Below, piece by piece: positions 1 through 64,000 of a DNA stretch of 64,000 nucleotides; positions within the stretch are counted from its first letter, which is position 1; the number at the start of each line of letters is the position of its first letter. A model generated the notes under the pieces. That model did no database searches and had not been told where the DNA came from. It saw only the letters and a program-made list of their open reading frames with translations. The DNA comes from Eublepharis macularius. Taxonomy: Eukaryota; Chordata; Lepidosauria; Squamata; Eublepharidae. The stretch covers positions 66,479,766-66,543,765 of the forward strand of contig NC_072801.1 in the NCBI RefSeq assembly GCF_028583425.1, read 5' to 3'. The position numbers and the translations under genes are program-made.

Positions 1-984
1 TTTTCCTTTCCCCCCTTTTTTCCCTCTTTTTTATTAAAAAAATAGAAAATTGTCTTCTAGCTTTGCAGTTTATATAGACATACCAGCCTTATCAATATGA
101 AAATACAAGCAAACAGCTCTGGTTGGAGGGGTTTTTTTTCTCTCTCTTTTTTTGTTTTGAACTAAATAATGTCTGGCCTCCCCACCTTTACTATTACGAA
201 AATCTGAGTATATTAGCCTAGAACAGAGGTAAAAAAGAGGAAAACTATTATAAAAAGGTTTCCTTCTGACATAGATGTTACACCATTTTCTGAGTATTAT
301 TTTGTGTTCTATTATTCTCATTCTTTGCTTTTAGATTGACTCATCTATAACATTTACAACTTAATTCTCCCTTTCCTTTCTTCTTTTTTCTTATTTTTTA
401 AAATGGAAACTGTGTTTTAGCTTTGTAGACTAAGTAGATACTCCCATTTTATTACTATGAAAATCTAACTAGCTAGCTCTGGTTGGATTGCCCCTCACTG
501 GAATCAAATACTGATCTGGCCCCCTTACCTCTACTATAATGAAAACTCAAGTACATAGCTTTGAAGAGTGGGGCCAGAACAGAGATAACAACGAGGAAAA
601 TTAGCAGAAAAAATATTTCCTGCTTATCTAGAGATAGACCATTGCTTGATCGATTGATATATATTGTTCTGATATTTTTACTTTTTGCTCTTAGATTGAC
701 TCATCTATAATATATATAAAGCAAAAGAATGTTAGAAATGATATAAGGAATAGGATAAGTGGATTAAAAAGCGTAATAGATAATGTTTATAGAAACAAAT
801 GTTTGTAGAAACAAAAGGGGAATTTGAAGGTATATGGGGTGTTAATTACATATTTAGAGGCTTTCTATATTTGGACTGATGTATCCGTCCTGTGGTGAAC
901 CTGTTAAAGATTGATTTCTTGCTGTATCCCATTCCCCCTTACTATAAAAGCTCAATTAAAATTTTTATATATATATATATATAC
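1..984 (+). mobile_element. L1-type LINE 3' untranslated region
   Basis: This AT-rich stretch has no coding content. It contains two tandem units about 360 bases apart: the phrase TTAGATTGACTCATCTATAA occurs at about 331-350 and again at about 691-710, with matching sequence before each. The tail (about 870-960) resembles the 3' ends of lizard L1 LINEs and runs into an AT/AC simple repeat. The family assignment rests on recognising this tail and was not checked against a library. Confidence 0.5.
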
Positions 985-990
985 ACACAC
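965..990. repeat. (TA)n(CA)n microsatellite
   Basis: A short run of alternating TA followed by AC dinucleotides sits at the end of the LINE-like sequence, probably as its simple-repeat tail. Confidence 0.8.
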
Positions 991-1013
991 AAAGACTAAC
1001 CGAATTTAAATGA

Positions 1014-1138
1014 TGCAGGATGCATCTGACAAAGAGAACTGTGTTTCTCAAAAGCTTATGCTTATGGTTCGTCTTAAAGGTGCTACTGGACTCTTTACTA
1101 TTTTGCTACTACAGACTAACACTGCTAACTCCTCTGGA
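1014..1138 (+). mobile_element. Interspersed retroposon, 'CATCTGACGAAGAGAACT' family
   Basis: The sequence runs from GCATCTGACAAAGAGAACTG to CTACAGACTAACACTGCTAA. The same family recurs at 44514-44600, 53034-53299, 59505-59645, 62543-62665 and 63277-63359. Two of those copies have clear target duplications, so the family moves by retroposition. The parent LINE or SINE is not identified here. Confidence 0.7.
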
Positions 1139-1563
1139 TCTATGACCTCATTAGGAATACCACATTTTTGGTTTTATGAAACTGAAACTGGTGGAGAGAA
1201 TGGATAATACAGAGTATAATTTCTGCTCTTATGCTCGAATTTCACAGCACCTTTCAAATCAATGACCAACCGATTAGAACGCGCAAAAGGAAATCCTTAT
1301 TTACTCGATGAGTAATTAAATAATTGAACCCCTGTGGTTTTGGATAAGCTGAACCATTGGACTCAGGATGGGACCAGAGATGGAAATAAGTATTCTTCTC
1401 TGTTCATTTAAATGATGGGTGTTTTTATATTCTATTTTGATTGCATTTTAATTGTTGCAAGCAGTTTGGTGTCTTTTCAGGGAGAAATGTATTGAAAAGG
1501 GACTGTAACTACAGAAATTTTCTTAGACTGTAACATTTCATGTTGAGTGTAAAGAATTCACAC

Positions 1564-4500
1564 CTGATTATATTTGTGATTCCATACAATCGCACTTGCG
1601 TTAATGGTGAATTCTTGGCCTCCAGGAGCCCAGGGATCCATCTTTCCAACTTGAACATGCCGTAAGGATCTATTGAGGAATGTGATTATGTTGATGATGT
1701 CGTATCCAAAGGCCTGTCCTCCATTTCTATCAACGAAGATTTCATCTCCCGCGCTATTGTTAAAGCAAACCTTTCTTAGAAAAGAGTGCAGCTAGATGGG
1801 AGAGAAAAGGTTGCAAACAGGGAGAAAAAACACATGGAGAGAAAGGGCACATTGCCCCTCGTGAGGTGATCTCTGAGTTGAAAAGTCTATTCACTACTCT
1901 TGTATTTACCACCCAGAGGAATTCTTTAGCAGTGTCTCTCAAGGTGCATCTCAAATGTGTCGTTTTGTGTGAGATCTTCCCTCGCTGCTTGAGACTGCAC
2001 TACATCAAGAGTGTCCTCTCACCCCTCCCTGGTGTTCACTGTGTTTGCCAGAAGCTATTGGACAAGGTGTCTCTCCAAGACTTGCTGTGTCCTAAGATGG
2101 GGTCCTTTAAGATTTAGCAGTCATATCTTTCCTCATGCTAACCGACAGAATGTATATCCCTGTATCCCTGTATATGATAAATGCAAGGAACTGCATGGCA
2201 CAAAGCAGATAGGCAAGATCCTAAAAAATTATCCTCTCATCCACACCCAGCTCAATACCCTCCCCACACCCATTGACCTTGATTAAGAACCCAAAACCTG
2301 GGAGCTATTCACATCCAGTACTTACATGGTCATCAAACACATTTATAAATCCAAAGCCCACCTTAGATAAACTCATCCAAGCTCCTAATGCTTCATCTAC
2401 CTTGAGAGACATCCATTAAGTTATTTGGGGGGGGGCATAAATGTCAGCTAGTCCCAGGCCTTATATCTGGACTCCCCAGATACTAGTTTGTTCATTTGGG
2501 TCTGCTTCTCTCCATGAAATGCTGGTTGTTTTGCTGCTCTTCTGCTTTCATCTTTAAGACTAGTAATGATCACCCTACCTGAAACTGCTGTCTCCCCTTT
2601 CCTCCGTAACTTCTTAGTTAGCTCTGTATGTGTGCCATATACTCTGTGCTTGTTTGCTTACCTTTTACTTCTTTTAAATAAATACCTTTCCAGTTGAACA
2701 TCTGCATGATTTATTTGTGAGTTCTCTTAAGGTAATAATCCCTATAAACACTGGTAGAGATTCCCAGTTACCTCCTCTCACTCTTTCTCCTTAAGTCAAC
2801 TCTCCCAACTAATTAGGAGTCCACCTATTTGGGTAATATAAGGGAGATTCTTCCCTACAGCCACCAGTCTGGGCCTTGCTTCCATCCATGCAGCCTCTGC
2901 AAGAGTTGGAATGTGCTGGGAAATATCTGATGTAGGATACACATTAGATGTAGTAAGGATGTAGTAAGCAAAGCCCATCCCATGGAACAAGCATGTATGA
3001 AATTTGGAAATGATCAAGGAGAAAATAAATTATTTTGTCAGCACTGAGAGTGATTGAAAACTATCCAGATATTTGGTTGTTCTCTGGGGGTCTAAGTGTA
3101 TGTTATATTTTCACAAGGAAACATCAAGGATAGTTTGGAACAACATAATTGAATTTCGATCAGGAGAACAATACAATAGGGGGCCATATAAGTACTGAAC
3201 AGATTTTTGTCTTTCTTACATTCTCTCAACCCTCCCTGCCCCTGGCTCTTTCACTCTGGAAAAATTGGCAAGTACAAGATCTCTTTCTCCAAAGCCATGA
3301 TACTGGTCCATTTTGGATCCTGTGCGACTGAGAAACTTCACAAAATACTAGTCCAGCATACACATCATTGTCCCTTCTGTTAGGCCATGGGAGCAACAAG
3401 AACGTGGATGGATTTGGGCATCAATACAAGAGACTGACAGCATGAAGGGACATGAGCTTGGAAGAGTCACTGACCAGTCAAAATAAGGCCTGTCTGATTA
3501 TGTCACCTCTTCAAGTTGGAGAAGAAAAATATTTTCTACCCAAATTCATTCCCTTTTGAACTGAAATTAAGTGAACCTTATGAAGGAAATTACTTCAAGA
3601 ATGATTATCTGTCTCTTCATTTATATATGTACAATGAATTAAGCTCATTAAGTTATGCATGTATTCATGTTGAAAGAGCAGAAGGGAATTAATAGATTCC
3701 TCACAGAATTTCACGTGACTATGTTTCAGCATCCCTCCCCCAAACAGTCATTCTCAGGAAAAAGGTCTTCCAAAGTAAATTCTCTGTCACAGGATCGAAC
3801 TGTTTCAACAGTGCCCTTTTGTACTTTCTTCTCATGCTGAACGTCCTATGGATGTTCAGAGTTAATATTGTTTGAATTCAAAGAGAAATATAAATTGTAT
3901 GAACCTTCACAAATTAATTTTGGAGAAATGCATAAAATGCATATATCTTGTGTTAAAAAACGTTTCTGAACCCAAAAGTAGGATGAGGTGTGATTGATCG
4001 GAGCTGAGACTCACCTGCCAAGGCTGAATGTTCCCAAGTTTTCTCCTCTCTGCAAATCCCTTTGCTCTTCGCTTGAAACTTGACAAATGCAGGGCATGGA
4101 GAGCATGTGCGAAGGAGTAAACAGCATTATAGACGCTGTAGCTATGGCCAGACATTCTCATTTCAAACATGAGTTCAGGGAGGCTTCTCAACTTCTCCTT
4201 TCCAGTGCAGAGAGGAAGGCTGGGTTGCTTTAACCCAGTAAAAGAACAATGAAATATCGCTGACCAGTAAATGCGGAAATCCACATAAAAATCAAGCGGA
4301 TTGATGCTATCGAGGAAATCCTCAAATCCTGGTCCCACGTTTGTGTGCTGACGGAAATACAAAGTACCGTTGAGGGATTTTGCTGTGAATGCGTTCTTCT
4401 GAAACAGAAATGTTAAATCCAGCTTAGCAGTTATGATCCACACCCGCTCCATTGGATTGAAGTAACGACCTTCGTATGTATGTAGAATTAGTCGTAATCC

Positions 4501-7500
4501 TGTCATAGACATAAAATCCCCATGGACAAGAATGACATTCCCTTTCTTCAATGAGAGAGAAGATAAGAAGCCTTTCAGGACTGTCGTGAAAGTATTTTCT
4601 GCTTTATGGAATAAAATTGGCATCATTTGTGTAAATGCAACACAAATGTTGTTCTGGAGGAGCCTGGGTCTCAGGGTCTGCAGAAAAGTTTCTCCACTCT
4701 CATCATTGGAAGTGATGAGACCAACCCACGTCCATCCAAAATGCTTGAGCAGCTGAACTATCCCAGCATAGTGAAGATTTTCATTCGGAAACATCTGGTA
4801 CAAAGACGGGAACTGAACTTGATCACTCAGCACTGGATCAAAAGGGCCATAAGTGAGCTAATGTAAAAGTGGTAAAATAGTTATATTATAGCATTGGGAA
4901 ATACATCACTGTTTTCCAAGCCAAGACTTAAATGTTAGATGAAATAAATTTAATCCTTCAACACACATTGTAATCCAAATCTTACTATTTCCACAGATAC
5001 AATTTATGTTCATGGACCCTATTAGGAAATCTGGGACCGAGCTAAATTCCAATGCGGAATAATGTGGTCTGGGGACATATTTGTGCCTGGAATTCCAGGA
5101 AGGGCCCAGGAGTTATGACCTTCCAATCTCCCATTCGTATTCTGCCTCGTTAGTTCCTGTCGCATTGCATGAGCAGAAGAGGCCTGCGGTCCTCAAAGGG
5201 GTTTGTTGGAATAAAAGCAGGTTAGATTTTTAGGTCTGTTTTATAGAAATCTACAACTTCTGATGTGGAGAAAAGTATCTATTTGGAGAATGGGTTGAGC
5301 AGCTCCACTACGAAGCTCTGATACCTGCTATGCATTCACCTGAGGACACATACAGGCCTCGCGCCATACGGGAACTCTAGTCCCCTCAGCTTCTACTGTA
5401 TGATGGCTGGTCAAGCTGTCCCATGATGAGGTCTGTCAATGTTGGAGGCTTTTTGCAATAATTGTACACTGTTGCTTTAGTGTTATTTATGGGAATGTCA
5501 TTATTATGCTACCATATTTTAACTTTTATGTGGTTGTAATCTGCTCAAAGCCTGCTTGCAAGGTGAATGGATTAAAAGTCAAATAAATAAATGAATACAT
5601 ACTTGTGGTATCTTGTAGTTTGTTAACATGTTGGCCATCTGAATTGAGTTTTGAGAGGAGAATTCACCGATGAATGCCAGAATTTCTTTCCTCCTGTTGC
5701 AGTTGTAATTGGTGGGATTCCGTAACAAGAAGTAGAGGTAATTGAGTGTGTTCAAACTAGTTGTCATTACGCTGAGTTGATTGTCATTCCACATATATTT
5801 CAATGAAATGTTGGGCAAGAGATGGTTATTCTGGTGGATCTCACCTGCAGCAAAAACAAGGGACAGGAAATGCTGCAAGTATTTAGGGGCTACCCTGTAG
5901 AGAGATTTCCATGTGTAACAGAGAAACAAAAGACTATTGTTACCACCCACTTCTAGCTGCAGACACTGTATCAGCAGTTGAAACTCTTATTTCAAATTAC
6001 AGTTAGATGCAATGTTGACTCTTCAGGCAATCACTAATCACAACAGTCACAAAGGTGCTTCCTAGTTGCTTGTAAGATTGTCCTTCTGGTGGGCACCAAT
6101 ATCCATGGCTAGATGTTCAAATATGATGCCATCATTGACAGAGAATCCCATCTCCGGCTCCACATTTTCACTCCCATTTAAACAGCTCAAAAGTGACCAT
6201 ATCATCAAAACCTCCTAGCTCCATCATCTCAAAACAGCCTTTCTGTCTCTCCAGATATTTGCACATGTTCTTTAAAAATACCATGGCTTATCTCAGCAAG
6301 AGAGGGACTCCTCTGCCTTAGAGCAACTCAAAGCTGTGATGTGATTTAAGAATTCTAAGGAAACTTGAAAACCATTTTTCAGAATGGAGGCAAGAAACTT
6401 CATCTTTAGAGCTGTCAAATGGGAAAATGAAGTACTCAGTTTGTTTAACTTTCTGTGCTAGGGAAACCCTGAAAAGTCTGAAAAATTAATAGGAGTTCAG
6501 ATTCATGCATGATTTGTTTTTCCTTTCAGTCTTCCATGATGCCTTAATATGAGAATTGGCCATCTGGAAAAGCCTTGTACCCAAGATGGTATCGAAGATT
6601 TAGCTGTTACTGTAGAGCTGTGATTTCCTTACAGAAATCTTTCCCCTAAGAATGATACAAAATTACACGTCTTTATCTAAAAGGCTATATGATAAAGCCG
6701 AGGGCAAATAAGTGTGCTATGGGTTTAAACATACTATATGCATCCCCATTTTTCCCATTCTCCATGAAAAAACTTCTTTAAAAAAGTCTTCATTTTTTTC
6801 AGTATCTTGGAATAGTTTTAGTCCTGAGTGCCAGGATTATGAACTATGATAACTAGCACATATAAGTACAAATGCAATTATTTCAATCAGAAAGACAGAG
6901 TCTTTATACACAGCACAAGGTCTGTATATAAAACGTTATATGATAAAGCTGTTGGCAAATGAGTGTGCTATGTGTTTAAACAAACTACACCCACCCCACT
7001 TTTTTGGATCACCATGAAAACACTTCTTAAAAAAAAATCTTTTTTTTCAGTATCTTGGAAATGGTTTAGTTCTGTATACCAGGTTTGTGAACTATGATAA
7101 CTAGCACGAATACATACAAATCTAATTATTTCAGATAGAAAAAGAAGAAACTGTGTGTTTTACAGCAACTCAAAACTGCGATGTGATTTAAGATTTCAAA
7201 TAAAAATTATCTGCACCCAGGTAAACGATGTGCATCCCCAGTTTTTTTTTATCTCTGTGGAAATGCATCTCTGAAGATGGCTTCTTTGTTGGCAATATCT
7301 CATAAATTGTTTAGTCCAGAATTCTCTATTAGAGATTAGAGTTCTTCTAAGAAATATTGCAGATGGATTAATCAATGAAGGCACTTTCTTACCAAAAATC
7401 TTTCACGTAGTCTTCTGGCTTTGTAAAGTTGAGTATTTCTACAATTGCAGATGAATAGGATCCTAACATGACGATAATATAATTTGTTGTATGGAACTCA

Positions 7501-7634
7501 CATTTATCTTGACTGCACACAGAACTCAACTTTATGCTGAAAGCGTGAGGACTGAGCCAGAGGAAGAATAGTATTAACAAAAGCCATTTGCGTGTCTGCA
7601 GTTTTCTGCTCCAGTCCTTGCTGACCTCCTGCAT
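1564..7634 (-). CDS. Type-2 vomeronasal receptor (V2R), exons 1-4, apparently intact
   Basis: V2Rs are class C GPCRs of vomeronasal neurons that bind peptide cues through an extracellular Venus-flytrap domain. Exon 1 is 7393-7634, with a signal peptide starting at MQEV and a hydrophobic core WLLLILFFLWLS. Exon 2 is 5603-5894, exon 3 is 4015-4857 (LTYGPFDPVLSD, then HSYSVYNAVYSFAHALHALH) and exon 4 is 1564-1791. All junctions have GT/AG sites and phases agree (242, 292, 843 and 228 bases), giving 535 codons without a stop. The MQEV start is chosen because the second copy shares it; an in-frame ATG lies four codons upstream. Exon 5 (nine-cysteine domain) and exon 6 (seven helices) would lie left of base 1, so the gene is partial here and its integrity unproven. 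Introns share sequence with the pseudogene at 17032-25369, marking a tandem duplication. Confidence 0.87.
1792..4014 (-). other. V2R intron 3, homologous to the second copy's intron
   Basis: No exon is visible here. Segments at about 1800-2110 and 2870-3030 resemble 19740-20060 and 20090-20230 in the second V2R. This shows that the duplication covered introns as well as exons. Confidence 0.6.
5354..5596 (+). mobile_element. LINE 3' end (CR1/L2-like) inserted at the V2R exon 2 splice donor
   Basis: The element ends in a short AAATAAATAAATGA tail. Its body has the form of a LINE 3' end (TGTAATCTGCTCAAAGCCTG, then a tail of A and T). The hexamer ACATAC flanks it at 5348-5353 and 5597-5602. The paralogue reads GAGGACACATACCTGTGG at about 23926-23944 without an insert, so this is a true empty site. 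On the minus strand ACATAC is GTATGT, the first six intron bases. Confidence 0.75.
6640..7360. repeat. Tandem duplication of about 250 bases in V2R intron 1
   Basis: The segment beginning TATATGATAAAG at about 6686 recurs at about 6937. Both copies share GTGTGCTATG, TTTAAACA, TTTTTTCAGTATCTTGGAA and GAACTATGATAACTAGCAC. A third, more diverged relative spans about 7196-7360 and resembles about 24940-25105 in the second V2R. Confidence 0.7.
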
Positions 7635-8288
7635 TATGACCCACATGCCAGCCAGTGGCTATTAAAAGAGGTTACTGAAAATCAAGTTCTTTTCAAAGGA
7701 TAATATTCCTGCCTATGTTTCCATGCAAGCTGTAATTTCAAGATTCAGTCTGGCAGAGCTCTGCCTTTCTCAAGGTAACCCCACAGATCTCTGTGATTTG
7801 ACCTTTCACGGTCCGTTTGACAGTTTTTTATCATTCTTTTTGCAGTTGACATCAGGCTGTGATGTCAATTTAGATGCCCTAAATTGTTCCAGAAGCAAAA
7901 AGATATCTCTGGGGGGCTCCAATACAGCCAATTTCTTTCCTTCCTCAAAATAGTAAGAGGGAGATCAAAGTGCATCCCTGATTGCTAGTTTGGTGCTTTG
8001 AGTCCTAGAATGAGAATTTTAATTTACCCTGACCAGCCACATTGAACAAGAACAACCTTCTGTGGGAAAAACTTTTGTCTGTAAGAAATCTTGGGAAGTT
8101 CTGAATGATAATTTCTTCCAGTCAACAGGTCTTGTTCCTCATAACCAGCACTTAAACAAAAACAATTTAGTCTTGGATGACTATAACAAATCAGAGAGAC
8201 CTGTTCATATTTTGAATCAATTTTTGATCTGAAAGGAGCATCTTAAAACACTGTTTTAAAAAAGCCATTTCATTATTGATTTAATAAC
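7635..8288. other. Upstream flank of the first V2R
   Basis: No gene or repeat was recognised. The segment just upstream of exon 1 parallels the flank of the second V2R, for example TATCTCTGGGGGGCTCCAAT at about 7902-7921 and TATCTCTGAGGGGTTCCAAT at about 25616-25635. It may hold the promoter, but no TATA or initiator element could be fixed. Confidence 0.4.
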
Positions 8289-8699
8289 TGTCACGATGGC
8301 AATTCTCTAGCCAGAGTAACGCCATGTTAACTTGTGTTATAATCAGTAGTTGTCTACTTTTCCTCCCTCTAGGCCCAGGTATCGTCCAGGCCGCTCATAT
8401 CCATGGGAGCGAAGAGTCCTTATCTGTCCAGTCCAGCCAACGACCTTGATGTCCTCGTCTTCTCATACCTTAGCAGACAGGACTAGAGGGGAGGCTGGGA
8501 ATGGGTGTTTGAAGTGTTGTAACTTTCGTTTTACATGCTATTCTCTTTCATTCAGCCAAGGGCCTCTACAGCCTTTGGATTATGGACACCTGTATCCTGA
8601 GCATAATCTTTCAATAAATCTTTTAGAACCAAGAGACCTTGTACTTCTTGCAGAAGGGGGGAGATGAACTCAAGATAACTGGGATTCCATAGTCTGACA
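8289..8699 (+). mobile_element. Ty3/gypsy-type LTR (fossil)
   Basis: The segment opens with TGTCACGATGG and closes with GTCTGACA, the TG...CA ends of an LTR. An AATAAA-type signal lies at about 8612. It stands just 5' of a leader and gag-like remnant in the same orientation. No second LTR was found in the window, so the boundaries are provisional. Confidence 0.55.
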
Positions 8700-10600
8700 C
8701 TAACGAGATTGTGACCACACTTTTCTTTCCTCATAAAGCCATCACAAAGACTAATAAATATATACAGATTAAAATCCTGTCTTAAAAATGATTTGCCATG
8801 GTCCAGCTCCGGACACAGCAGACCTGGGTAGCTAGCTCTGAACCAGGAACTAGCAAGCAATCTAGCAAGCCACGGGCCCATCAGCACCCACAGCCCGCAG
8901 CTGAGGCAAAGCCACAGACGCCCCCAGCCTTGAGACAACAAGTGAACCAAGTGGTCATTCCTTGCCCTCCAGCTCCACCCACACCCTTTGAACACTGGAG
9001 ACGAAAGCAAAGAGAAAGCCTGCGTGAAAGACGGCAGAACGTGTGCCTCCTCGTCTGACGCCAGCTGTTTACTAAGAACAATGAGAAGTAGCCCCAAAAT
9101 CTCTCCCAAGCAGCTGGCTGCAAGCCCATCCCCCTGGTACCTAGCTCTAAAACCCAGCCAAGACAGACTACCAAGCATGGAAGGAACAAGTTGCCACTCC
9201 CTTGACTCCTGCATTGGATCCTTCCTTGTTTCCTGTTAACTTGTTGGACCAGCCCTGACTCTGCTGCTGCTTCGTCCTGACTCTGTTGTTGCTTCACAGA
9301 TTGACCCTTGGACCAGACTCTGTGCTTTTGACCTAGGACTGGACTTTGACCATGCTGCAGGAAGTAGCCCTCCTGTCTGACTCTTCCATACTCTTGGCAA
9401 CACAGCCCATGCTGCCCTGGCCTGGAAAGTTTGCTTCCACCGAAACCTCCACAGCATGGATGTGGCTGCAGCTACTCCAGAGAGCTTCACTGCATTACAA
9501 GACCAGGTACTGCAACTCTTTCATGCACTGGCCACATTGCAACTGCAGATTGCCACCCTCCATGCTGCACCTACAGTACATCTGCTCGGTCAACTTCCCA
9601 GACTGGTTCTAGGGCAATGTGGAGTAATTCCTAGCTTTCCTCTCCCAGTGTCCACTTTACTTTGCCCTACCAACAAGGTAAAGGTTTGCTCCATCAGCCT
9701 CTTAAAGGGGCAGGCAACCAGGTGGGCCACACATTTACTACTCTCCAAGTCTTCACTGCTGAGAGACTTCCCAAACTTTGTACCCCTGAAAACTGAAAAG
9801 GCCAATAGGAGAAAACATGCTGTAAGACAAGGGAAAGGCTCCCTTGCTCAATACACTTTTGAATCCCAACTATTGGCTAAGGATTCAAGATAAAGTGCAG
9901 CAACACTCATGGAACAGTACTTGAAAGGGCTATCAGACAATGTTTTTGATGAGGATGCATGGGTGGAACACCTCGTGAACCTACAGGCTCTGATACTGTT
10001 GTGCTTACAAATCGACAAGCGGCTGGAAAGTTGAAGACAAGCCACCTTCCACTTGGGACTTCCCCAGGAAGGATGGCAAACTTGTGCACCTGGGAGCAGC
10101 CTGCTCCCGCTTGACTCTAGAGGAGAAGAGTCAGTGCCACACAGTCAACCTCTGCTGGTACTGCAGGGAGCAGGTCACTATGCTGACAGATGCCATGTGA
10201 AAAGTGGAACCTCAGTCAAAGAACTGATTTCAACCCCCGTGAGGCAACTTGTTGGCTCCAGAGAAGCCCTACATGCCTTTCCTCATGCTCTATATATTGC
10301 ATATTCCTCATGCCTTTGAAGGTCTACCTGCCCAACACCTACTGGCTGTTAGTTTATGCCATGATAGACTCTTGTTTCATAGAGACCCAATTTGCAGCAC
10401 AGAATAGAATTTCCCTGTGGCCCAATTTGACTTCCAGGAGGAATGGCATCTAGACACTCCCACTCTGTGGGAGACACACAGCTGATTGGGGGGGGGGCTG
10501 GAGAGTGCTTCTCCATCTGTTTATCATTCTTGATAAGAGAATGATCGAAGATACCCATTTGAGCCTCATTTGGTGAGTTCGACAGATTTACTGCCTACAC
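8700..10600 (+). mobile_element. Ty3/gypsy retrotransposon internal region, gag and start of pol (fossil)
   Basis: Gag-like similarity of the Sushi/gypsy type spans about 9450-10230. Remnants of a zinc-knuckle pattern lie near 10150-10200, and protease-like sequence follows to about 10450. The element is broken at several places and is 3'-truncated in this window. It looks old, and no intact open frame spans a domain. Confidence 0.6.
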
Positions 10601-10779
10601 TAAGTCAGGGCAGGGGTCAGATGATGGAAAGCCAGAGGACTGGGAATGCAATACCATTGAAACTGTGTTGGACTGGAAGGATGACCCTTTTGAACCCTAT
10701 TCTTTTCTCTGATCTCTTAACTACAGTTTGAAACCTCCAACACTCAGTAGCTTAATCAGCTTGGTGAAGAATATTTTTT

Positions 10780-12190
10780 TGCTTAAATTTCATCTTATTT
10801 GAATGTGTCTTATAGGCTGAAAAATTAGAAGTAAAAAAAAATGAATAAATTCACAGGAGCTTGTATTATTAATATTGGAAGAAGAAAGCTTTAAAACAGA
10901 AAAAGTGTGACTTTTTTGCTATGTTCGAAACTTATGTGTTCTGTTTTTTATGACCTGATAAACAGTATGGCATGTGAAGCTGGAATGGCCTTGAAGATAA
11001 GGCTGCTGAAACAACTACAAGCCTTCCTAGAAAGTTTTGTTTCTCTCTGTTTGTTTTTCTCCTCTGAAATTATGTTGTGCTTTTGGATTTAGAACTCTGA
11101 TATCAATTTTTGAGATTTATAAGAGACAACGTTATGAAAACATTGGACTTTATAATGAAACAATTGGATTTTATTGGAGCTGAACAGAGAAAGAACCTAA
11201 TTTATGGGATTAAAAAAAAAGAAGAAAGAGTTAAATGGATTGGATTGTGCTGTTCTGGTCTATACTAAATAGTTAACCCAATGTGGAAGTTGGAATACAC
11301 AAAGCTCATTCTACAGTGGCAACTTAAATGTGGTAATGAAATATACAATATGAAAAATTAATAAATAAAAGGTCCGCAATTTAGGGCTGTGAACAACTCA
11401 ATTTAGGGATGTGAATGGGGAGAAGGAAGAGCATTGGACTAGAAGGGGACAAGGAAAAGGAAAAAGATTAGAACAGCCATGAAGATGGGAATAAAGAACT
11501 TGGGAAATAAACATAGGATGAAGAGGTATCAAATTCATTTTGTAAAAAAAAGAGAATCTCCAATAGAAATAAGTTAAAGTATTATTCTTGCATTTTAGGG
11601 GATTGATGTATATTTAAAAGATAAACTTTTAAGATAGGACCAGAGTTCTATGTGTGGGAAAATATGAGAGGAGGAGTAGAGGAAGAGAGTAAGGTGTTTT
11701 TTCCCCAGTGTTATGTGGGGAAATACTAAAATGACTCGTCTGTTGATAGTGGAGGAATTGGATTTGAATGATGGAAGCTTTAACTGAGATTGCCAACTGA
11801 TAGTTATAAAAAGATATAAGGATATGGTATGTGAACATAGCAAATTGGAAGTTCTTGTTGACTCTCTGTGACGGGAGAAGAAAAACAAATTAATGAATAG
11901 GTTGTATTGGAATGTGGAACTAGGATTTTAAAGAGACAATAAGATGCGTGTACATATATTTTAAAGGGGAAAAGGAAATTAAATCACAAGTTGATGGATG
12001 TGAAAAATGAAGTGTCAAAGGGGGAAAACTGTAATGACTAATAGTATAGGTGGGTTTCTTTCTTTTTAGTTATGTTTCTTAGTTGGTGCTGGTCGCCATA
12101 AGCTTTTGTTAGTAATATGTGTTTTTTTCTTCTGTTCTATCTTTTAAATTTTTCAACAACAGAATAGAAATTATATTATAAAAAAAAAGA
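10780..12190 (+). mobile_element. L1-type LINE 3' untranslated sequence
   Basis: This is a long, purine-rich, non-coding stretch ending in TAGAAATTATATTATA followed by an A run at about 12180. It resembles the 3' UTR of lizard L1 elements. It separates the gypsy fossil from a second fragment of gypsy leader at 12195. Confidence 0.5.
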
Positions 12191-12194
12191 ATTC

Positions 12195-12395
12195 CCCTTT
12201 GGTCCAAGGGGTGCCCACTTTAGTCAAAGTCAGATTTTGCCTTGTTTCCTGCCACCTCTTGGACCAGCCCTGACTCTACTCTTTCCTAATCCTGGAACCT
12301 GGCTACAGACACCTCCTGGCACTCCTGACCTGGCTTTGTGGAGTGACCCTCGGACTAGACTCAGTGCTTTCAACCTAGGACTGAATTAAAAAAAA
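12195..12395 (+). mobile_element. Second fragment of the same Ty3/gypsy family, leader region (fossil)
   Basis: The segment resembles 9205-9350: both carry TTGGACCAGCCCTGACTCT and TTTCAACCTAGGACTG or a close match. It repeats leader sequence rather than continuing pol, so it belongs to another copy or to a rearrangement. Confidence 0.55.
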
Positions 12396-13345
12396 TCAAA
12401 TGATTTCATTTAAAAGGAGAAATAGAAAGGGGGAAATTATTACAATAACAATAAAAATAGTAAACTATGTACAATTTAACATTGTTATAGATAGTAAACA
12501 ACAAAAGAGTGATAAACAGTGCATAGAGTAATACAAACAAAATGAAGATCAGTTACATGAAAATAAAGAGCAAAAGGTATAACACCGGATTACAGACTAT
12601 TTCTTCTCTCCAGCTCTTTACTTGCATTTACTCAGCATTTTCTGTTCAGCATTCTAGAATTTTGACTTTACAATTGATCCACTTTGACAGTAGCCATTCT
12701 TCGTTTTTCTTAGATTTCTTCTACTCAGCATTTTCTAGAATCAATCCACTTCAACAGTAGCCATTTTTAGTTTTCCTTAGATTACTACCACCTATTCAAA
12801 ACAGTGTCTTTCTAAAATTCTAAGATCAATCCTTTTTTATATAATAGACTAAACTTCGACCACGCTTCTGCAACAGTGAAACACACAAATTAATTTTAAA
12901 AGTGTGAGGTGCTTGGGTTTGAGTTCCCATTTTTGGTGGCTTTAAATGTTTATTAGGAAGCAGGAACTGTTACCCTAGCAGAAGAAGAGTCAAGTTGGCT
13001 AAGAAGAATATCTCGATATCCTGAAGACACAGGTCCCAGTGAGGTGGAACCTTGTTTACAGTAATGGTTCTAATAAGGTTAAAGTGTACAGAATGACACA
13101 AACATGTCTCATGCAGGAAGGCAGGTGTGGCAAAAATACCCCCACCCCCTTAGTTATGGAAATTGGGCATGGGATCCAATTAGTAATTTAAAATATGTTC
13201 ACTCCTACATTCCGTCTTGTAAATAAAGTTTCTTTTTGTTTTGTTTAACCATGGCTGGCTTGAAATCAGTGGCTGAGGGAAAATATCTCATACACAGCCC
13301 TCAAACACTCTAGTCCCGTTAAATGGGCTAGGTTTAAATGGTAGC
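12396..13345. other. Repeat-rich stretch without a recognised gene
   Basis: A direct repeat of about 110 bases is visible near 12610-12780: CATTTTCTG and AGTAGCCATT with TTAGATT occur twice. Nothing else could be assigned. Confidence 0.4.
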
Positions 13346-13353
13346 AGTGTATA

Positions 13354-13586
13354 CAGGGCTTTTTTTTCAGGGGGAACGCAGGGGAACGGATTTCCGGAAC
13401 CTCTTGAAAATGGTCACATGGCTGGTGGCCCCGCCTCCTGATCTCCAGACGGAGGGGAGTTTAGCTTTGCAATCTCAACTCCCCTCTGTCTGGAGATCAG
13501 GGGGTGGGGCCACCAGCCATGTGACTATTTTCTCCGAGGGCAACCCACTGAGTTCCACCACCTCTTTTCCCAGAAAAAAAGCCCTG
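13354..13586. mobile_element. hAT-type MITE, full-length hairpin with 8-bp target duplication
   Basis: The ends are CAGGGCTTTTTTTTC and GAAAAAAAGCCCTG. The octamer AGTGTATA lies directly outside both ends (13346-13353 and 13587-13594). The arms pair almost throughout: ATGGCTGGTGGCCCCGCC on the left matches GGTGGGGCCACCAGCCAT on the right. An 8-bp duplication and CAGGG-type ends are hallmarks of hAT transposons. The 233-base length leaves no room for a transposase, so it is non-autonomous. Confidence 0.9.
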
Positions 13587-14849
13587 AGTGTATATATTAA
13601 GGATACAAGTCCCCTGGTGGGGCAGGGGATCCCACCCTCTGAACTTCTGCCCCATGCCAACATTCATCTGGCCAGTGGACGAAAAGGCATGGGAACAGGC
13701 CTCCTGGATACACCCCAGAGACAGCATGATGATGCGCTGTGCTGCCCCCTGCACTTTGCAGTGGCCTGATTTGGGTCTCAAATCAGGCCCATAAGCAGCC
13801 CACATTGTCCTACTGTGAAGCACACACACTTTCCAGGGCCTGTCCATTAAGGCTACGTTTCCCAGTATATTACTAAAAAGGCAAAACATGTTGCATCAGG
13901 GGACTTCTAGTCCAGCCATCCACAAGGCTCATTGCCTTGGTATGCTAGGCTGATGGACTTCAATTCCTAGAGGGTGCCACGGCATGCTCAGCACACTCTG
14001 GGAGAAAGAAGGAAGATGGTTGGTGGAGCAAGCAATGTGGCTCCCCCGCGGCAGCAACCAGTCCTAGCAGAGAGATGCCTCTCAGCCTGAAGCTACCTCC
14101 CGTTAGCAGGCCGTCTTGGCATGCCCCAGCTATGCTTGTGCCACTAAATTGGAGCCCTTAGGGGTACCCAAGGTGATCCGGACTGCCCTTCCACCGGCTG
14201 GACAATGAGAGCAGGGGAGAGGGGCTGTGTCCCTGCTTTGCAGTGGCCAAACTGGGCCCATTTGTGTGGGGTCAAACTGGCTTATTGCAAAGCACATGTG
14301 CTCCAAGGCCTGTGTGATGATGTAACTTCTGGGAAATTATGTCATCTTGCCTCCTGGGAGTGTGCACAAGTTTGAGCATACACAAGAAAAAAATGAAGGT
14401 GAGTGTAAGGGGGCCTGGTAACCCTAGTATATATAGCGAAAGTAACCTCTAAGGTCCCTTTCCCAAAGTAGCCCTGGGTTTTAGCTGGGTGAGGGAAGAT
14501 ACATACAGGAAATGGGCTGTCTATCTGGTGGAGCCTCTTGAAAAAGAGAGTGGAGATCCTATGAGTATTTGGATCAGGCATCTCTGTTTGCCATAGTGGA
14601 GGCTAGACCAGAAGTGTCCGGTGGACCCAGCCTTTACCTGCCTGGGTGGCCCTTTGGGGTGGCCCTTTGGGGTGGGTGACAAGGGGTGTGAAAGATTTTA
14701 TGAGGGGTTGTTGCTATATGGGACTAAATCTCCTGAAAACATTTACCTGCCCTCTGCAAATGTGCAGTGCTTTGATGTCCTACTGGGCAGGCTGCATGAA
14801 CCACGCAGCCACCAGGTGCTCCAAATGACTAAGTGGAAATAGTTTAGTT

Positions 14850-14990
14850 TAGTTTATTCGGAGTTTAGCCCCCCCCCCTGCAAGTGGCTCAGGATAGGGT
14901 ACAATAGTCTTAAAATACAATTCCACAATGGAATAAATACAACACAATAAAAGAGAAAAAATTACCAATCAAAATCATATACACAGAATT
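14850..14990 (-). mobile_element. LINE 3'-end fragment, reverse orientation
   Basis: Read on the minus strand, this has the common lizard LINE end with an 'ATCCTGAGCC' phrase and flanking A-rich tail sequence. It is short and degraded and abuts the Penelope-like element. Confidence 0.45.
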
Positions 14991-14994
14991 GTAG

Positions 14995-15762
14995 ATGGCC
15001 GTTTCCACATTCCTGCCTCCAACATACAAAGACTCCACCATGTTTGGGGATAAGGCCAGGTTGCGAGCAAATCAGGTTCCCAGGGAAAACTTGTTAACAC
15101 CAACCGATAGATTAATTGAAGACAGATTGACATGGTCTATAGGATATGCATCACTGGCATGGGGCATTATAAGGATTGTTAAGAAGAACTGGCACATTGT
15201 GCAGAATATTCCAGGGTGCGAGTCTCCCCCATTGGTGGGGTTAAGAAAGACAAAGAGCATCAAGGATGCAGTAGTTCATTCTGATTTCGTGGACAGAACA
15301 CCTACTGGTAATTTGCCCTGTGGCCACTTTAAATGTGGGCATTGCAATGTTTGTGATCTTGCAGTGAGTTTGGATAGCATTACTAACCCAAAAACAGGTA
15401 GAAATTTGTATGCAAAAGGTTTTTCCACCTGTGCTACACCCAACGTGGTATATGTAATCTGTTGTATGTGTAATTTACTGTATGTTGGAAGTACTATCAG
15501 ACCCTTGAGACTTCGCATTCAAGAACATTTATCTAGAATTAGAAACAAGTCATCAGAAGCCCCTTTGAGCCAGCACTTCCAGGAAAGGCACACACATGAA
15601 CGCGAATTGCATTTTTCTGTATTACAGACCTTGTCTAGCAAACATTCTTCTGACACACGGAGAGCTTTGTCACACGTGGAGACTCAGTGGATTTTCCATT
15701 TAAACAGCCTATCACCATTCGGGCTTAACAATGAGGCTGATTTCACTCCTTTTCTAGGATAA
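14995..15762 (+). CDS. Penelope-like element ORF, C-terminal GIY-YIG endonuclease part
   Basis: This is a 255-residue open frame. It carries a cysteine cluster, PCGHFKCGHCNVC, at residues about 108-120. A GIY-YIG nuclease core follows, starting VVYVICCMCNLLYVGSTIR with a downstream R...H pair (LRLRIQEHLSRI). In Penelope-like elements this nuclease follows a telomerase-like reverse transcriptase and nicks the target. No reverse transcriptase is seen upstream, so the element is 5'-truncated. The frame is fully open. The first Met is an annotation convenience, not a proven start. The subgroup (Neptune- or Poseidon-like) is not resolved. Confidence 0.82.
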   Translation: MAVSTFLPPTYKDSTMFGDKARLRANQVPRENLLTPTDRLIEDRLTWSIGYASLAWGIIRIVKKNWHIVQNIPGCESPPLVGLRKTKSIKDAVVHSDFVDRTPTGNLPCGHFKCGHCNVCDLAVSLDSITNPKTGRNLYAKGFSTCATPNVVYVICCMCNLLYVGSTIRPLRLRIQEHLSRIRNKSSEAPLSQHFQERHTHERELHFSVLQTLSSKHSSDTRRALSHVETQWIFHLNSLSPFGLNNEADFTPFLG

Positions 15763-16066
15763 GATACAATTGGTCATTTCATGCTGATTACACCAGACAC
15801 TTTCACATTCTTTTTCTAAAGAGCCTTTGTGACCCTGACCCTTTAATTGTGGGGACGGGGATGATTGATTTAAATAGCCAATTAGCACAGTGTTCCTCAC
15901 CAAACGCTCGAAAAAAGACTTCGGAACACATTGACTTTGAAAAGAGAAAGGATTGAACGTTTATTTTGGAGTTCAACCACTGCATGAAGTAATCATTTGT
16001 ATATATATTATTAAGTGTGTGTATGAGACTATAAAGGGAAACAATGGTCTAATGGGATCCACTTTC

Positions 16067-16204
16067 TTTTTTTTTTTTGAAAAATTTTTATTGGGTTAGA
16101 ATCCATTATTTCCACATTTACATTCAATTTTCCCCAATTTTTTCATCTCTAACCCCCTCCCTTTCCCCCCCCCCCTTTTTGTTGACTTCCAGCAGCTTTG
16201 GAAG
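16067..16204 (-). mobile_element. Retroposon with poly(T) start and 17-bp target duplication
   Basis: The 17-mer TAATGGGATCCACTTTC flanks the insert at 16050-16066 and 16205-16221. The insert begins with a run of T on the plus strand, so it is a poly(A)-tailed element inserted on the minus strand. Long target duplications with a poly(A) tail indicate L1-type target-primed reverse transcription. Confidence 0.85.
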
Positions 16205-16587
16205 TAATGGGATCCACTTTCAAAGCAGAACGTTTCTCACCAAGTGCAAAGAGAATCTTGAAAAAGTTAAGTTTACAAGGGAAAGATATTGAATGTATAT
16301 ATTTTTAATGCATTTGGTGGATTTCTTTGGTTGTGGGTTTTCTCATTCATTTTATGATGCCAATTATATTTACCATGTATAAAATCAATTAAGTTTGTAA
16401 ATGAAGTTGTAAATGAAATTACCCATTGCAGAAAATCTTTCTTTTTGAGGTGATCACATCCTGATTGTGTTTGTATATTGATTTCAGAAAAGTTGTGGCT
16501 TTGGAAGAAGCATAACTCTTGCAAAACGGGAAAATTGCCAGCCGGCAAGCCCGTCGCCATCTCCCGCTGGGAGGTTTGGTGTTAACT

Positions 16588-16787
16588 TTTGACTCAATAA
16601 TCACAAATATCAAGCTCCAGTGTGCTGTATATTTCAGTTCTATAATTTGGAACATAAAAGTTGGGTTGTTTCCTCGTGGTCCCTGTGTTTTCTTCATTTC
16701 TGCCTTGACATAGACCCGGCAGATCCATCTTCCCTGGGCCACGGCCAGGAAAATTTGGAGAATCAGATAAAAACAAAATAGCTGCAC
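16588..16787 (-). other. Unassigned open frame with a signal-peptide-like start
   Basis: The frame begins MQLFCFYLILQIFLAVAQG, a good signal-peptide profile, followed by about 45 residues with one cysteine. It then runs into the Penelope tail. It lies downstream of the second V2R on the same strand. I do not recognise it. It could be a stray first exon or chance. Confidence 0.2.
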
Positions 16788-18779
16788 CTGCAGATGGGAA
16801 GCATCCTAAGAGGGGGAAAAACTACACAGGGGGGAGGGGGCTGTAAGGTTCAGAATGCCTAAGAATCCTGTATTCTTGTAACCATTCCAGAAAATTAAGG
16901 TAATTATCCAGAAAAGGGTATTTTTTCATGCATATTTTCATATCAGGAATTCCAGAAAGCACAGCAGTAGTCTACAATTAAGGTCTACTGCTACCATAGA
17001 GAATCTCCCCAGGCTGAAAGGAGATGAAGAACTAAATGAGACCATTCCTTTTCCTAATGAGTAGCTCCTTGGTATTCAGCTGAGGCCTAACTAAAATAAT
17101 GTAGCATTTGGGGAAGAAGATGCAGCCCAATAGCCCAGCACTGGAGGCCAAGATGGAGAAGATCTCCACGGCCACCATGTATTTCCCTTTGGTGCTCAAG
17201 TAGGTTGGGAAAAAGGAAGCCCAAACACTGCAAAAGACAAGCATGCTGAAGGTGATCAGCTTGGCTTCATTGAAAGTATCAGGCAACTTTCGGGCAAAGA
17301 AAGCCACAGTGAAGCTGAGGATAGCCAGAAAGCCCATGTAGGCCAGGACAAGGTAGAACATGACCTCTGAGCCTTCGTTGCACTACACTGTGATCTGGCT
17401 GTGCTGGGAGTGCATGTCAAGCTCTGGGAACGGGGGAGAGGTGGCTATCCAGGTGGCGCAGATGCCAATTTGTATGAGAGAAGAGAGAATAATTACCAAA
17501 GTTGCCAGTCTCTTCCCTGCCCATTTCATGATGCTATTTCCTGGCTTAGTAGCCAAGAAGACCAGAACCACTGTGAAGGTTTTGGCCAACACACATGAAA
17601 CAGAGATGGAGAAGGTGATTCCGAACACAGTTTGCCGCAGAAGACAGGTGACCTTCCCAGGCTGACCAATGAAAAGGAAAGAGCAAAGGAAGCCGAGCAG
17701 GAGAGAGGCCAGGAGGGTGCAGGTGATGCTCCTGTTGTTGGCTTTGACGATGGGAGTGTCCCAGTGCAGAACAAAGAGCCTCATCACCATGATGGTGACC
17801 AAGGAAGATAAAAGGGCCAAGGAAGCCAAGGCTGCTCCCAATGGTTCTCCATAGGATAAGAAAGTGATGCTTCGGGGAATGCAGTGATCTTGCTTTTCAT
17901 TTGGATATTGATCCTCTGGACACTTCTGGCACTGGTCAGCATCTGAAATTAACAGGGAAGATCTCAATGAGAAAGATATTCTGCAAGCTCAGTCCTACAC
18001 AAAATCTCTATCGCTTTAATGCCATCATAGATTTTGACTTTGTGTGTAGAATTCAACTGATGAGATTAACATGTTACAGGAATACCCATTGCTACTTTCC
18101 TGTATTGTAGTGCTATCTTGCATAAAAGTCTAATAGGGACTAAAAGAAGAGGAAGACTATGGCATTTTTGTGTGGGGGGCTTTCTTAGTTCAAATATGGC
18201 CCGTGGCCTCCTATTTTCTCTCCGGGTTCAAGAAACAAGATTTTAGAAAATCCATTTTACAACTCTTGCCGACATAATCATGGCCCAAATGTAAAGCCCT
18301 GTCTTCTTTTCTCAAATAGTCATTCCTTCTTTCCTTACCAGTTTGCACTGAAATCCTCCCTCCAGGGCACCGTGAACAACTATAGCAACAGACTTCTTTC
18401 CCCTCCACAACAGTCTTGCTGGATCCAGGTTGGCAGCTCTTGACACATGTTGAAGACGGCACCACCTCACAGCAGTCACAAAGAAGGTTTTTTAGGACGA
18501 AAATAATATACCTCTAGAGTATCCAACTCCAGATTGGGAAATAGCTGAATATCTTGGAACAGTGCATGGGAGGCAGCTCAGTTCATGTATGATTTTACAA
18601 CTTGTGATGGTACATCACAAGATATCACATCACAGTCAAAGATTAGTTCTTCCGTCTCTTCACCTTCCTGTGAGGTCATTTCCACTTACTCAAATACCAA
18701 TTTTAAATTTAAACTAGCACCAAAGCCCATTGTGGAGGGAAAATACAATGGACTCTAGAAAGGGGAGGGGGCAGGCAGG

Positions 18780-19255
18780 CATTTGCTCCTCCTCTGTACT
18801 GGATTCCAGCTGGTGAAGGAGCAGGATGGGCATTGTCATCTGCTCCATGCCTGATCTGCCTGATCTTGGCCATGTGAAGGGGTGGTGGTCTTTGCTACCT
18901 GCTCCATGCCTGATACATGCCAGGTAAACGGGAGTGGGCATCGTCTCCTGTTCTGTGCCTGACTACAGCTGGATGAAGGGGAGTAGGCATTGTCACCTGC
19001 TCCGAGCCTGATCCCAACTGGGTGAAGGGGGTAGGCATTGCCACCTGCTCCCTGCCAGGTGGAGGGAGAAACAGGCATTGCCTCCTGCTCCATGTGTGAA
19101 GGTGGACAGTGGGCTTTACTACCTGTTCTGCTCAAGAGCCCAGCTGAGTGAAGGGGGTGCGGGCACTGCCACCTGCTCTGCTCCTGATACCAGCAGGTTG
19201 AAGGGGAGGTGGGCATTGCTGCATACTTAGCTCCTGACTCCGGCAGGGTGAAGAC
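18780..19255. repeat. Minisatellite in V2R intron 4, about eight units of 50-65 bases
   Basis: Variants of one unit repeat across the interval, built from CACCTGCTC, CTGAT(C)CCAGCTGG and GTGAAGGGGGTGGGCATTG. Copies start near 18790, 18850, 18910, 18960, 19010, 19060, 19130 and 19180. Unit length and spelling vary, so the array is old or converted unevenly. An open frame across it on the minus strand is a by-product of the repeat. Confidence 0.8.
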
Positions 19256-20069
19256 CTCCAAGCTTCAGGCTTTTTTTTATTAGAATTTTCAGTTTTCTGA
19301 CTCTAGCACTAAAGATTAAGCATGATTCAAAAGGCTGTTTATTTAAATTATAGGTACATTTTGTACTGTGTTTTGATTGCTGTTGAATTTCTGTAAGCTG
19401 CTTTGTGTCCTTTCAAGGAGAAATGAAGTGAAAATGGATTCTACAGACACTGAATCAGACCTTAATATTTAAATTTCAGTAAAAGAATTCACACACCTGT
19501 TTAAACTTGTGATTCCATACAATCGCACTTCCATTAATGGTGAATTCTTGGCCTGCAGGAGCTCGGGGGTCCACCTTCCCAACTCGGACATGCTGGAAAG
19601 TTTTATTGCAGAATGTGATCGTGTTGATGATGTCGTATGCAGCAGCCAGTTCTTCATTTTCATCAAAGGCAATTTCATCTCCAGCACTATTGTTAAAGTG
19701 AACCTTCCTCAGAAAAGAGTGCAGCTAGATGGGAGAGAAAAGTTTATAGGCAGGGAGGAACAATACATGGTGCGGGGGCACATTGATTGCATCTTGTGAG
19801 GCTAGAATGTGCAGAATTCTGATCTCTGGGTTATAAAGTCTATTCACCACTCTCTCGTATTTTCTACAGGCCGGAGGAATTCTTTTGCAGTCTTTCCCCA
19901 GGTGCCTCCCAAGTTGGCATCTTATTTGATATCTTCTCTCAGTGTCTGATATTGCACAACATTAATTGTGTCCTCTCAACCCTCCCTAGCATTTACTGTG
20001 ATTGCTTTTCAATATGGTGTGCCTCCCGAACTTGCTGTGTTCTGATCTTGGGACCTTCAAGGGAGACTC

Positions 20070-20270
20070 TTTCTTGCTGCCACTGACCTAGATCCTCCTT
20101 CCATCAGTGCTGCCTCTGCTACTCTTAGAAAATGATAGGAAATGGCAGATCTGGGGTACACATTAGGGACTAATGTAGTCTCATCTCAAAGAACAAGCAA
20201 TCATATAATGTGGAAATGATACAATAGAAGAATATATCAATTTTGAGCCTCAAGGACTTGCTGTGTCCTG
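20070..20270. repeat. Left copy of a local intronic duplication
   Basis: It matches 20850-21190. Both read GACTCTTTCTTGCTGCCACT or a close match, then CCATCAGTGCTGCCTCTGCT, and later ACAATAGAAGAATAT. The duplication happened before or with the MITE insertions that tell the copies apart. Confidence 0.8.
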
Positions 20271-20274
20271 ACCT

Positions 20275-20480
20275 GGGCTGTTTCCAGATTGCTTACCTGC
20301 ACCCGGGACGTCGCGGCATGTTGCGGGGATAATGCGAAATATCGCGTTTTCTCGTGCAAGTTTTGCATGACATCATACGATGTCGCGCAAAACTCACATG
20401 AGAAAACGTGATATTTCGCGTTTCCCCCCACAACATGCCGCGACGTCCCGGGTGCAAGTAAGCAATCTGGAAATGGCCCT
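20275..20480. mobile_element. CpG-rich hairpin MITE
   Basis: Left arm GGGCTGTTTCCAGATTGCTT and right arm AAGCAATCTGGAAATGGCCC are inverted. Further in, CACCCGGGACGTCGCGGCAT pairs with ATGCCGCGACGTCCCGGGTG exactly. The arms remain complementary for about 90 bases around a short centre. Flanks suggest a short duplication ending in CCTGGG, but its length is ambiguous. A partial relative lies at 24697-24812. Confidence 0.8.
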
Positions 20481-20849
20481 GGGCACCTTCTGATAGCAGA
20501 GTGGAAATAAACGCAGAGAAGTTACGCCGTGCTGATCAAAGAGCCTAAAAACTTTATTTAGAAACTATATACTTGATAGTAAACTGGAGAGATAGAGATA
20601 GGTCCTCACTATCCGACTACATCTTGGTGAAGGGCGAGATCAGAAGAGAGAAGAAACAGGATATTGCCCTGTTTAGCCCAATAAGAGAGAAGTCAAGGAA
20701 ATAACCCCCAGGAATCAAGAGAGATGCAGCTGTCACTGCCTTAACTAAGTGACCCTTACTCCACTCCCCCCCCCCGTGAAGAAGGCTCTTCTTCCCTTCT
20801 TGCTGCTGTAGTACACCAGACATTGCCGTTTCCAACACCTTCAAGGGAG

Positions 20850-21190
20850 ACTCTTCCTTGCTGCCACTGACCTAGACCTTCCTTCCATCAGTGCTGCCTC
20901 TGCTACTCTTGGAAAGTATTGAGAAATGGTCGATCTAGGGTAAACATTAGGGAGCAAGGTAGAAGGCAAATCTCATCCCAAGCAGGCATATAATTTGGAA
21001 ATGGTACAATAGAAGAATATGGCCGTTTCCACACACGTTAGATAATCCACTTTCAATACGCTTTAGTGCACATTTATAACGGATTTTCCATGTGTGGAAC
21101 AAAAAATCCACTTCTAAAGGATAACTAAAGTGCATTGAAAGTGCATTATTCAACGCATGTGGAAACGGCCTATATCAATTTTGAGCCTTG
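20850..21190. repeat. Right copy of the intronic duplication, carrying a MITE
   Basis: This copy matches 20070-20270 but is interrupted by the element at 21022-21170. The left copy therefore serves as the empty site. Confidence 0.8.
21022..21170. mobile_element. MITE with GGCCGTTTCCACAC ends and 3-bp target duplication
   Basis: The ends GGCCGTTTCCACA and TGTGGAAACGGCC are inverted, and the interior is also largely palindromic (AATCCACTTTCAATAC against GCATTGAAAGTGCATT). Compared with the empty copy GAATATATCAA at about 20230, the filled site reads GAATAT-element-TATATCAA. That defines a 3-bp duplication, TAT. A 3-bp duplication fits PIF/Harbinger-type movement, although TAT is not its commonest target. 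Confidence 0.8.
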
Positions 21191-24100
21191 AGAGCAACAG
21201 GAAACCACCCTGTTATTCTGTTGTTTCCCTGGGAACATCCTGGTTAGGTTGGTGAGGTGGGCTTTGAAGCTGTGCACTTCTAGGGTGCATGGGGCCCGAT
21301 TCAGATCAGGAACACAGTGCATAGTGGTCCTAGAACCTCTCTGCCCACACCCATTTCCTGATACTGCCAAGGAAGACATTTTTCTATTGGGGGCCACTGA
21401 AGAACTTTTTGTTGAGCTTGCATCCCCTGCCCCAGCTATTGGTATTTTGATAGATATCATCAGTGGTCATTCCAAATCCTCTTTCTCCAGACATCATGGT
21501 CCTGATCAGAACTGGTACCACAAGAGACTGAGAAACTTCGGAAAACACCTCTCCACCTTACGCAGGATACTCCCTTCTGCAAACATTACCCAGGATACTC
21601 CCTTCTGCAAACATAAAATGTTGTTAGGCCCTGAGATGGGGAGCAGGTTGAATGGATTTGGGCAGCAGTACAAGAGACCGACAGTATAAAAGGACATGAG
21701 CTTGAAAGCACCACTGACCAGTCAAAAGAAGGCCTACCTGATTATTCCCCCCTTCTTTGAGTTTGAGAAGAAAAATATTTCATCTCCCAATTTATTCCCT
21801 TTGAAATTAAATGAAGAAAATTTTGTGAAGGAAATTAACCCAGGAGAGATGATGATTGATTTGTACATGCACAGTGTGTTAATCACCTTAAATTTCCACA
21901 TGTATTCACATCCATGGAGGAGAATGGAACAATGAGATCTCTTAGAATTTCACTTAAGTATGTTCCAGCATGCCTCCCCCAAACCATCATTCTCCTGAAC
22001 CATTTATTACAAAGTAAATCCTCCACGTCATCGGACAGAACAGCTTCAAAACTGTCTTTGTACACTACCATCTTATGCATACCAAATCCTTTTAGGCATC
22101 CACAGGGCACACAATTGGGTAAGAGTATCATGAACAAAGCCCAATGGATGTTCAGATGCCATATGTATTGAATGCAAAATGAAATATGCATTCGGTGCAC
22201 ACCTAAGCAAACTCAGAGATTTCAGAAATCATTTTGTAGTGTAACTAGATCTGAACTCCACATTATTTTATTTGTTCTATTGTATGCTTTGAATTTTCTT
22301 TTTAGCAAGTTGGTGTTTTATGATTGGTCAAATGACCATAAAGAAAGAGAAAAGAATTTCTAAGAAATGTATACAACGTATCAAGCTTGCCTTTTAAAAA
22401 ACTCCTTAATGAAAGAATTTCCTAAAACAAAAAAATAGGACGAGGTGTGACTATGGTTATCAGGAGGACCCTCAGTGTCAAAACTGAGAGGAGAGGAAAT
22501 GCTGTTGTGTTAACCCAACACAAAATTTTCTTCGAAATCGGACTTCAGATTGACTGTTACTTTTCTGCGTTATAAGAAGTAGGACAAGGTGTGACTGACA
22601 GGCACAGAGACTCACCTGCCATGGCTGAACATTCCCAAGTTTTCTCCTCTCTGCAAATCCCTTTGCTCTCTGCTTGACAATTGACAGATGCAGGGCATGG
22701 AAAGCATGTGCAAAGATGTAAGCAGCATTATAGATGTTGTAGCTGTGATCAGACATGTTCATTTCAAAAGTGTGTTTAGGGAGGCTCCTCAGCTTCTCCT
22801 TCCCTGTACAGAGAGGAAAACCTGGCCTTAAGTGCTTCAAATATGGAATAGAGCATTTAAATATCGCTTCCCATAAAGTGTCGATCAGAGGCACTCTGAA
22901 TGGATTGATGTTGTCCAGGAAATCCTCAAATCCTGGCACCACTTTTCTGTCTGAAGGACAAAGTACCATTGAGGGATTGTGGTGTGAATGCATCCTTGTG
23001 AAACACAGCGGTGAAATCCCACATTGTAGTAATGATCCATACCCTTTCCATCAGATGCAGTTCCTTAACTTCATACCAATACAGAAGTATTTGTAACCCA
23101 TCCATAGACCGAAAATCCCCATGGACAACGAAAACATTCCCTTTCTTCAGCCGGAGAGAATATATGCCTGTTAGGAATGTCCAGATACTACTTATTCTCT
23201 TAATAAATATAATTGGCATCATTTGTGTAAAAGCAAGACAAACGTTGTTCTGGAGGAGCCTGGGTCTCAGGGTCTGCAGAAAAGATTCTCCACTCTCATC
23301 TTTGGACGTGATGATCCCAACCCACATCCATTTGAAATGCTTAAGCAGCTGAACTATCCCAACAGAATGAGCATTTTCATTTGGAAACTTCTGATATAAT
23401 GAAGGAAACTTAACTTTATCGCTCAATGCTGGATCAAAGGAGCCATAATTGAGCTGATATAAGGAGAAAAGCCATTTTTTTTTATAAAGAAATGCATCAC
23501 TCACTTTTCTAAACTCACAGTGACATCTTAAATTGAATGAATTTAACTATCCAACAATTACCGTAACCCAAATTTTATTATGTCTGCAGGAACACTATAG
23601 ATCTGAATAGGACATCTGGAGCTTAGGTAAAGTACAGTATGGAAGAATGTGGTTTTGTGAGATTTGTGTGCTTGAAGTTTCCAGATTGTCTCACAAATTA
23701 CGACCTTCCAGTATACCAAACTGGAGTAATATTTTGCATAGTAAGCACACACGGCAGCACATGAGAAGATGTGGGCTGCAGTCCTCAAAAGGAGCTGCAT
23801 GAGGAAAAGCAAATTAGATTTTAAGTCCTGAATATTAAACATTACAACTTTTGATGTGCACAAAAGTACATTTCTGGAGGATTGCTCGAGTTTCTATGCT
23901 AGGAAGCAACAACTGTGCATTCACCTGAGGACACATACCTGTGGTATTTTGTAGTTTGTTAACATGTTGGCCATCAAAATTGAGTTTTGAGCAGAGAGTG
24001 AACCTATGATGGCCAGTATGTCCTTCTTGCTGTTACAGTTGTAATTAGTTGGATTTCTCTGCAGCCTAAACAGGAAGCTTAAAGTGTTCAGACTTGTTAC

Positions 24101-24696
24101 CATTGCATTGAACTGATTGTTACCCACCGAGTATTCCAATGAGATGTTGGGTAAGAGCTGGATATTCTGGTTGATCTCTGTTATAGCAAAATGAAAGGCC
24201 GGATGTTTTTAGGGATTAACCTGCAAAGAGATTATGGGTCACAGTGTTTTAAAAAGAGTATTGTTTCCAGGCAGTTCTAGCTGCAGACATCGCAGCATCA
24301 GCCACAGTTTTCAAACTTACTTTTAAATTATAGTTGGTAGTTCAGTCTACTCTGCAGGCAACGTCACATTATGATACAGAAAGAGGCTGCCTGGTAGATT
24401 GTAACTATAAAATTTCACATCGCTACTCCATCTCTGATGTTGTGCAGGGTGTCCCTATGGTGGTCACTGCTATCTAGGACTGGGTGTCTTAGTGTGATGC
24501 CATGACGGATAAACAATCAATCTCCAGCTTGTAATTTTCACTCTGGTTTAAAAAGTTCCAAAGAGACCCCATCAGATCCCCCTTCCCCATGCTCTCAGTA
24601 TATCCTTCATATCTTCAGTATATCCAGTCAATGCCAATAGCTTAACTTGTTGGTTGCTGTTTCAAAAAATCTTTTGTTTTGTTCTTCTGTATACAC

Positions 24697-24812
24697 TGGC
24701 CGATTCCACATGGATTGCCTGAAGCCGGGACGTTGCGCAACGTTGAGGATCATGTCGGAAAAAATGTGGAAGATCGCGTTTCCTCACACGAGTTTTGCGA
24801 GACGTCGCAAAA
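24697..24812. mobile_element. Partial CpG-rich MITE, relative of 20275-20480
   Basis: It starts GGCCGATTCCACATGGATTG and continues GCCGGGACGTTGCGCAACGT, then GATCGCGTTTCCTCACACGA. This corresponds to one arm and the centre of the MITE at 20275. The other arm is missing. Confidence 0.6.
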
Positions 24813-25979
24813 TAAATGAATTTTCCCTTCACTCTTCTATGCTATGTTAGAGTTGTAATGGCTTATTAACACCCATTAGCAATCTTTCCCCTCAGGATGA
24901 GGCAAATTTGCAGACCTGTACCCCAAAAGGTACATGATAAACACTTTTCCGCACCCAGATTATCTATACCCATCCCCACTTTTTTTGACGTGCATGGAAC
25001 TGCATCTATGAAGCGTTTCTCGTTGTCACTCTCTTGGAAATGGTTTGATCCTGAATTTTCTAATAGTGATTGGAGTTACATTCAGAAATATTGGAGACAG
25101 CTTAATAAATGAAAGTGATCTTACAAGTGCTCTTCAACGTATTCTTTCTGCTCTGAAAAGCTGAATATTTGTACAGCTGCAATTGAATATGATCCTAACA
25201 TAATAATGAAACTATCATTGGTTATATGTGGCTCCAATTTATGTTTATTGCACACGGGACTCAAATTTCTGCCAGAAGCATGAGGAAGAAGTAAGAGGAG
25301 GAATAGCACAAAAAGAAGACTTCTGAATGTTTGCATTTCTCTGCTCCGGCTCATGCAGACCTCCTGCATTTCAATATTCAATCTGGTGGAATTCAGTCTT
25401 CTTCAAGGTACCATCCCAGAGCACTGCGGCACAGAGACTGATTTGACTTTGCACAATCCAAAGCATTTCATTCAACTCTCTTTTGTAATTAATTTTGCAG
25501 GTAACATCAGACACCACATGGGAAGCAGAGTTTGATCTTAGTGATTTTGGTAATTACAGGTCTGAGGGAAAGAAGTTTTCACAAAGTCCGCCTCTCCCTC
25601 GGGAAGAAGAAAAGTTATCTCTGAGGGGTTCCAATGTGGCCATTTTATTTCCTTCATCACAACAGTTAAGAGGATTCAATTAATTCTCATAGGATGAAAG
25701 TATGTCTTGACTGTTAATGTGGAGCTGTGATTCCTAGAATGTGAAGATTCATGTACTTGGAGTTTGGCCCAGCTAGGCCAGCCATATTGGAAAAAATGCA
25801 TTTCTGTGGGAAAACCTTTAATCTGTCTGACATTTCTGTGCTGAGAAGGTCTGACTGAAAAACAGTCGAGGTCAATAATGTTTTGACCCACTTGTTCCTC
25901 ATAACTACCAGTTAACCAAAACAATCTAGCAATGAATGTGCCTAAGAACTGATATGCACTTCTTCAAATACCCCTTCTT

Positions 25980-26370
25980 GGATACACACCTTAACATGAT
26001 GAGGGGGTTTGAGTGTGGCAGTGAAGCTGAGAGCAACACTGCCAGGAGCACAGGCTTGGTCAAGAGTCTAAACTTCTGGAAGAGTCACTCAAGGCAGAAT
26101 GGTCAAAGCTGAGATACCAGACTAAGATGTATCCACCCTCTTCAAGAATCAACGGTCACATCAGCAGAAGAGAACTAAATGTTCCAATGGTGATGGGAGC
26201 GGAAGAATCCTTCAAGGTTAGCTACTGGGCAGCAGCAGTAGTGGAAGGTGACACTGGCAAGGATCTGTCACAGACAACGGCAGTGACGCTTCAACTAACC
26301 CTTGCTGATACTGCGAAGTGGAAGAAGACAATGGTAAACTACTTCTGTTAATCTCCTACCCTGAAAACCC
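25980..26370 (+). repeat. Interspersed repeat of unidentified family
   Basis: The text resembles a common lizard repeat with phrases AAGGCAGAATGGTCAAAGCT and AATGGTAAACTACTTCTGTT. Its last part resembles the tail of the 5S-derived SINEs in this window (about 52670, 56465 and 61670). No reverse transcriptase or tRNA promoter is visible. Confidence 0.45.
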
Positions 26371-26849
26371 TATGATGAGACTGGGGTGGGGGAAGAAGAG
26401 GATCAGATGCCTTGTGCAGGAAGATAGAACTGCCCAAAATAGCCCTCCCCCTTTCTGCTCTTGGACACTGTAGGTGGGTCCTAAGCTGACATGCGTATAT
26501 ATTGTATGAAAGGGAAGACTCTTCATATAAGGCTTGCACCGAAATAAGTATCTGAAAAAATGCAGAATGTGCATGCAGTGAGGACAGAACCCGAGGAGCC
26601 CCTGGTATCAGGCTAGAAGGCACCATCATGTTGTTTTTCAGCTGCATTCTTTGTGGAAGCTCCCACCTGGTGGAATGGCCACCATGTGAAGCCAGGAAGC
26701 TCCATCCGACACTTCTGCCATTCTGCAGAATGTGCAAACAAGAAATATCCAAGAGTGCAATTTTAGAAAGGGATTGGAACAGCCATAGAATGGACTCATC
26801 CAGGAAGGTGCTTTATAATGGAAAAGGAATGCCATCCACTTCAATGTTT

Positions 26850-27110
26850 AAGTATCATCTTGCTTTTAGTGCATTGTGTTGCCTTGGTCATTGCCTAGGC
26901 AGTTGTGGTTGATATTATCTACTCATTCTGTAACCTTTGTCCAAAAGCCTTGTTTGATTAATGTCTTATTTTTTATGATTGAATTGTCATGACACCAGTT
27001 TTTTAATGTTTTTTTATACATGTAAATGGTTTTAATTGTATAATATATGGTTGTTAGCTGCCCTGAGTCCAGTCACAGGGAAGGCAAGGTATAAATTTGA
27101 TAAAAAATAA
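26850..27110 (+). mobile_element. LINE 3' end (CR1/L2-like)
   Basis: The segment ends GCTGCCCTGAGTCCAGTCAC, then GGCAAGGTATAAATTTGAT and a short A/T tail at about 27100. This is the usual form of CR1/L2-type LINE ends in lizards. Confidence 0.6.
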
Positions 27111-27338
27111 TAATTCTTGTTGAGTCTCTGCAACAAAGGTGGGCTATCAGTAAAGTAAAGAAATCTATAATAATTAAAGGATCCTTCTGTTTGTCCATCT
27201 GTGGCATGCTAACTCCTCAGAATATGAAGATATGAATCTCAAAATTATTCACCAGGTTCAGGATAGCTGTGGGAGTAGCCGTACAAAAGTGTAGGACATC
27301 AGAACATCCTGGCCCATGTGGTTGCCAGATCTCCCCCC

Positions 27339-27358
27339 CAACACACACACACACACAC
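27339..27358. repeat. (CA)n microsatellite
   Basis: An uninterrupted run of about nine to ten CA units follows a C run. Confidence 0.85.
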
Positions 27359-27419
27359 TTATCACATTGGAAGTCATTGTTGTCTCTGGAAGGCACAGCT
27401 CATCAACAAATAAAGCTAG

Positions 27420-28700
27420 GGGTTAGAAAATCGGCGTTGACTTCAGGTTCATGATGGGAGTGACCTTGCCAGGAAGGAAACGAATCAAAAGATCCTCACC
27501 TGCTTTACGTGCAGAAGTCCTCCATTGCTATATACAATGGAAGCTAAGGTTGTCTCTAACACGCTTAACTCATCAATAGAATGAAATTCTGATGTTCTAG
27601 ATAACCCCCCTCTTAAAATTTCTCTTTGATCAAAAAGGAATTAATAGGAACTGACCCTAAATTCTTAAAAAGCAGAAAAGGATTATTGGTTTGCACGGGA
27701 AAAGGTTTCAGCCAATCTACGTTTTTTCCCCAGGTGCCAGTGGCCTTGGGTCTCTTCCTTTCCCACGTCCCTTCCGTGTTCATGTATTGAGGCTTTTGGT
27801 TCTCTTTCCTTTTCTCTGTTTATGTGACTTTTCATTGCTCCCTATGGACAACAGCTTGCTTTTTATGACATTGAAGGTCCGTTCCCCTCTCAGCCACAGA
27901 TGGTACAAATGCTCCAAGTAATTGCAGGGAAGATTTATAGATGCTGCAAGTGAGAAGCAGGTCTACAGGCTGAAGGCAGTTTCTGAGCGCCTCTATGCAC
28001 GAGACATCTTACACGAGAACACTCAATGCTAGCCAGGAAGCATAATTTAAAAAGACAGAGCTGAAGACTCTTGTCAATTTCTCCCTCCTACAGAGCAGAC
28101 AAATATAGTTCATCAGAGGGTTTATTAATTTCCTCTTCACCTCCATGAAGGCTCTGTCAATTTCACCTCCCCTTCAGGGAGATGAAGAGGAAATTAACAA
28201 CCCATTCTGGTTACCCTTCTCATGCAGAATAGGAGCAGCATTGCCAAGAAGGCAAGGATCGGTTGATTCCCTTCCTATCTGCAGAAGCCCTCCACGCAGT
28301 TTGCAACAGAAATTAAAGAGTGTCTGTAGCAGACATAATTCATCCAGACAGAGGGGCCTCAAAATTTGCCATAGGCCTCAGAATGGTATTGGGCGTAGCC
28401 GAGCAGATCATGATGGGAATTGCAGCATACCTTGCCATCCCCAGAAACTACCACAATTCATTTATTCTTTATAGAACCAGGTTGGGGCAACCAAATCTTG
28501 GTTATGTTATTGCATACTTCGTCTCTCACTCATGGCCATCTACAGTAGCTCCAATGGTGGAGGAGTTACTTTGGATTTAAGCCATCTGAGTTGATGCAGT
28601 CCGTTCAAACCCTCAAAGAACTACTCAGAAGTCAAATGAGAAGCCTCCAAGAGGTGCTGTGGAATCCAGCAGTTTCAGGAAGACACAGGGACACCAACTC
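27420..28700. other. Stretch without a recognised gene
   Basis: Short open frames occur on both strands, but none has a domain, splice logic or paralogue in the window. A pair of near-inverted phrases (AATTTCCTCTTCACCTCC near 28128 and GGAGATGAAGAGGAAATTAA near 28178) suggests a small hairpin. Confidence 0.35.
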
Positions 28701-28709
28701 ACAAATAAC

Positions 28710-28715
28710 TTTATT
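28710..28715 (-). terminator. Distal poly(A) signal, probably of SLC39A2
   Basis: AATAAA on the minus strand is followed by GT-rich sequence TTTGTGAGTTGGTGTCCCTG, a strong cleavage-site arrangement. It would give SLC39A2 a 3' UTR of about 1.1 kb. A nearer AATAAA at 29550-29555 has a weaker downstream element. Confidence 0.55.
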
Positions 28716-29549
28716 CACTGTGCAAGGCACGCTTCATTGTTGAAGGTTTTTGCCTTCCTGCTGCCCGTGCCATCCAAAACCTGGCTGAAAGACAGGCATA
28801 CTGGAAGCAGCAGGAATAGCACCAAGAACCACCATCCCTGTGTCATGCAACCTGTATCCCAGCCAAAGCAGGAAGCAAACATCATTACCAAGAGAATCAC
28901 GAGACTGGCAAGTCTGATCTCAGTGGAAGCATCACAGAAGTTCCAACTCGGGTCTAATCACTGGCCAGCTGGCAGAACAGCCAGAACCCCAAATATCAGA
29001 ACTAGGAAGTATATTTACATGGCTTAGTAAGAGATTAATTGGAGTTCAGCTGCTGCAAACAAAAATCCTAGAATGAGCAGCTGTCATGACAGTAACTTGG
29101 ATAATTGGTCACAAAATGCTACAAACGGCAACGTCTGCTTCAGAATAGTTAACCCAAAACAGGAAGACCTGGGACTAACGTGTATGGAGCAACATTTTCC
29201 AAACCAACCCCTCAAGCCTTGGAGGAAATTCTTGGATACTACTACCCTCCTTGACAAAAAAGAGTGACTGGAAGTAAGAACAAGGTAGCAAATGAAGAGG
29301 GCCATTGGTATGTACAGCACCACTCTGCTAGCGAAGTGTGAAGCCTTCCTCCAACGGAAGAGCAGCTTAAGTTGGAAGAAGGCCCGTTTATGATGGAGGC
29401 GCCTTTCCCCCCAGCCTAAGGCAGAACAGAGACCAGTCTCTTGCTTGGGGTCAGATCTCTCATCTACTCCAACCCCTCTGCCTACCTAAAGTCACATGAA
29501 ACACCACATTGCATGTTTTCATCCATACCATGAAAACTTGCAAGTTGTC

Positions 29550-29555
29550 TTTATT
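29550..29555 (-). terminator. Proximal poly(A) signal of SLC39A2
   Basis: AATAAA on the minus strand lies about 300 bases after the SLC39A2 stop codon. The downstream sequence is only weakly GT-rich. Confidence 0.4.
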
Positions 29556-29605
29556 CTTTAAACTGAGAATTCCTTTCAAGCAAAAGCCCCCCTTATTGTG
29601 CCCCT

Positions 29606-29856
29606 TCAGGAAGACTCAGGAAGATTGCTCATGTCAATCTCTTGGCCTAGTCTGTTGACATTGGCGATGGCTTCCATGAACTCAGGGGAAAGCGGCACAG
29701 GTTCACATATCTTGGTCTCTCGATCCAATGCGTTGATTTGGAAATCTTTGTCTTCCCTTGTCTTCCCTTTCTTGGGCAATCTTAAAGTTGTGCTTTTTTG
29801 GTCCGAGAAATAGTGATCGGTTTCCATGAAGACCTTGCGCAACAGGTCCTTCATGC
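29606..29856 (-). other. 83-codon open frame overlapping the SLC39A2 stop codon
   Basis: The frame starts with the ATG that overlaps the SLC39A2 stop as ATGA. It runs MKDLLRKVFMETDHYF... to ...DMSNLPESS and then a stop. Composition is protein-like: balanced charged residues, few rare amino acids. No family is recognised. It is most likely 3' UTR, but the overlap and length make it worth checking as a downstream ORF. Confidence 0.25.
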
Positions 29857-32800
29857 CCAAATAGCAATGACGGCCATGATAAAGAAGCCAAGGCTGATGA
29901 AGAAGAATTTGAGAAGAGGGCTTTCATGTGAGCGCAGTTCATAGGGCAGGATCTCTAGGAAGGTGACATAAAGGAACGTCCCGGCTGCCACCCCCTCCAG
30001 CACAGCCTGAGCCAGGCCACTTCCATCACTGTCAGAAAGTGACACCCCAATTCCTATTGCAATACCAGCAGGGGACATCAGGGCAAAGACCACCAGGTAA
30101 AGAAGCCTCCACTGGGTCCTGGTGCCACTCTGCACGAGCTTCAAGGCCAAGCTGAAGGCCACGATGGCTTTGTGGATCAGCACGGCCAGGCAGAGCTGAA
30201 CAGCCCCCGTCTCCTCCTTCTGCACACCAATGGCGAGGCCCTCAAAGACCGAGTGGAAGGAGAGCGAAAGGAAGAGCACGAACGCTCGGAAGGAGCTGTG
30301 CGATTCGGGCGCACCCTTGTGATCGTCGTGGGCTTCGGGATCGCTGTGCGAATGAACCGCCTGAGGACAGCAGTACAGCACCATGCTCTCAATGAAAAAC
30401 ACCAAGAAGAAGCCGAACGAGATGATGAGTTCTCCAAATGGGTATCCCTGCCATGGAGGGAGACAAAGGGGAGGCGAGTGAAGATACAGTAAGATGCATG
30501 GATACTGTTGTGCTCCATGCTCTCTAATTCGACCCCAAGGTCTAAGATCAAAATACCTGCCTCCAACCACTTCTCCCCCCGCTCCACTTTGAAGTCAATT
30601 AACAGCTTCTGCTTACTCCCCAGTCTATGGAGAGTCATTTCTCAAAGAACATTCTATGTGTAGTTTTCATTACTCTTTGTCTTTCAGAACCAGTTTGATT
30701 TAGTATCTAGTGCATGGTTATAAAATTTCATATCTAATGCATGCTTATGAAATCCCAGAGCCTCTATTCAGTTATGTATAAGGGTAGTTAATACTAGAAG
30801 AGCCACAATTATTATGGAGTTTTTCACAGGTTCTGAAATATCCATGGGCAATGTTATGGCTATTCCAGAAGGTGGCATTCAACAGAAGCCACATAGGATT
30901 TCTTTCCAGGCATGTTCCTGCTTCACAAGTGACTTTACTATGATGAGGCTAGCTCCATTAGGACTCAAGACAGACTTGTACAAAAGTGTACACCAACATG
31001 TGAGTACAGAGGTATGTTTCGGCAGGGGTTGCTTTCCCTCATGCACGTCCTCTCTGCAAAGGATTACAGTTTGTACACATCATTCTACGCACTCAAGGGT
31101 GGTGTCATTTTTAAGAGGCATCTGTGTATGAAAGCTACCTAGTGTAAAGCAGTTCTAGTCCAGTGTAGGGAGAATGCAAATTTGTTACATGCTCAACGTG
31201 TGCATGCTGGAGGAAGCATGCGCACACTCCTGACATTTCAGTCCTGTCATATCAACATCTTCTCCCAAGACAGCAAATCTTGCAAGAGTAGAGATCCTAT
31301 CCTGCTGAAGCCATACAAAGCCCAGTGCTGAGCAATTTACAATTCCACACCTCTATTCCATTCCTCCACCCAGAACTCGTTTACCAAAGTCATACATTTT
31401 GGATCTGATCCACTGGGAGCAGAGTCCTGGCCTTCTTTCTCTATTTGGAGAAAGATCTTTGGGAAATGGCTATTAATTCAATTGAGTGGCAGTTGCGGGT
31501 TGCCCTCTCCTTTAATAACTCCAGGACAGAAGAGAGGTCAAAGGTCAAGGCACTCACCTCAGAATCATCACTTTCAGATGTACTGTTCTGCTTCGAGACG
31601 AAACTTCCCTGTTTATAAAAACAGTACAGCATACATTTGGGGTTAAGACAGGGGCATATACATTGTACAGTGGTTAGAAAGTTGTATTATGATTTGGGAA
31701 ACCCAGATTTCAATCCCCAGTCTGCCGTAGAAGCTCCCTGGGTGATTTCGGGCCAGTCACTCACCCAGATTAACCTACCTCACAAGAGTGTTGTGAGGAT
31801 AAAATGGATGGAGATTGATGTTATAACCTGCTTTAATTTCCCTATCAGAGAGAAAAGCAGGGTAAAGATATCTAAATAGATATATAGTTTCTGAGGATTT
31901 CATTCCAGTTCAAACTAGTTTGGCAAATGTCATTCATTGAACTCGTCTCTGAATACTAAATTTCATTTAGCACGATGTTGTTGAAATTCAGTTTTAAGAG
32001 TGACTGCTTAATTTGACAGCAATTACCCTTTTAATTGCATTTAATCCTAGCCTCAGCATCATCTATAAATTCAGAAGGCTGAAAAAAAATCTCATCAGAT
32101 CTAAGAGAATGTCAGATTTTTGAAAATAATTCAAAATAAGAGGCCCCCAGTCGTGGCACTCACCTGTTGCTTTTCTATTTCCTCTCGGATGTCCCCCAAT
32201 GCGTCGGCCACCATGTGCATAATGCAGGCCCCAAGGAAGACACCGGCCGCAAAGCAGCCAATAAAGCTAAGGATGCGCCGATGCTTCCCTGAAAAGAGAA
32301 AGGGCGAACAACAGGGAGAGTCCAGTTTAACAGGAAAGCAATTGCAGTCACAGTGTTATTCGACAGGTTAATTAACATACAAGCACTTACTAAACTACTC
32401 ACATCAAATAATAACTTTCACATGTGAAATGGAGACCCAGTTCCATGGACAGAGGTTTTCTATCCCCCTACAACATAACCTTTGAAGTAAGACTGTTCAC
32501 ACGTGCAGGGCATTGAATTATGAGAAAACAAGGGCACATGGATCAGTCTTCAAAACGACAAGAAGGAGGAACGTACTAAAACACGCTTCCTGGTTTCCCC
32601 AAATCCAGTTTTGTAATTTGAAGGACATGCCAGAGTTAGTGGTACTTCCATTTCCGTATCCTCAGCACTAAGAAGGATGCTTGAAAAATAAGTGTGGTTT
32701 TAAAAAGATGGACCCAGTTTTACTTCTTTCACTTTAATGGATTCAGTTGCCGCTGATTTTATCGTGGAAGCTTTATCGTGAAAGCCTTTGCCTGAAGGGA

Positions 32801-35134
32801 TGGGTCTAATTTTTTAAAAAATAAAGTATTTGTGCTAATTCTGTAAAATCTTTGATTTTTTAGTTTAAGAAAGCCATTGATTTATTCTGGTTTAATGGGA
32901 TGCTCTGCTACAAGATGAATGAGTAGCAGCCCCAAGACTTTGGGACAGGTTGGGCAGTGGATCTAAGCATAAAGCAAACAGGCAATCGTGGATTGTTTGG
33001 CCCATAAAGAATAATCCAGCTGTAAATGTTTGCTCTAGCGCAGCATCTCATGTGCGGATACACTCAGTGAAGCAGAGACAACCAAGCTGTTTACAGAAAA
33101 AGTGATTATTTACATTGTAGGTGGTTTCCAAACATTTCATGTACGTTAACTCAGTAAGCCATGTAACAACTCAGTAACGTACGCCAGTTTTGCTATAGCC
33201 TCAACATTCGGAGGACCAAATTGATTAAAAGTCTTTTGACCGATTAGAAATGTGTCCCAGATTACATATTCTAACACTATGCAAAACTGAATGATTCGAG
33301 AGGGCTTTTTTAGAGAAGAGAGCTGTACTATAAGGAAGCTGTCTCAAAGAGATGTATCAGTAAAGTGATAAGGAGTAACAATAGAATTTACTACTGTTAC
33401 TGTTAAGTATGATACTACTGGCTAGATCCCATGTTGTTTAATATGTCAGTCTTTGAATTACTTATACTCTGTTTCAGCATTTCTGTATTGGATTTATGCT
33501 GGTTTTAAATCTTTGCAAATTTGCATGTATATACCCTATTACATGTGTATTGAAATGTCTTTGAAACTGATGGTACTGATATAGTGTCGAAGGCTTTCAC
33601 GGTCGGAGAACGATGGTTGTTGTGGATTTTCCGGGCTGTATAGCCGTGGTCTTGACATTGTAGTTCCTGACGTTTCGCCAGCAACTGTGACTGGCATGCC
33701 AGACCACAGCTATACAGCTCGGAAAATCCACAACCATGACTGTACTGACTCACACTGTGCAATCCGCCTCCAGTTCTAGTGAGAAAGGTGGGCTATAAAT
33801 AACATACAAATAATTTTTAAATAGCAAGAATTTTAACGAGTAGCATTCTGGCCCCCATCTTTTAGAATACCTGCTGTTATGTCACAGTGCCTCTGCGTCA
33901 CGTGTCCCCTTTCCCTGCTGCAACTAAGCCCACACACATGTGACCAGAATGAACACATTCTTCCCCAGATTATCCTGCAGCCACCTCCCTCACATCAAGT
34001 TTTAGACGGCAAACACCTTACAGTCTGATTTGTCACGCCTATCAGTGAGGATAATCATCGCCAGCACTAAGCATTGCCAAAAATCAAATTCTATTTTTCT
34101 TCTTTTTGAGCCATTGTTTTATTTACATTTCAGTTCATAGAGAGGAATTTGAACCCACAAGGATTTCTTCACACGGGTGGCAGCCTTATCAATTATCCTG
34201 CTGCTGCAAATTTTGTTTGGAGAATAGGGGGCAATAAGACTCACAAATGTTTCATACAAATTAGAGACCCATTTATGGAAGACCCCAATTACTGAACCAA
34301 GCCATCACTGCCTGAGTATTTCCACCTACTTATGCTCACAAATAGAGATTTTTCTCCAGCTTCTATACACTGTTATTCTGCTGATTTAAACATATCAAGA
34401 AAAAGTTACTCTAACGTTACAAGACTTCAAAAGTACTTGTTGGATCCAACTAAATTTTTGTTTTCTTGCTCCTTTCACCTTGTCACTATAATCTGTTCCG
34501 TGTGTCTTGTCAATGCAGGCCCTTCAGCATAGCCTTTTTGATATGCCCTTGCTTTTTCACTGGCAGAAGAGTTGGATGGATCCAAACCAGTATGTCTATC
34601 TACTGATGCTGAAGTGGCAGGCTGCACAACACATAATTTCACACACGTGCATTTACATGCATGAGAATTAATGGGAGGCAGGTGCACCCTGGCTTCCAGT
34701 GAATTTAATTTCCACAACAGTAGTGTGGGAGGGGAAGGACAATATGAAACTTTGAAAAAAGCATCCCAACTGTAAACACAGGCAGTGATGCTCCAGACGC
34801 CAGATAATGACAACTCCACAGTAAGTGAGGAGCGCTGGAGTGGACAGCTGCTTAGCCTAGGGCAGAAACGAGGTTCGAACTGGGAATGATTATCAGACCA
34901 TTCTGATAATGTGTGTGTGACAAGGTCGTGCTTATTCTAGTGCACAGTGGTGCTCTTAGCATCACATTGCAGCCACCCCTCATAAAGGAAATTTCCTCCT
35001 CCCTCTGTTGCCACCTCACCTCTGGCCATGTTGACCTGGAACCACTGGACTTGAGCTGGGATGAGTCCACAAAGGAGAGGGACCACCAGCAGGCCCGCCA
35101 AGCAGCCGATTTTCACTCCTAGCAAGGGATCCAT
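29851..35134 (-). CDS. SLC39A2: Zinc transporter ZIP2
   Basis: ZIP2 imports zinc across the plasma membrane. Four coding exons are 35020-35134, 32164-32288, 31558-31608 and 29851-30447, all with GT/AG junctions, totalling 888 bases (295 residues; human ZIP2 is 309). Exon 1 begins MDPLLGVKIGCLAGLLVVPL, close to human MEQLLGIKLGCLFALL. Exon 2 has GACIMHMVADALGD. Exon 3 is a variable 17-residue loop. Exon 4 opens GYPFGELIISFGFF, has a His-rich cytosolic loop (HSHSDPEAHDDH) and the zinc-path signatures HSVFEGLAIG in helix IV and HKAIVAF in helix V. It ends ILPYEL...AIWA, like human ALWA. The frame is intact. It lies head-to-tail downstream of METTL17, as in human 14q11.2, which supports ZIP2 over ZIP1 or ZIP3. 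Confidence 0.95.
31655..31870 (+). mobile_element. tRNA-derived SINE in SLC39A2 intron 2
   Basis: The head TACAGTGGTTAGAAAGTTGT is followed by the box-B-like TTTCAATCCCCAGTCTGCC, then GGGCCAGTCACTCACCC and CCTACCTCACAAGAGTGTTG. This is the layout of a widespread squamate tRNA SINE. Further copies occur at 42270, 42655 and 63175. Confidence 0.75.
33582..33745. repeat. Hairpin repeat 'GAAGGCTTTCACGG' family
   Basis: GGATTTTCCGGGCTGTATAG on the left is inverted in CTATACAGCTCGGAAAATCC on the right. The centre carries TTCCTGACGTTTCGCCAGCA. This repeat is familiar from reptile genomes, but its class is not settled from the sequence alone. A LINE end (about 33757-33812) follows it. Confidence 0.6.
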
Positions 35135-36827
35135 CTTGGCACGGAAAGGTCCACCAGGAAATAGAAAGGAAGCTAGAAGATGCGGCCCTTGGGTCCTTGT
35201 TACCCCAGCTCCTCAGTCGAATTGGACCTGGAAACTTGTCACTCCTCTCACTAAATGGTCTCTCTCAAGCAGAATCCTCAAAGCAACTTCACCTTCACTC
35301 GAACCGATACAACTCTCCCGTTGACGATACCAGTGGGGAAAAGATCAGGAGGAATAATCCTCATGTACCAAACATGGCAAGACCATCCAGATATCCCAGT
35401 GGTGACCAAATGTGTTTCTCCTGCCACCTCTTCCTCCTTTAGTTCCACTTCCTGGTGGCTTTTTCTCTGCTCATGATTTGGTTCCTCCCCCACTTCACGG
35501 TTCCCTCCATTGGTCTAACTTTCCTCACCATGGTGCCCTCTCCTATTCCACCTTCCTCTCTCTCTTTTCTACCTTCTGCTCCCTAGGTTCCTCCCTCTCT
35601 TCCTTGCTTCCATCCCTGGCCACCTTCTTGGGAAGTTGAGCAACCATCCCGATACTCCAAAGAAGAAAAGACTGCCCTTCCTCTTGGGCAGCCCAGCCCA
35701 CTCCATTCCTTTTCATTACGTAAATACATAATTTGATTCTGTAAACATTCCATAGGAGACTTGAATCATGGCCAACGCAGCCACGTCAAAGAGCTCTGCC
35801 GCAAGATGCCAAACAAAAGCGCTTGTTAAAATTGGGACTGCTTGCCAGTCTGTTTACAAGTTGCGCCTGCCACCAAGACTCACAGAACTGGCTCATACCA
35901 TGACCCAAGGTCTATAACGCCCCTCTATAAACATACAAACACACAACCAGGGAGGAGGGGGTATGCCAAATCAAACAGGGAAGTCTTTTACGCACGGGTG
36001 GAATACTCTGGGCCAAGCTAGACAGACATGCAAGTTTTTAGTGCCCGCTCAGTCAGTGCTCTACTCTCAGGCCCCCCACCCTATGAATGGAAAATGATAA
36101 TCACATTGCTACTTGCCCTTGAAACAGAAGGAAGAGTTGCACCATGCTTCTGAAGAGACTCAACCTGTAAAGGCTTATGCCGTTAACTTCTATTAAAGAG
36201 ATCGCAAGGTGCGGAGGTTGAGTTACATCACTGAGGACGAAATGAGCAGGTATCCTGCAGGACCTGCATAATGCCCTCAACCACATTCTGTGCAGCCCTA
36301 ACGATTGCAAATGGTGGAGAGAGGCTGGCCTGGCCTACTCTGCAGGCTGTGCTGGCAAACCACAACGTCTCCGTGTAACAGAGAAATCATGGATTAGTAG
36401 CACACTTGGTGCTCCAAAAATGCCTCATCTAACAATCAAAGGAAGTTCTAAATAAAGAGAAAGGAATGGATTGCTGCGGTTGAGGTGTCAGCTATTAAGA
36501 GTAATACAGTAACAGAAACCAAGCATCACAAAAGGTTATTTTGGGTGATCAAAATCATACTTCAAAGCAGACAAGCACCCCTCCTCTCGCTAAACCTGGC
36601 TAATCTCAGCCTGGCTTTCTTTCCCCTCAAGGCCCAAGACAAGTTTCACAGGCTTAGCACAGCCACACCCGAAGCTTTCGCTTGGAGGCGGCTGGCTGCT
36701 CTTACAACCTAAGCTATTAATTTTATAGAGCAAACAAACAAGTCCTCATAGCTGCAGTCCAGTTTCCTCTACACAGCAAAGGTTATCCTTCCCATCGCTG
36801 GACAAAAATACGTAAAATATAAAAGAG
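35135..36827. other. Intergenic stretch upstream of SLC39A2
   Basis: No coding exon, SINE or clear LINE end was seen. The first few hundred bases upstream of the ATG should hold the SLC39A2 promoter, but no CpG island or TATA box stands out. Confidence 0.4.
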
Positions 36828-37145
36828 CCCTGCCGGATCAAGAACAGTAGTCTATCTAGTCCCCCTCATCTTGTCTCACAGTGGTCAGCCAGTTAATTCT
36901 GGAGGAAAAATAACTGGCCGTGGAGACAGAAGCTTTCCTTGATGCTTGCTTCCCAGCACTGACATTTAGAGGTCTGTACTGCCTCTGTACGTGGAGGTTC
37001 GCTTTAATCACCATGGCTACTAGGCCACGGATGGACTTCTCCTCCATGGATCGAATTCCCTTATCAAGCCATCTATGCTTGTGGCCATCACGGCATCCTT
37101 TGGCAGCGAGTTCCATTTTAATCACTCATTGTGTAAAAGTGCCTT
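36828..37145 (+). mobile_element. Lizard interspersed repeat 'GAGCCCTGCCGGATCA' family
   Basis: Phrases AGTCTATCTAGTCCCCCTCA, GTACGTGGAGGTTCGCTTTA and ATCTATGCTTGTGGCCATCA are typical of a very common reptilian repeat with CR1-like ancestry. It is diverged. Confidence 0.6.
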
Positions 37146-37719
37146 AGGAGTGTTAACTACTGACAATGCTGCTTCCAGGCTTCTCCTCTCCAGACAGTGG
37201 CCAGGCCCACACATACTTTACTTCTGGAACGCTACTGGATCCTGAGCTGGTTCAACTCTGCGTCAATGACCCCTTTGATTTCACTGGTTCTTACAGGCGT
37301 GCCTAGAATTGCCATCTCAGAAACCAGACCTGCCCTGTGCTCTCCCTGCCCCCCAACCCCCTCCACCAAAAAGTAGATCCCCGTCCGAGCTGGGAGGAGA
37401 ACACAGAACTATCAGCTCCCACGAACAATCACATGGACACAGCATCGTAACGCTGCTTGAAACTGCATCATGGCCAGACTTCTCTAAGCTGCATGACCCA
37501 GTTTCGGCGAGTGGCAGTTGGGAATGAGGCCAGTGGGTGTCAGAAACACCTTAAGGAGTGGCTGCTTCGGCTTATACAGCTCTTGTGCTTTGCTTCAGGC
37601 CAATTCCTGAAGCAATCTAGGGGGTGGAGATGCATTGCTGGAGCAGAAGATCCATCTAGGGCAGTACAAAATGACTGACCCTTCAACCCAGGTCATCTTC
37701 GGAGGTCTCACTTCGGGTA

Positions 37720-37910
37720 CCCCTGAGGCTAGATGGGTGGCCACCCGGGAAAGAGCCTTCTGTCATGGCGCCGAAACTTTGGAACTCCCTCCCCAGGGAG
37801 AATCACCTGTCTTCCTCTATCATTGGGCCAAGCGGACATGCAGGTTTTTAAAGAGTTGGGTCTGGGTTCCCTGCAGTTACACAGCCGCTTTGGGGAGTAG
37901 CTATTAAAAA
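37720..37910 (+). mobile_element. LINE 3' region fragment
   Basis: CCTGAGGCTAGATGGGTGGC, GAAAGAGCCTTCTGTCATGG and GAACTCCCTCCCCAGGGAGA match the layout of the 3' region of CR1/L2-type LINEs in lizards. It is interrupted by the hairpin at 37922 and appears to resume at about 38240. Confidence 0.5.
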
Positions 37911-37921
37911 TAAAGGAAACC

Positions 37922-38176
37922 TTGAATGGCCTCAGAACGCCTCTGTGGAAGGAACAGGGGCTCTTCCCTTCCCCTTCAATCTGTTTTCCTGTCAAAATAG
38001 CAGGGGAGAGAAGTCCCCCCCCCATTTTTTCTGCTAAATGTGGAGTATTCTGGGCACTGGAGCCGTAAAAACATGAGGGGAAAACCTCCCCCTGTGCTAT
38101 TTTGACAGGGAAACGGATTGAGGGAAGAGCCCCCCCCCCACACACACACAGAGGCATTCTGAGGCCATTTGGGCTC
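37922..38176. mobile_element. Hairpin MITE with long inverted arms
   Basis: GAATGGCCTCAGAACGCCTC on the left is inverted as GAGGCATTCTGAGGCCATTT on the right. TTTTCCTGTCAAAATAGCA pairs with TGCTATTTTGACAGGGAAA. The element lies inside the LINE fragment, with LINE sequence on either side. Confidence 0.75.
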
Positions 38177-38239
38177 TTTGTTTACTTTTTAACTGCTGTA
38201 TGACTGCAGAAACCTGAGCTGGGTCTGGGAAACCCAAAC

Positions 38240-38455
38240 CCAACTCTAAAAATCTGCATGTCTAGCTTGGCCCAGTCTTCCACCAGTGGGTGAAGGCCTT
38301 TCTCCTTCCTGGTTGTGTGTTTGTATGTCTCTGTTTTTATTGTATTGTTAAATATTTAAGTATACATTTTCAATGGTGTTTTAAAGTTTTAAATGCTTTA
38401 ATGTTTGCTGCCACAGGTGGAAAAGCAGCATATAAATGTTTTAAAATAAACTATT
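38240..38455 (+). mobile_element. LINE 3' end, right part
   Basis: It ends GTTTGCTGCCACAGGTGGAA, then GCAGCATATAAATGTTTTAA and an A-rich tail. This is the end expected for the LINE fragment at 37720 once the hairpin is left out. Confidence 0.55.
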
Positions 38456-39224
38456 GAGAAGGTGGGCAACAGCTGCCTCAACACACTAGCAGCTCTTTAA
38501 GTTTCCACTTGACTCTTTTTAAATTCATTTATGGTTCCACAAACTGGAACCAGTCTTTCCCTCGACCTCCTCTGCATCATAACACAAACTTAATCACACA
38601 AATCCCTCTCCTGGAGTTACAGTACACAACTAAGGGATCCTGACTATCCCAACTTCCTTCTTTCAGGCCACAGCTAGAAACTGAAACCAAATTCCTGGCA
38701 AACCTGCTTGACCTACACCCCCGTCCGTCCCTAACTGGTAACAGAATCCAGCGCTGTATACATGAGATCACTAATAACAAACCAGTCCAGACTTCCTACT
38801 TCCTTTTGGTTTCAGACTCATCACCACTAACTCAATTGAGAACTGGATACCTTCCGGAAAAGTCTTCTTTTAACCATTCTTAAGTCGGTTTGATCAAATG
38901 CAAAGTCGCCATCGGCATTAGATCATCCTGAGCCCAAGACTCAGAAGCGGTTACCTCTCCGCCTCCTTCATTCCAACATCCATTAATAAGCTTGTTTGTG
39001 AGTTTTGGTTACAATTCGCAGCCCCTTAAGACAGGACCCGACCATATCCACCGCTGGGTTGTACTGCTTCACAAAGCAAGTGAAGAATGCACGAACAGCT
39101 TGGTCACATAAAATGCTCACAAAACCAGGGAGAAAGGCTCTGCTATAACCCTTGTCTCAACACACCAGTACTCAATGTATTTGCAGTACTTAAAAAAAAA
39201 TGAGGAGAAGAGAACAGTGTACAC

Positions 39225-39430
39225 TACCCGGATTTCCTGGGATGAAAAGCGGGATAAAGTAGTACTACACAGATGTACCCAGTTTCCTGGGGGTAAAGTG
39301 TCGATGACTGGGGAAGGCCATGGCAAACCGCCCCGTAAAAAGTCTGCCAAGAAAACGTCGTGATGTGACGTCCCCCCCATGGGTCAGTAATGACTTAGTG
39401 CTTGCACAGGGGACTACCTTTATCTTTTTA
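39225..39430 (+). mobile_element. Sauria-type SINE with Bov-B-like tail
   Basis: GGCCATGGCAAACCGCCCCG, AAAAAGTCTGCCAAGAAAAC and CATGGGTCAGTAATGACTTA, then TTGCACAGGGGACTACCTTT, form the tail shared by Bov-B LINEs and the squamate Sauria SINE. Confidence 0.7.
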
Positions 39431-40158
39431 CCTACACAGATATAAGGATGAGGATTCAAGCATTCAATCCCCCACCTGTAATGGTATAGGCTAGCGACAG
39501 ACACATCACACGGAGCTTCCGTTTCTCTGAGCTCCAAGTCCCTTCCATGCATCACTAGGCGGGGACAAAGCGGGGAGAGGCAGTGTATAATGTGGCAAGG
39601 ACAAACATAACCCGGCACTGTGATAGTATCGTATTATATAAATTAGAATAATGACATTATATTGTGTATTATATTTTGTGAATGAATCCACTATGTATAA
39701 GTAGACATTGATGCAAAAGAGCACTACTGATATTACAATTCTGTTCATAACGGAAGGAATGTCACATCAATGAAACAATCCTACCATAGTGGAGTGTTAT
39801 TTTTGTCCTTGCCTCACTAGGCAGGGTGGCAATAAACTGTAGCCTTGTCTAGAGGTGGGGCAGTGGTGGTGATTGAACAGATAGCCACTGCACACCCAGA
39901 GATATTACAATAGTGGCAGACAAAACCAAATACACACACACACACACCCAACAACTGGAAGGAACAGATGTCACACTAAATGTGGGCTGAGACCTAATGA
40001 ACTTCGGTGCTCTGGATCCCACCCCTAGGCCAAGTCAGGAATGTTTAGACTTCGCCTATGGCTCTAAGATGGAGGACTGGCTGACACACTAGCAGGATAT
40101 AGATGCTCCCAAGAAGCTGAGATCTGTTCTGGAAAAAGGCAGGCGACACAGGATTTTA

Positions 40159-43100
40159 TCAACTCTGGCCTTTATTCATATGGTCCATCTGTTCTTCCAA
40201 AGCTGGTTCGCTATCAAGGTTCAAAACCGGTAGCTGGTCTCCACAGTGGCTTTTCCTGGCACATCGGTAAAGGTCCCTGTAAGAAGAAGCTACAGGTGAA
40301 GATTCCAAGCATGCATTCACGAACTCAGCTGTCACTCTTTAACCCTCGAAAATCAAAAACTGGAGCCAGTGGCCCAATGAGGATAAAGGAAGCAGTACCT
40401 GCCATGTTTCTGAGCAGTTATGACTGCATGCTGGAGGGAGCCGTCAGCACAGCACAAGTGGACATGGACATGGCGGGCTCGGCAGAGGACAGGCTGGGTT
40501 ATTCGAGGCCAGGATTCATTTGTCTCCCCTGACCCTCGCTGCATGATCAAAAAAGAGAATCTCTCCTCCTTCAAGTCTGGGTTCTGGAAGAACATACAGG
40601 AGGGGGGAAAAGACTTTAGCAACATTTAAGTCTGTTCCACTCAGATCTACTTCCAGGTCTTAGCTGAAGGGCGGGTCTACCTAGCCCATAACCTTTGTAA
40701 TTTGACCTGTATTTAGCAAAGCCCAAATTAATGTACGGTGCATGCGCTGCAATTCAGCACGCTGGAAAATCCCCACCTCCACATTCCTCGAGGATAACAG
40801 AGGTGGAGCTAGAAAGACAGGGCTTCTTTTTGTTTATGAAGACTCCAAGGCAAAGGGCACAAATTAATGGGCTTCGACAACACCATGCCCCATAGTAAAA
40901 GCAAGCCTGGTTGTTATAAAGCACTGACTCCATTCTGAGTAAAATGGACGTATCCACAGAGCAAGCTGTGGGAATGAGACCAGTTTAGGCAAGAAGGTCT
41001 GCGTCACTTTCATCCTGAGTTGTAAATACAGCCTACAACGACAAACACCAAAAGGAAAAATGTATATATATGCATAGTTTCTTACAACTGATGACACCCA
41101 CCCCACTGGGCGCAGACTGGAGACAAACTCTACCTGCTCATTTCCTGCTGCCAGCCCCCACCCCCCAAGTACAGAAGATAGAAAACCAGCATCCTATTAT
41201 ATTCAAAGACCGCTCCCCCCCCTCCCCCAGATACACACTTCTGCAAGCAGCTTCCCAGTATAATGAAACTACCTTATACATATTATCAGTCCATTCACTG
41301 AGTATTTCTCTCCAGGATGTCAAGCAGAATTACAAATATCTCCCACAGTGATCACTAAATGGGAGAGTCCAGGACCTTTGGCAAGCAAAACATGCAGTAA
41401 GCTGCTATCATACTTTGTAAACCGCTCTGAGTGGGCATTAAGTTGTCCTGAAGGGCGGTATATAAATCAAATGTTGTTGTTGTTGTTGTTATCATCATCA
41501 TCAAAGTGATCAAAACACTTGAGACAAACTACCTAAGCTAACCTTATTCGCATCGCTGTAAGGGATGGTGATCATCACGACAGGCAGAGAAACGAAGGCA
41601 CAGAGAAAGAATCACTTGCTCCAGCCGCCCAGAGAGCGCCTCTTGTTCATGCTCAAAGCTGCTACGGGACACAAAAACTCTCTAACGTAATTCTAATGGT
41701 CTGCAGCAAGACCAGCCAATGAAGTCACCCGCCGTGTAACACAGCTAAGGAGGGCACTTACCCAGCTGAAAGGCAGGGGGTGATAGGCTTGGATGAAGTT
41801 ACAAGGCAGAGTGCAATCAGATGACGCTAAGCGGGGACACGGCAAATGATGCGGACACTGACCGTGGGAGAGAAAGATGGGAGGGAAGAGATTAGCATTC
41901 GATTGTGGTGAATCTTTCCGGGCGCCTGATCAGTAGGGCTCACAAGCTGGCAGGTTTCACATCGCCCTCGTCCCCATCAGTCCAAGTTGCCGCATGCCTT
42001 CAGATCACAACCCTCCCAACATCTCAGCCAATATCCTAGCTAACAGGGCCTTGACGCCACCCTCCCCTTTTTGCCAGCCTTTGTTCCAGGTTGTTTTAAC
42101 ACTTACCGGGGCAAAAATGTGAGGTTCTCGGGAGTCGTGAACTACTTTATCTGTGCCCTGAATATGGGAAGCAAAGCAAAGCAATGAGTCAATAGGACAT
42201 TAGGACTATCGCTTCCTCCAAGGAACTCAGGTGGGTCCTTTTTTCTCCTCCATTTTAGCACCCGCTTCCCTCTTTATCTTCTCAACAACTCTGTGAGGTG
42301 GGTTAGGCTGAGAGAATGACGAGCCTGAGGTTCACTTAGGGAGCTTCACAGATGAGCAGCAATTTGTAACGCATTCTGCCCAGCCCTAGTCCGATAGTTC
42401 AACCACAACCCCATACCAACTAATAAATACGTCACTCCCCCTCTTTCTGCCCCCCCGCATACCCTATTTCAAGGCTTCCTATTACGACAGAAATTTGGGC
42501 AAAAAAGCTGAGCAGGCAAAACAGCAATGGCAGGAGCTCCTCCCGCCCTTTTCAGGCAAATTAACAGTTCTGTGGAAGAGAAAGATTTCCTGTCCCAACA
42601 ACAAAAAACCTACATGGCGCACCATACCTCCACCTGCCAATCAATGACAGCCAGATTGGTGTACAGGTTAGTGTCAGGTTCAAATCTCTACTTTGCCATG
42701 GCAGCTTGCTAATGAGGAGGGGCCAGTCACACATCCTCAGCTGAACCCACCTCACAAGGTGGTTGTGTAGATAAGATGGAGAAAGGGAGAATGTTGTGAG
42801 CTGCTTTGGGTCCACATTAGAAAGAAAAGCAGGAAATTCAGTAAAATGAACCAACAATGAAGTTTGAGGTTGTGTGGCAAAAATCGTCCCCCTCCTAAAT
42901 CACCTGAGTTGGATTAAGGAACATTTTTAAGGAAATAATTGGGAAGGATTACAATCATTATCAGATAGGGTAGGGAGTTTAATGCCTCTCAGGATACAAA
43001 AATACAGCTTGGGGAACAGCAAACAAATCCCTGCCCACCCCCTTTCATTTGGTCCTTGCCTCCAGTGGACTATGATGAACTGAATGTGGGAGCCTCAAAC

Positions 43101-46100
43101 GTCCCTCCCTCCCTCCGCCCCTGGTCAAGAAAAAGGCTGCAGGAACGCCTTGATGCATGTTCTGGGGCAGGGTGCAAACAGGTCAAGGGGCCTCACCTTT
43201 AATATGACATCTCGAGCTTCCATGAGCATCTGATGGCCTTCCTTGGTCCCGTTTTCTACCAGAACCTGAATAGCAGAAGAAGGAAATGTCGGTTGCCAGA
43301 CACCACTTCTGAACAAAAGACGGCTTCTGTTTCCCAAGTGCAAGGGAGGCTTCACCGTGGGGTGAAGGCACCCAACAAGTGGCAAACCCATCCAAACACA
43401 TTTTAGCTGGCCTGAAGCTGATCCAAAGAACGAAGGCCACAGACATTCGCTGCACGCCAGACTCCAGCTTATACTGCCTACCCACCACCACACTGGATTC
43501 CCCCAACCCAGTGATCCCCAAGGACTTTTTAGGAGCGAGAAGGAAGTATTGTGAGCGTAGTAGGGACAAATCAAAAGTTCTATAGCTCGAAAAAGAGATG
43601 AGGCAGTGGATAAGGCTCATAAAAATTGGCATCTCTGTTACTTTGCGACAGCTCGGTATATGTGTGTACCTTTATTTGGCATGGCACAAGGCCAAAGTGA
43701 TGGCAGGAAGCGCGGCCCACACTGTTACTTCTTTCTCATACCACAAAGCAGATCATATTTGGGCTTGGATCCTGAGAACAGGTTCTGTGTGTGCGGGACA
43801 TCCTCTGCTGTGGAGTGGACTCTGTCCTCTACTAGCACTTCTATTTGAGGAAGATCAGAGCCTCGTGCAAACGGACATGATAATGTAAGAGGCAGCACAC
43901 CATCCAGGGCACACAGAACTTGTTCATAAGATCCAATCCTTGGTTATTGTTGAGAAGGCAAATCAGAAGTGACAAAAAGACTTTGAACCCTCACTCTGAC
44001 ATAATGTAAGGCGGGGAAGAAGAGAAGAGGTGGAAACAGCAATCAGAAGTGGGAGGATCTAGCTTCTGCCATTAGGAAACTGGAGAGATATTTCAACGCA
44101 TACACATGCCCCTCTGAAGAAAGATAGTCACCTAATGAGGCTCCTCTTTGCAATATGAAAAATTGTATGGCAAAGTCCAAGGACCATTGAGACTTTGACC
44201 TTGTGTGTGTCTCAAAGGCAGGATAGATGGAAATGGAATTCATCTGAGAGCACATATGGAAGAAGAGGTTGAGTCAATCTAGGTTGGAGGGAGCGCTCAC
44301 CAAGAAGCTATCGGTCTTTCTCCAAAGAGTTTGTACTGTCTCTTCTCTCTGTGAATAGCTTGGGAGCTCATTGAGGGAGAAAGCTGACACTACAAGGTCA
44401 AACTTCACCTGCACCAGAGAACAGATTATTAGCCACAGTCCAGAGTGATGCCGTTATAATGCAAAAGGCTTCTTCCTGCCCAAGATACTGGAAAGACACT
44501 ATTAAGCAGCATCAACAAAAAGAGTCCAGTAGCACCTTTAAGACTAACCAATTTTATTGTAGCATAAGCTTTCGAGAATCAAGTTCTCTTCGTCAGATAC
44601 ATGTTACAGAAACTGGTCAAATATAGAAGAGGAGGGAAGAGGAGGGGAGGAGAGAGAAGAGGCAATTAGGGCGTGAGAGGGAGGGTGCAACCAAAACATT
44701 CCTTTGCTAGTAAATGTAAACATCTCCTTTTGGTGTTGGGGTCAGTTGGAGTTTGCCCTGTTAGTTTGTAGCAGCAAAACCAATTCCAATGCAGTATAAG
44801 CCTTCAATAACCACAGCTCTCCCCGTCAGATGCAGATGCAGCAGTGAGCAAGGCAGAGCAAGTTGTACGTGATCGTCCTAGACTGACAAAATGATCACCC
44901 AAATACAGAAGAGATTTCTTCTAGGGGTGAACTGTTCTAGGGGTGAAAGGGATATCTTCACAATCATTTCCTCCTGAAATCTGTCAAGCACAACAAACCT
45001 GGAACTCTAATACATAATTACCACTTCTTGTACTTAAAAAAACAACAACACCTGTCTCATTTTGCAGAGACCAGAACTGCCCTCTTCCCCCCCCCGCTTC
45101 TCTCTCTCTCTCTCTCTATAGTGAAAACTCCCATGACAGTTAATTACCAATAGTAATTAACAAGATCCGAACAGACTCAGGCAGTTCTGACCACAGTTCC
45201 CGTGGGAGGAGATGGGGAGGAGTTGTTTTTACCTTGGGTGAGACAGGGAGGAATTGCCGGAAATAGACTCCAGGGAAGCACAGATTCTGGCCTGGAGAGG
45301 TCCCTGGGGAGAGAGCAGCCAACAAGTAGAAACTTGGACTAGTGGAGGACCCTGGTAAAGGAGAAGCAGCTCAGAGGCTATTATGTAGGTGGAGCGAGGC
45401 TAGGATTAGGTTTGGTTCCTCTGCACAGCATCACCTACACCCTGGGATTAGAGAGGAGTCTAGAAAGTTTTCTTTTTTCCAATTCTGCACAGGTACTTAA
45501 TGTCCAACACAGAATTGAAGCAAGGGGCTAGCAGAACTGGGTTGCTTGTATAGACTGGCATCCTTACCATCAAGCCAGTCCTTTAGTTCCCTCTGCACCC
45601 CTCCCTATGGGGAAGGAAAGGACTAGATTCCAGACTGTGTCATCAACTGTAGGGGCCACAAAAGGCTACTAGCCATGCCCCAATCTAGTGTAGCTTTGTA
45701 CTGAGTTAATTGCTTCTAAGCAGTTAACTGCTAAAAGCTGAAGACTGAGGAATAAGATCAGAAGACTTCACTCTTGTTGAAAAAGTCAAGTGACACATTA
45801 ACACAAGCACTTGAAGTGGTTGTCTGCTGAGCCAGAGCGTTACTTTATTACAGTCAGTACAGTCTCCTCTGACTAACAGCAGCTCTTCAGGGTCTCAGGT
45901 GAGGGTCTTCCAATTCTTCACTTGATCCTTTTTGAACTGGAGATGTGAAGGGTTGACCCTGAGAGTGTCTGCATGCAAAGCCCCACCTTTATTTCCAACT
46001 ACAGTCTTCCAATTTCCCCCTCCCAGCAGATGTCACATGGTAGTCCTCTGACCAGCGATTCACACAGTGAGCAAAAGCAAACTGAACCCAGGAGCTTCTG

Positions 46101-49100
46101 CTGGCAAAGCCCATGTGATAACAACTTCTTCCTGCTCCCATTCTCCTTGACAATTTTTTGGGGGGAGGGAGGCTGTGGCTCAACGGTAGAGTGGCATTCA
46201 GAAGGCCTGAGGTTCCATCCCCAGCATCTCCAGGCAATAGGTGATGTGAAAGACCTTGGCCTGAGACCCTGGAGAGCTGCTGCCAGCCTGACTAGACGAT
46301 ATAGACCTTGATGGACCAAGGGCCTGGCAGCTTTATGCATTCAACAGCCATGCTACAGAACCCGCATTCCTAGTCCTCCAGGCTGCAGACAGAGGCTCAG
46401 AAATACAGACAATGCTCAGTGAAAATGCAACATGGGAATATGTTTGATTTCCACCGGTCAAAGGTTACGCCTCTCTGCACTTGGATAGCTCTCTCATTGT
46501 GACTTTCAAACAGCATTGTTACAAAAATGACAAAATACACAGGGCTGGGATGCTGCAGGTGGTGGCTCTTTCCTCACGGCAGAAGGAGCCGTCATCCATT
46601 CCAACGGCATTCAGAGCAATTTATCCGTATCGCTTACAACAGGCTGCAAAGTTTGACTTTTGGAACAGCCACTGAGAGATATTTGCACACTATGCCTGAA
46701 AAAAATCCTACCATGACCTTTGGAGGTTTCCGCAACTTTGCAGGGTTATTTATTTTGCTCCATTGTTCAATTCACGATGGGGCATGTTGCACTGGTGGCG
46801 ACTGAGCAGAAAAACGAATGACACGAGCCCCCCCCCGCCATTCTTCCCTCCAGTTCTCACCTTTCATCAGTCTCTCAGCCAAGGCCAACATTGCAGTGGA
46901 GGAGTCGATGTTCATGTACTCCTTTAATGTCTTGCCCCAGATGTTATGTGCTGCCCTAAAGCGAAAGGAAGAAAATAAGAAGCAAGTTTTCACCCCCAAG
47001 GAAGATGGCAGGGCCTGTGGAGATCAAAAGCCTCCTCAGTTTATGAGTCCAGCAAGCCTTCCGTCTCCACAAATCTCTCAAGAACCACAGAGGAACAAGC
47101 AGCGCTCTTTCTTCCTTGAGATATCTTACCAGCTGACAGTGCCGGTCCCAGAGCCAAAATCCAACAGTGTGGAGGGCTGAAAGTCAGGGACTCGTTTCTG
47201 AATCTGACAGGAACAAAAGGAAGAAAAATTGTTCTATAAATGCTGGCCTACCTTACAGGGTGGTTCTTAGGACTGCTTAGAATGTGAAGAGGTCAGAAAA
47301 TTCAGGCTGCCGTTTAAGGCTGCCATGATTAAATTTGATGGGTCGAATCCAGACTAAAATGGAAATTTCCACCGTTCCTGCTGCAGACCCCGCCCCTCTG
47401 TTGTGCCCCAGGCCTCTCCTATCCCCCAGGAGCAGCATAGAGACCAGTGGGCAGAAAGAGGCAAGAAAGCTAGCTCCATTCTGCGGATGGAAAATCCTGT
47501 CTGATTCCAACTCTAGTTAAGTAATCAATTGACCAACTCCACATGAACCTAAATAAGATCATAATGTCGGATAAAATATCACCTATGATTAACATCATCA
47601 TCTAGTTTTTATGTTATAATCTTGCTCTCTTGGTGGACAATCAGTACAATATCTTTATACGGCTTTTCAGACAGAAAGAAACTTGCTCCCAAAGAAACTT
47701 GCAGGATCCAAAAAACTAAAACAGAAGACAGCTGCAGTTTAATGCCAGCGTTCATTTGGGAGGGGAGACTGTTGGACGGAGCTGGATGCAGCCATGACCA
47801 ATAAGCAGCATCTACTTTTCATACATTCAGATGTTAGAGACTTCTGAGGCCAACAGTCGCAATACAAGTCCAGGGCTCCTTTGTCTAAATGCCATATAAG
47901 CACCGCTTCTGAGCTCCCTCTTCCACACATGCATAAGAAACGGTACTCTTAAATACAAGACAACACTGAAATAATAGCAAAGGTGGGCACATCCACCCTT
48001 TCACCACTTGAATTAGGGTTGCATAAAAGGACTTCCTAATTCACCCCAAGTATTTGGGGACAGACAACCCAAAACAGCTGAATCAGCAGCTCACCTCATG
48101 GAAGGCTCGGGACACAGCTGCAAACATCCCATCCATGCGAGCTGCCATGTACAAAAAACTGAGCTCTTCAGTATAACTAGGGAGGGAAAAAAATACAGCC
48201 AGTCAAGTAGGGGGCGCTGTTTCCGTATACTGCACTCATGTCAAGGGGACTGGAAAGCAGGATAAACAGAAGGCGAGGCAGGAAACTGCCACTGAAGGCT
48301 TGGACAAAACATGTAGCGAAAGCACCGTGTTCGCTAGCTCTTGTTGCCCATTATGAAAAATTCAAGTATATCAGCACCATATTTGGCAAACTGAATTCAC
48401 CTAAAAGTCTTTGGTTTACACATTTCCAGTCTCCACGAAAGCTTTGGGGAAAAGTCAAAACTTATACAGGCAAAATTAAGGGAAACCAATGATGGCTGAG
48501 AAGGCCGCAGGTGCACGGACAGAATATTTGAGTTTGATTATTGTAGATCAAAGCAATCTTGCATATTTTCTGTTAGAATAAAACCAGCTTTTCTTCCATT
48601 CTCAGGATGTTGAAGACCAACAGGATTTTCACAGTGTATGATTTTGAGCGTCCTACTTCAGACACCTTGAAAACGTGTTGTTCTTTAAGGTTTACCATGC
48701 TCAGCTATCTTAAATTGGAAGGTTGCCAAGGGTTTTGCAAAAGGAAGATTTTTATAGGCATCCCTCTGTCCAAAGTTCTAGAGAATCACAGTACTAAGCA
48801 TTTACGTAACATTGTCAGTGTTCACAGTAGTGCAAAGTAATGATAACAGCAGCCTTATAAAGCAGGCTGGTATTATTTCCATACTGCATGGGTGTGGAGA
48901 GGCGGAGATGAGGGACAGCGGCTTGCCTCGTGCCACATAACCAGTTAACGGCAGAAGCAAGATCTGAAGCAGAGACAGCCTGGATCACTGCCCAGTCTTT
49001 CAGCAACTATGTTGTATGTTCTATTTGGGGCTCCAGAAATCAAGCCCGTGAGTTCTGTAAAGGCTGCCATGGACACTCACTTAAGTTCCACCCAATGGTA

Positions 49101-52100
49101 AGTTGTCTTACGGAGGGCCTTCAGGACTTTTTGCTTCAGGGCCTTCTCTTTGGCCCGATCCAGCTGACTCAATGGATCTGAAAAGAGAAAGAAAAAGAGG
49201 AATCTATATGCCATTGCTATCCTTTCCATTACAGTAGTATCAGGGTGACTTGTGATAAAAAAACAAAAATACCACAACTGCCACCCAGTCTCTCCCACAG
49301 AACTAAATGCACAGCCAGGTATTCACCAATTACAGGTGACTTTGGCAAGCACACCACAACTTGGGGACATCAAGCTGCCTCTTTTTCTGGCACGTGGGAG
49401 AGTGAAAATGGGTAATATCTCAACATAAAACTCAGAATACACATTGCCTCCCAGCTTGGCACCAGGCAGGAGAACAGCCCTTTCTTTTCCCCCGTCCACT
49501 AGAAGGGCAGGGCCGTTCCCTCCCCTGACCCTGGACTAGAAATTCTGGCTTGCCCACTTCTGAATGCATCCATCATTTCTAAGAGCTTCCCAGCCCAATG
49601 AAAGCAGTAAAAATGACCCTGCCCTTCCTTTTTTAAATTAAAGACAAACCTAAAAAAATACAATTACCCATGTACTAATAAAACAAAAACAACTAATCCA
49701 TATACAAAAACATACATAATACAGAAAAAACAACAAAAACAAACTAAAAGTTTTCCGATTCTCTCCAAAACAAATATTCGTATCATGTCACATCTACACT
49801 TTCTGAAAGTAATGATCAACAGCTTACTTTTTACTAATGTCAAAACCCCTTAATCCAGAAATCATCACATCGTTATTCTATATTTCGTATGATTGTGAAG
49901 GGTTTCCATTCATCAACAAACAACTCTGCCCTTCCTGACAGCTGGAAAAAGGAAAAGTGTCCAACTCGTGACAAAGAAAGAAGGCACCAGACTGCCAGGA
50001 TCCCTTACTGCTCCTGATCACCTCTGAAGTACAGTGAAAGGATGGCCCTTTCCCGTGGGGGACAGTTAGGATCCGTTGCCTCTTCCTGGGCTGAAAAGAG
50101 CTCACAAGTGGAAAGAAAAATCCTCAGTCATTTCAGGTACATTCTAGGTGAGAACTCGCTGGATTCTCCTGTGAGAAGGCCCGCCTCTCACTTCACACCA
50201 TACCCTAGAGGAATGCAGAAGTAGAAATAATTTCTACTCTTCTCAGCTTGTCTCAGACAAATGTGAGCAGGAGTCCAACACTTCCTCACTCCCCCAGGCT
50301 CCTGTGAAAGCCAGCAGAAGACAGAGAGGGGTGGAACCACTTACCTCCCATCTGTGCAGAAAACAAGAGACTTCTCCAAGTCTGAGGAAAGTGCCAAACC
50401 TCACCTTCATCTACAAATGCACATTGCCTAGAAGATTCCTACACAAGCACACAAAGGCACAGTTTCTCCTTAACCCAGACTCTAAAATCACCAAATGGGA
50501 CAAGTTACTGAGCTTCTGAAAAAGAAGTAGCTCAATGATATATATGCTGGATCTATTAAAGGAAGTTTCCCATCCAACACAAAAGTTAGTAATAGAATTC
50601 TGTGATGCAGGAGTTGAAAGAAACATTGGTTTTAAAAAAGTTGTGAAATAGCTGGAGGGAGGAATTCAGCTGGTGCCTACAATTTAGGAACGGAACCCCC
50701 ACGTTCAGAGGAAATACGTCTACAGTGCTCAGAGGCAGAGAACAAAGAAGGGATGGCCTTCACCCACCGTAAGTTGGCTTATGAGCTTTCCAAGTGCATC
50801 GTGTAAGTCTCTCTCTTGGAGGCTAGAAGTTGAGTTGGACAGATTTTGGATTTAAAACAGTACAAAGATGACTAGTTCCGTACCTTCTTTGATTTTAACA
50901 CATCTCTGCAGTACTGAGGACTAAAGTTCATTTCTTGTATTCTAGAAATCCAAAAGGCCACAACTTAGTGGAGACTCGTGTGCGCTCGTGGGATGTTTCC
51001 CTGAAATCTTCACTCAAAGCAGTATCAACCTCCACCCCAGACGGCTCTAAATTCATACTCACCCTGAGTAGCCACCTCTGCTTTCAGCTTCTGCTCTAGC
51101 TGCTGCGCCCTCCTGCACAGCTCCTCTGTCTCGAGGGGGCGTTTGCGGCTCCACAGGTAGTTGGTGAGGGCCTTGGCCTGCTGCTTCACATCGCGCACAG
51201 AGGATTCTGCAAAACAGAAAGCAAGTTGAGAAGGAGATACTGCAGCAACCCTCTTTAGTGGCCTGAAGGGTTTCCCTCTATATAGTGCTGTGTCAATGAC
51301 CACGTGAAGGAGGACAGATCTCTGTCCCGAGGGGCCAACAATGCAAATTCCAATGGACTGAGAGACAGAAGAGAAGAAAGAAGGACAAACAAATGTAACA
51401 GAGAATGGATACATACACATGATCACCTGCCACATGGCTTTTCCCTTCTCACAACCATACTAGGGGAAGAAGGGAACACAGAATAAGGCTCCTTCCCTTG
51501 ATCTGGCTAATCGCACATACACCTTATATTTTGGTCTACCAAGAACAGGTCAATACTGCCTACAAGTCAATACTGCCTACTCCAACTCTCTGTGGTCTCA
51601 TGGAGGAGTCTTTCACATCACCTACTACCAGCTTATTCTGCTCTACCACTGAGCCACAGTCCCCCCTGATAACCCCTCCAGAGTCCATTCATTCTACAGA
51701 GAGAGACAGAATAAGGACATTTCCATTAAACAGCAACAACAATAGCCAACCAAAGCTGGGTCAGCAGAACAACTGGGGAAAGTAGCACCTTTGCCCCCAT
51801 CCACTCTACATTATTTCCTACAGGGTGGGGAATCCAATCTCTTATCTAAAGCCTCTCAGAGAACCAATTGCAGAGGTTTTACAACACAGATTACAGAACA
51901 TCCGTTTAATCTGTACCTCTGGGGCTCTGGAGGTATGACTAAAATCTCAGTTATGGTCACTTAATAATTCTGCATCCCAAATGACTCCAGAAAGGCCACT
52001 ACCAAATCCCTCATCCACCTCCTTCATTTTCCTCTCCCCTCCTCTTTGGATTTTACTCACCAGCCATCAGAAAGCGAGCAGACTCTATTAACTCAGGTGG

Positions 52101-54131
52101 AAGTCTGACAGCTTTGAGATGGACAATTCCAGGGTGCTGGCGGTGAGGAATTTTGCCCAAGAAATCTGACGAATTATCCACTTGGGTGACCTTAGGAATG
52201 ACACTCGCCAGGCCCTGTAAAGGAAAGAAACATGAAAGAGGTATATAAACCCAGATTTTGCCTGGCTAAATCTATGGGAGTTAGAAAAATCCTAAAACAG
52301 GATCTGCTGAACTTGCCCAGCTCTTTGTTTCCCACTGCAACAATCTACATGGCTCTAGAGAACAAAAAGGCTAAACTGTTAGTCTTTAAATATTTTTTGT
52401 TAAAAATGTATAGTGTTTATATGTATAGTTTATATTTGTTTTCTTTTCAATGTCAATATTAATGAAAACTACAATGACAGCAGCAGCTGTGTTCTGTTAG
52501 TGTAAAGCACATATAGAGGATTTAGAACTCCCCCTCTCTAATCCTGACCTGGATAGCCCAGGAGAGCCTGATCCCATCAGATCTCAAAAGCTAAGCAGGG
52601 CTGGCCTTGGTTAGTGATTGGATGGGAGACTTCCAATGAAAACCAGGGTTGCAGAGGCAGGCAATGGCAAACCACCTCCGTTAGTCTCCTGCCATGAAAA
52701 CCCCTCCAGGGGTCACCATAAGTGAATTCTGACTTGAGGGCTGGATTTCATTTTCTTTCTAATCCTAGATGTGCATCAGCCAGTTATAATTACCCAAACA
52801 GTATGAGCAAAGTACATGGTTAAAGGCCCCCTTGTTTACTGTTCATTTGCTACCTTTCAAACTGTTTTTAAAAAACCCACCTAATTTAAGCATGTTAAGC
52901 ACAAAAAGTTAATATGGGAGAGCTGAGTAGTATCCAAGGCCACAATAATTTCTAGGAGACTTCTTGGCAAAATATGACAAGTCAAACATCAGCACAGGCA
53001 GATTTTCCACTCCTCAATTTCCATGTCAAGAATCAGAGGAGTTAGCTGTGTTAGTCTGTAGTAGCAAAGTCAAAAAGAGTCCAGTAGCACCTTTAAGACT
53101 AACCAACTTTATTGTAGCATAAGCTTTCGAGAATCACAGTTCTCTTCGTCAGATGCATGGAGGGCAAGAAGAAACTTGCCCTCCATGCCTTTCTTCTTGC
53201 CCTCTATGCATCTGACGAAGAGAACTGTGATTCTCGAAAGCTTATGCTACAATAAAGTTGGTTAGTCTTAAAGGTGCTACTGGACTCTTTTTGATTTTGC
53301 ATGTCAAGAATGGGTTCAATTGTCAAAATACATTGTACAGATGCTAAATGGGAAAAGGTGGCAGTTTTTTTTGCATGCATGGCTAGTGCAGCTGGAGACG
53401 GAAGGAAGATGCAACAGCTCACTGGCGAGTGTTTGCCTGCAACAAAACCAAAGCAGACCCGGTGCCTTGCCCTTTTAAATCTGTCGGTAAAAGCAGGGAA
53501 TTTTTCCACCTAAGCGGCAAGCTGCTCCTCTTCCCCTCCAACTCTAAACGTTTCAATGTAATGGTTGATTTTTGCAAACCATTTTGAACACTAGGAGAGA
53601 AAAAAAAACAAGATGCATATAGTTTAAGATCAGCCATTACAAACCTAGGAGGAGTCAGGCCCTCCTTTGCACCAGCATCTCAGGAGACAGGCATTCTACG
53701 TCTCCTTATGGACGCATGAAGAAGGGCAGTACATAAGTAATACTAATTCTTGAGTGCCAAGCAGTTTTGCATGTGACCCACCCTGCCATGTCACCCCTCC
53801 AGTGCCTCCTGTCAGTCCGGTTAGAACCCTTATCTACTCTAAAGGGAGACGCATAGGAACCACGCTCTATTTAAGACCAGTTAGTGTTGCCAACCCCAGG
53901 CTGGAAAATTCCTGGAGATTTGGGGGTAGAACTTGGAGTCAGATTTGGAGACGGGAGGGACCTCAGAGAAGTGTAATACCAGAAACCACCCTCCAAAGGA
54001 GACATTTTCCCTGTTACACTAGGGCGGGGGAACGACCATGAAAAGGGAAAGAAAAAAATAAAGCTTGCCCTAAACGAAACATCTGAAGCAGCCGCTCTCC
54101 AAGCTCTCCTCAAACGCCACACAGTCGCCAT
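40159..54131 (-). CDS. METTL17: METTL17, mitochondrial ribosome assembly factor
   Basis: METTL17 is a mitochondrial Rossmann-fold methyltransferase-like protein with an Fe-S cluster, needed for small-subunit mitoribosome assembly. Fourteen coding exons, all in phase, total 1407 bases (468 residues; human 456): 54069-54131, 52061-52214, 51063-51206, 49081-49177, 48095-48176, 47130-47203, 46861-46955, 45233-45303, 44301-44408, 43197-43265, 42107-42157, 41762-41857, 40399-40583 and 40159-40276. Exon 1 ([20 protein letters not shown]) is a mitochondrial presequence. Later landmarks are [26 protein letters not shown], the motif-I-like [36 protein letters not shown] and WPRITQPVL. Fe-S cysteines are in [15 protein letters not shown] (exon 12) and HLCCADG (exon 13). 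Intron 1 has a GC donor (AGG|GCAAGC); the other introns are GT-AG. No defect is seen. Confidence 0.96.
40171..40176 (-). terminator. AATAAA inside the METTL17 coding end
   Basis: The last codons read ATG AAT AAA GGC CAG AGT TGA, so the poly(A) hexamer overlaps codons N-K just upstream of the stop. Downstream sequence CCTGTGTCGCCTGCCTTTTT is GT/T-rich. If used, the 3' UTR would be only a few bases long. Confidence 0.5.
41395..41490 (+). mobile_element. LINE 3' end with (TTG)n tail
   Basis: GTAAACCGCTCTGAGTGGGC and GTCCTGAAGGGCGGTATATA are followed by ATCAAATG and TTG repeats to 41490. This is a recognisable lizard LINE terminus. Confidence 0.7.
42270..42420 (-). mobile_element. tRNA-derived SINE, degraded
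   Basis: CAACTCTGTGAGGTGGGTTA with GGCTGAGAGAATGACG is the antisense of the SINE body CCTACCTCACAGAGTTG seen elsewhere in the window. The tRNA-like head is poorly kept. Confidence 0.55.
42655..42850 (+). mobile_element. tRNA-derived SINE
   Basis: TACAGGTTAGTGTCAGGTTC, TTGCCATGGCAGCTTGCTAA, GGGCCAGTCACACATCCTCA and CCCACCTCACAAGGTGGTTG follow the consensus order. The 3' end GAGCTGCTTTGGGTCCACAT precedes a short tail. Confidence 0.7.
44514..44830 (-). mobile_element. Interspersed retroposon, same family as 1014-1138
   Basis: AAAAAGAGTCCAGTAGCACC, TAACCAATTTTATTGTAGCA and TTTCGAGAATCAAGTTCTCT lie on the plus strand as the reverse complement of the 1014 copy. A second, weaker match (CCAATTCCAATGCAGTATAA) follows at about 44780. 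Confidence 0.7.
45101..45118. repeat. (CT)n microsatellite
   Basis: About nine CT units in METTL17 intron 8. Confidence 0.85.
46164..46345 (+). mobile_element. tRNA-derived SINE (second family)
   Basis: The tRNA-like head GGCTGTGGCTCAACGGTAGA (box A) and GAGGTTCCATCCCCAGCATC (box B) is followed by AGGTGATGTGAAAGACCTTG, CCTGAGACCCTGGAGAGCTG and ACCTTGATGGACCAAGGGCC. The RNA polymerase III boxes are intact in layout. A related body occurs at 55262. Confidence 0.85.
48840..49010 (+). mobile_element. MIR/CORE-SINE-like remnant
   Basis: The order GGTATTATTTCCATACTGCA, GAGATGAGGGACAGCGGCTT, GCCTCGTGCCACATAACCAG and GGCAGAAGCAAGATCTGAAG follows the MIR consensus with many differences. It is therefore old. 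It sits about 70 bases from METTL17 exon 4. Confidence 0.5.
52540..52760 (+). mobile_element. 5S rRNA-derived SINE
   Basis: CTGATCCCATCAGATCTCAA, AAGCTAAGCAGGGCTGG and TTGGATGGGAGAC follow vertebrate 5S rRNA through its internal promoter. The tail CAATGGCAAACCACCTCCGT and CTCCTGCCATGAAAACCCCT is not ribosomal. It is a SINE and not a 5S gene: the 5S end is replaced and the copy is diverged. Confidence 0.85.
53034..53299. mobile_element. Palindromic (head-to-head) retroposon pair with 12-bp target duplication
   Basis: Two copies of the 1014-type element face each other. CCAGTAGCACCTTTAAGACT and ATTCTCGAAAGCTTATGCTA, with their complements, form arms of about 100 bases that match nearly perfectly. 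The centre holds a smaller hairpin (GCATGGAGGGCAAG and CTTGCCCTCCATGC). CATGTCAAGAAT flanks the whole unit at 53022-53033 and 53300-53311. Confidence 0.9.
53885..54010 (+). repeat. Lizard repeat 'TTCCTGGAGATTTGGGGGT' family, partial
   Basis: TGCCAACCCCAGGCTGGAAA, TTCCTGGAGATTTGGGGGTA and CCACCCTCCAAAGGAGACAT match copies at 59030, 61140 (reverse) and 61820 (reverse). The family is common but its class is not known to me. Confidence 0.65.
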
Positions 54132-54257
54132 TTTGAAACGGAACGTGCTGCGCCTGCGCAGCACCAGAGCCTCACATGACCTTCCGCTTGGAACCTCCCG
54201 ACTGCCCTCTTGAGAAGGAATTTCATACCTGCCTCCTTAGGCGGAGACTGTCGTAAA

Positions 54258-54611
54258 CCAATCGCCGAGAAAGGCGCGGTGACGTTCGGACAGGTTCGCC
54301 CAATCGCGAAAAGATATGCAAATAACGGTCGGGAGGAAGCAAATCCGACAACAGGCTCGCGGCTTTAGCGGGCGGTGAAGGAAAGGGGTCTAGGACAGAG
54401 ATCGGGGAAGGGGAGGGTACTGTGACGTTTCCAACTCCACCTTCGCGGAAGTCCGGCTCTCGCCAATGCAAACGCTGATTGGTTTTCAAGTTGCCCTATT
54501 GACGGCCGGAGAGTGAGCCTTATTTGAATAATCCTTACGGATTGGTTCGTTTTTATGAGTAGAAGCATTTAAAAAGCGTTCTTTTTAAACTCGTTTGACG
54601 CGTTCGATTGG
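54258..54611. promoter_or_regulatory. METTL17 promoter with six CCAAT boxes and an octamer
   Basis: CCAAT occurs at 54258, 54300 and 54463, and its reverse ATTGG at 54478, 54541 and 54607, six NF-Y-type boxes in about 350 bases. TGACGT (CRE-like) occurs near 54280 and at 54423. A perfect octamer ATGCAAAT lies at 54316-54323. There is no TATA box and the region is CpG-rich, as expected for a housekeeping mitochondrial gene. The METTL17 ATG is about 130 bases downstream. Confidence 0.65.
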
Positions 54612-55076
54612 TTGCTAGGAGGGACACTGGGAAGCCCCACCCACTCTTTTATATTTTTTACATTCTTCCGCAGTATTTTCACGTGGCTGCGGTTCGGCTG
54701 TACTGGACTCCCTTTCGTATTATTGCAAGTAAGGAGAAACACGTTAAGGCAAACCGTTTTTATTTTGAAATAGCAATACTACGAGAGGGAGTTAACGTGG
54801 ATATTTTCAGACTGCAAAAACTTCCCCAACTAGAAAGAGAGGGGATCAAGATTTTTCTCGAAAATGGGTCGCTTCGTTTTTGCTGCTTCCTTTCAGCATA
54901 TCAGTGACACTCTCTGGTATGTGCCAGCCCTGCTTTATGCCCAGTGAAATCAAGACCCTGCTAGTCTGCCTTTTCTTTGCTTTTTTTTTAAAGCGTTTGA
55001 GGCTGAGCGTACACGCAGGCGTGCTGAGGAGATAAGGGGTTTAGCGGGGCGCTGCTGTTGTCAAAGGTCCTCTTCA

Positions 55077-55268
55077 TAGAGCCAAGCTACAAGTGACGCC
55101 TGACGCAGGTTGGACACTCGTCAGCTTGCCTCAAGTTTTGATGGGAAATGTAGGCGCCCTGGTTTTACAGCTTGGCTCTCCATTACAGCTGCAAGACCAG
55201 GATGCCTACATTTCCCATCAAAACTTGAGGGAAGCCGACTAGTGTCCAACCTGTGTAAGACGTCGCTG
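55077..55268. mobile_element. Hairpin MITE, right end lost
   Basis: TTGCCTCAAGTTTTGATGGG on the left is inverted in CCCATCAAAACTTGAGGGAA, and GACGCAGGTTGGACACTCGT in CTAGTGTCCAACCTGTGTAA. A central AGCTTGGCTCTCC echoes the outer AGAGCCAAGC. The final 15 or so bases of the right arm are missing where SINE sequence begins. Confidence 0.75.
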
Positions 55269-55405
55269 TCTCCAGTTAAAAGGAGCCGGTGGTAGGTGAT
55301 GCATAAGATCTCTGCCTGCGACCCTGGAGAGCCGCTGTCCGTCCGAGTAAATGATACTGACTTTGATGGACCAATGTTCTGGGATCACGATAAGGCATCT
55401 TTGTG
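55262..55405 (+). mobile_element. tRNA SINE body without its head
   Basis: TCTCCAGTTAAAAGGAGCCG, GTAGGTGATGCATAAGATCT, GACCCTGGAGAGCCGCTGTC and GACTTTGATGGACCAATGTT match the SINE at 46164. The tRNA-like part is absent, so it is truncated at the MITE junction. Confidence 0.75.
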
Positions 55406-55733
55406 TGTTTAACATGTGGGCATTCAACTACCGAAAAGGGTGAAGCAGGACCTCGAAGCATCTTGATAGTAAAGCAATAGCTGGTCTCCCCCGGCCCGCC
55501 CCCTCCCGGCACCTCCCGCCACACACCTGTTCTTATAAGCACAATACTTACTGACAATTTCTGACGCCCAAAACACGCTCTATAAAAGGACAGCTTCTCT
55601 GAGCTGCACATATATAAAACCTTTTATTTTGGAAATATCTAAGAGAGGGTGACACCTTTTTAAAGAGCATTACTTCGCATGCACACAGCATAAAAATGAA
55701 ACGCTCCGAGTAGCTCGTCTGCCAAACATTGCC

Positions 55734-55739
55734 TTTATT
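55734..55739 (-). terminator. Poly(A) signal of the proximal RNase A gene
   Basis: AATAAA on the minus strand lies about 50 bases after the stop codon of the RNase gene at 55789-56232. Confidence 0.6.
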
Positions 55740-55788
55740 TCAGTGGAAGGGTTGCGTATGTTTCGAAGCCAGCCAGTGTCCTTAGAAT

Positions 55789-56232
55789 TCAGCTGCTCAT
55801 GGTGAGGACCTCCTCTAGATGCACGGGCAATTGTTGGTTATTGCAGCTAAGGACAATGTGCCTGAGGCTGAAGGTGGCATAGTAGATGCACTGCCGGGCC
55901 CTCGTCATCTTCATCAGCCTGCAGGCGGTGACGGGGTAGAGTTTCCTGCTCCGACGATGCCCAGTGCCGTGATAGGAGTACCCTCCGGCCCCACACACGC
56001 CCTGGAGCTGCGCCACCGAGGCATGGATGAAAATGTTGAACGGCTTGCAAGAGTGGACCAGGCTCTGATGATTCATCATGATTTTGCAGTAGTCTGTGCT
56101 CTCGACTTCCGTCTTTGGGTTGTCCTGATGCTGCTTTAAGAACATCTGGTACTTCTCATTATGGGCAGAGGCTCCCACCAACAGGTACGTCATTGATGCC
56201 AAGTAAAGGGGTATCATCATCAGAGTCCACAT
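55789..56232 (-). CDS. Secreted RNase A superfamily protein (angiogenin-like), copy 1
   Basis: RNase A family enzymes cleave RNA 3' of pyrimidines; some act in angiogenesis or host defence. This 147-residue frame has a signal peptide (MWTLMMIPLYLASMTYLLVG). The catalytic His of helix 1 is in FLKQHQDN, Lys in SCKPFNIFIH, and the C-terminal His in LPVHLEE. Six cysteines (DYC, HSC, GVC, TAC, RQC, LSC) predict three disulphides, the angiogenin and reptile pattern. The start is the second ATG because a splice acceptor (CTGCAG|GTGGCAATG) lies six bases upstream, the usual 5'-UTR intron of this family. Oddity: the signature CKxxNTF has Ile in place of Thr, a residue that sets pyrimidine preference. 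The neighbour is another RNase A gene on the same strand. The orthologue cannot be named. Confidence 0.93.
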   Translation of the reverse strand: MWTLMMIPLYLASMTYLLVGASAHNEKYQMFLKQHQDNPKTEVESTDYCKIMMNHQSLVHSCKPFNIFIHASVAQLQGVCGAGGYSYHGTGHRRSRKLYPVTACRLMKMTRARQCIYYATFSLRHIVLSCNNQQLPVHLEEVLTMSS

Positions 56233-56374
56233 TGCCACCTGCAGTTCAAGGAATGGGATGATGATCTTGATTCTGCCTCCCAGCAAGCAACACAGACCCC
56301 AAATATGGTGGCCAGAGAGCCAGCAGCCCTTTAAGCGGCGCTTTCAGTATTAGATTGATGTTGGATTGGTGGCT

Positions 56375-56555
56375 GCCGTGACCGGGATAGCCCAGGTGAG
56401 CCTGATCTCATCAGATCTCAGAAGCTTAGCGGGGCCAGCCTTGGGAGACCTCCAACAAAGACTGGCAATGGCAAACCACCTCTGTTAGTCTCTTGCCTTG
56501 AAATCCCCAGCAGGGGTTGCCATAAGTCAGCTACGGCTTGAAGACACTTTCTACC
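56375..56555 (+). mobile_element. 5S rRNA-derived SINE, internally shortened
   Basis: GATAGCCCAGGTGAGCCTGA, TCATCAGATCTCAGAAGCTT and GGAGACCTCCAACAAAGACT, with tail CAATGGCAAACCACCTCTGT, match the copies at 52540 and 61557. Some 5S sequence between GCCTTGG and GGAGACC is missing. A (CCA)n run follows. Confidence 0.8.
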
Positions 56556-56559
56556 ACCA

Positions 56560-59020
56560 CCACCACCAATTGCTACAAATGTTGTCTACGTGTCCTTCCA
56601 TACATCTCTATATTAGACATGACTGATGGGTAATCAAATCAATAAAGCATCAAGCCATCCCAGTAAAATGGACCCAGTTCTAGTTTGAGCCCAGTAAGAG
56701 AAGATTAGCATCACCCCCTGCTTTACCTGACTGTAGTGCTCGATGCAGTTGTCCGAGTACTGTTGCAATTTTGGTCCAGGAAGCTTAAGAGCATCAGATT
56801 TCCTCTCAGTATATATACAGAGAGAGGGCATACTGGCATGGGAGTATCCAAGCCAAATTGAATAGGATGTGGAAACCACAGGAACAAAGAGGTCCAACTG
56901 TACCAGGAACAGAACAGTCTTTCACTTGTGGTTGCTACGTATTTTTCCTGGATGTCAACTGCTGTCTGACAAGCAGGATTTCCCATATGAGGCTTTTTGT
57001 TCATTCTGCAGTGCTGTCCAGGAAGCTGGATGGGCTGGCAGTCATTCACACATTACAGAGTATAGACGTTGGGTCTGAGCTCCCCACCGCACTGACCTGT
57101 GAGTTGAAGGTTTTCCTTGATTTGCATGCATGTTGTTGCCGATTCAGATCGCAACTGTGGCACATGCACAGGAGGGGCTTTTAGCCTTCTCTGCTGCACC
57201 CTTTTCCTGGGCATTGAAATTTGGCCTGATGTGGAAGCCAACAGATGTGAGTTTCTTCACAATAGGCCAAACTGTGTATCGCTGGCCTGGGACCTTTGCC
57301 AGTTGGGAAAATGTCAGGGTCTTCCCCATGGGTTATCTGCCCCAATTTCAATGTTTTTGGGAAGCATCCCCCCTCCAACTTCCCACAGAGGTGGCATTCA
57401 TGCACCTCTGAGGGATTCGCCAGCTTTTCTCTGATCTTTCTCAAGCCTGCTTTGATCTGAAGTTTTGGGAAAGATCGCAATAAAGCCTGGATGGCTGATT
57501 TGGAGGGGAGGGGTAAATTTTCTGGCCTACATGGCAGTTGTTCCCGTCTCTGCTACCAGGAGCTTAAAAAAACAGCACTAGCTTATTGTTTTATTGATAT
57601 ACCACTGTAACTATATGTATAGCAGGTTCCCTGGACACCCAACTTTCTTTCTTTTCTTTAAATCTCTAGCCCCTTCCTTTATGGAGATATAAAGGAAAAG
57701 GCATATCTCGGCAAGGGAAAAAGCTAGAGGTGTAATTTGAAGGAAGGAAGGAAGGAAGGAAGGATGCAAAAGCTCTTGTAGCCCAGTAGAGAGTGGTGGC
57801 CACTTCTGGGGCATTAGGGCAGGGGAGTTTCAGGGAAGTCTGCAATGTGGAAGCCCCATTGTTGCTGAACTTTACCAGCAGCTGCAGTAGCAATGGGGAA
57901 ATCACAAGATCCTATCCCCGTGTGGGAAACCTCTGGATAAGCAAGGATTTGGACATGGGTTTTCCCACAGCATCACTAATTCGGACATCAGAGTGGTTCC
58001 TTCAGGCCCAGTGTTTTGATTCCTACGGTCTGAATGAGAAATAATTTTGCATTTATTGGCTGGCAAAACATTTGACTGGGAAATACCTTGATACCTAAGC
58101 ACTGGTTTCTTGGATGCTTGCTTACTCCCTTTCCTAGTTTGAAAGAGATTAGATGCATCTTGGGAGGGTGTCCTTTTTTGGCAAGCATGAGAGCTAGAAA
58201 CTCACTTATTTGATTCCAGCTTGGAAATTCACGAGTGTGTGATTTCTGCATTTTGGACAACCTTGAATGATAATTCCCTGATTGTTCTAAAATGAGCTTG
58301 AAGAATTGGTTTAGGCTGGAAACTAAGGGGTGATGTGGTTACAAAAGACCGTTTGTTCTTCCCGGGGCAAGGAAACTAGCTGTCCTTTGCACAAAAAGAA
58401 ACAGGCATCTTTGTTGGTACCTTTCTTGGGGTGGGGGACCAACGGGCATTCTGAGTGTTTGTTCCTGCTCAGCCTGCGGAACCAGGTGAAGAGGGTGAAG
58501 CCAGCTCAGAGGCACACAAATAAGATTCTCCATTAGACAGCTAAAGGAACTCTACCAATAAGCGGCAAGTTCAGAAATCCACCCTCCAAAGAAAAAACCT
58601 GCAGAGTTGAGTATTGTTTTATGTGGGTACTGAAGATAGAGGGGCAGAGTTCTCAATAGCTCCTAAATCAAGTGGAAGGGGATGGTAGTAAATACAGATT
58701 GAGACAGAAAGACAGCTCTCGGTGAAGGCAAAAACATTATATGATTCAAAGTATTAACAACAAAATTACAAACTATACTGAGAGCGTGACTTCATTGGAA
58801 AGTTGCAAACAGATCGCCCACATTTTTAAAAAATTGGGATACTGTTGAAAATTGCAGGCTTCCTAAGTACATTTTGATTTCATGTACTCTTTTATGATAA
58901 TCAAGCTGGTGCGTCCTTATTTTCATGCTATTTTCTTTTTCCTTGTGTGAATTTTTTCACTATATACATATGACCAAGTTTGGTACATGGAACTCTGATT
59001 TTTCTTTTGGATGTTCTGGT
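56560..59020. other. Intergenic stretch between the two RNase genes
   Basis: No RNase signature (CKxxNTF or terminal PVH) was found in either direction. A (GGAA)n run lies at about 57741-57763. Remaining open frames lack features. Confidence 0.45.
57741..57763. repeat. (GGAA)n microsatellite
   Basis: About five to six tandem GGAA units. Confidence 0.85.
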
Positions 59021-59029
59021 TTGCATGTA

Positions 59030-59240
59030 CAAGGCTTGCCAACTCTGGGTTGGGAATTTCCTGGAGATTTGGGGTTGGAGTCTGGGGACAGCAAGGATTG
59101 AAGAGGAGTTCAGTGGTGTAGAAGGAGACCATTCAGTCCACCCTTCAAAGCAGCCATTTTCTTCAGGGGAACTGACCTCTGTAGACGGGAGCAGATGTAA
59201 TTCTGGGAGATCTCCAGGCCACACCTTAAAGTTTGCAACT
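59030..59240 (+). repeat. Lizard repeat 'TTCCTGGAGATTTGGGGTT' family, near full length
   Basis: It runs from GCTTGCCAACTCTGGGTTGG through GTCCACCCTTCAAAGCAGCC to GGGAGATCTCCAGGCCACAC and GTTTGCAACTG. The two ends are roughly inverted (TGCCAACTCTGGGTTG and CCACACCTTAAAGTTTGCA), so a foldback element is possible. Confidence 0.65.
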
Positions 59241-59504
59241 GATGTTGAAATGTATTTTTACATTATTTATAGTCCACCTTTGAGACTTAAGATAGATTGC
59301 ATAGTATAAGTCAATAAATTAATGGCTAGGATAGTCAATAATACAATAGGGTAAGTATTGCAGAAATTGGAAAATAAGCAGAAATCTGATACGTAATGGA
59401 AAAGCAATGCTGAAATAAAACATAAGCAAACTAAGATGACGTATCGTGGAACTATCCATTAGGAGCATACTTATACTGACAGTACGCAATAGATCAAGAT
59501 GCGT

Positions 59505-59645
59505 AGCCATGTTAGTCTGTCCGTAGTAGTAGAAAAGAGCAAGAGACCAGTAGCACCTATAAAGCTAACAAAATTTATTGTAGGGTATGAGCTTTCGTGA
59601 GACACAGCTCACTTCTTCAGATACAGCTAGAACGTGAGTCCATCT
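59505..59645 (-). mobile_element. Interspersed retroposon, variant of the 1014-type family
   Basis: GACCAGTAGCACCTATAAAG, AAATTTATTGTAGGGTATGA and GCTTTCGTGAGACACAGCTC mirror the 63277 copy in reverse. The variant reads GAGACACAGCTC where the other subfamily reads GAATCACAGTTC. Confidence 0.65.
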
Positions 59646-60616
59646 GTCTATCCAAGATACAAGTTTTTATATATATATAAATGGCATGCAAGTAAAAAAA
59701 ATACAGCGATGGACCAGCTTCTCTTCATCTAAAGCTGAGACTTCATTGTCTTCTATAAAACGTACAAGGTTTGTATTTTTAACCATATCTCAAAACTGAA
59801 TTCAAAAGCACAATTTGATTTCCTAAAAACGAATGTGTCAAAGATGGCCAAGATTTAAATATATACAAACATGTTCCAGTCCAGTCCAAAAGGCAGGTGG
59901 TTCATTCCCACAAGGTCTCTCGTTATATTAATCTGGTTTAATTTCTTCAGACTTTCACCAGCTTTTTACGCTGGAGAAACAGGAAGGAAGTGTCCCTCTT
60001 GGCTACCAAAAAAGTCTATACTGGAGATCATGGGACAGGCATGTACCGAAAATATGTGGGATGGAGGCTATAGAAAGGGGAGAAATTAGGCCATGCTAAG
60101 TGAAAAAGCAGGCTGGATCCAACACAATGCCATTTTTGTATGTATCAAATTAGAGTTGCTAGCCCAACTCCAAGTTGCATTTCGTGGTGGAGACTTCAAA
60201 AAGGCATTGCAGGATGCCACTCCATCACTTTTGACTAGGAACACGGAAGTGACATCAGTACAAAAACTATAGAGATTGGGAAGATTCCTAGAGCGTCGGT
60301 GCATTGCACCAATGTCACTTTCGGGTTCCAGCCAAAAGTGACATCTCAGCATTGTGCAACATTGTCCCCCTCCTTCCATTTCCACCCCCATCGCTACACT
60401 GAGCGCGAGTGGGGGACAGGAAGTAGTGGTGGGAGTTTGCTCGCTTTAAGCAAGCAAATGCCCCCCCCCCCCTTGTCAAAGACAGAGTGTTAATTTTTGC
60501 CATGGTGTGGGGGAGGTGGCTGTTGGGGGGTGGCTGTTGTGCAGCAAGTCTGAGGAATTTCTTCCTTTGAAGATTTGTGCAGTTATTTTTGTGGCTGTTG
60601 CAATCGGGAGTCCCTG

Positions 60617-61057
60617 CTACATAAAATTCCCCTCTTCAAAATGGACAGGCCACCCTGACGAGTCGCAGCTAATCAGGATGTGTCTTTGGCCCATGTGGGC
60701 CCAGTAGGAACACTGGCCACGTTTGGTCCTCTGCAGCTTGCATGTGGTTACAGATACCTGTGCCTTGCTGACCCGTAAGGCCCGGCGGTAGTGGGCACCA
60801 GCCTTGTTGCAGATGTCCTTCAGCTCGTTCCGAGGAATGTGGACGAAGCTGTTGGTATCTTTGCAAGGCCTTGTCATTCCTCTTCGTAGCATCATGACCC
60901 CACAGTAGTCTTGCCCCGCATTGGTCCGGGGGAAGTCAAGATGCTGCCTCAGCAACTTCTCATGGCGAGGATTCTGGGGAGAGACATAGTTCACAGCCAG
61001 AAAGGAAACCGAGAGGATCAGCATCAGGGCTTTGCTTCCCTTCAGAATGAGCGCCAT
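60617..61057 (-). CDS. Secreted RNase A superfamily protein (angiogenin-like), copy 2
   Basis: The 146-residue frame has a signal peptide (MALILKGSKALMLILSVSFL). The helix-1 catalytic His is in LLRQHLDFPR, the Lys in PCKDTNSFVH and the C-terminal His in WPVHFEE, so all three catalytic residues are kept. Six cysteines (DYC, RPC, DIC, TTC, GQC, ISC) predict three disulphides. The ATG has a good context (GCCATGG) and follows a likely acceptor (TGTTGCAG) by about 20 bases, matching the 5'-UTR intron of the family. The signature is CKxxNSF, with Ser for Thr, a milder change than Ile in the neighbour. It shares strand and layout with the gene at 55789, from which it is well diverged, so the duplication is old. 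Confidence 0.93.
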   Translation of the reverse strand: MALILKGSKALMLILSVSFLAVNYVSPQNPRHEKLLRQHLDFPRTNAGQDYCGVMMLRRGMTRPCKDTNSFVHIPRNELKDICNKAGAHYRRALRVSKAQVSVTTCKLQRTKRGQCSYWAHMGQRHILISCDSSGWPVHFEEGNFM

Positions 61058-61139
61058 GGCTGAACTTTGTGGACTCTGCAACAGGAACAAGGAACAAATA
61101 GGTTAAAGCAGGCCTCTACCGATTATTGCTCCCCACCAC

Positions 61140-61380
61140 TCAAGCTGAACACAGCATAGGTTGCCAGGCTCCAGGTGGTGGCTGGAGACCTCCCAGAATT
61201 ACAACTGATCTTCAGGTGACGGACATCAGTTCCCGTGGAGAAAACAGCTGCGTTGGAGAGTGGACTCTATGGCATTATACTCCACTGAAGTGCCTCTTCT
61301 TCCCAAACCCCACCATCCCAAGGCTCCACCCCCAAAATCTCCTGGAATTTCCCAAACCCAGACCTGGCAACCCTACATTC
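61140..61380 (-). repeat. Lizard repeat 'TTCCTGGAGATTTGGGGGT' family, reverse
   Basis: GGTTGCCAGGCTCCAGGTGG, GAGACCTCCCAGAATTACAA and AAATCTCCTGGAATTTCCCA are the reverse of the 59030 copy. It is nearly complete, ending GGCAACCCT. Confidence 0.65.
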
Positions 61381-61556
61381 ATCTAAAATACTCGATGAGC
61401 TCCATTCTGTTCTTAACAGAAGTGGGAAGTTTGTCAATTCCTGGGAAGTTGTCATACACAGCTATTGGTCTATTTTTTGCTTGATGGGCTCCTAGTCACG
61501 CAGATTTGCATTTAGAATCAATTTATCTAGTGATACAAAATTGTAAGCCATACTAA

Positions 61557-61755
61557 GTGATAGCCCAGGTGAGCCTGATCTGATCAGATCTCAGAAGCTA
61601 AGCAGGCCCATCCTTGGTTAGTAATTGGTATGGGAGACCTCCAACGAAGACCAGGGCTGCAGAGGCAGGCAATGGCAAACCACCTCTGTTAGTCTCTTGC
61701 CATGAAAACCCCACCTTAAGTCAGCTGTGACTTCAGGGCACTCTCCACCACACAA
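61557..61755 (+). mobile_element. 5S rRNA-derived SINE
   Basis: GATAGCCCAGGTGAGCCTGA, TGATCAGATCTCAGAAGCTA, AGCAGGCCCATCCTTGGTTA and GGTATGGGAGACCTCCAACG keep most of the 5S promoter region. The tail is CTCTTGCCATGAAAACCCCA and GTGACTTCAGGGCACTCTCC. Confidence 0.85.
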
Positions 61756-61819
61756 AATTGTAAAACAGACCCAAACTTAGAGCTAAGAGGAGGATACAAT
61801 CCCTAGGCCCACAACATAC

Positions 61820-62020
61820 AGTTGCTAACCTCCTGGTGGGCCCTGGAGTTCTCTCAGTTGATCTCCAGACTACAGGGATCCGTTCCCCTGGAGAAAATGG
61901 CAGCTTTGGAGGGCAGACCCTATGGCATGCTATAGAATTTAGGTGAAATCCTTCCGCAAATTCTACTTCTCGATAGGCACTTCTATGAATCGCCAAGAAT
62001 TTCCCAGGTCGGAGTTGGAA
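61820..62020 (-). repeat. Lizard repeat 'TTCCTGGAGATTTGGGGGT' family, reverse, diverged
   Basis: GTTGCTAACCTCCTGGTGGG, GATCTCCAGACTACAGGGAT and GAGAAAATGGCAGCTTTGGA follow the family order. The 3' part is altered. Confidence 0.55.
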
Positions 62021-62542
62021 ACTCTAAGATACATGATTCAGCAGCTTTTCTGATGCGAATCTGGATTTTGTCAGGGCCTGAATAGGAGTCCCCATCATGT
62101 CTTTCCTTAGAAATTAGCTGATGGAAGAGAGCTCTAAAGGGCACATGAACAGTAGATTCAGGCTGCATGATGCCTAATGGTGACTGCCCAGGACAGACTG
62201 GGAAATTAAAATGGACCAGAAACAATCTGAGTGATCCTTGAGATGCTACAAACCAATCCTGCAGGGGCCACGCAGCTCAGACCTGGCCAGTGACACCAAA
62301 GATAGATGTTCGCTCACACATGGCCTTTTTCTGTACCACTGGAGGCAATGTATGAGTGGACATCCATCATTGGGGCCCCTGGCAAGGTCAGAGCTGAATG
62401 CACCCTCAAGCACTGGCAGAGCTTCTGGGCCCTGTTTCCTCCTAGCTACCCAGAGCCCTCCAGAGCAGTGGCCCACCGGGAACTTTCCACGTTCAGTGAC
62501 CCCTGGGACTGCCTCTAGCCCCATTGCAATGGCTCTTCAGTA

Positions 62543-62665
62543 CAGAACAGTATCTGAAGAAGGAGCTTTGGCTCTCGAAAGCTCCTACCCAGGAAGTCTC
62601 AGTCTTTGAAGGTGCTACTGGGCCAGAATCTTGCTCTTCAACTGCAGACCAACAGGGTTACCCCC
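62543..62665 (+). mobile_element. Interspersed retroposon, 1014-type family
   Basis: GTATCTGAAGAAGGAGCTTT, GCTCTCGAAAGCTCCTACCC, AAGGTGCTACTGGGCCAGAA and CTGCAGACCAACAGGGTTAC follow the family order and include its terminal phrase. Confidence 0.65.
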
Positions 62666-63109
62666 CTGAAACTATTCTACAAAGTCAACACTAGATGGCA
62701 GCCGAGGACAAGGAATGGGACCTTGCAGAGCAGAGACTGGAGAGAACAAATTGGTTTTTGTTTTGGAAGACTGTTGTATGAAGAGATGCAAAGGCGGGTG
62801 GAGCTTCCGGACCTTAAATAATACAGAAGAGGGCCTTTCAACAGATGCTGCTTGATTAGAAAAGCTGCACTGGCTGCATTTTTCCCTTCCTCCCCCAAGC
62901 CTGAAAGGCCTCGGGTTGTGTTGTGCTCCGTCGCTTATGGTGTCCCAATAGAGGGGGAAAGACAAGAACAAAGAATACATGGATCTGTCAAGTCCAGTAT
63001 TGTCTACACTGCCTGGCAGGAGCTGTCCAGGAACTCAAGCAGAGGCCCTTCACGTTACGTCCTGCTTGACCCTCTTTTAAAACTGGAAGCCCCAGGGACC
63101 GAAGCGGGG

Positions 63110-63172
63110 CCCTTCTGCATGCAAAGCGGATGCCCTGCTGCTGAGCCACAGCCCTTTCCCGACACATTCTTG
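63110..63172 (-). mobile_element. tRNA-like SINE head, reverse
   Basis: GCCCTTCTGCATGCAAAGCG and GCCCTGCTGCTGAGCCACAG are the reverse of a tRNA-type head (GCTGTGGCTCAGCAGCAGGG). It belongs to the 46164-type SINE and is only a fragment. Confidence 0.55.
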
Positions 63173-63174
63173 CC

Positions 63175-63515
63175 TTCATTTATTTATATTCCGCTTTTCA
63201 CCCCAGTTGGGACTCAAAGCGGTTTAGAACATACACCCTCCTCCTCTCCTCCGTTCTCTCACAACAACTATCCTGTATCAAAGCTGTATCTGAAGAAACG
63301 AGCTGTGACTCACGAAAGCTCATACCCTACCACAAATTTTGTTAGTCTTGCTCTTTTCTACAACAACTATCCTGTGAGGTAGGCTAGGCTGAGAGAGGGT
63401 GACCATCCCAAGATCCCCCAGCAAGCTTCTAAGGTAGAAGTGGGGATTCGAACCAGGGTCTCCCAGGATCCTAGTCCAACACCATATCTACTATATCACA
63501 CCAGCTGACTTAAAG
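63175..63515 (-). mobile_element. tRNA-derived SINE split by a younger retroposon
   Basis: The tRNA-like head lies at 63376-63515 in reverse (GATTCGAACCAGGGTCTCCC). The 3' end lies at 63175-63260 (TATTCCGCTTTTCACCCCAG, CAAAGCGGTTTAGAAC). The two halves are one SINE interrupted at 63277-63359. Confidence 0.8.
63277..63359 (+). mobile_element. 1014-type retroposon nested in a SINE, 16-bp target duplication
   Basis: ACAACAACTATCCTGT occurs at 63261-63276 and 63360-63375, directly outside the element. The insert carries ATCTGAAGAAACGAGCTGTG, CGAAAGCTCATACCCTACCA and TTGTTAGTCTTGCTC. Confidence 0.85.
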
Positions 63516-64000
63516 CAGTTTGGGAACTGCCCAGGGGGGAGAGTTAACCTCACCTTTTCCACCACAGCCCTGATACATACCAAAATGTCACAGTCGCCCC
63601 TGTCGCGTCTGTTTTGATGCTGAACATCATGTGTGAGAATGCCAGTTAGCAACATAAAGTACCCCTACAGCCCCACATCTGCCCTCTAAAGATGACCCAT
63701 CATTCCCGTTGGAGTCCAGACCGCATTTGGGGACCAGTCCAGTCTTGCACTGTGACAGAAGCGTGCCCTGACTTTGACGCCCCAAATCATCCCCCTGCCA
63801 ATTTTGACTTCGCCCCAAATAGCATCATCCACACAGCTATCCGCCTTAACACCAGCTTACCTCCATGTTCATCCAAGCAGAGGATACAGTTGCCTGCAGA
63901 GCCAAAAATCTTTCACATTTCCTTTCCTTTCCAGGACCCCTTATAAAGAGCCCAGCCAGGTGCTGCCAAGAGATTAGCACCGATCACATGGAAGGGGATA

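Follow-up and report, generated by a model that had tools for sequence, protein, structure and literature searches.

A probable truncated LINE at the exon 2 splice donor of four V2R paralogues in Eublepharis macularius, with a target duplication probably shorter than the flanking hexamers of one copy suggest

In introners, the 5' splice site is recruited from the target duplication, as described in the sections of PMC9860276 drawn on here. The locus presented in this work resembles introners in that duplication of target sequence provides or preserves a splice site, but no intron was created: the intron predates the insertion, the empty paralogues hold the same intron without the element, and the element itself appears to be a truncated LINE. 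L2/CR1-type target-primed insertions are alike in their (AAAT)n tail and probably in their 5'-truncated 3' end and short target duplication, and only the position differs, being here the first bases of an intron. Furthermore, the array in which the locus lies resembles other V2R (class C GPCR) arrays in its six exons, its ANF_receptor and 7tm_3 domains and the many paralogues on one contig, with the difference that four copies found here bear a LINE at the exon 2 donor. The event is ordinary in kind, a retrotransposon insertion near a splice site, and a literature search of limited scope yielded no title describing a LINE insertion at a V2R donor.

The window, by which we mean the whole analysed stretch of 64,000 nucleotides, corresponds to C12:66479766-66543765 of the 2.24-Gb genome. 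The first V2R gene lies on its minus strand and comprises exon 1 (7392..7634, the piece as matched), exon 2 (5603..5894, 292 nt, acceptor CTACAG/GG read by eye, last codon CAA for Gln; the slash marks the exon border throughout), exon 3 (4015..4857, ANF_receptor domain, E 5.1e-31) and exon 4 (1564..1791); exons 5 and 6 are located beyond the window limits. Matches to ANF_receptor (E 5.1e-31) and 7tm_3 (E 5.1e-82) place class C GPCR domains in the gene, which we take to be a V2R from its exon layout and motifs. Intron 2 (4858..5602, minus strand, 745 nt) opens with the 5' splice site GTATGT (5597..5602, minus strand), directly beside the exon end at 5603, and a second GTATGT at 5348..5353 of the same strand marks where the intron originally began (GTATGTGTCCTCAGG), a point that today lies at intron position 250. 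An earlier, sequence-only reading of the locus had pointed to the complementary hexamer ACATAC on both sides of an insert, and it was found at 5348-5353 and 5597-5602; the exon 2 end at 5603, the donor at 5602-5597 of the minus strand and the predicted 5603-4857 junction were likewise borne out, exon 3 beginning at 4857. The same reading had named a paralogue with an uninterrupted site, and the second V2R of the window does read CCACAG/GTATGTGTCCTCAGGTGAATG at its donor and intron start.

When the genome was searched for exon 2 together with its donor, at least 40 matches were obtained (40 of 106 candidates scored), from which 30 loci were fetched; 10 matches on C4 among those listed were left outside the exon 2 donor set, and L020, which contains exon 2 only in part, was excluded from the donor table, so that 29 donors were read. 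The insertion is present in four of these and absent from 25. Apart from the window gene, the filled genes are L012 (approximately 30 kb away), L013 (approximately 0.95 Mb) and L016 (approximately 0.91 Mb), and further filled copies may exist beyond the four found. A common empty form is CCACAG/GTATGTGTCCTCAGG, and beyond the insert GTATGTGTCCTCAGG resumes at intron position 250 in the window gene, 239 in L012 and 281 in L013. As the far side of the insert runs on with the string that starts the intron of the second V2R, the two constitute a true filled/empty pair. Shifted positions of a shared insert, which the sequence-only reading had named, with regard to related species, as grounds for abandoning it, were not seen in this genome, the same single position being occupied in all four filled copies. 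In L016 the far side has been lost: 93 bases of shared tail and element are followed by other sequence, and approximately 6.8 kb of LINE-like sequence (by eye) extend to a point 261 bases short of the intron end. Within intron 2 of this gene (C12:67389747-67396904) these 6.8 kb displaced most of the older element and the intron start. Two further observations concern the array. L020 (G000:C12:67441194-67441371) is a second, partial exon 2 of the L013 gene, lying in intron 1 upstream of exon 2. In addition, open frames at G000:C12:66440000-66444000 and 67435700-67438300 adjoin V2R genes, and presumably resemble parts of DIRS-type retroelements.

The insert occupies 5354..5598 of the plus strand (right edge 5598 to 5600), antisense to the gene, and ends in an (AAAT)n tail (5581..5600, plus strand) that, on the gene strand, places a U-rich run beside the donor. 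The insert is most plausibly a 5'-truncated LINE 3' end, related to the type present at L055, for which we assume the clade name L2/CR1. The stretch between the hexamers is repetitive, with at least 41 genome matches on many contigs (40 of 125 candidates scored), and three of the related copies (L004, L005 and L007) extend by eye upstream past the 5' end of the insert with common sequence, on which ground a SINE was ruled out. An open frame of L005 is 69% identical over 139 residues to a frame of L055. The latter frame follows an RVT_1 domain (E 1.2e-34) in a LINE that lies on the same contig. A Pfam match for the L005 frame itself was sought and none was found; we take this frame to resemble the C-terminal part of an L2/CR1-type ORF2. 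Comparison of the 3' end of the L055 LINE with the insert gave no match beyond the simple-repeat tail, hence the L055 LINE would be a relative, neither the source nor a member of the same subfamily. Moreover, a variant within the element reads GAATG in all four filled copies and GAGTG or AAGCG in L004, L005 and L007; in L006 and L008, which gave no hit in the pattern scan, visual inspection shows GAGTG. That GAATG is common to the four filled copies fits one shared insertion.

The exon-side letters bear most directly on the length of the target duplication. At the exon 2 donor the window copy reads CAA/GTATGTATTC, whereas L012, L013 and L016 all read CAA/GTATTTATTT, in which the complement of the (AAAT)n tail comes straight after GT. 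All 25 empty copies have G at position +5, as does a single filled one, the window copy (position 5598). Position -1 is G in 24 of the 25 empty copies and A in all four filled ones, and the last codon of exon 2 is correspondingly CAG in 24 of 25 empty paralogues versus CAA in the filled genes. The empty V2R L026 combines C at -1 with the donor GTAAGT, possibly a compensating pair of changes. Since only GT must derive from the target, and either target or tail may have contributed the A at +3 and T at +4, the duplication comes to 2-4 bases when the filled copies are taken together; it would be six bases in the window copy only. The sequence-only reading had proposed that a six-base duplication rebuilt the donor. 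Its core, a LINE-type insertion at the donor with GT kept at the exon, stands; the six-base length is not supported, and "rebuilt" is too loose a word because any staggered-cut insertion leaves target bases beside the exon. The insert, given there as 5354-5596, accordingly becomes 5354-5598 with a 4-base and 5354-5600 with a 2-base duplication. Short duplications agree with coelacanth CR1 insertions, for which the sections of PMC4255032 drawn on here give 2- and 3-base examples and duplications in 13 of 16 insertions. Squam3, a squamate SINE with an L2-like 3' end, has a very low duplication rate according to the part of PMC7983390 drawn on. Duplication lengths for squamate L2 were sought in PMC5389967 and PMC4316615, the portions of which available here give none, and PMC13295347, in its corresponding portion, deals with Bov-B rather than L2. 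At the other extreme there may have been no duplication at all, the element having joined exactly at the exon border and brought the GT with its tail (...AAATAC reads GTATTT on the gene strand). The tail of L004 does end in AAATAC, and GTAT units occur inside the tail of L013, but an exact join at the border together with a chance GT would be required and a duplication of 2-4 bases is simpler, which leaves this reading very improbable.

Phylogenetic analysis of the exons gave the order in which the donor letters were probably acquired. The filled copies form one clade, with support of 100/100 in the exon 3 tree, where 18 of the 22 rows are empty copies, and of 100/99.9 in the exon 2 tree, where 22 of the 26 rows are. 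The latter was built without L038-L040 and the former without L039 and L040, and also without L014, L023, L031, L032 and L037, in whose fetched stretches exon 3 was sought and not found. Exon 2 places L012 as the sister of the window copy (100/99) and exon 3, with weak support, L013 (83/58), and in both trees the window copy with GTATGT is nested among copies with GTATTT. In the body of the insert, gaps uncounted, the window copy is identical to L012, which has GTATTT, at 205 of 210 positions and to L013 at 187 of 217. By exon 6, L013 and L016 are the closest pair, unlike the groupings by exon 2 and exon 3. Differences of this kind in the nearest relative from exon to exon make gene conversion in the array likely. 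A separate insertion in L016 was rejected on account of the same position, the same A at -1, the same GAATG and the clade support of 100, though the far side of this copy is gone. Also rejected was the acquisition of the window donor by gene conversion from an empty paralogue, since a converted tract of just six bases that left the A at -1 untouched would be needed.

With branch lengths taken from the exon trees (the zero length of L012 being set to 0.013), a one-rate substitution model gave odds of approximately 383:1 and 1592:1 that the filled ancestor had T rather than G at +5, ratios that overstate the case because the model ignores slippage of the tail. These values count against the six-base duplication, in which GTATGT saved the donor at once, the window copy retains the original state and the other copies lost the G at +5 later. 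An identical hexamer does flank the insert on both sides in the window copy, repeat tails are prone to slippage, and slippage or homogenisation of the simple-repeat tail could have removed a genuine GTATGT from each of the other three copies independently. Nevertheless, this history would require the G at +5 to have disappeared separately in genes that share the reading GTATTTATTT and among which the window copy branches, and the short duplications of the coelacanth CR1 elements (PMC4255032, in the sections used above) also speak against it; we regard it as improbable.

We consider it probable that a single LINE insertion with a short duplication weakened the donor, that the gene was then copied, and that the window copy later underwent a T>G change at +5. 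The 5'-truncated LINE 3' end of approximately 245 bases would have entered an ancestral V2R once, in antisense and within the first four bases of intron 2, and target-primed reverse transcription would have duplicated only 2-4 bases (GT to GTAT). The exon would thereby have kept its GT, while the LINE tail (ATTT repeats) took over starting between +3 and +5, and the ancestral GTATGTGTCC was displaced approximately 240-280 bases from the exon. The donor left behind, CAA/GTATTT, with G>A at -1 as well, would have been weak. The gene would then have been copied into at least four genes, the exon pieces of which are all open. Most likely the ancestral G at +5 was lost at insertion and regained by T>G in the window copy alone, a reversion that would have restored GTATGT and part of the U1 pairing and that would mimic a six-base duplication. 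Both the single insertion event and this order of changes are what we infer from comparing the paralogues.

The predicted strength of the donors follows the same division. Among the empty copies, 25 in all, in-register U1 pairing was calculated at -7.2 to -10.2 kcal/mol; 13 of them reach -10.2 and ten have -7.2, with single copies at -9.7 and -7.6. The corresponding values are -0.8 kcal/mol for L012, L013 and L016 and -3.7 kcal/mol for the window copy. A GTATTT donor with G at -1 is predicted to pair in register at -7.3 kcal/mol, so loss of the G at -1 would have been costlier than loss of the G at +5. When out-of-register pairing was permitted, the predicted values were -4.0 kcal/mol for the window copy and -3.4 kcal/mol for the other three filled copies; the gap between them is almost gone, and hence the gain at +5 may matter little. 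The exon 2 of the window copy in addition holds a strong donor-like CAG/GTGAGATC at 5842..5847 of the minus strand, where it reads CAGGTG (TAAATG in L012 and L013), with a predicted U1 pairing of -11.1. This site arose by three clustered changes and is absent, by pattern, from 22 of 22 readable copies among the 28 others; a transcript spliced there would lose 242 nt and fall out of frame.

Despite these donors, the filled genes appear intact in their coding sequence. None of the four has a stop in its six exon pieces, exon 2 having been checked across 276 nt. A shared insertion would place every difference among these genes after the event, and over these differences pooled dN/dS is 0.31-0.61 in the six pairs of filled genes (exon 5 left out for pairs with L016, the piece of which is one codon shorter). 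Taken exon by exon, dN/dS ranges over 0.29-0.70 in exon 2 (five pairs where defined), 0.36-0.79 in exon 3 and 0.24-0.30 in exon 6. From the open exon pieces and dN/dS, splicing at the exon 2 donor probably survived without a six-base duplication. Skipping of exon 2 was rejected, since the loss of 292 nt would shift the frame. Whatever the length of the duplication, the filled genes could instead be young pseudogenes that mis-splice exon 2 and whose frames are still undecayed. The pairing of -0.8 kcal/mol in three copies and the strong competing site in exon 2 of the window copy (-11.1) are in line with this, as are the seven non-synonymous and zero synonymous changes that separate exon 2 of the window copy from that of L012, a 7:0 count by which the recent state of the window exon 2 may escape constraint. 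The absence of stops and the pooled dN/dS argue against decay, provided that the insertion is shared, but gene conversion with working copies could mimic both. On balance we find the pseudogene reading doubtful, while giving it real weight.

For genes that do splice, the tail of the LINE might itself contribute. TIA-1 and similar proteins, which bind U-rich sequence, bring U1 to weak donors, and the U-rich run TTTATTTATTT contributed by the tail lies just downstream of the donor. That the tail is a working splicing aid is a speculative and rather unlikely proposal. If true, G at -1 and +5 would have become less necessary with such help from the tail, and three intact receptors could have gone on splicing from CAA/GTATTT ever since the insertion.

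An exact six-base direct repeat can thus mislead when it is read from one gene copy, and it is the series of paralogues that orders the events. The interest of the locus lies in this series and in three genes that combine open exons with a very weak donor. The V2R family of E. macularius offers a natural series of donors, 25 undisturbed and four in which the LINE tail begins from about +3, which could be used to test how weak a vertebrate donor may be while the gene stays intact.
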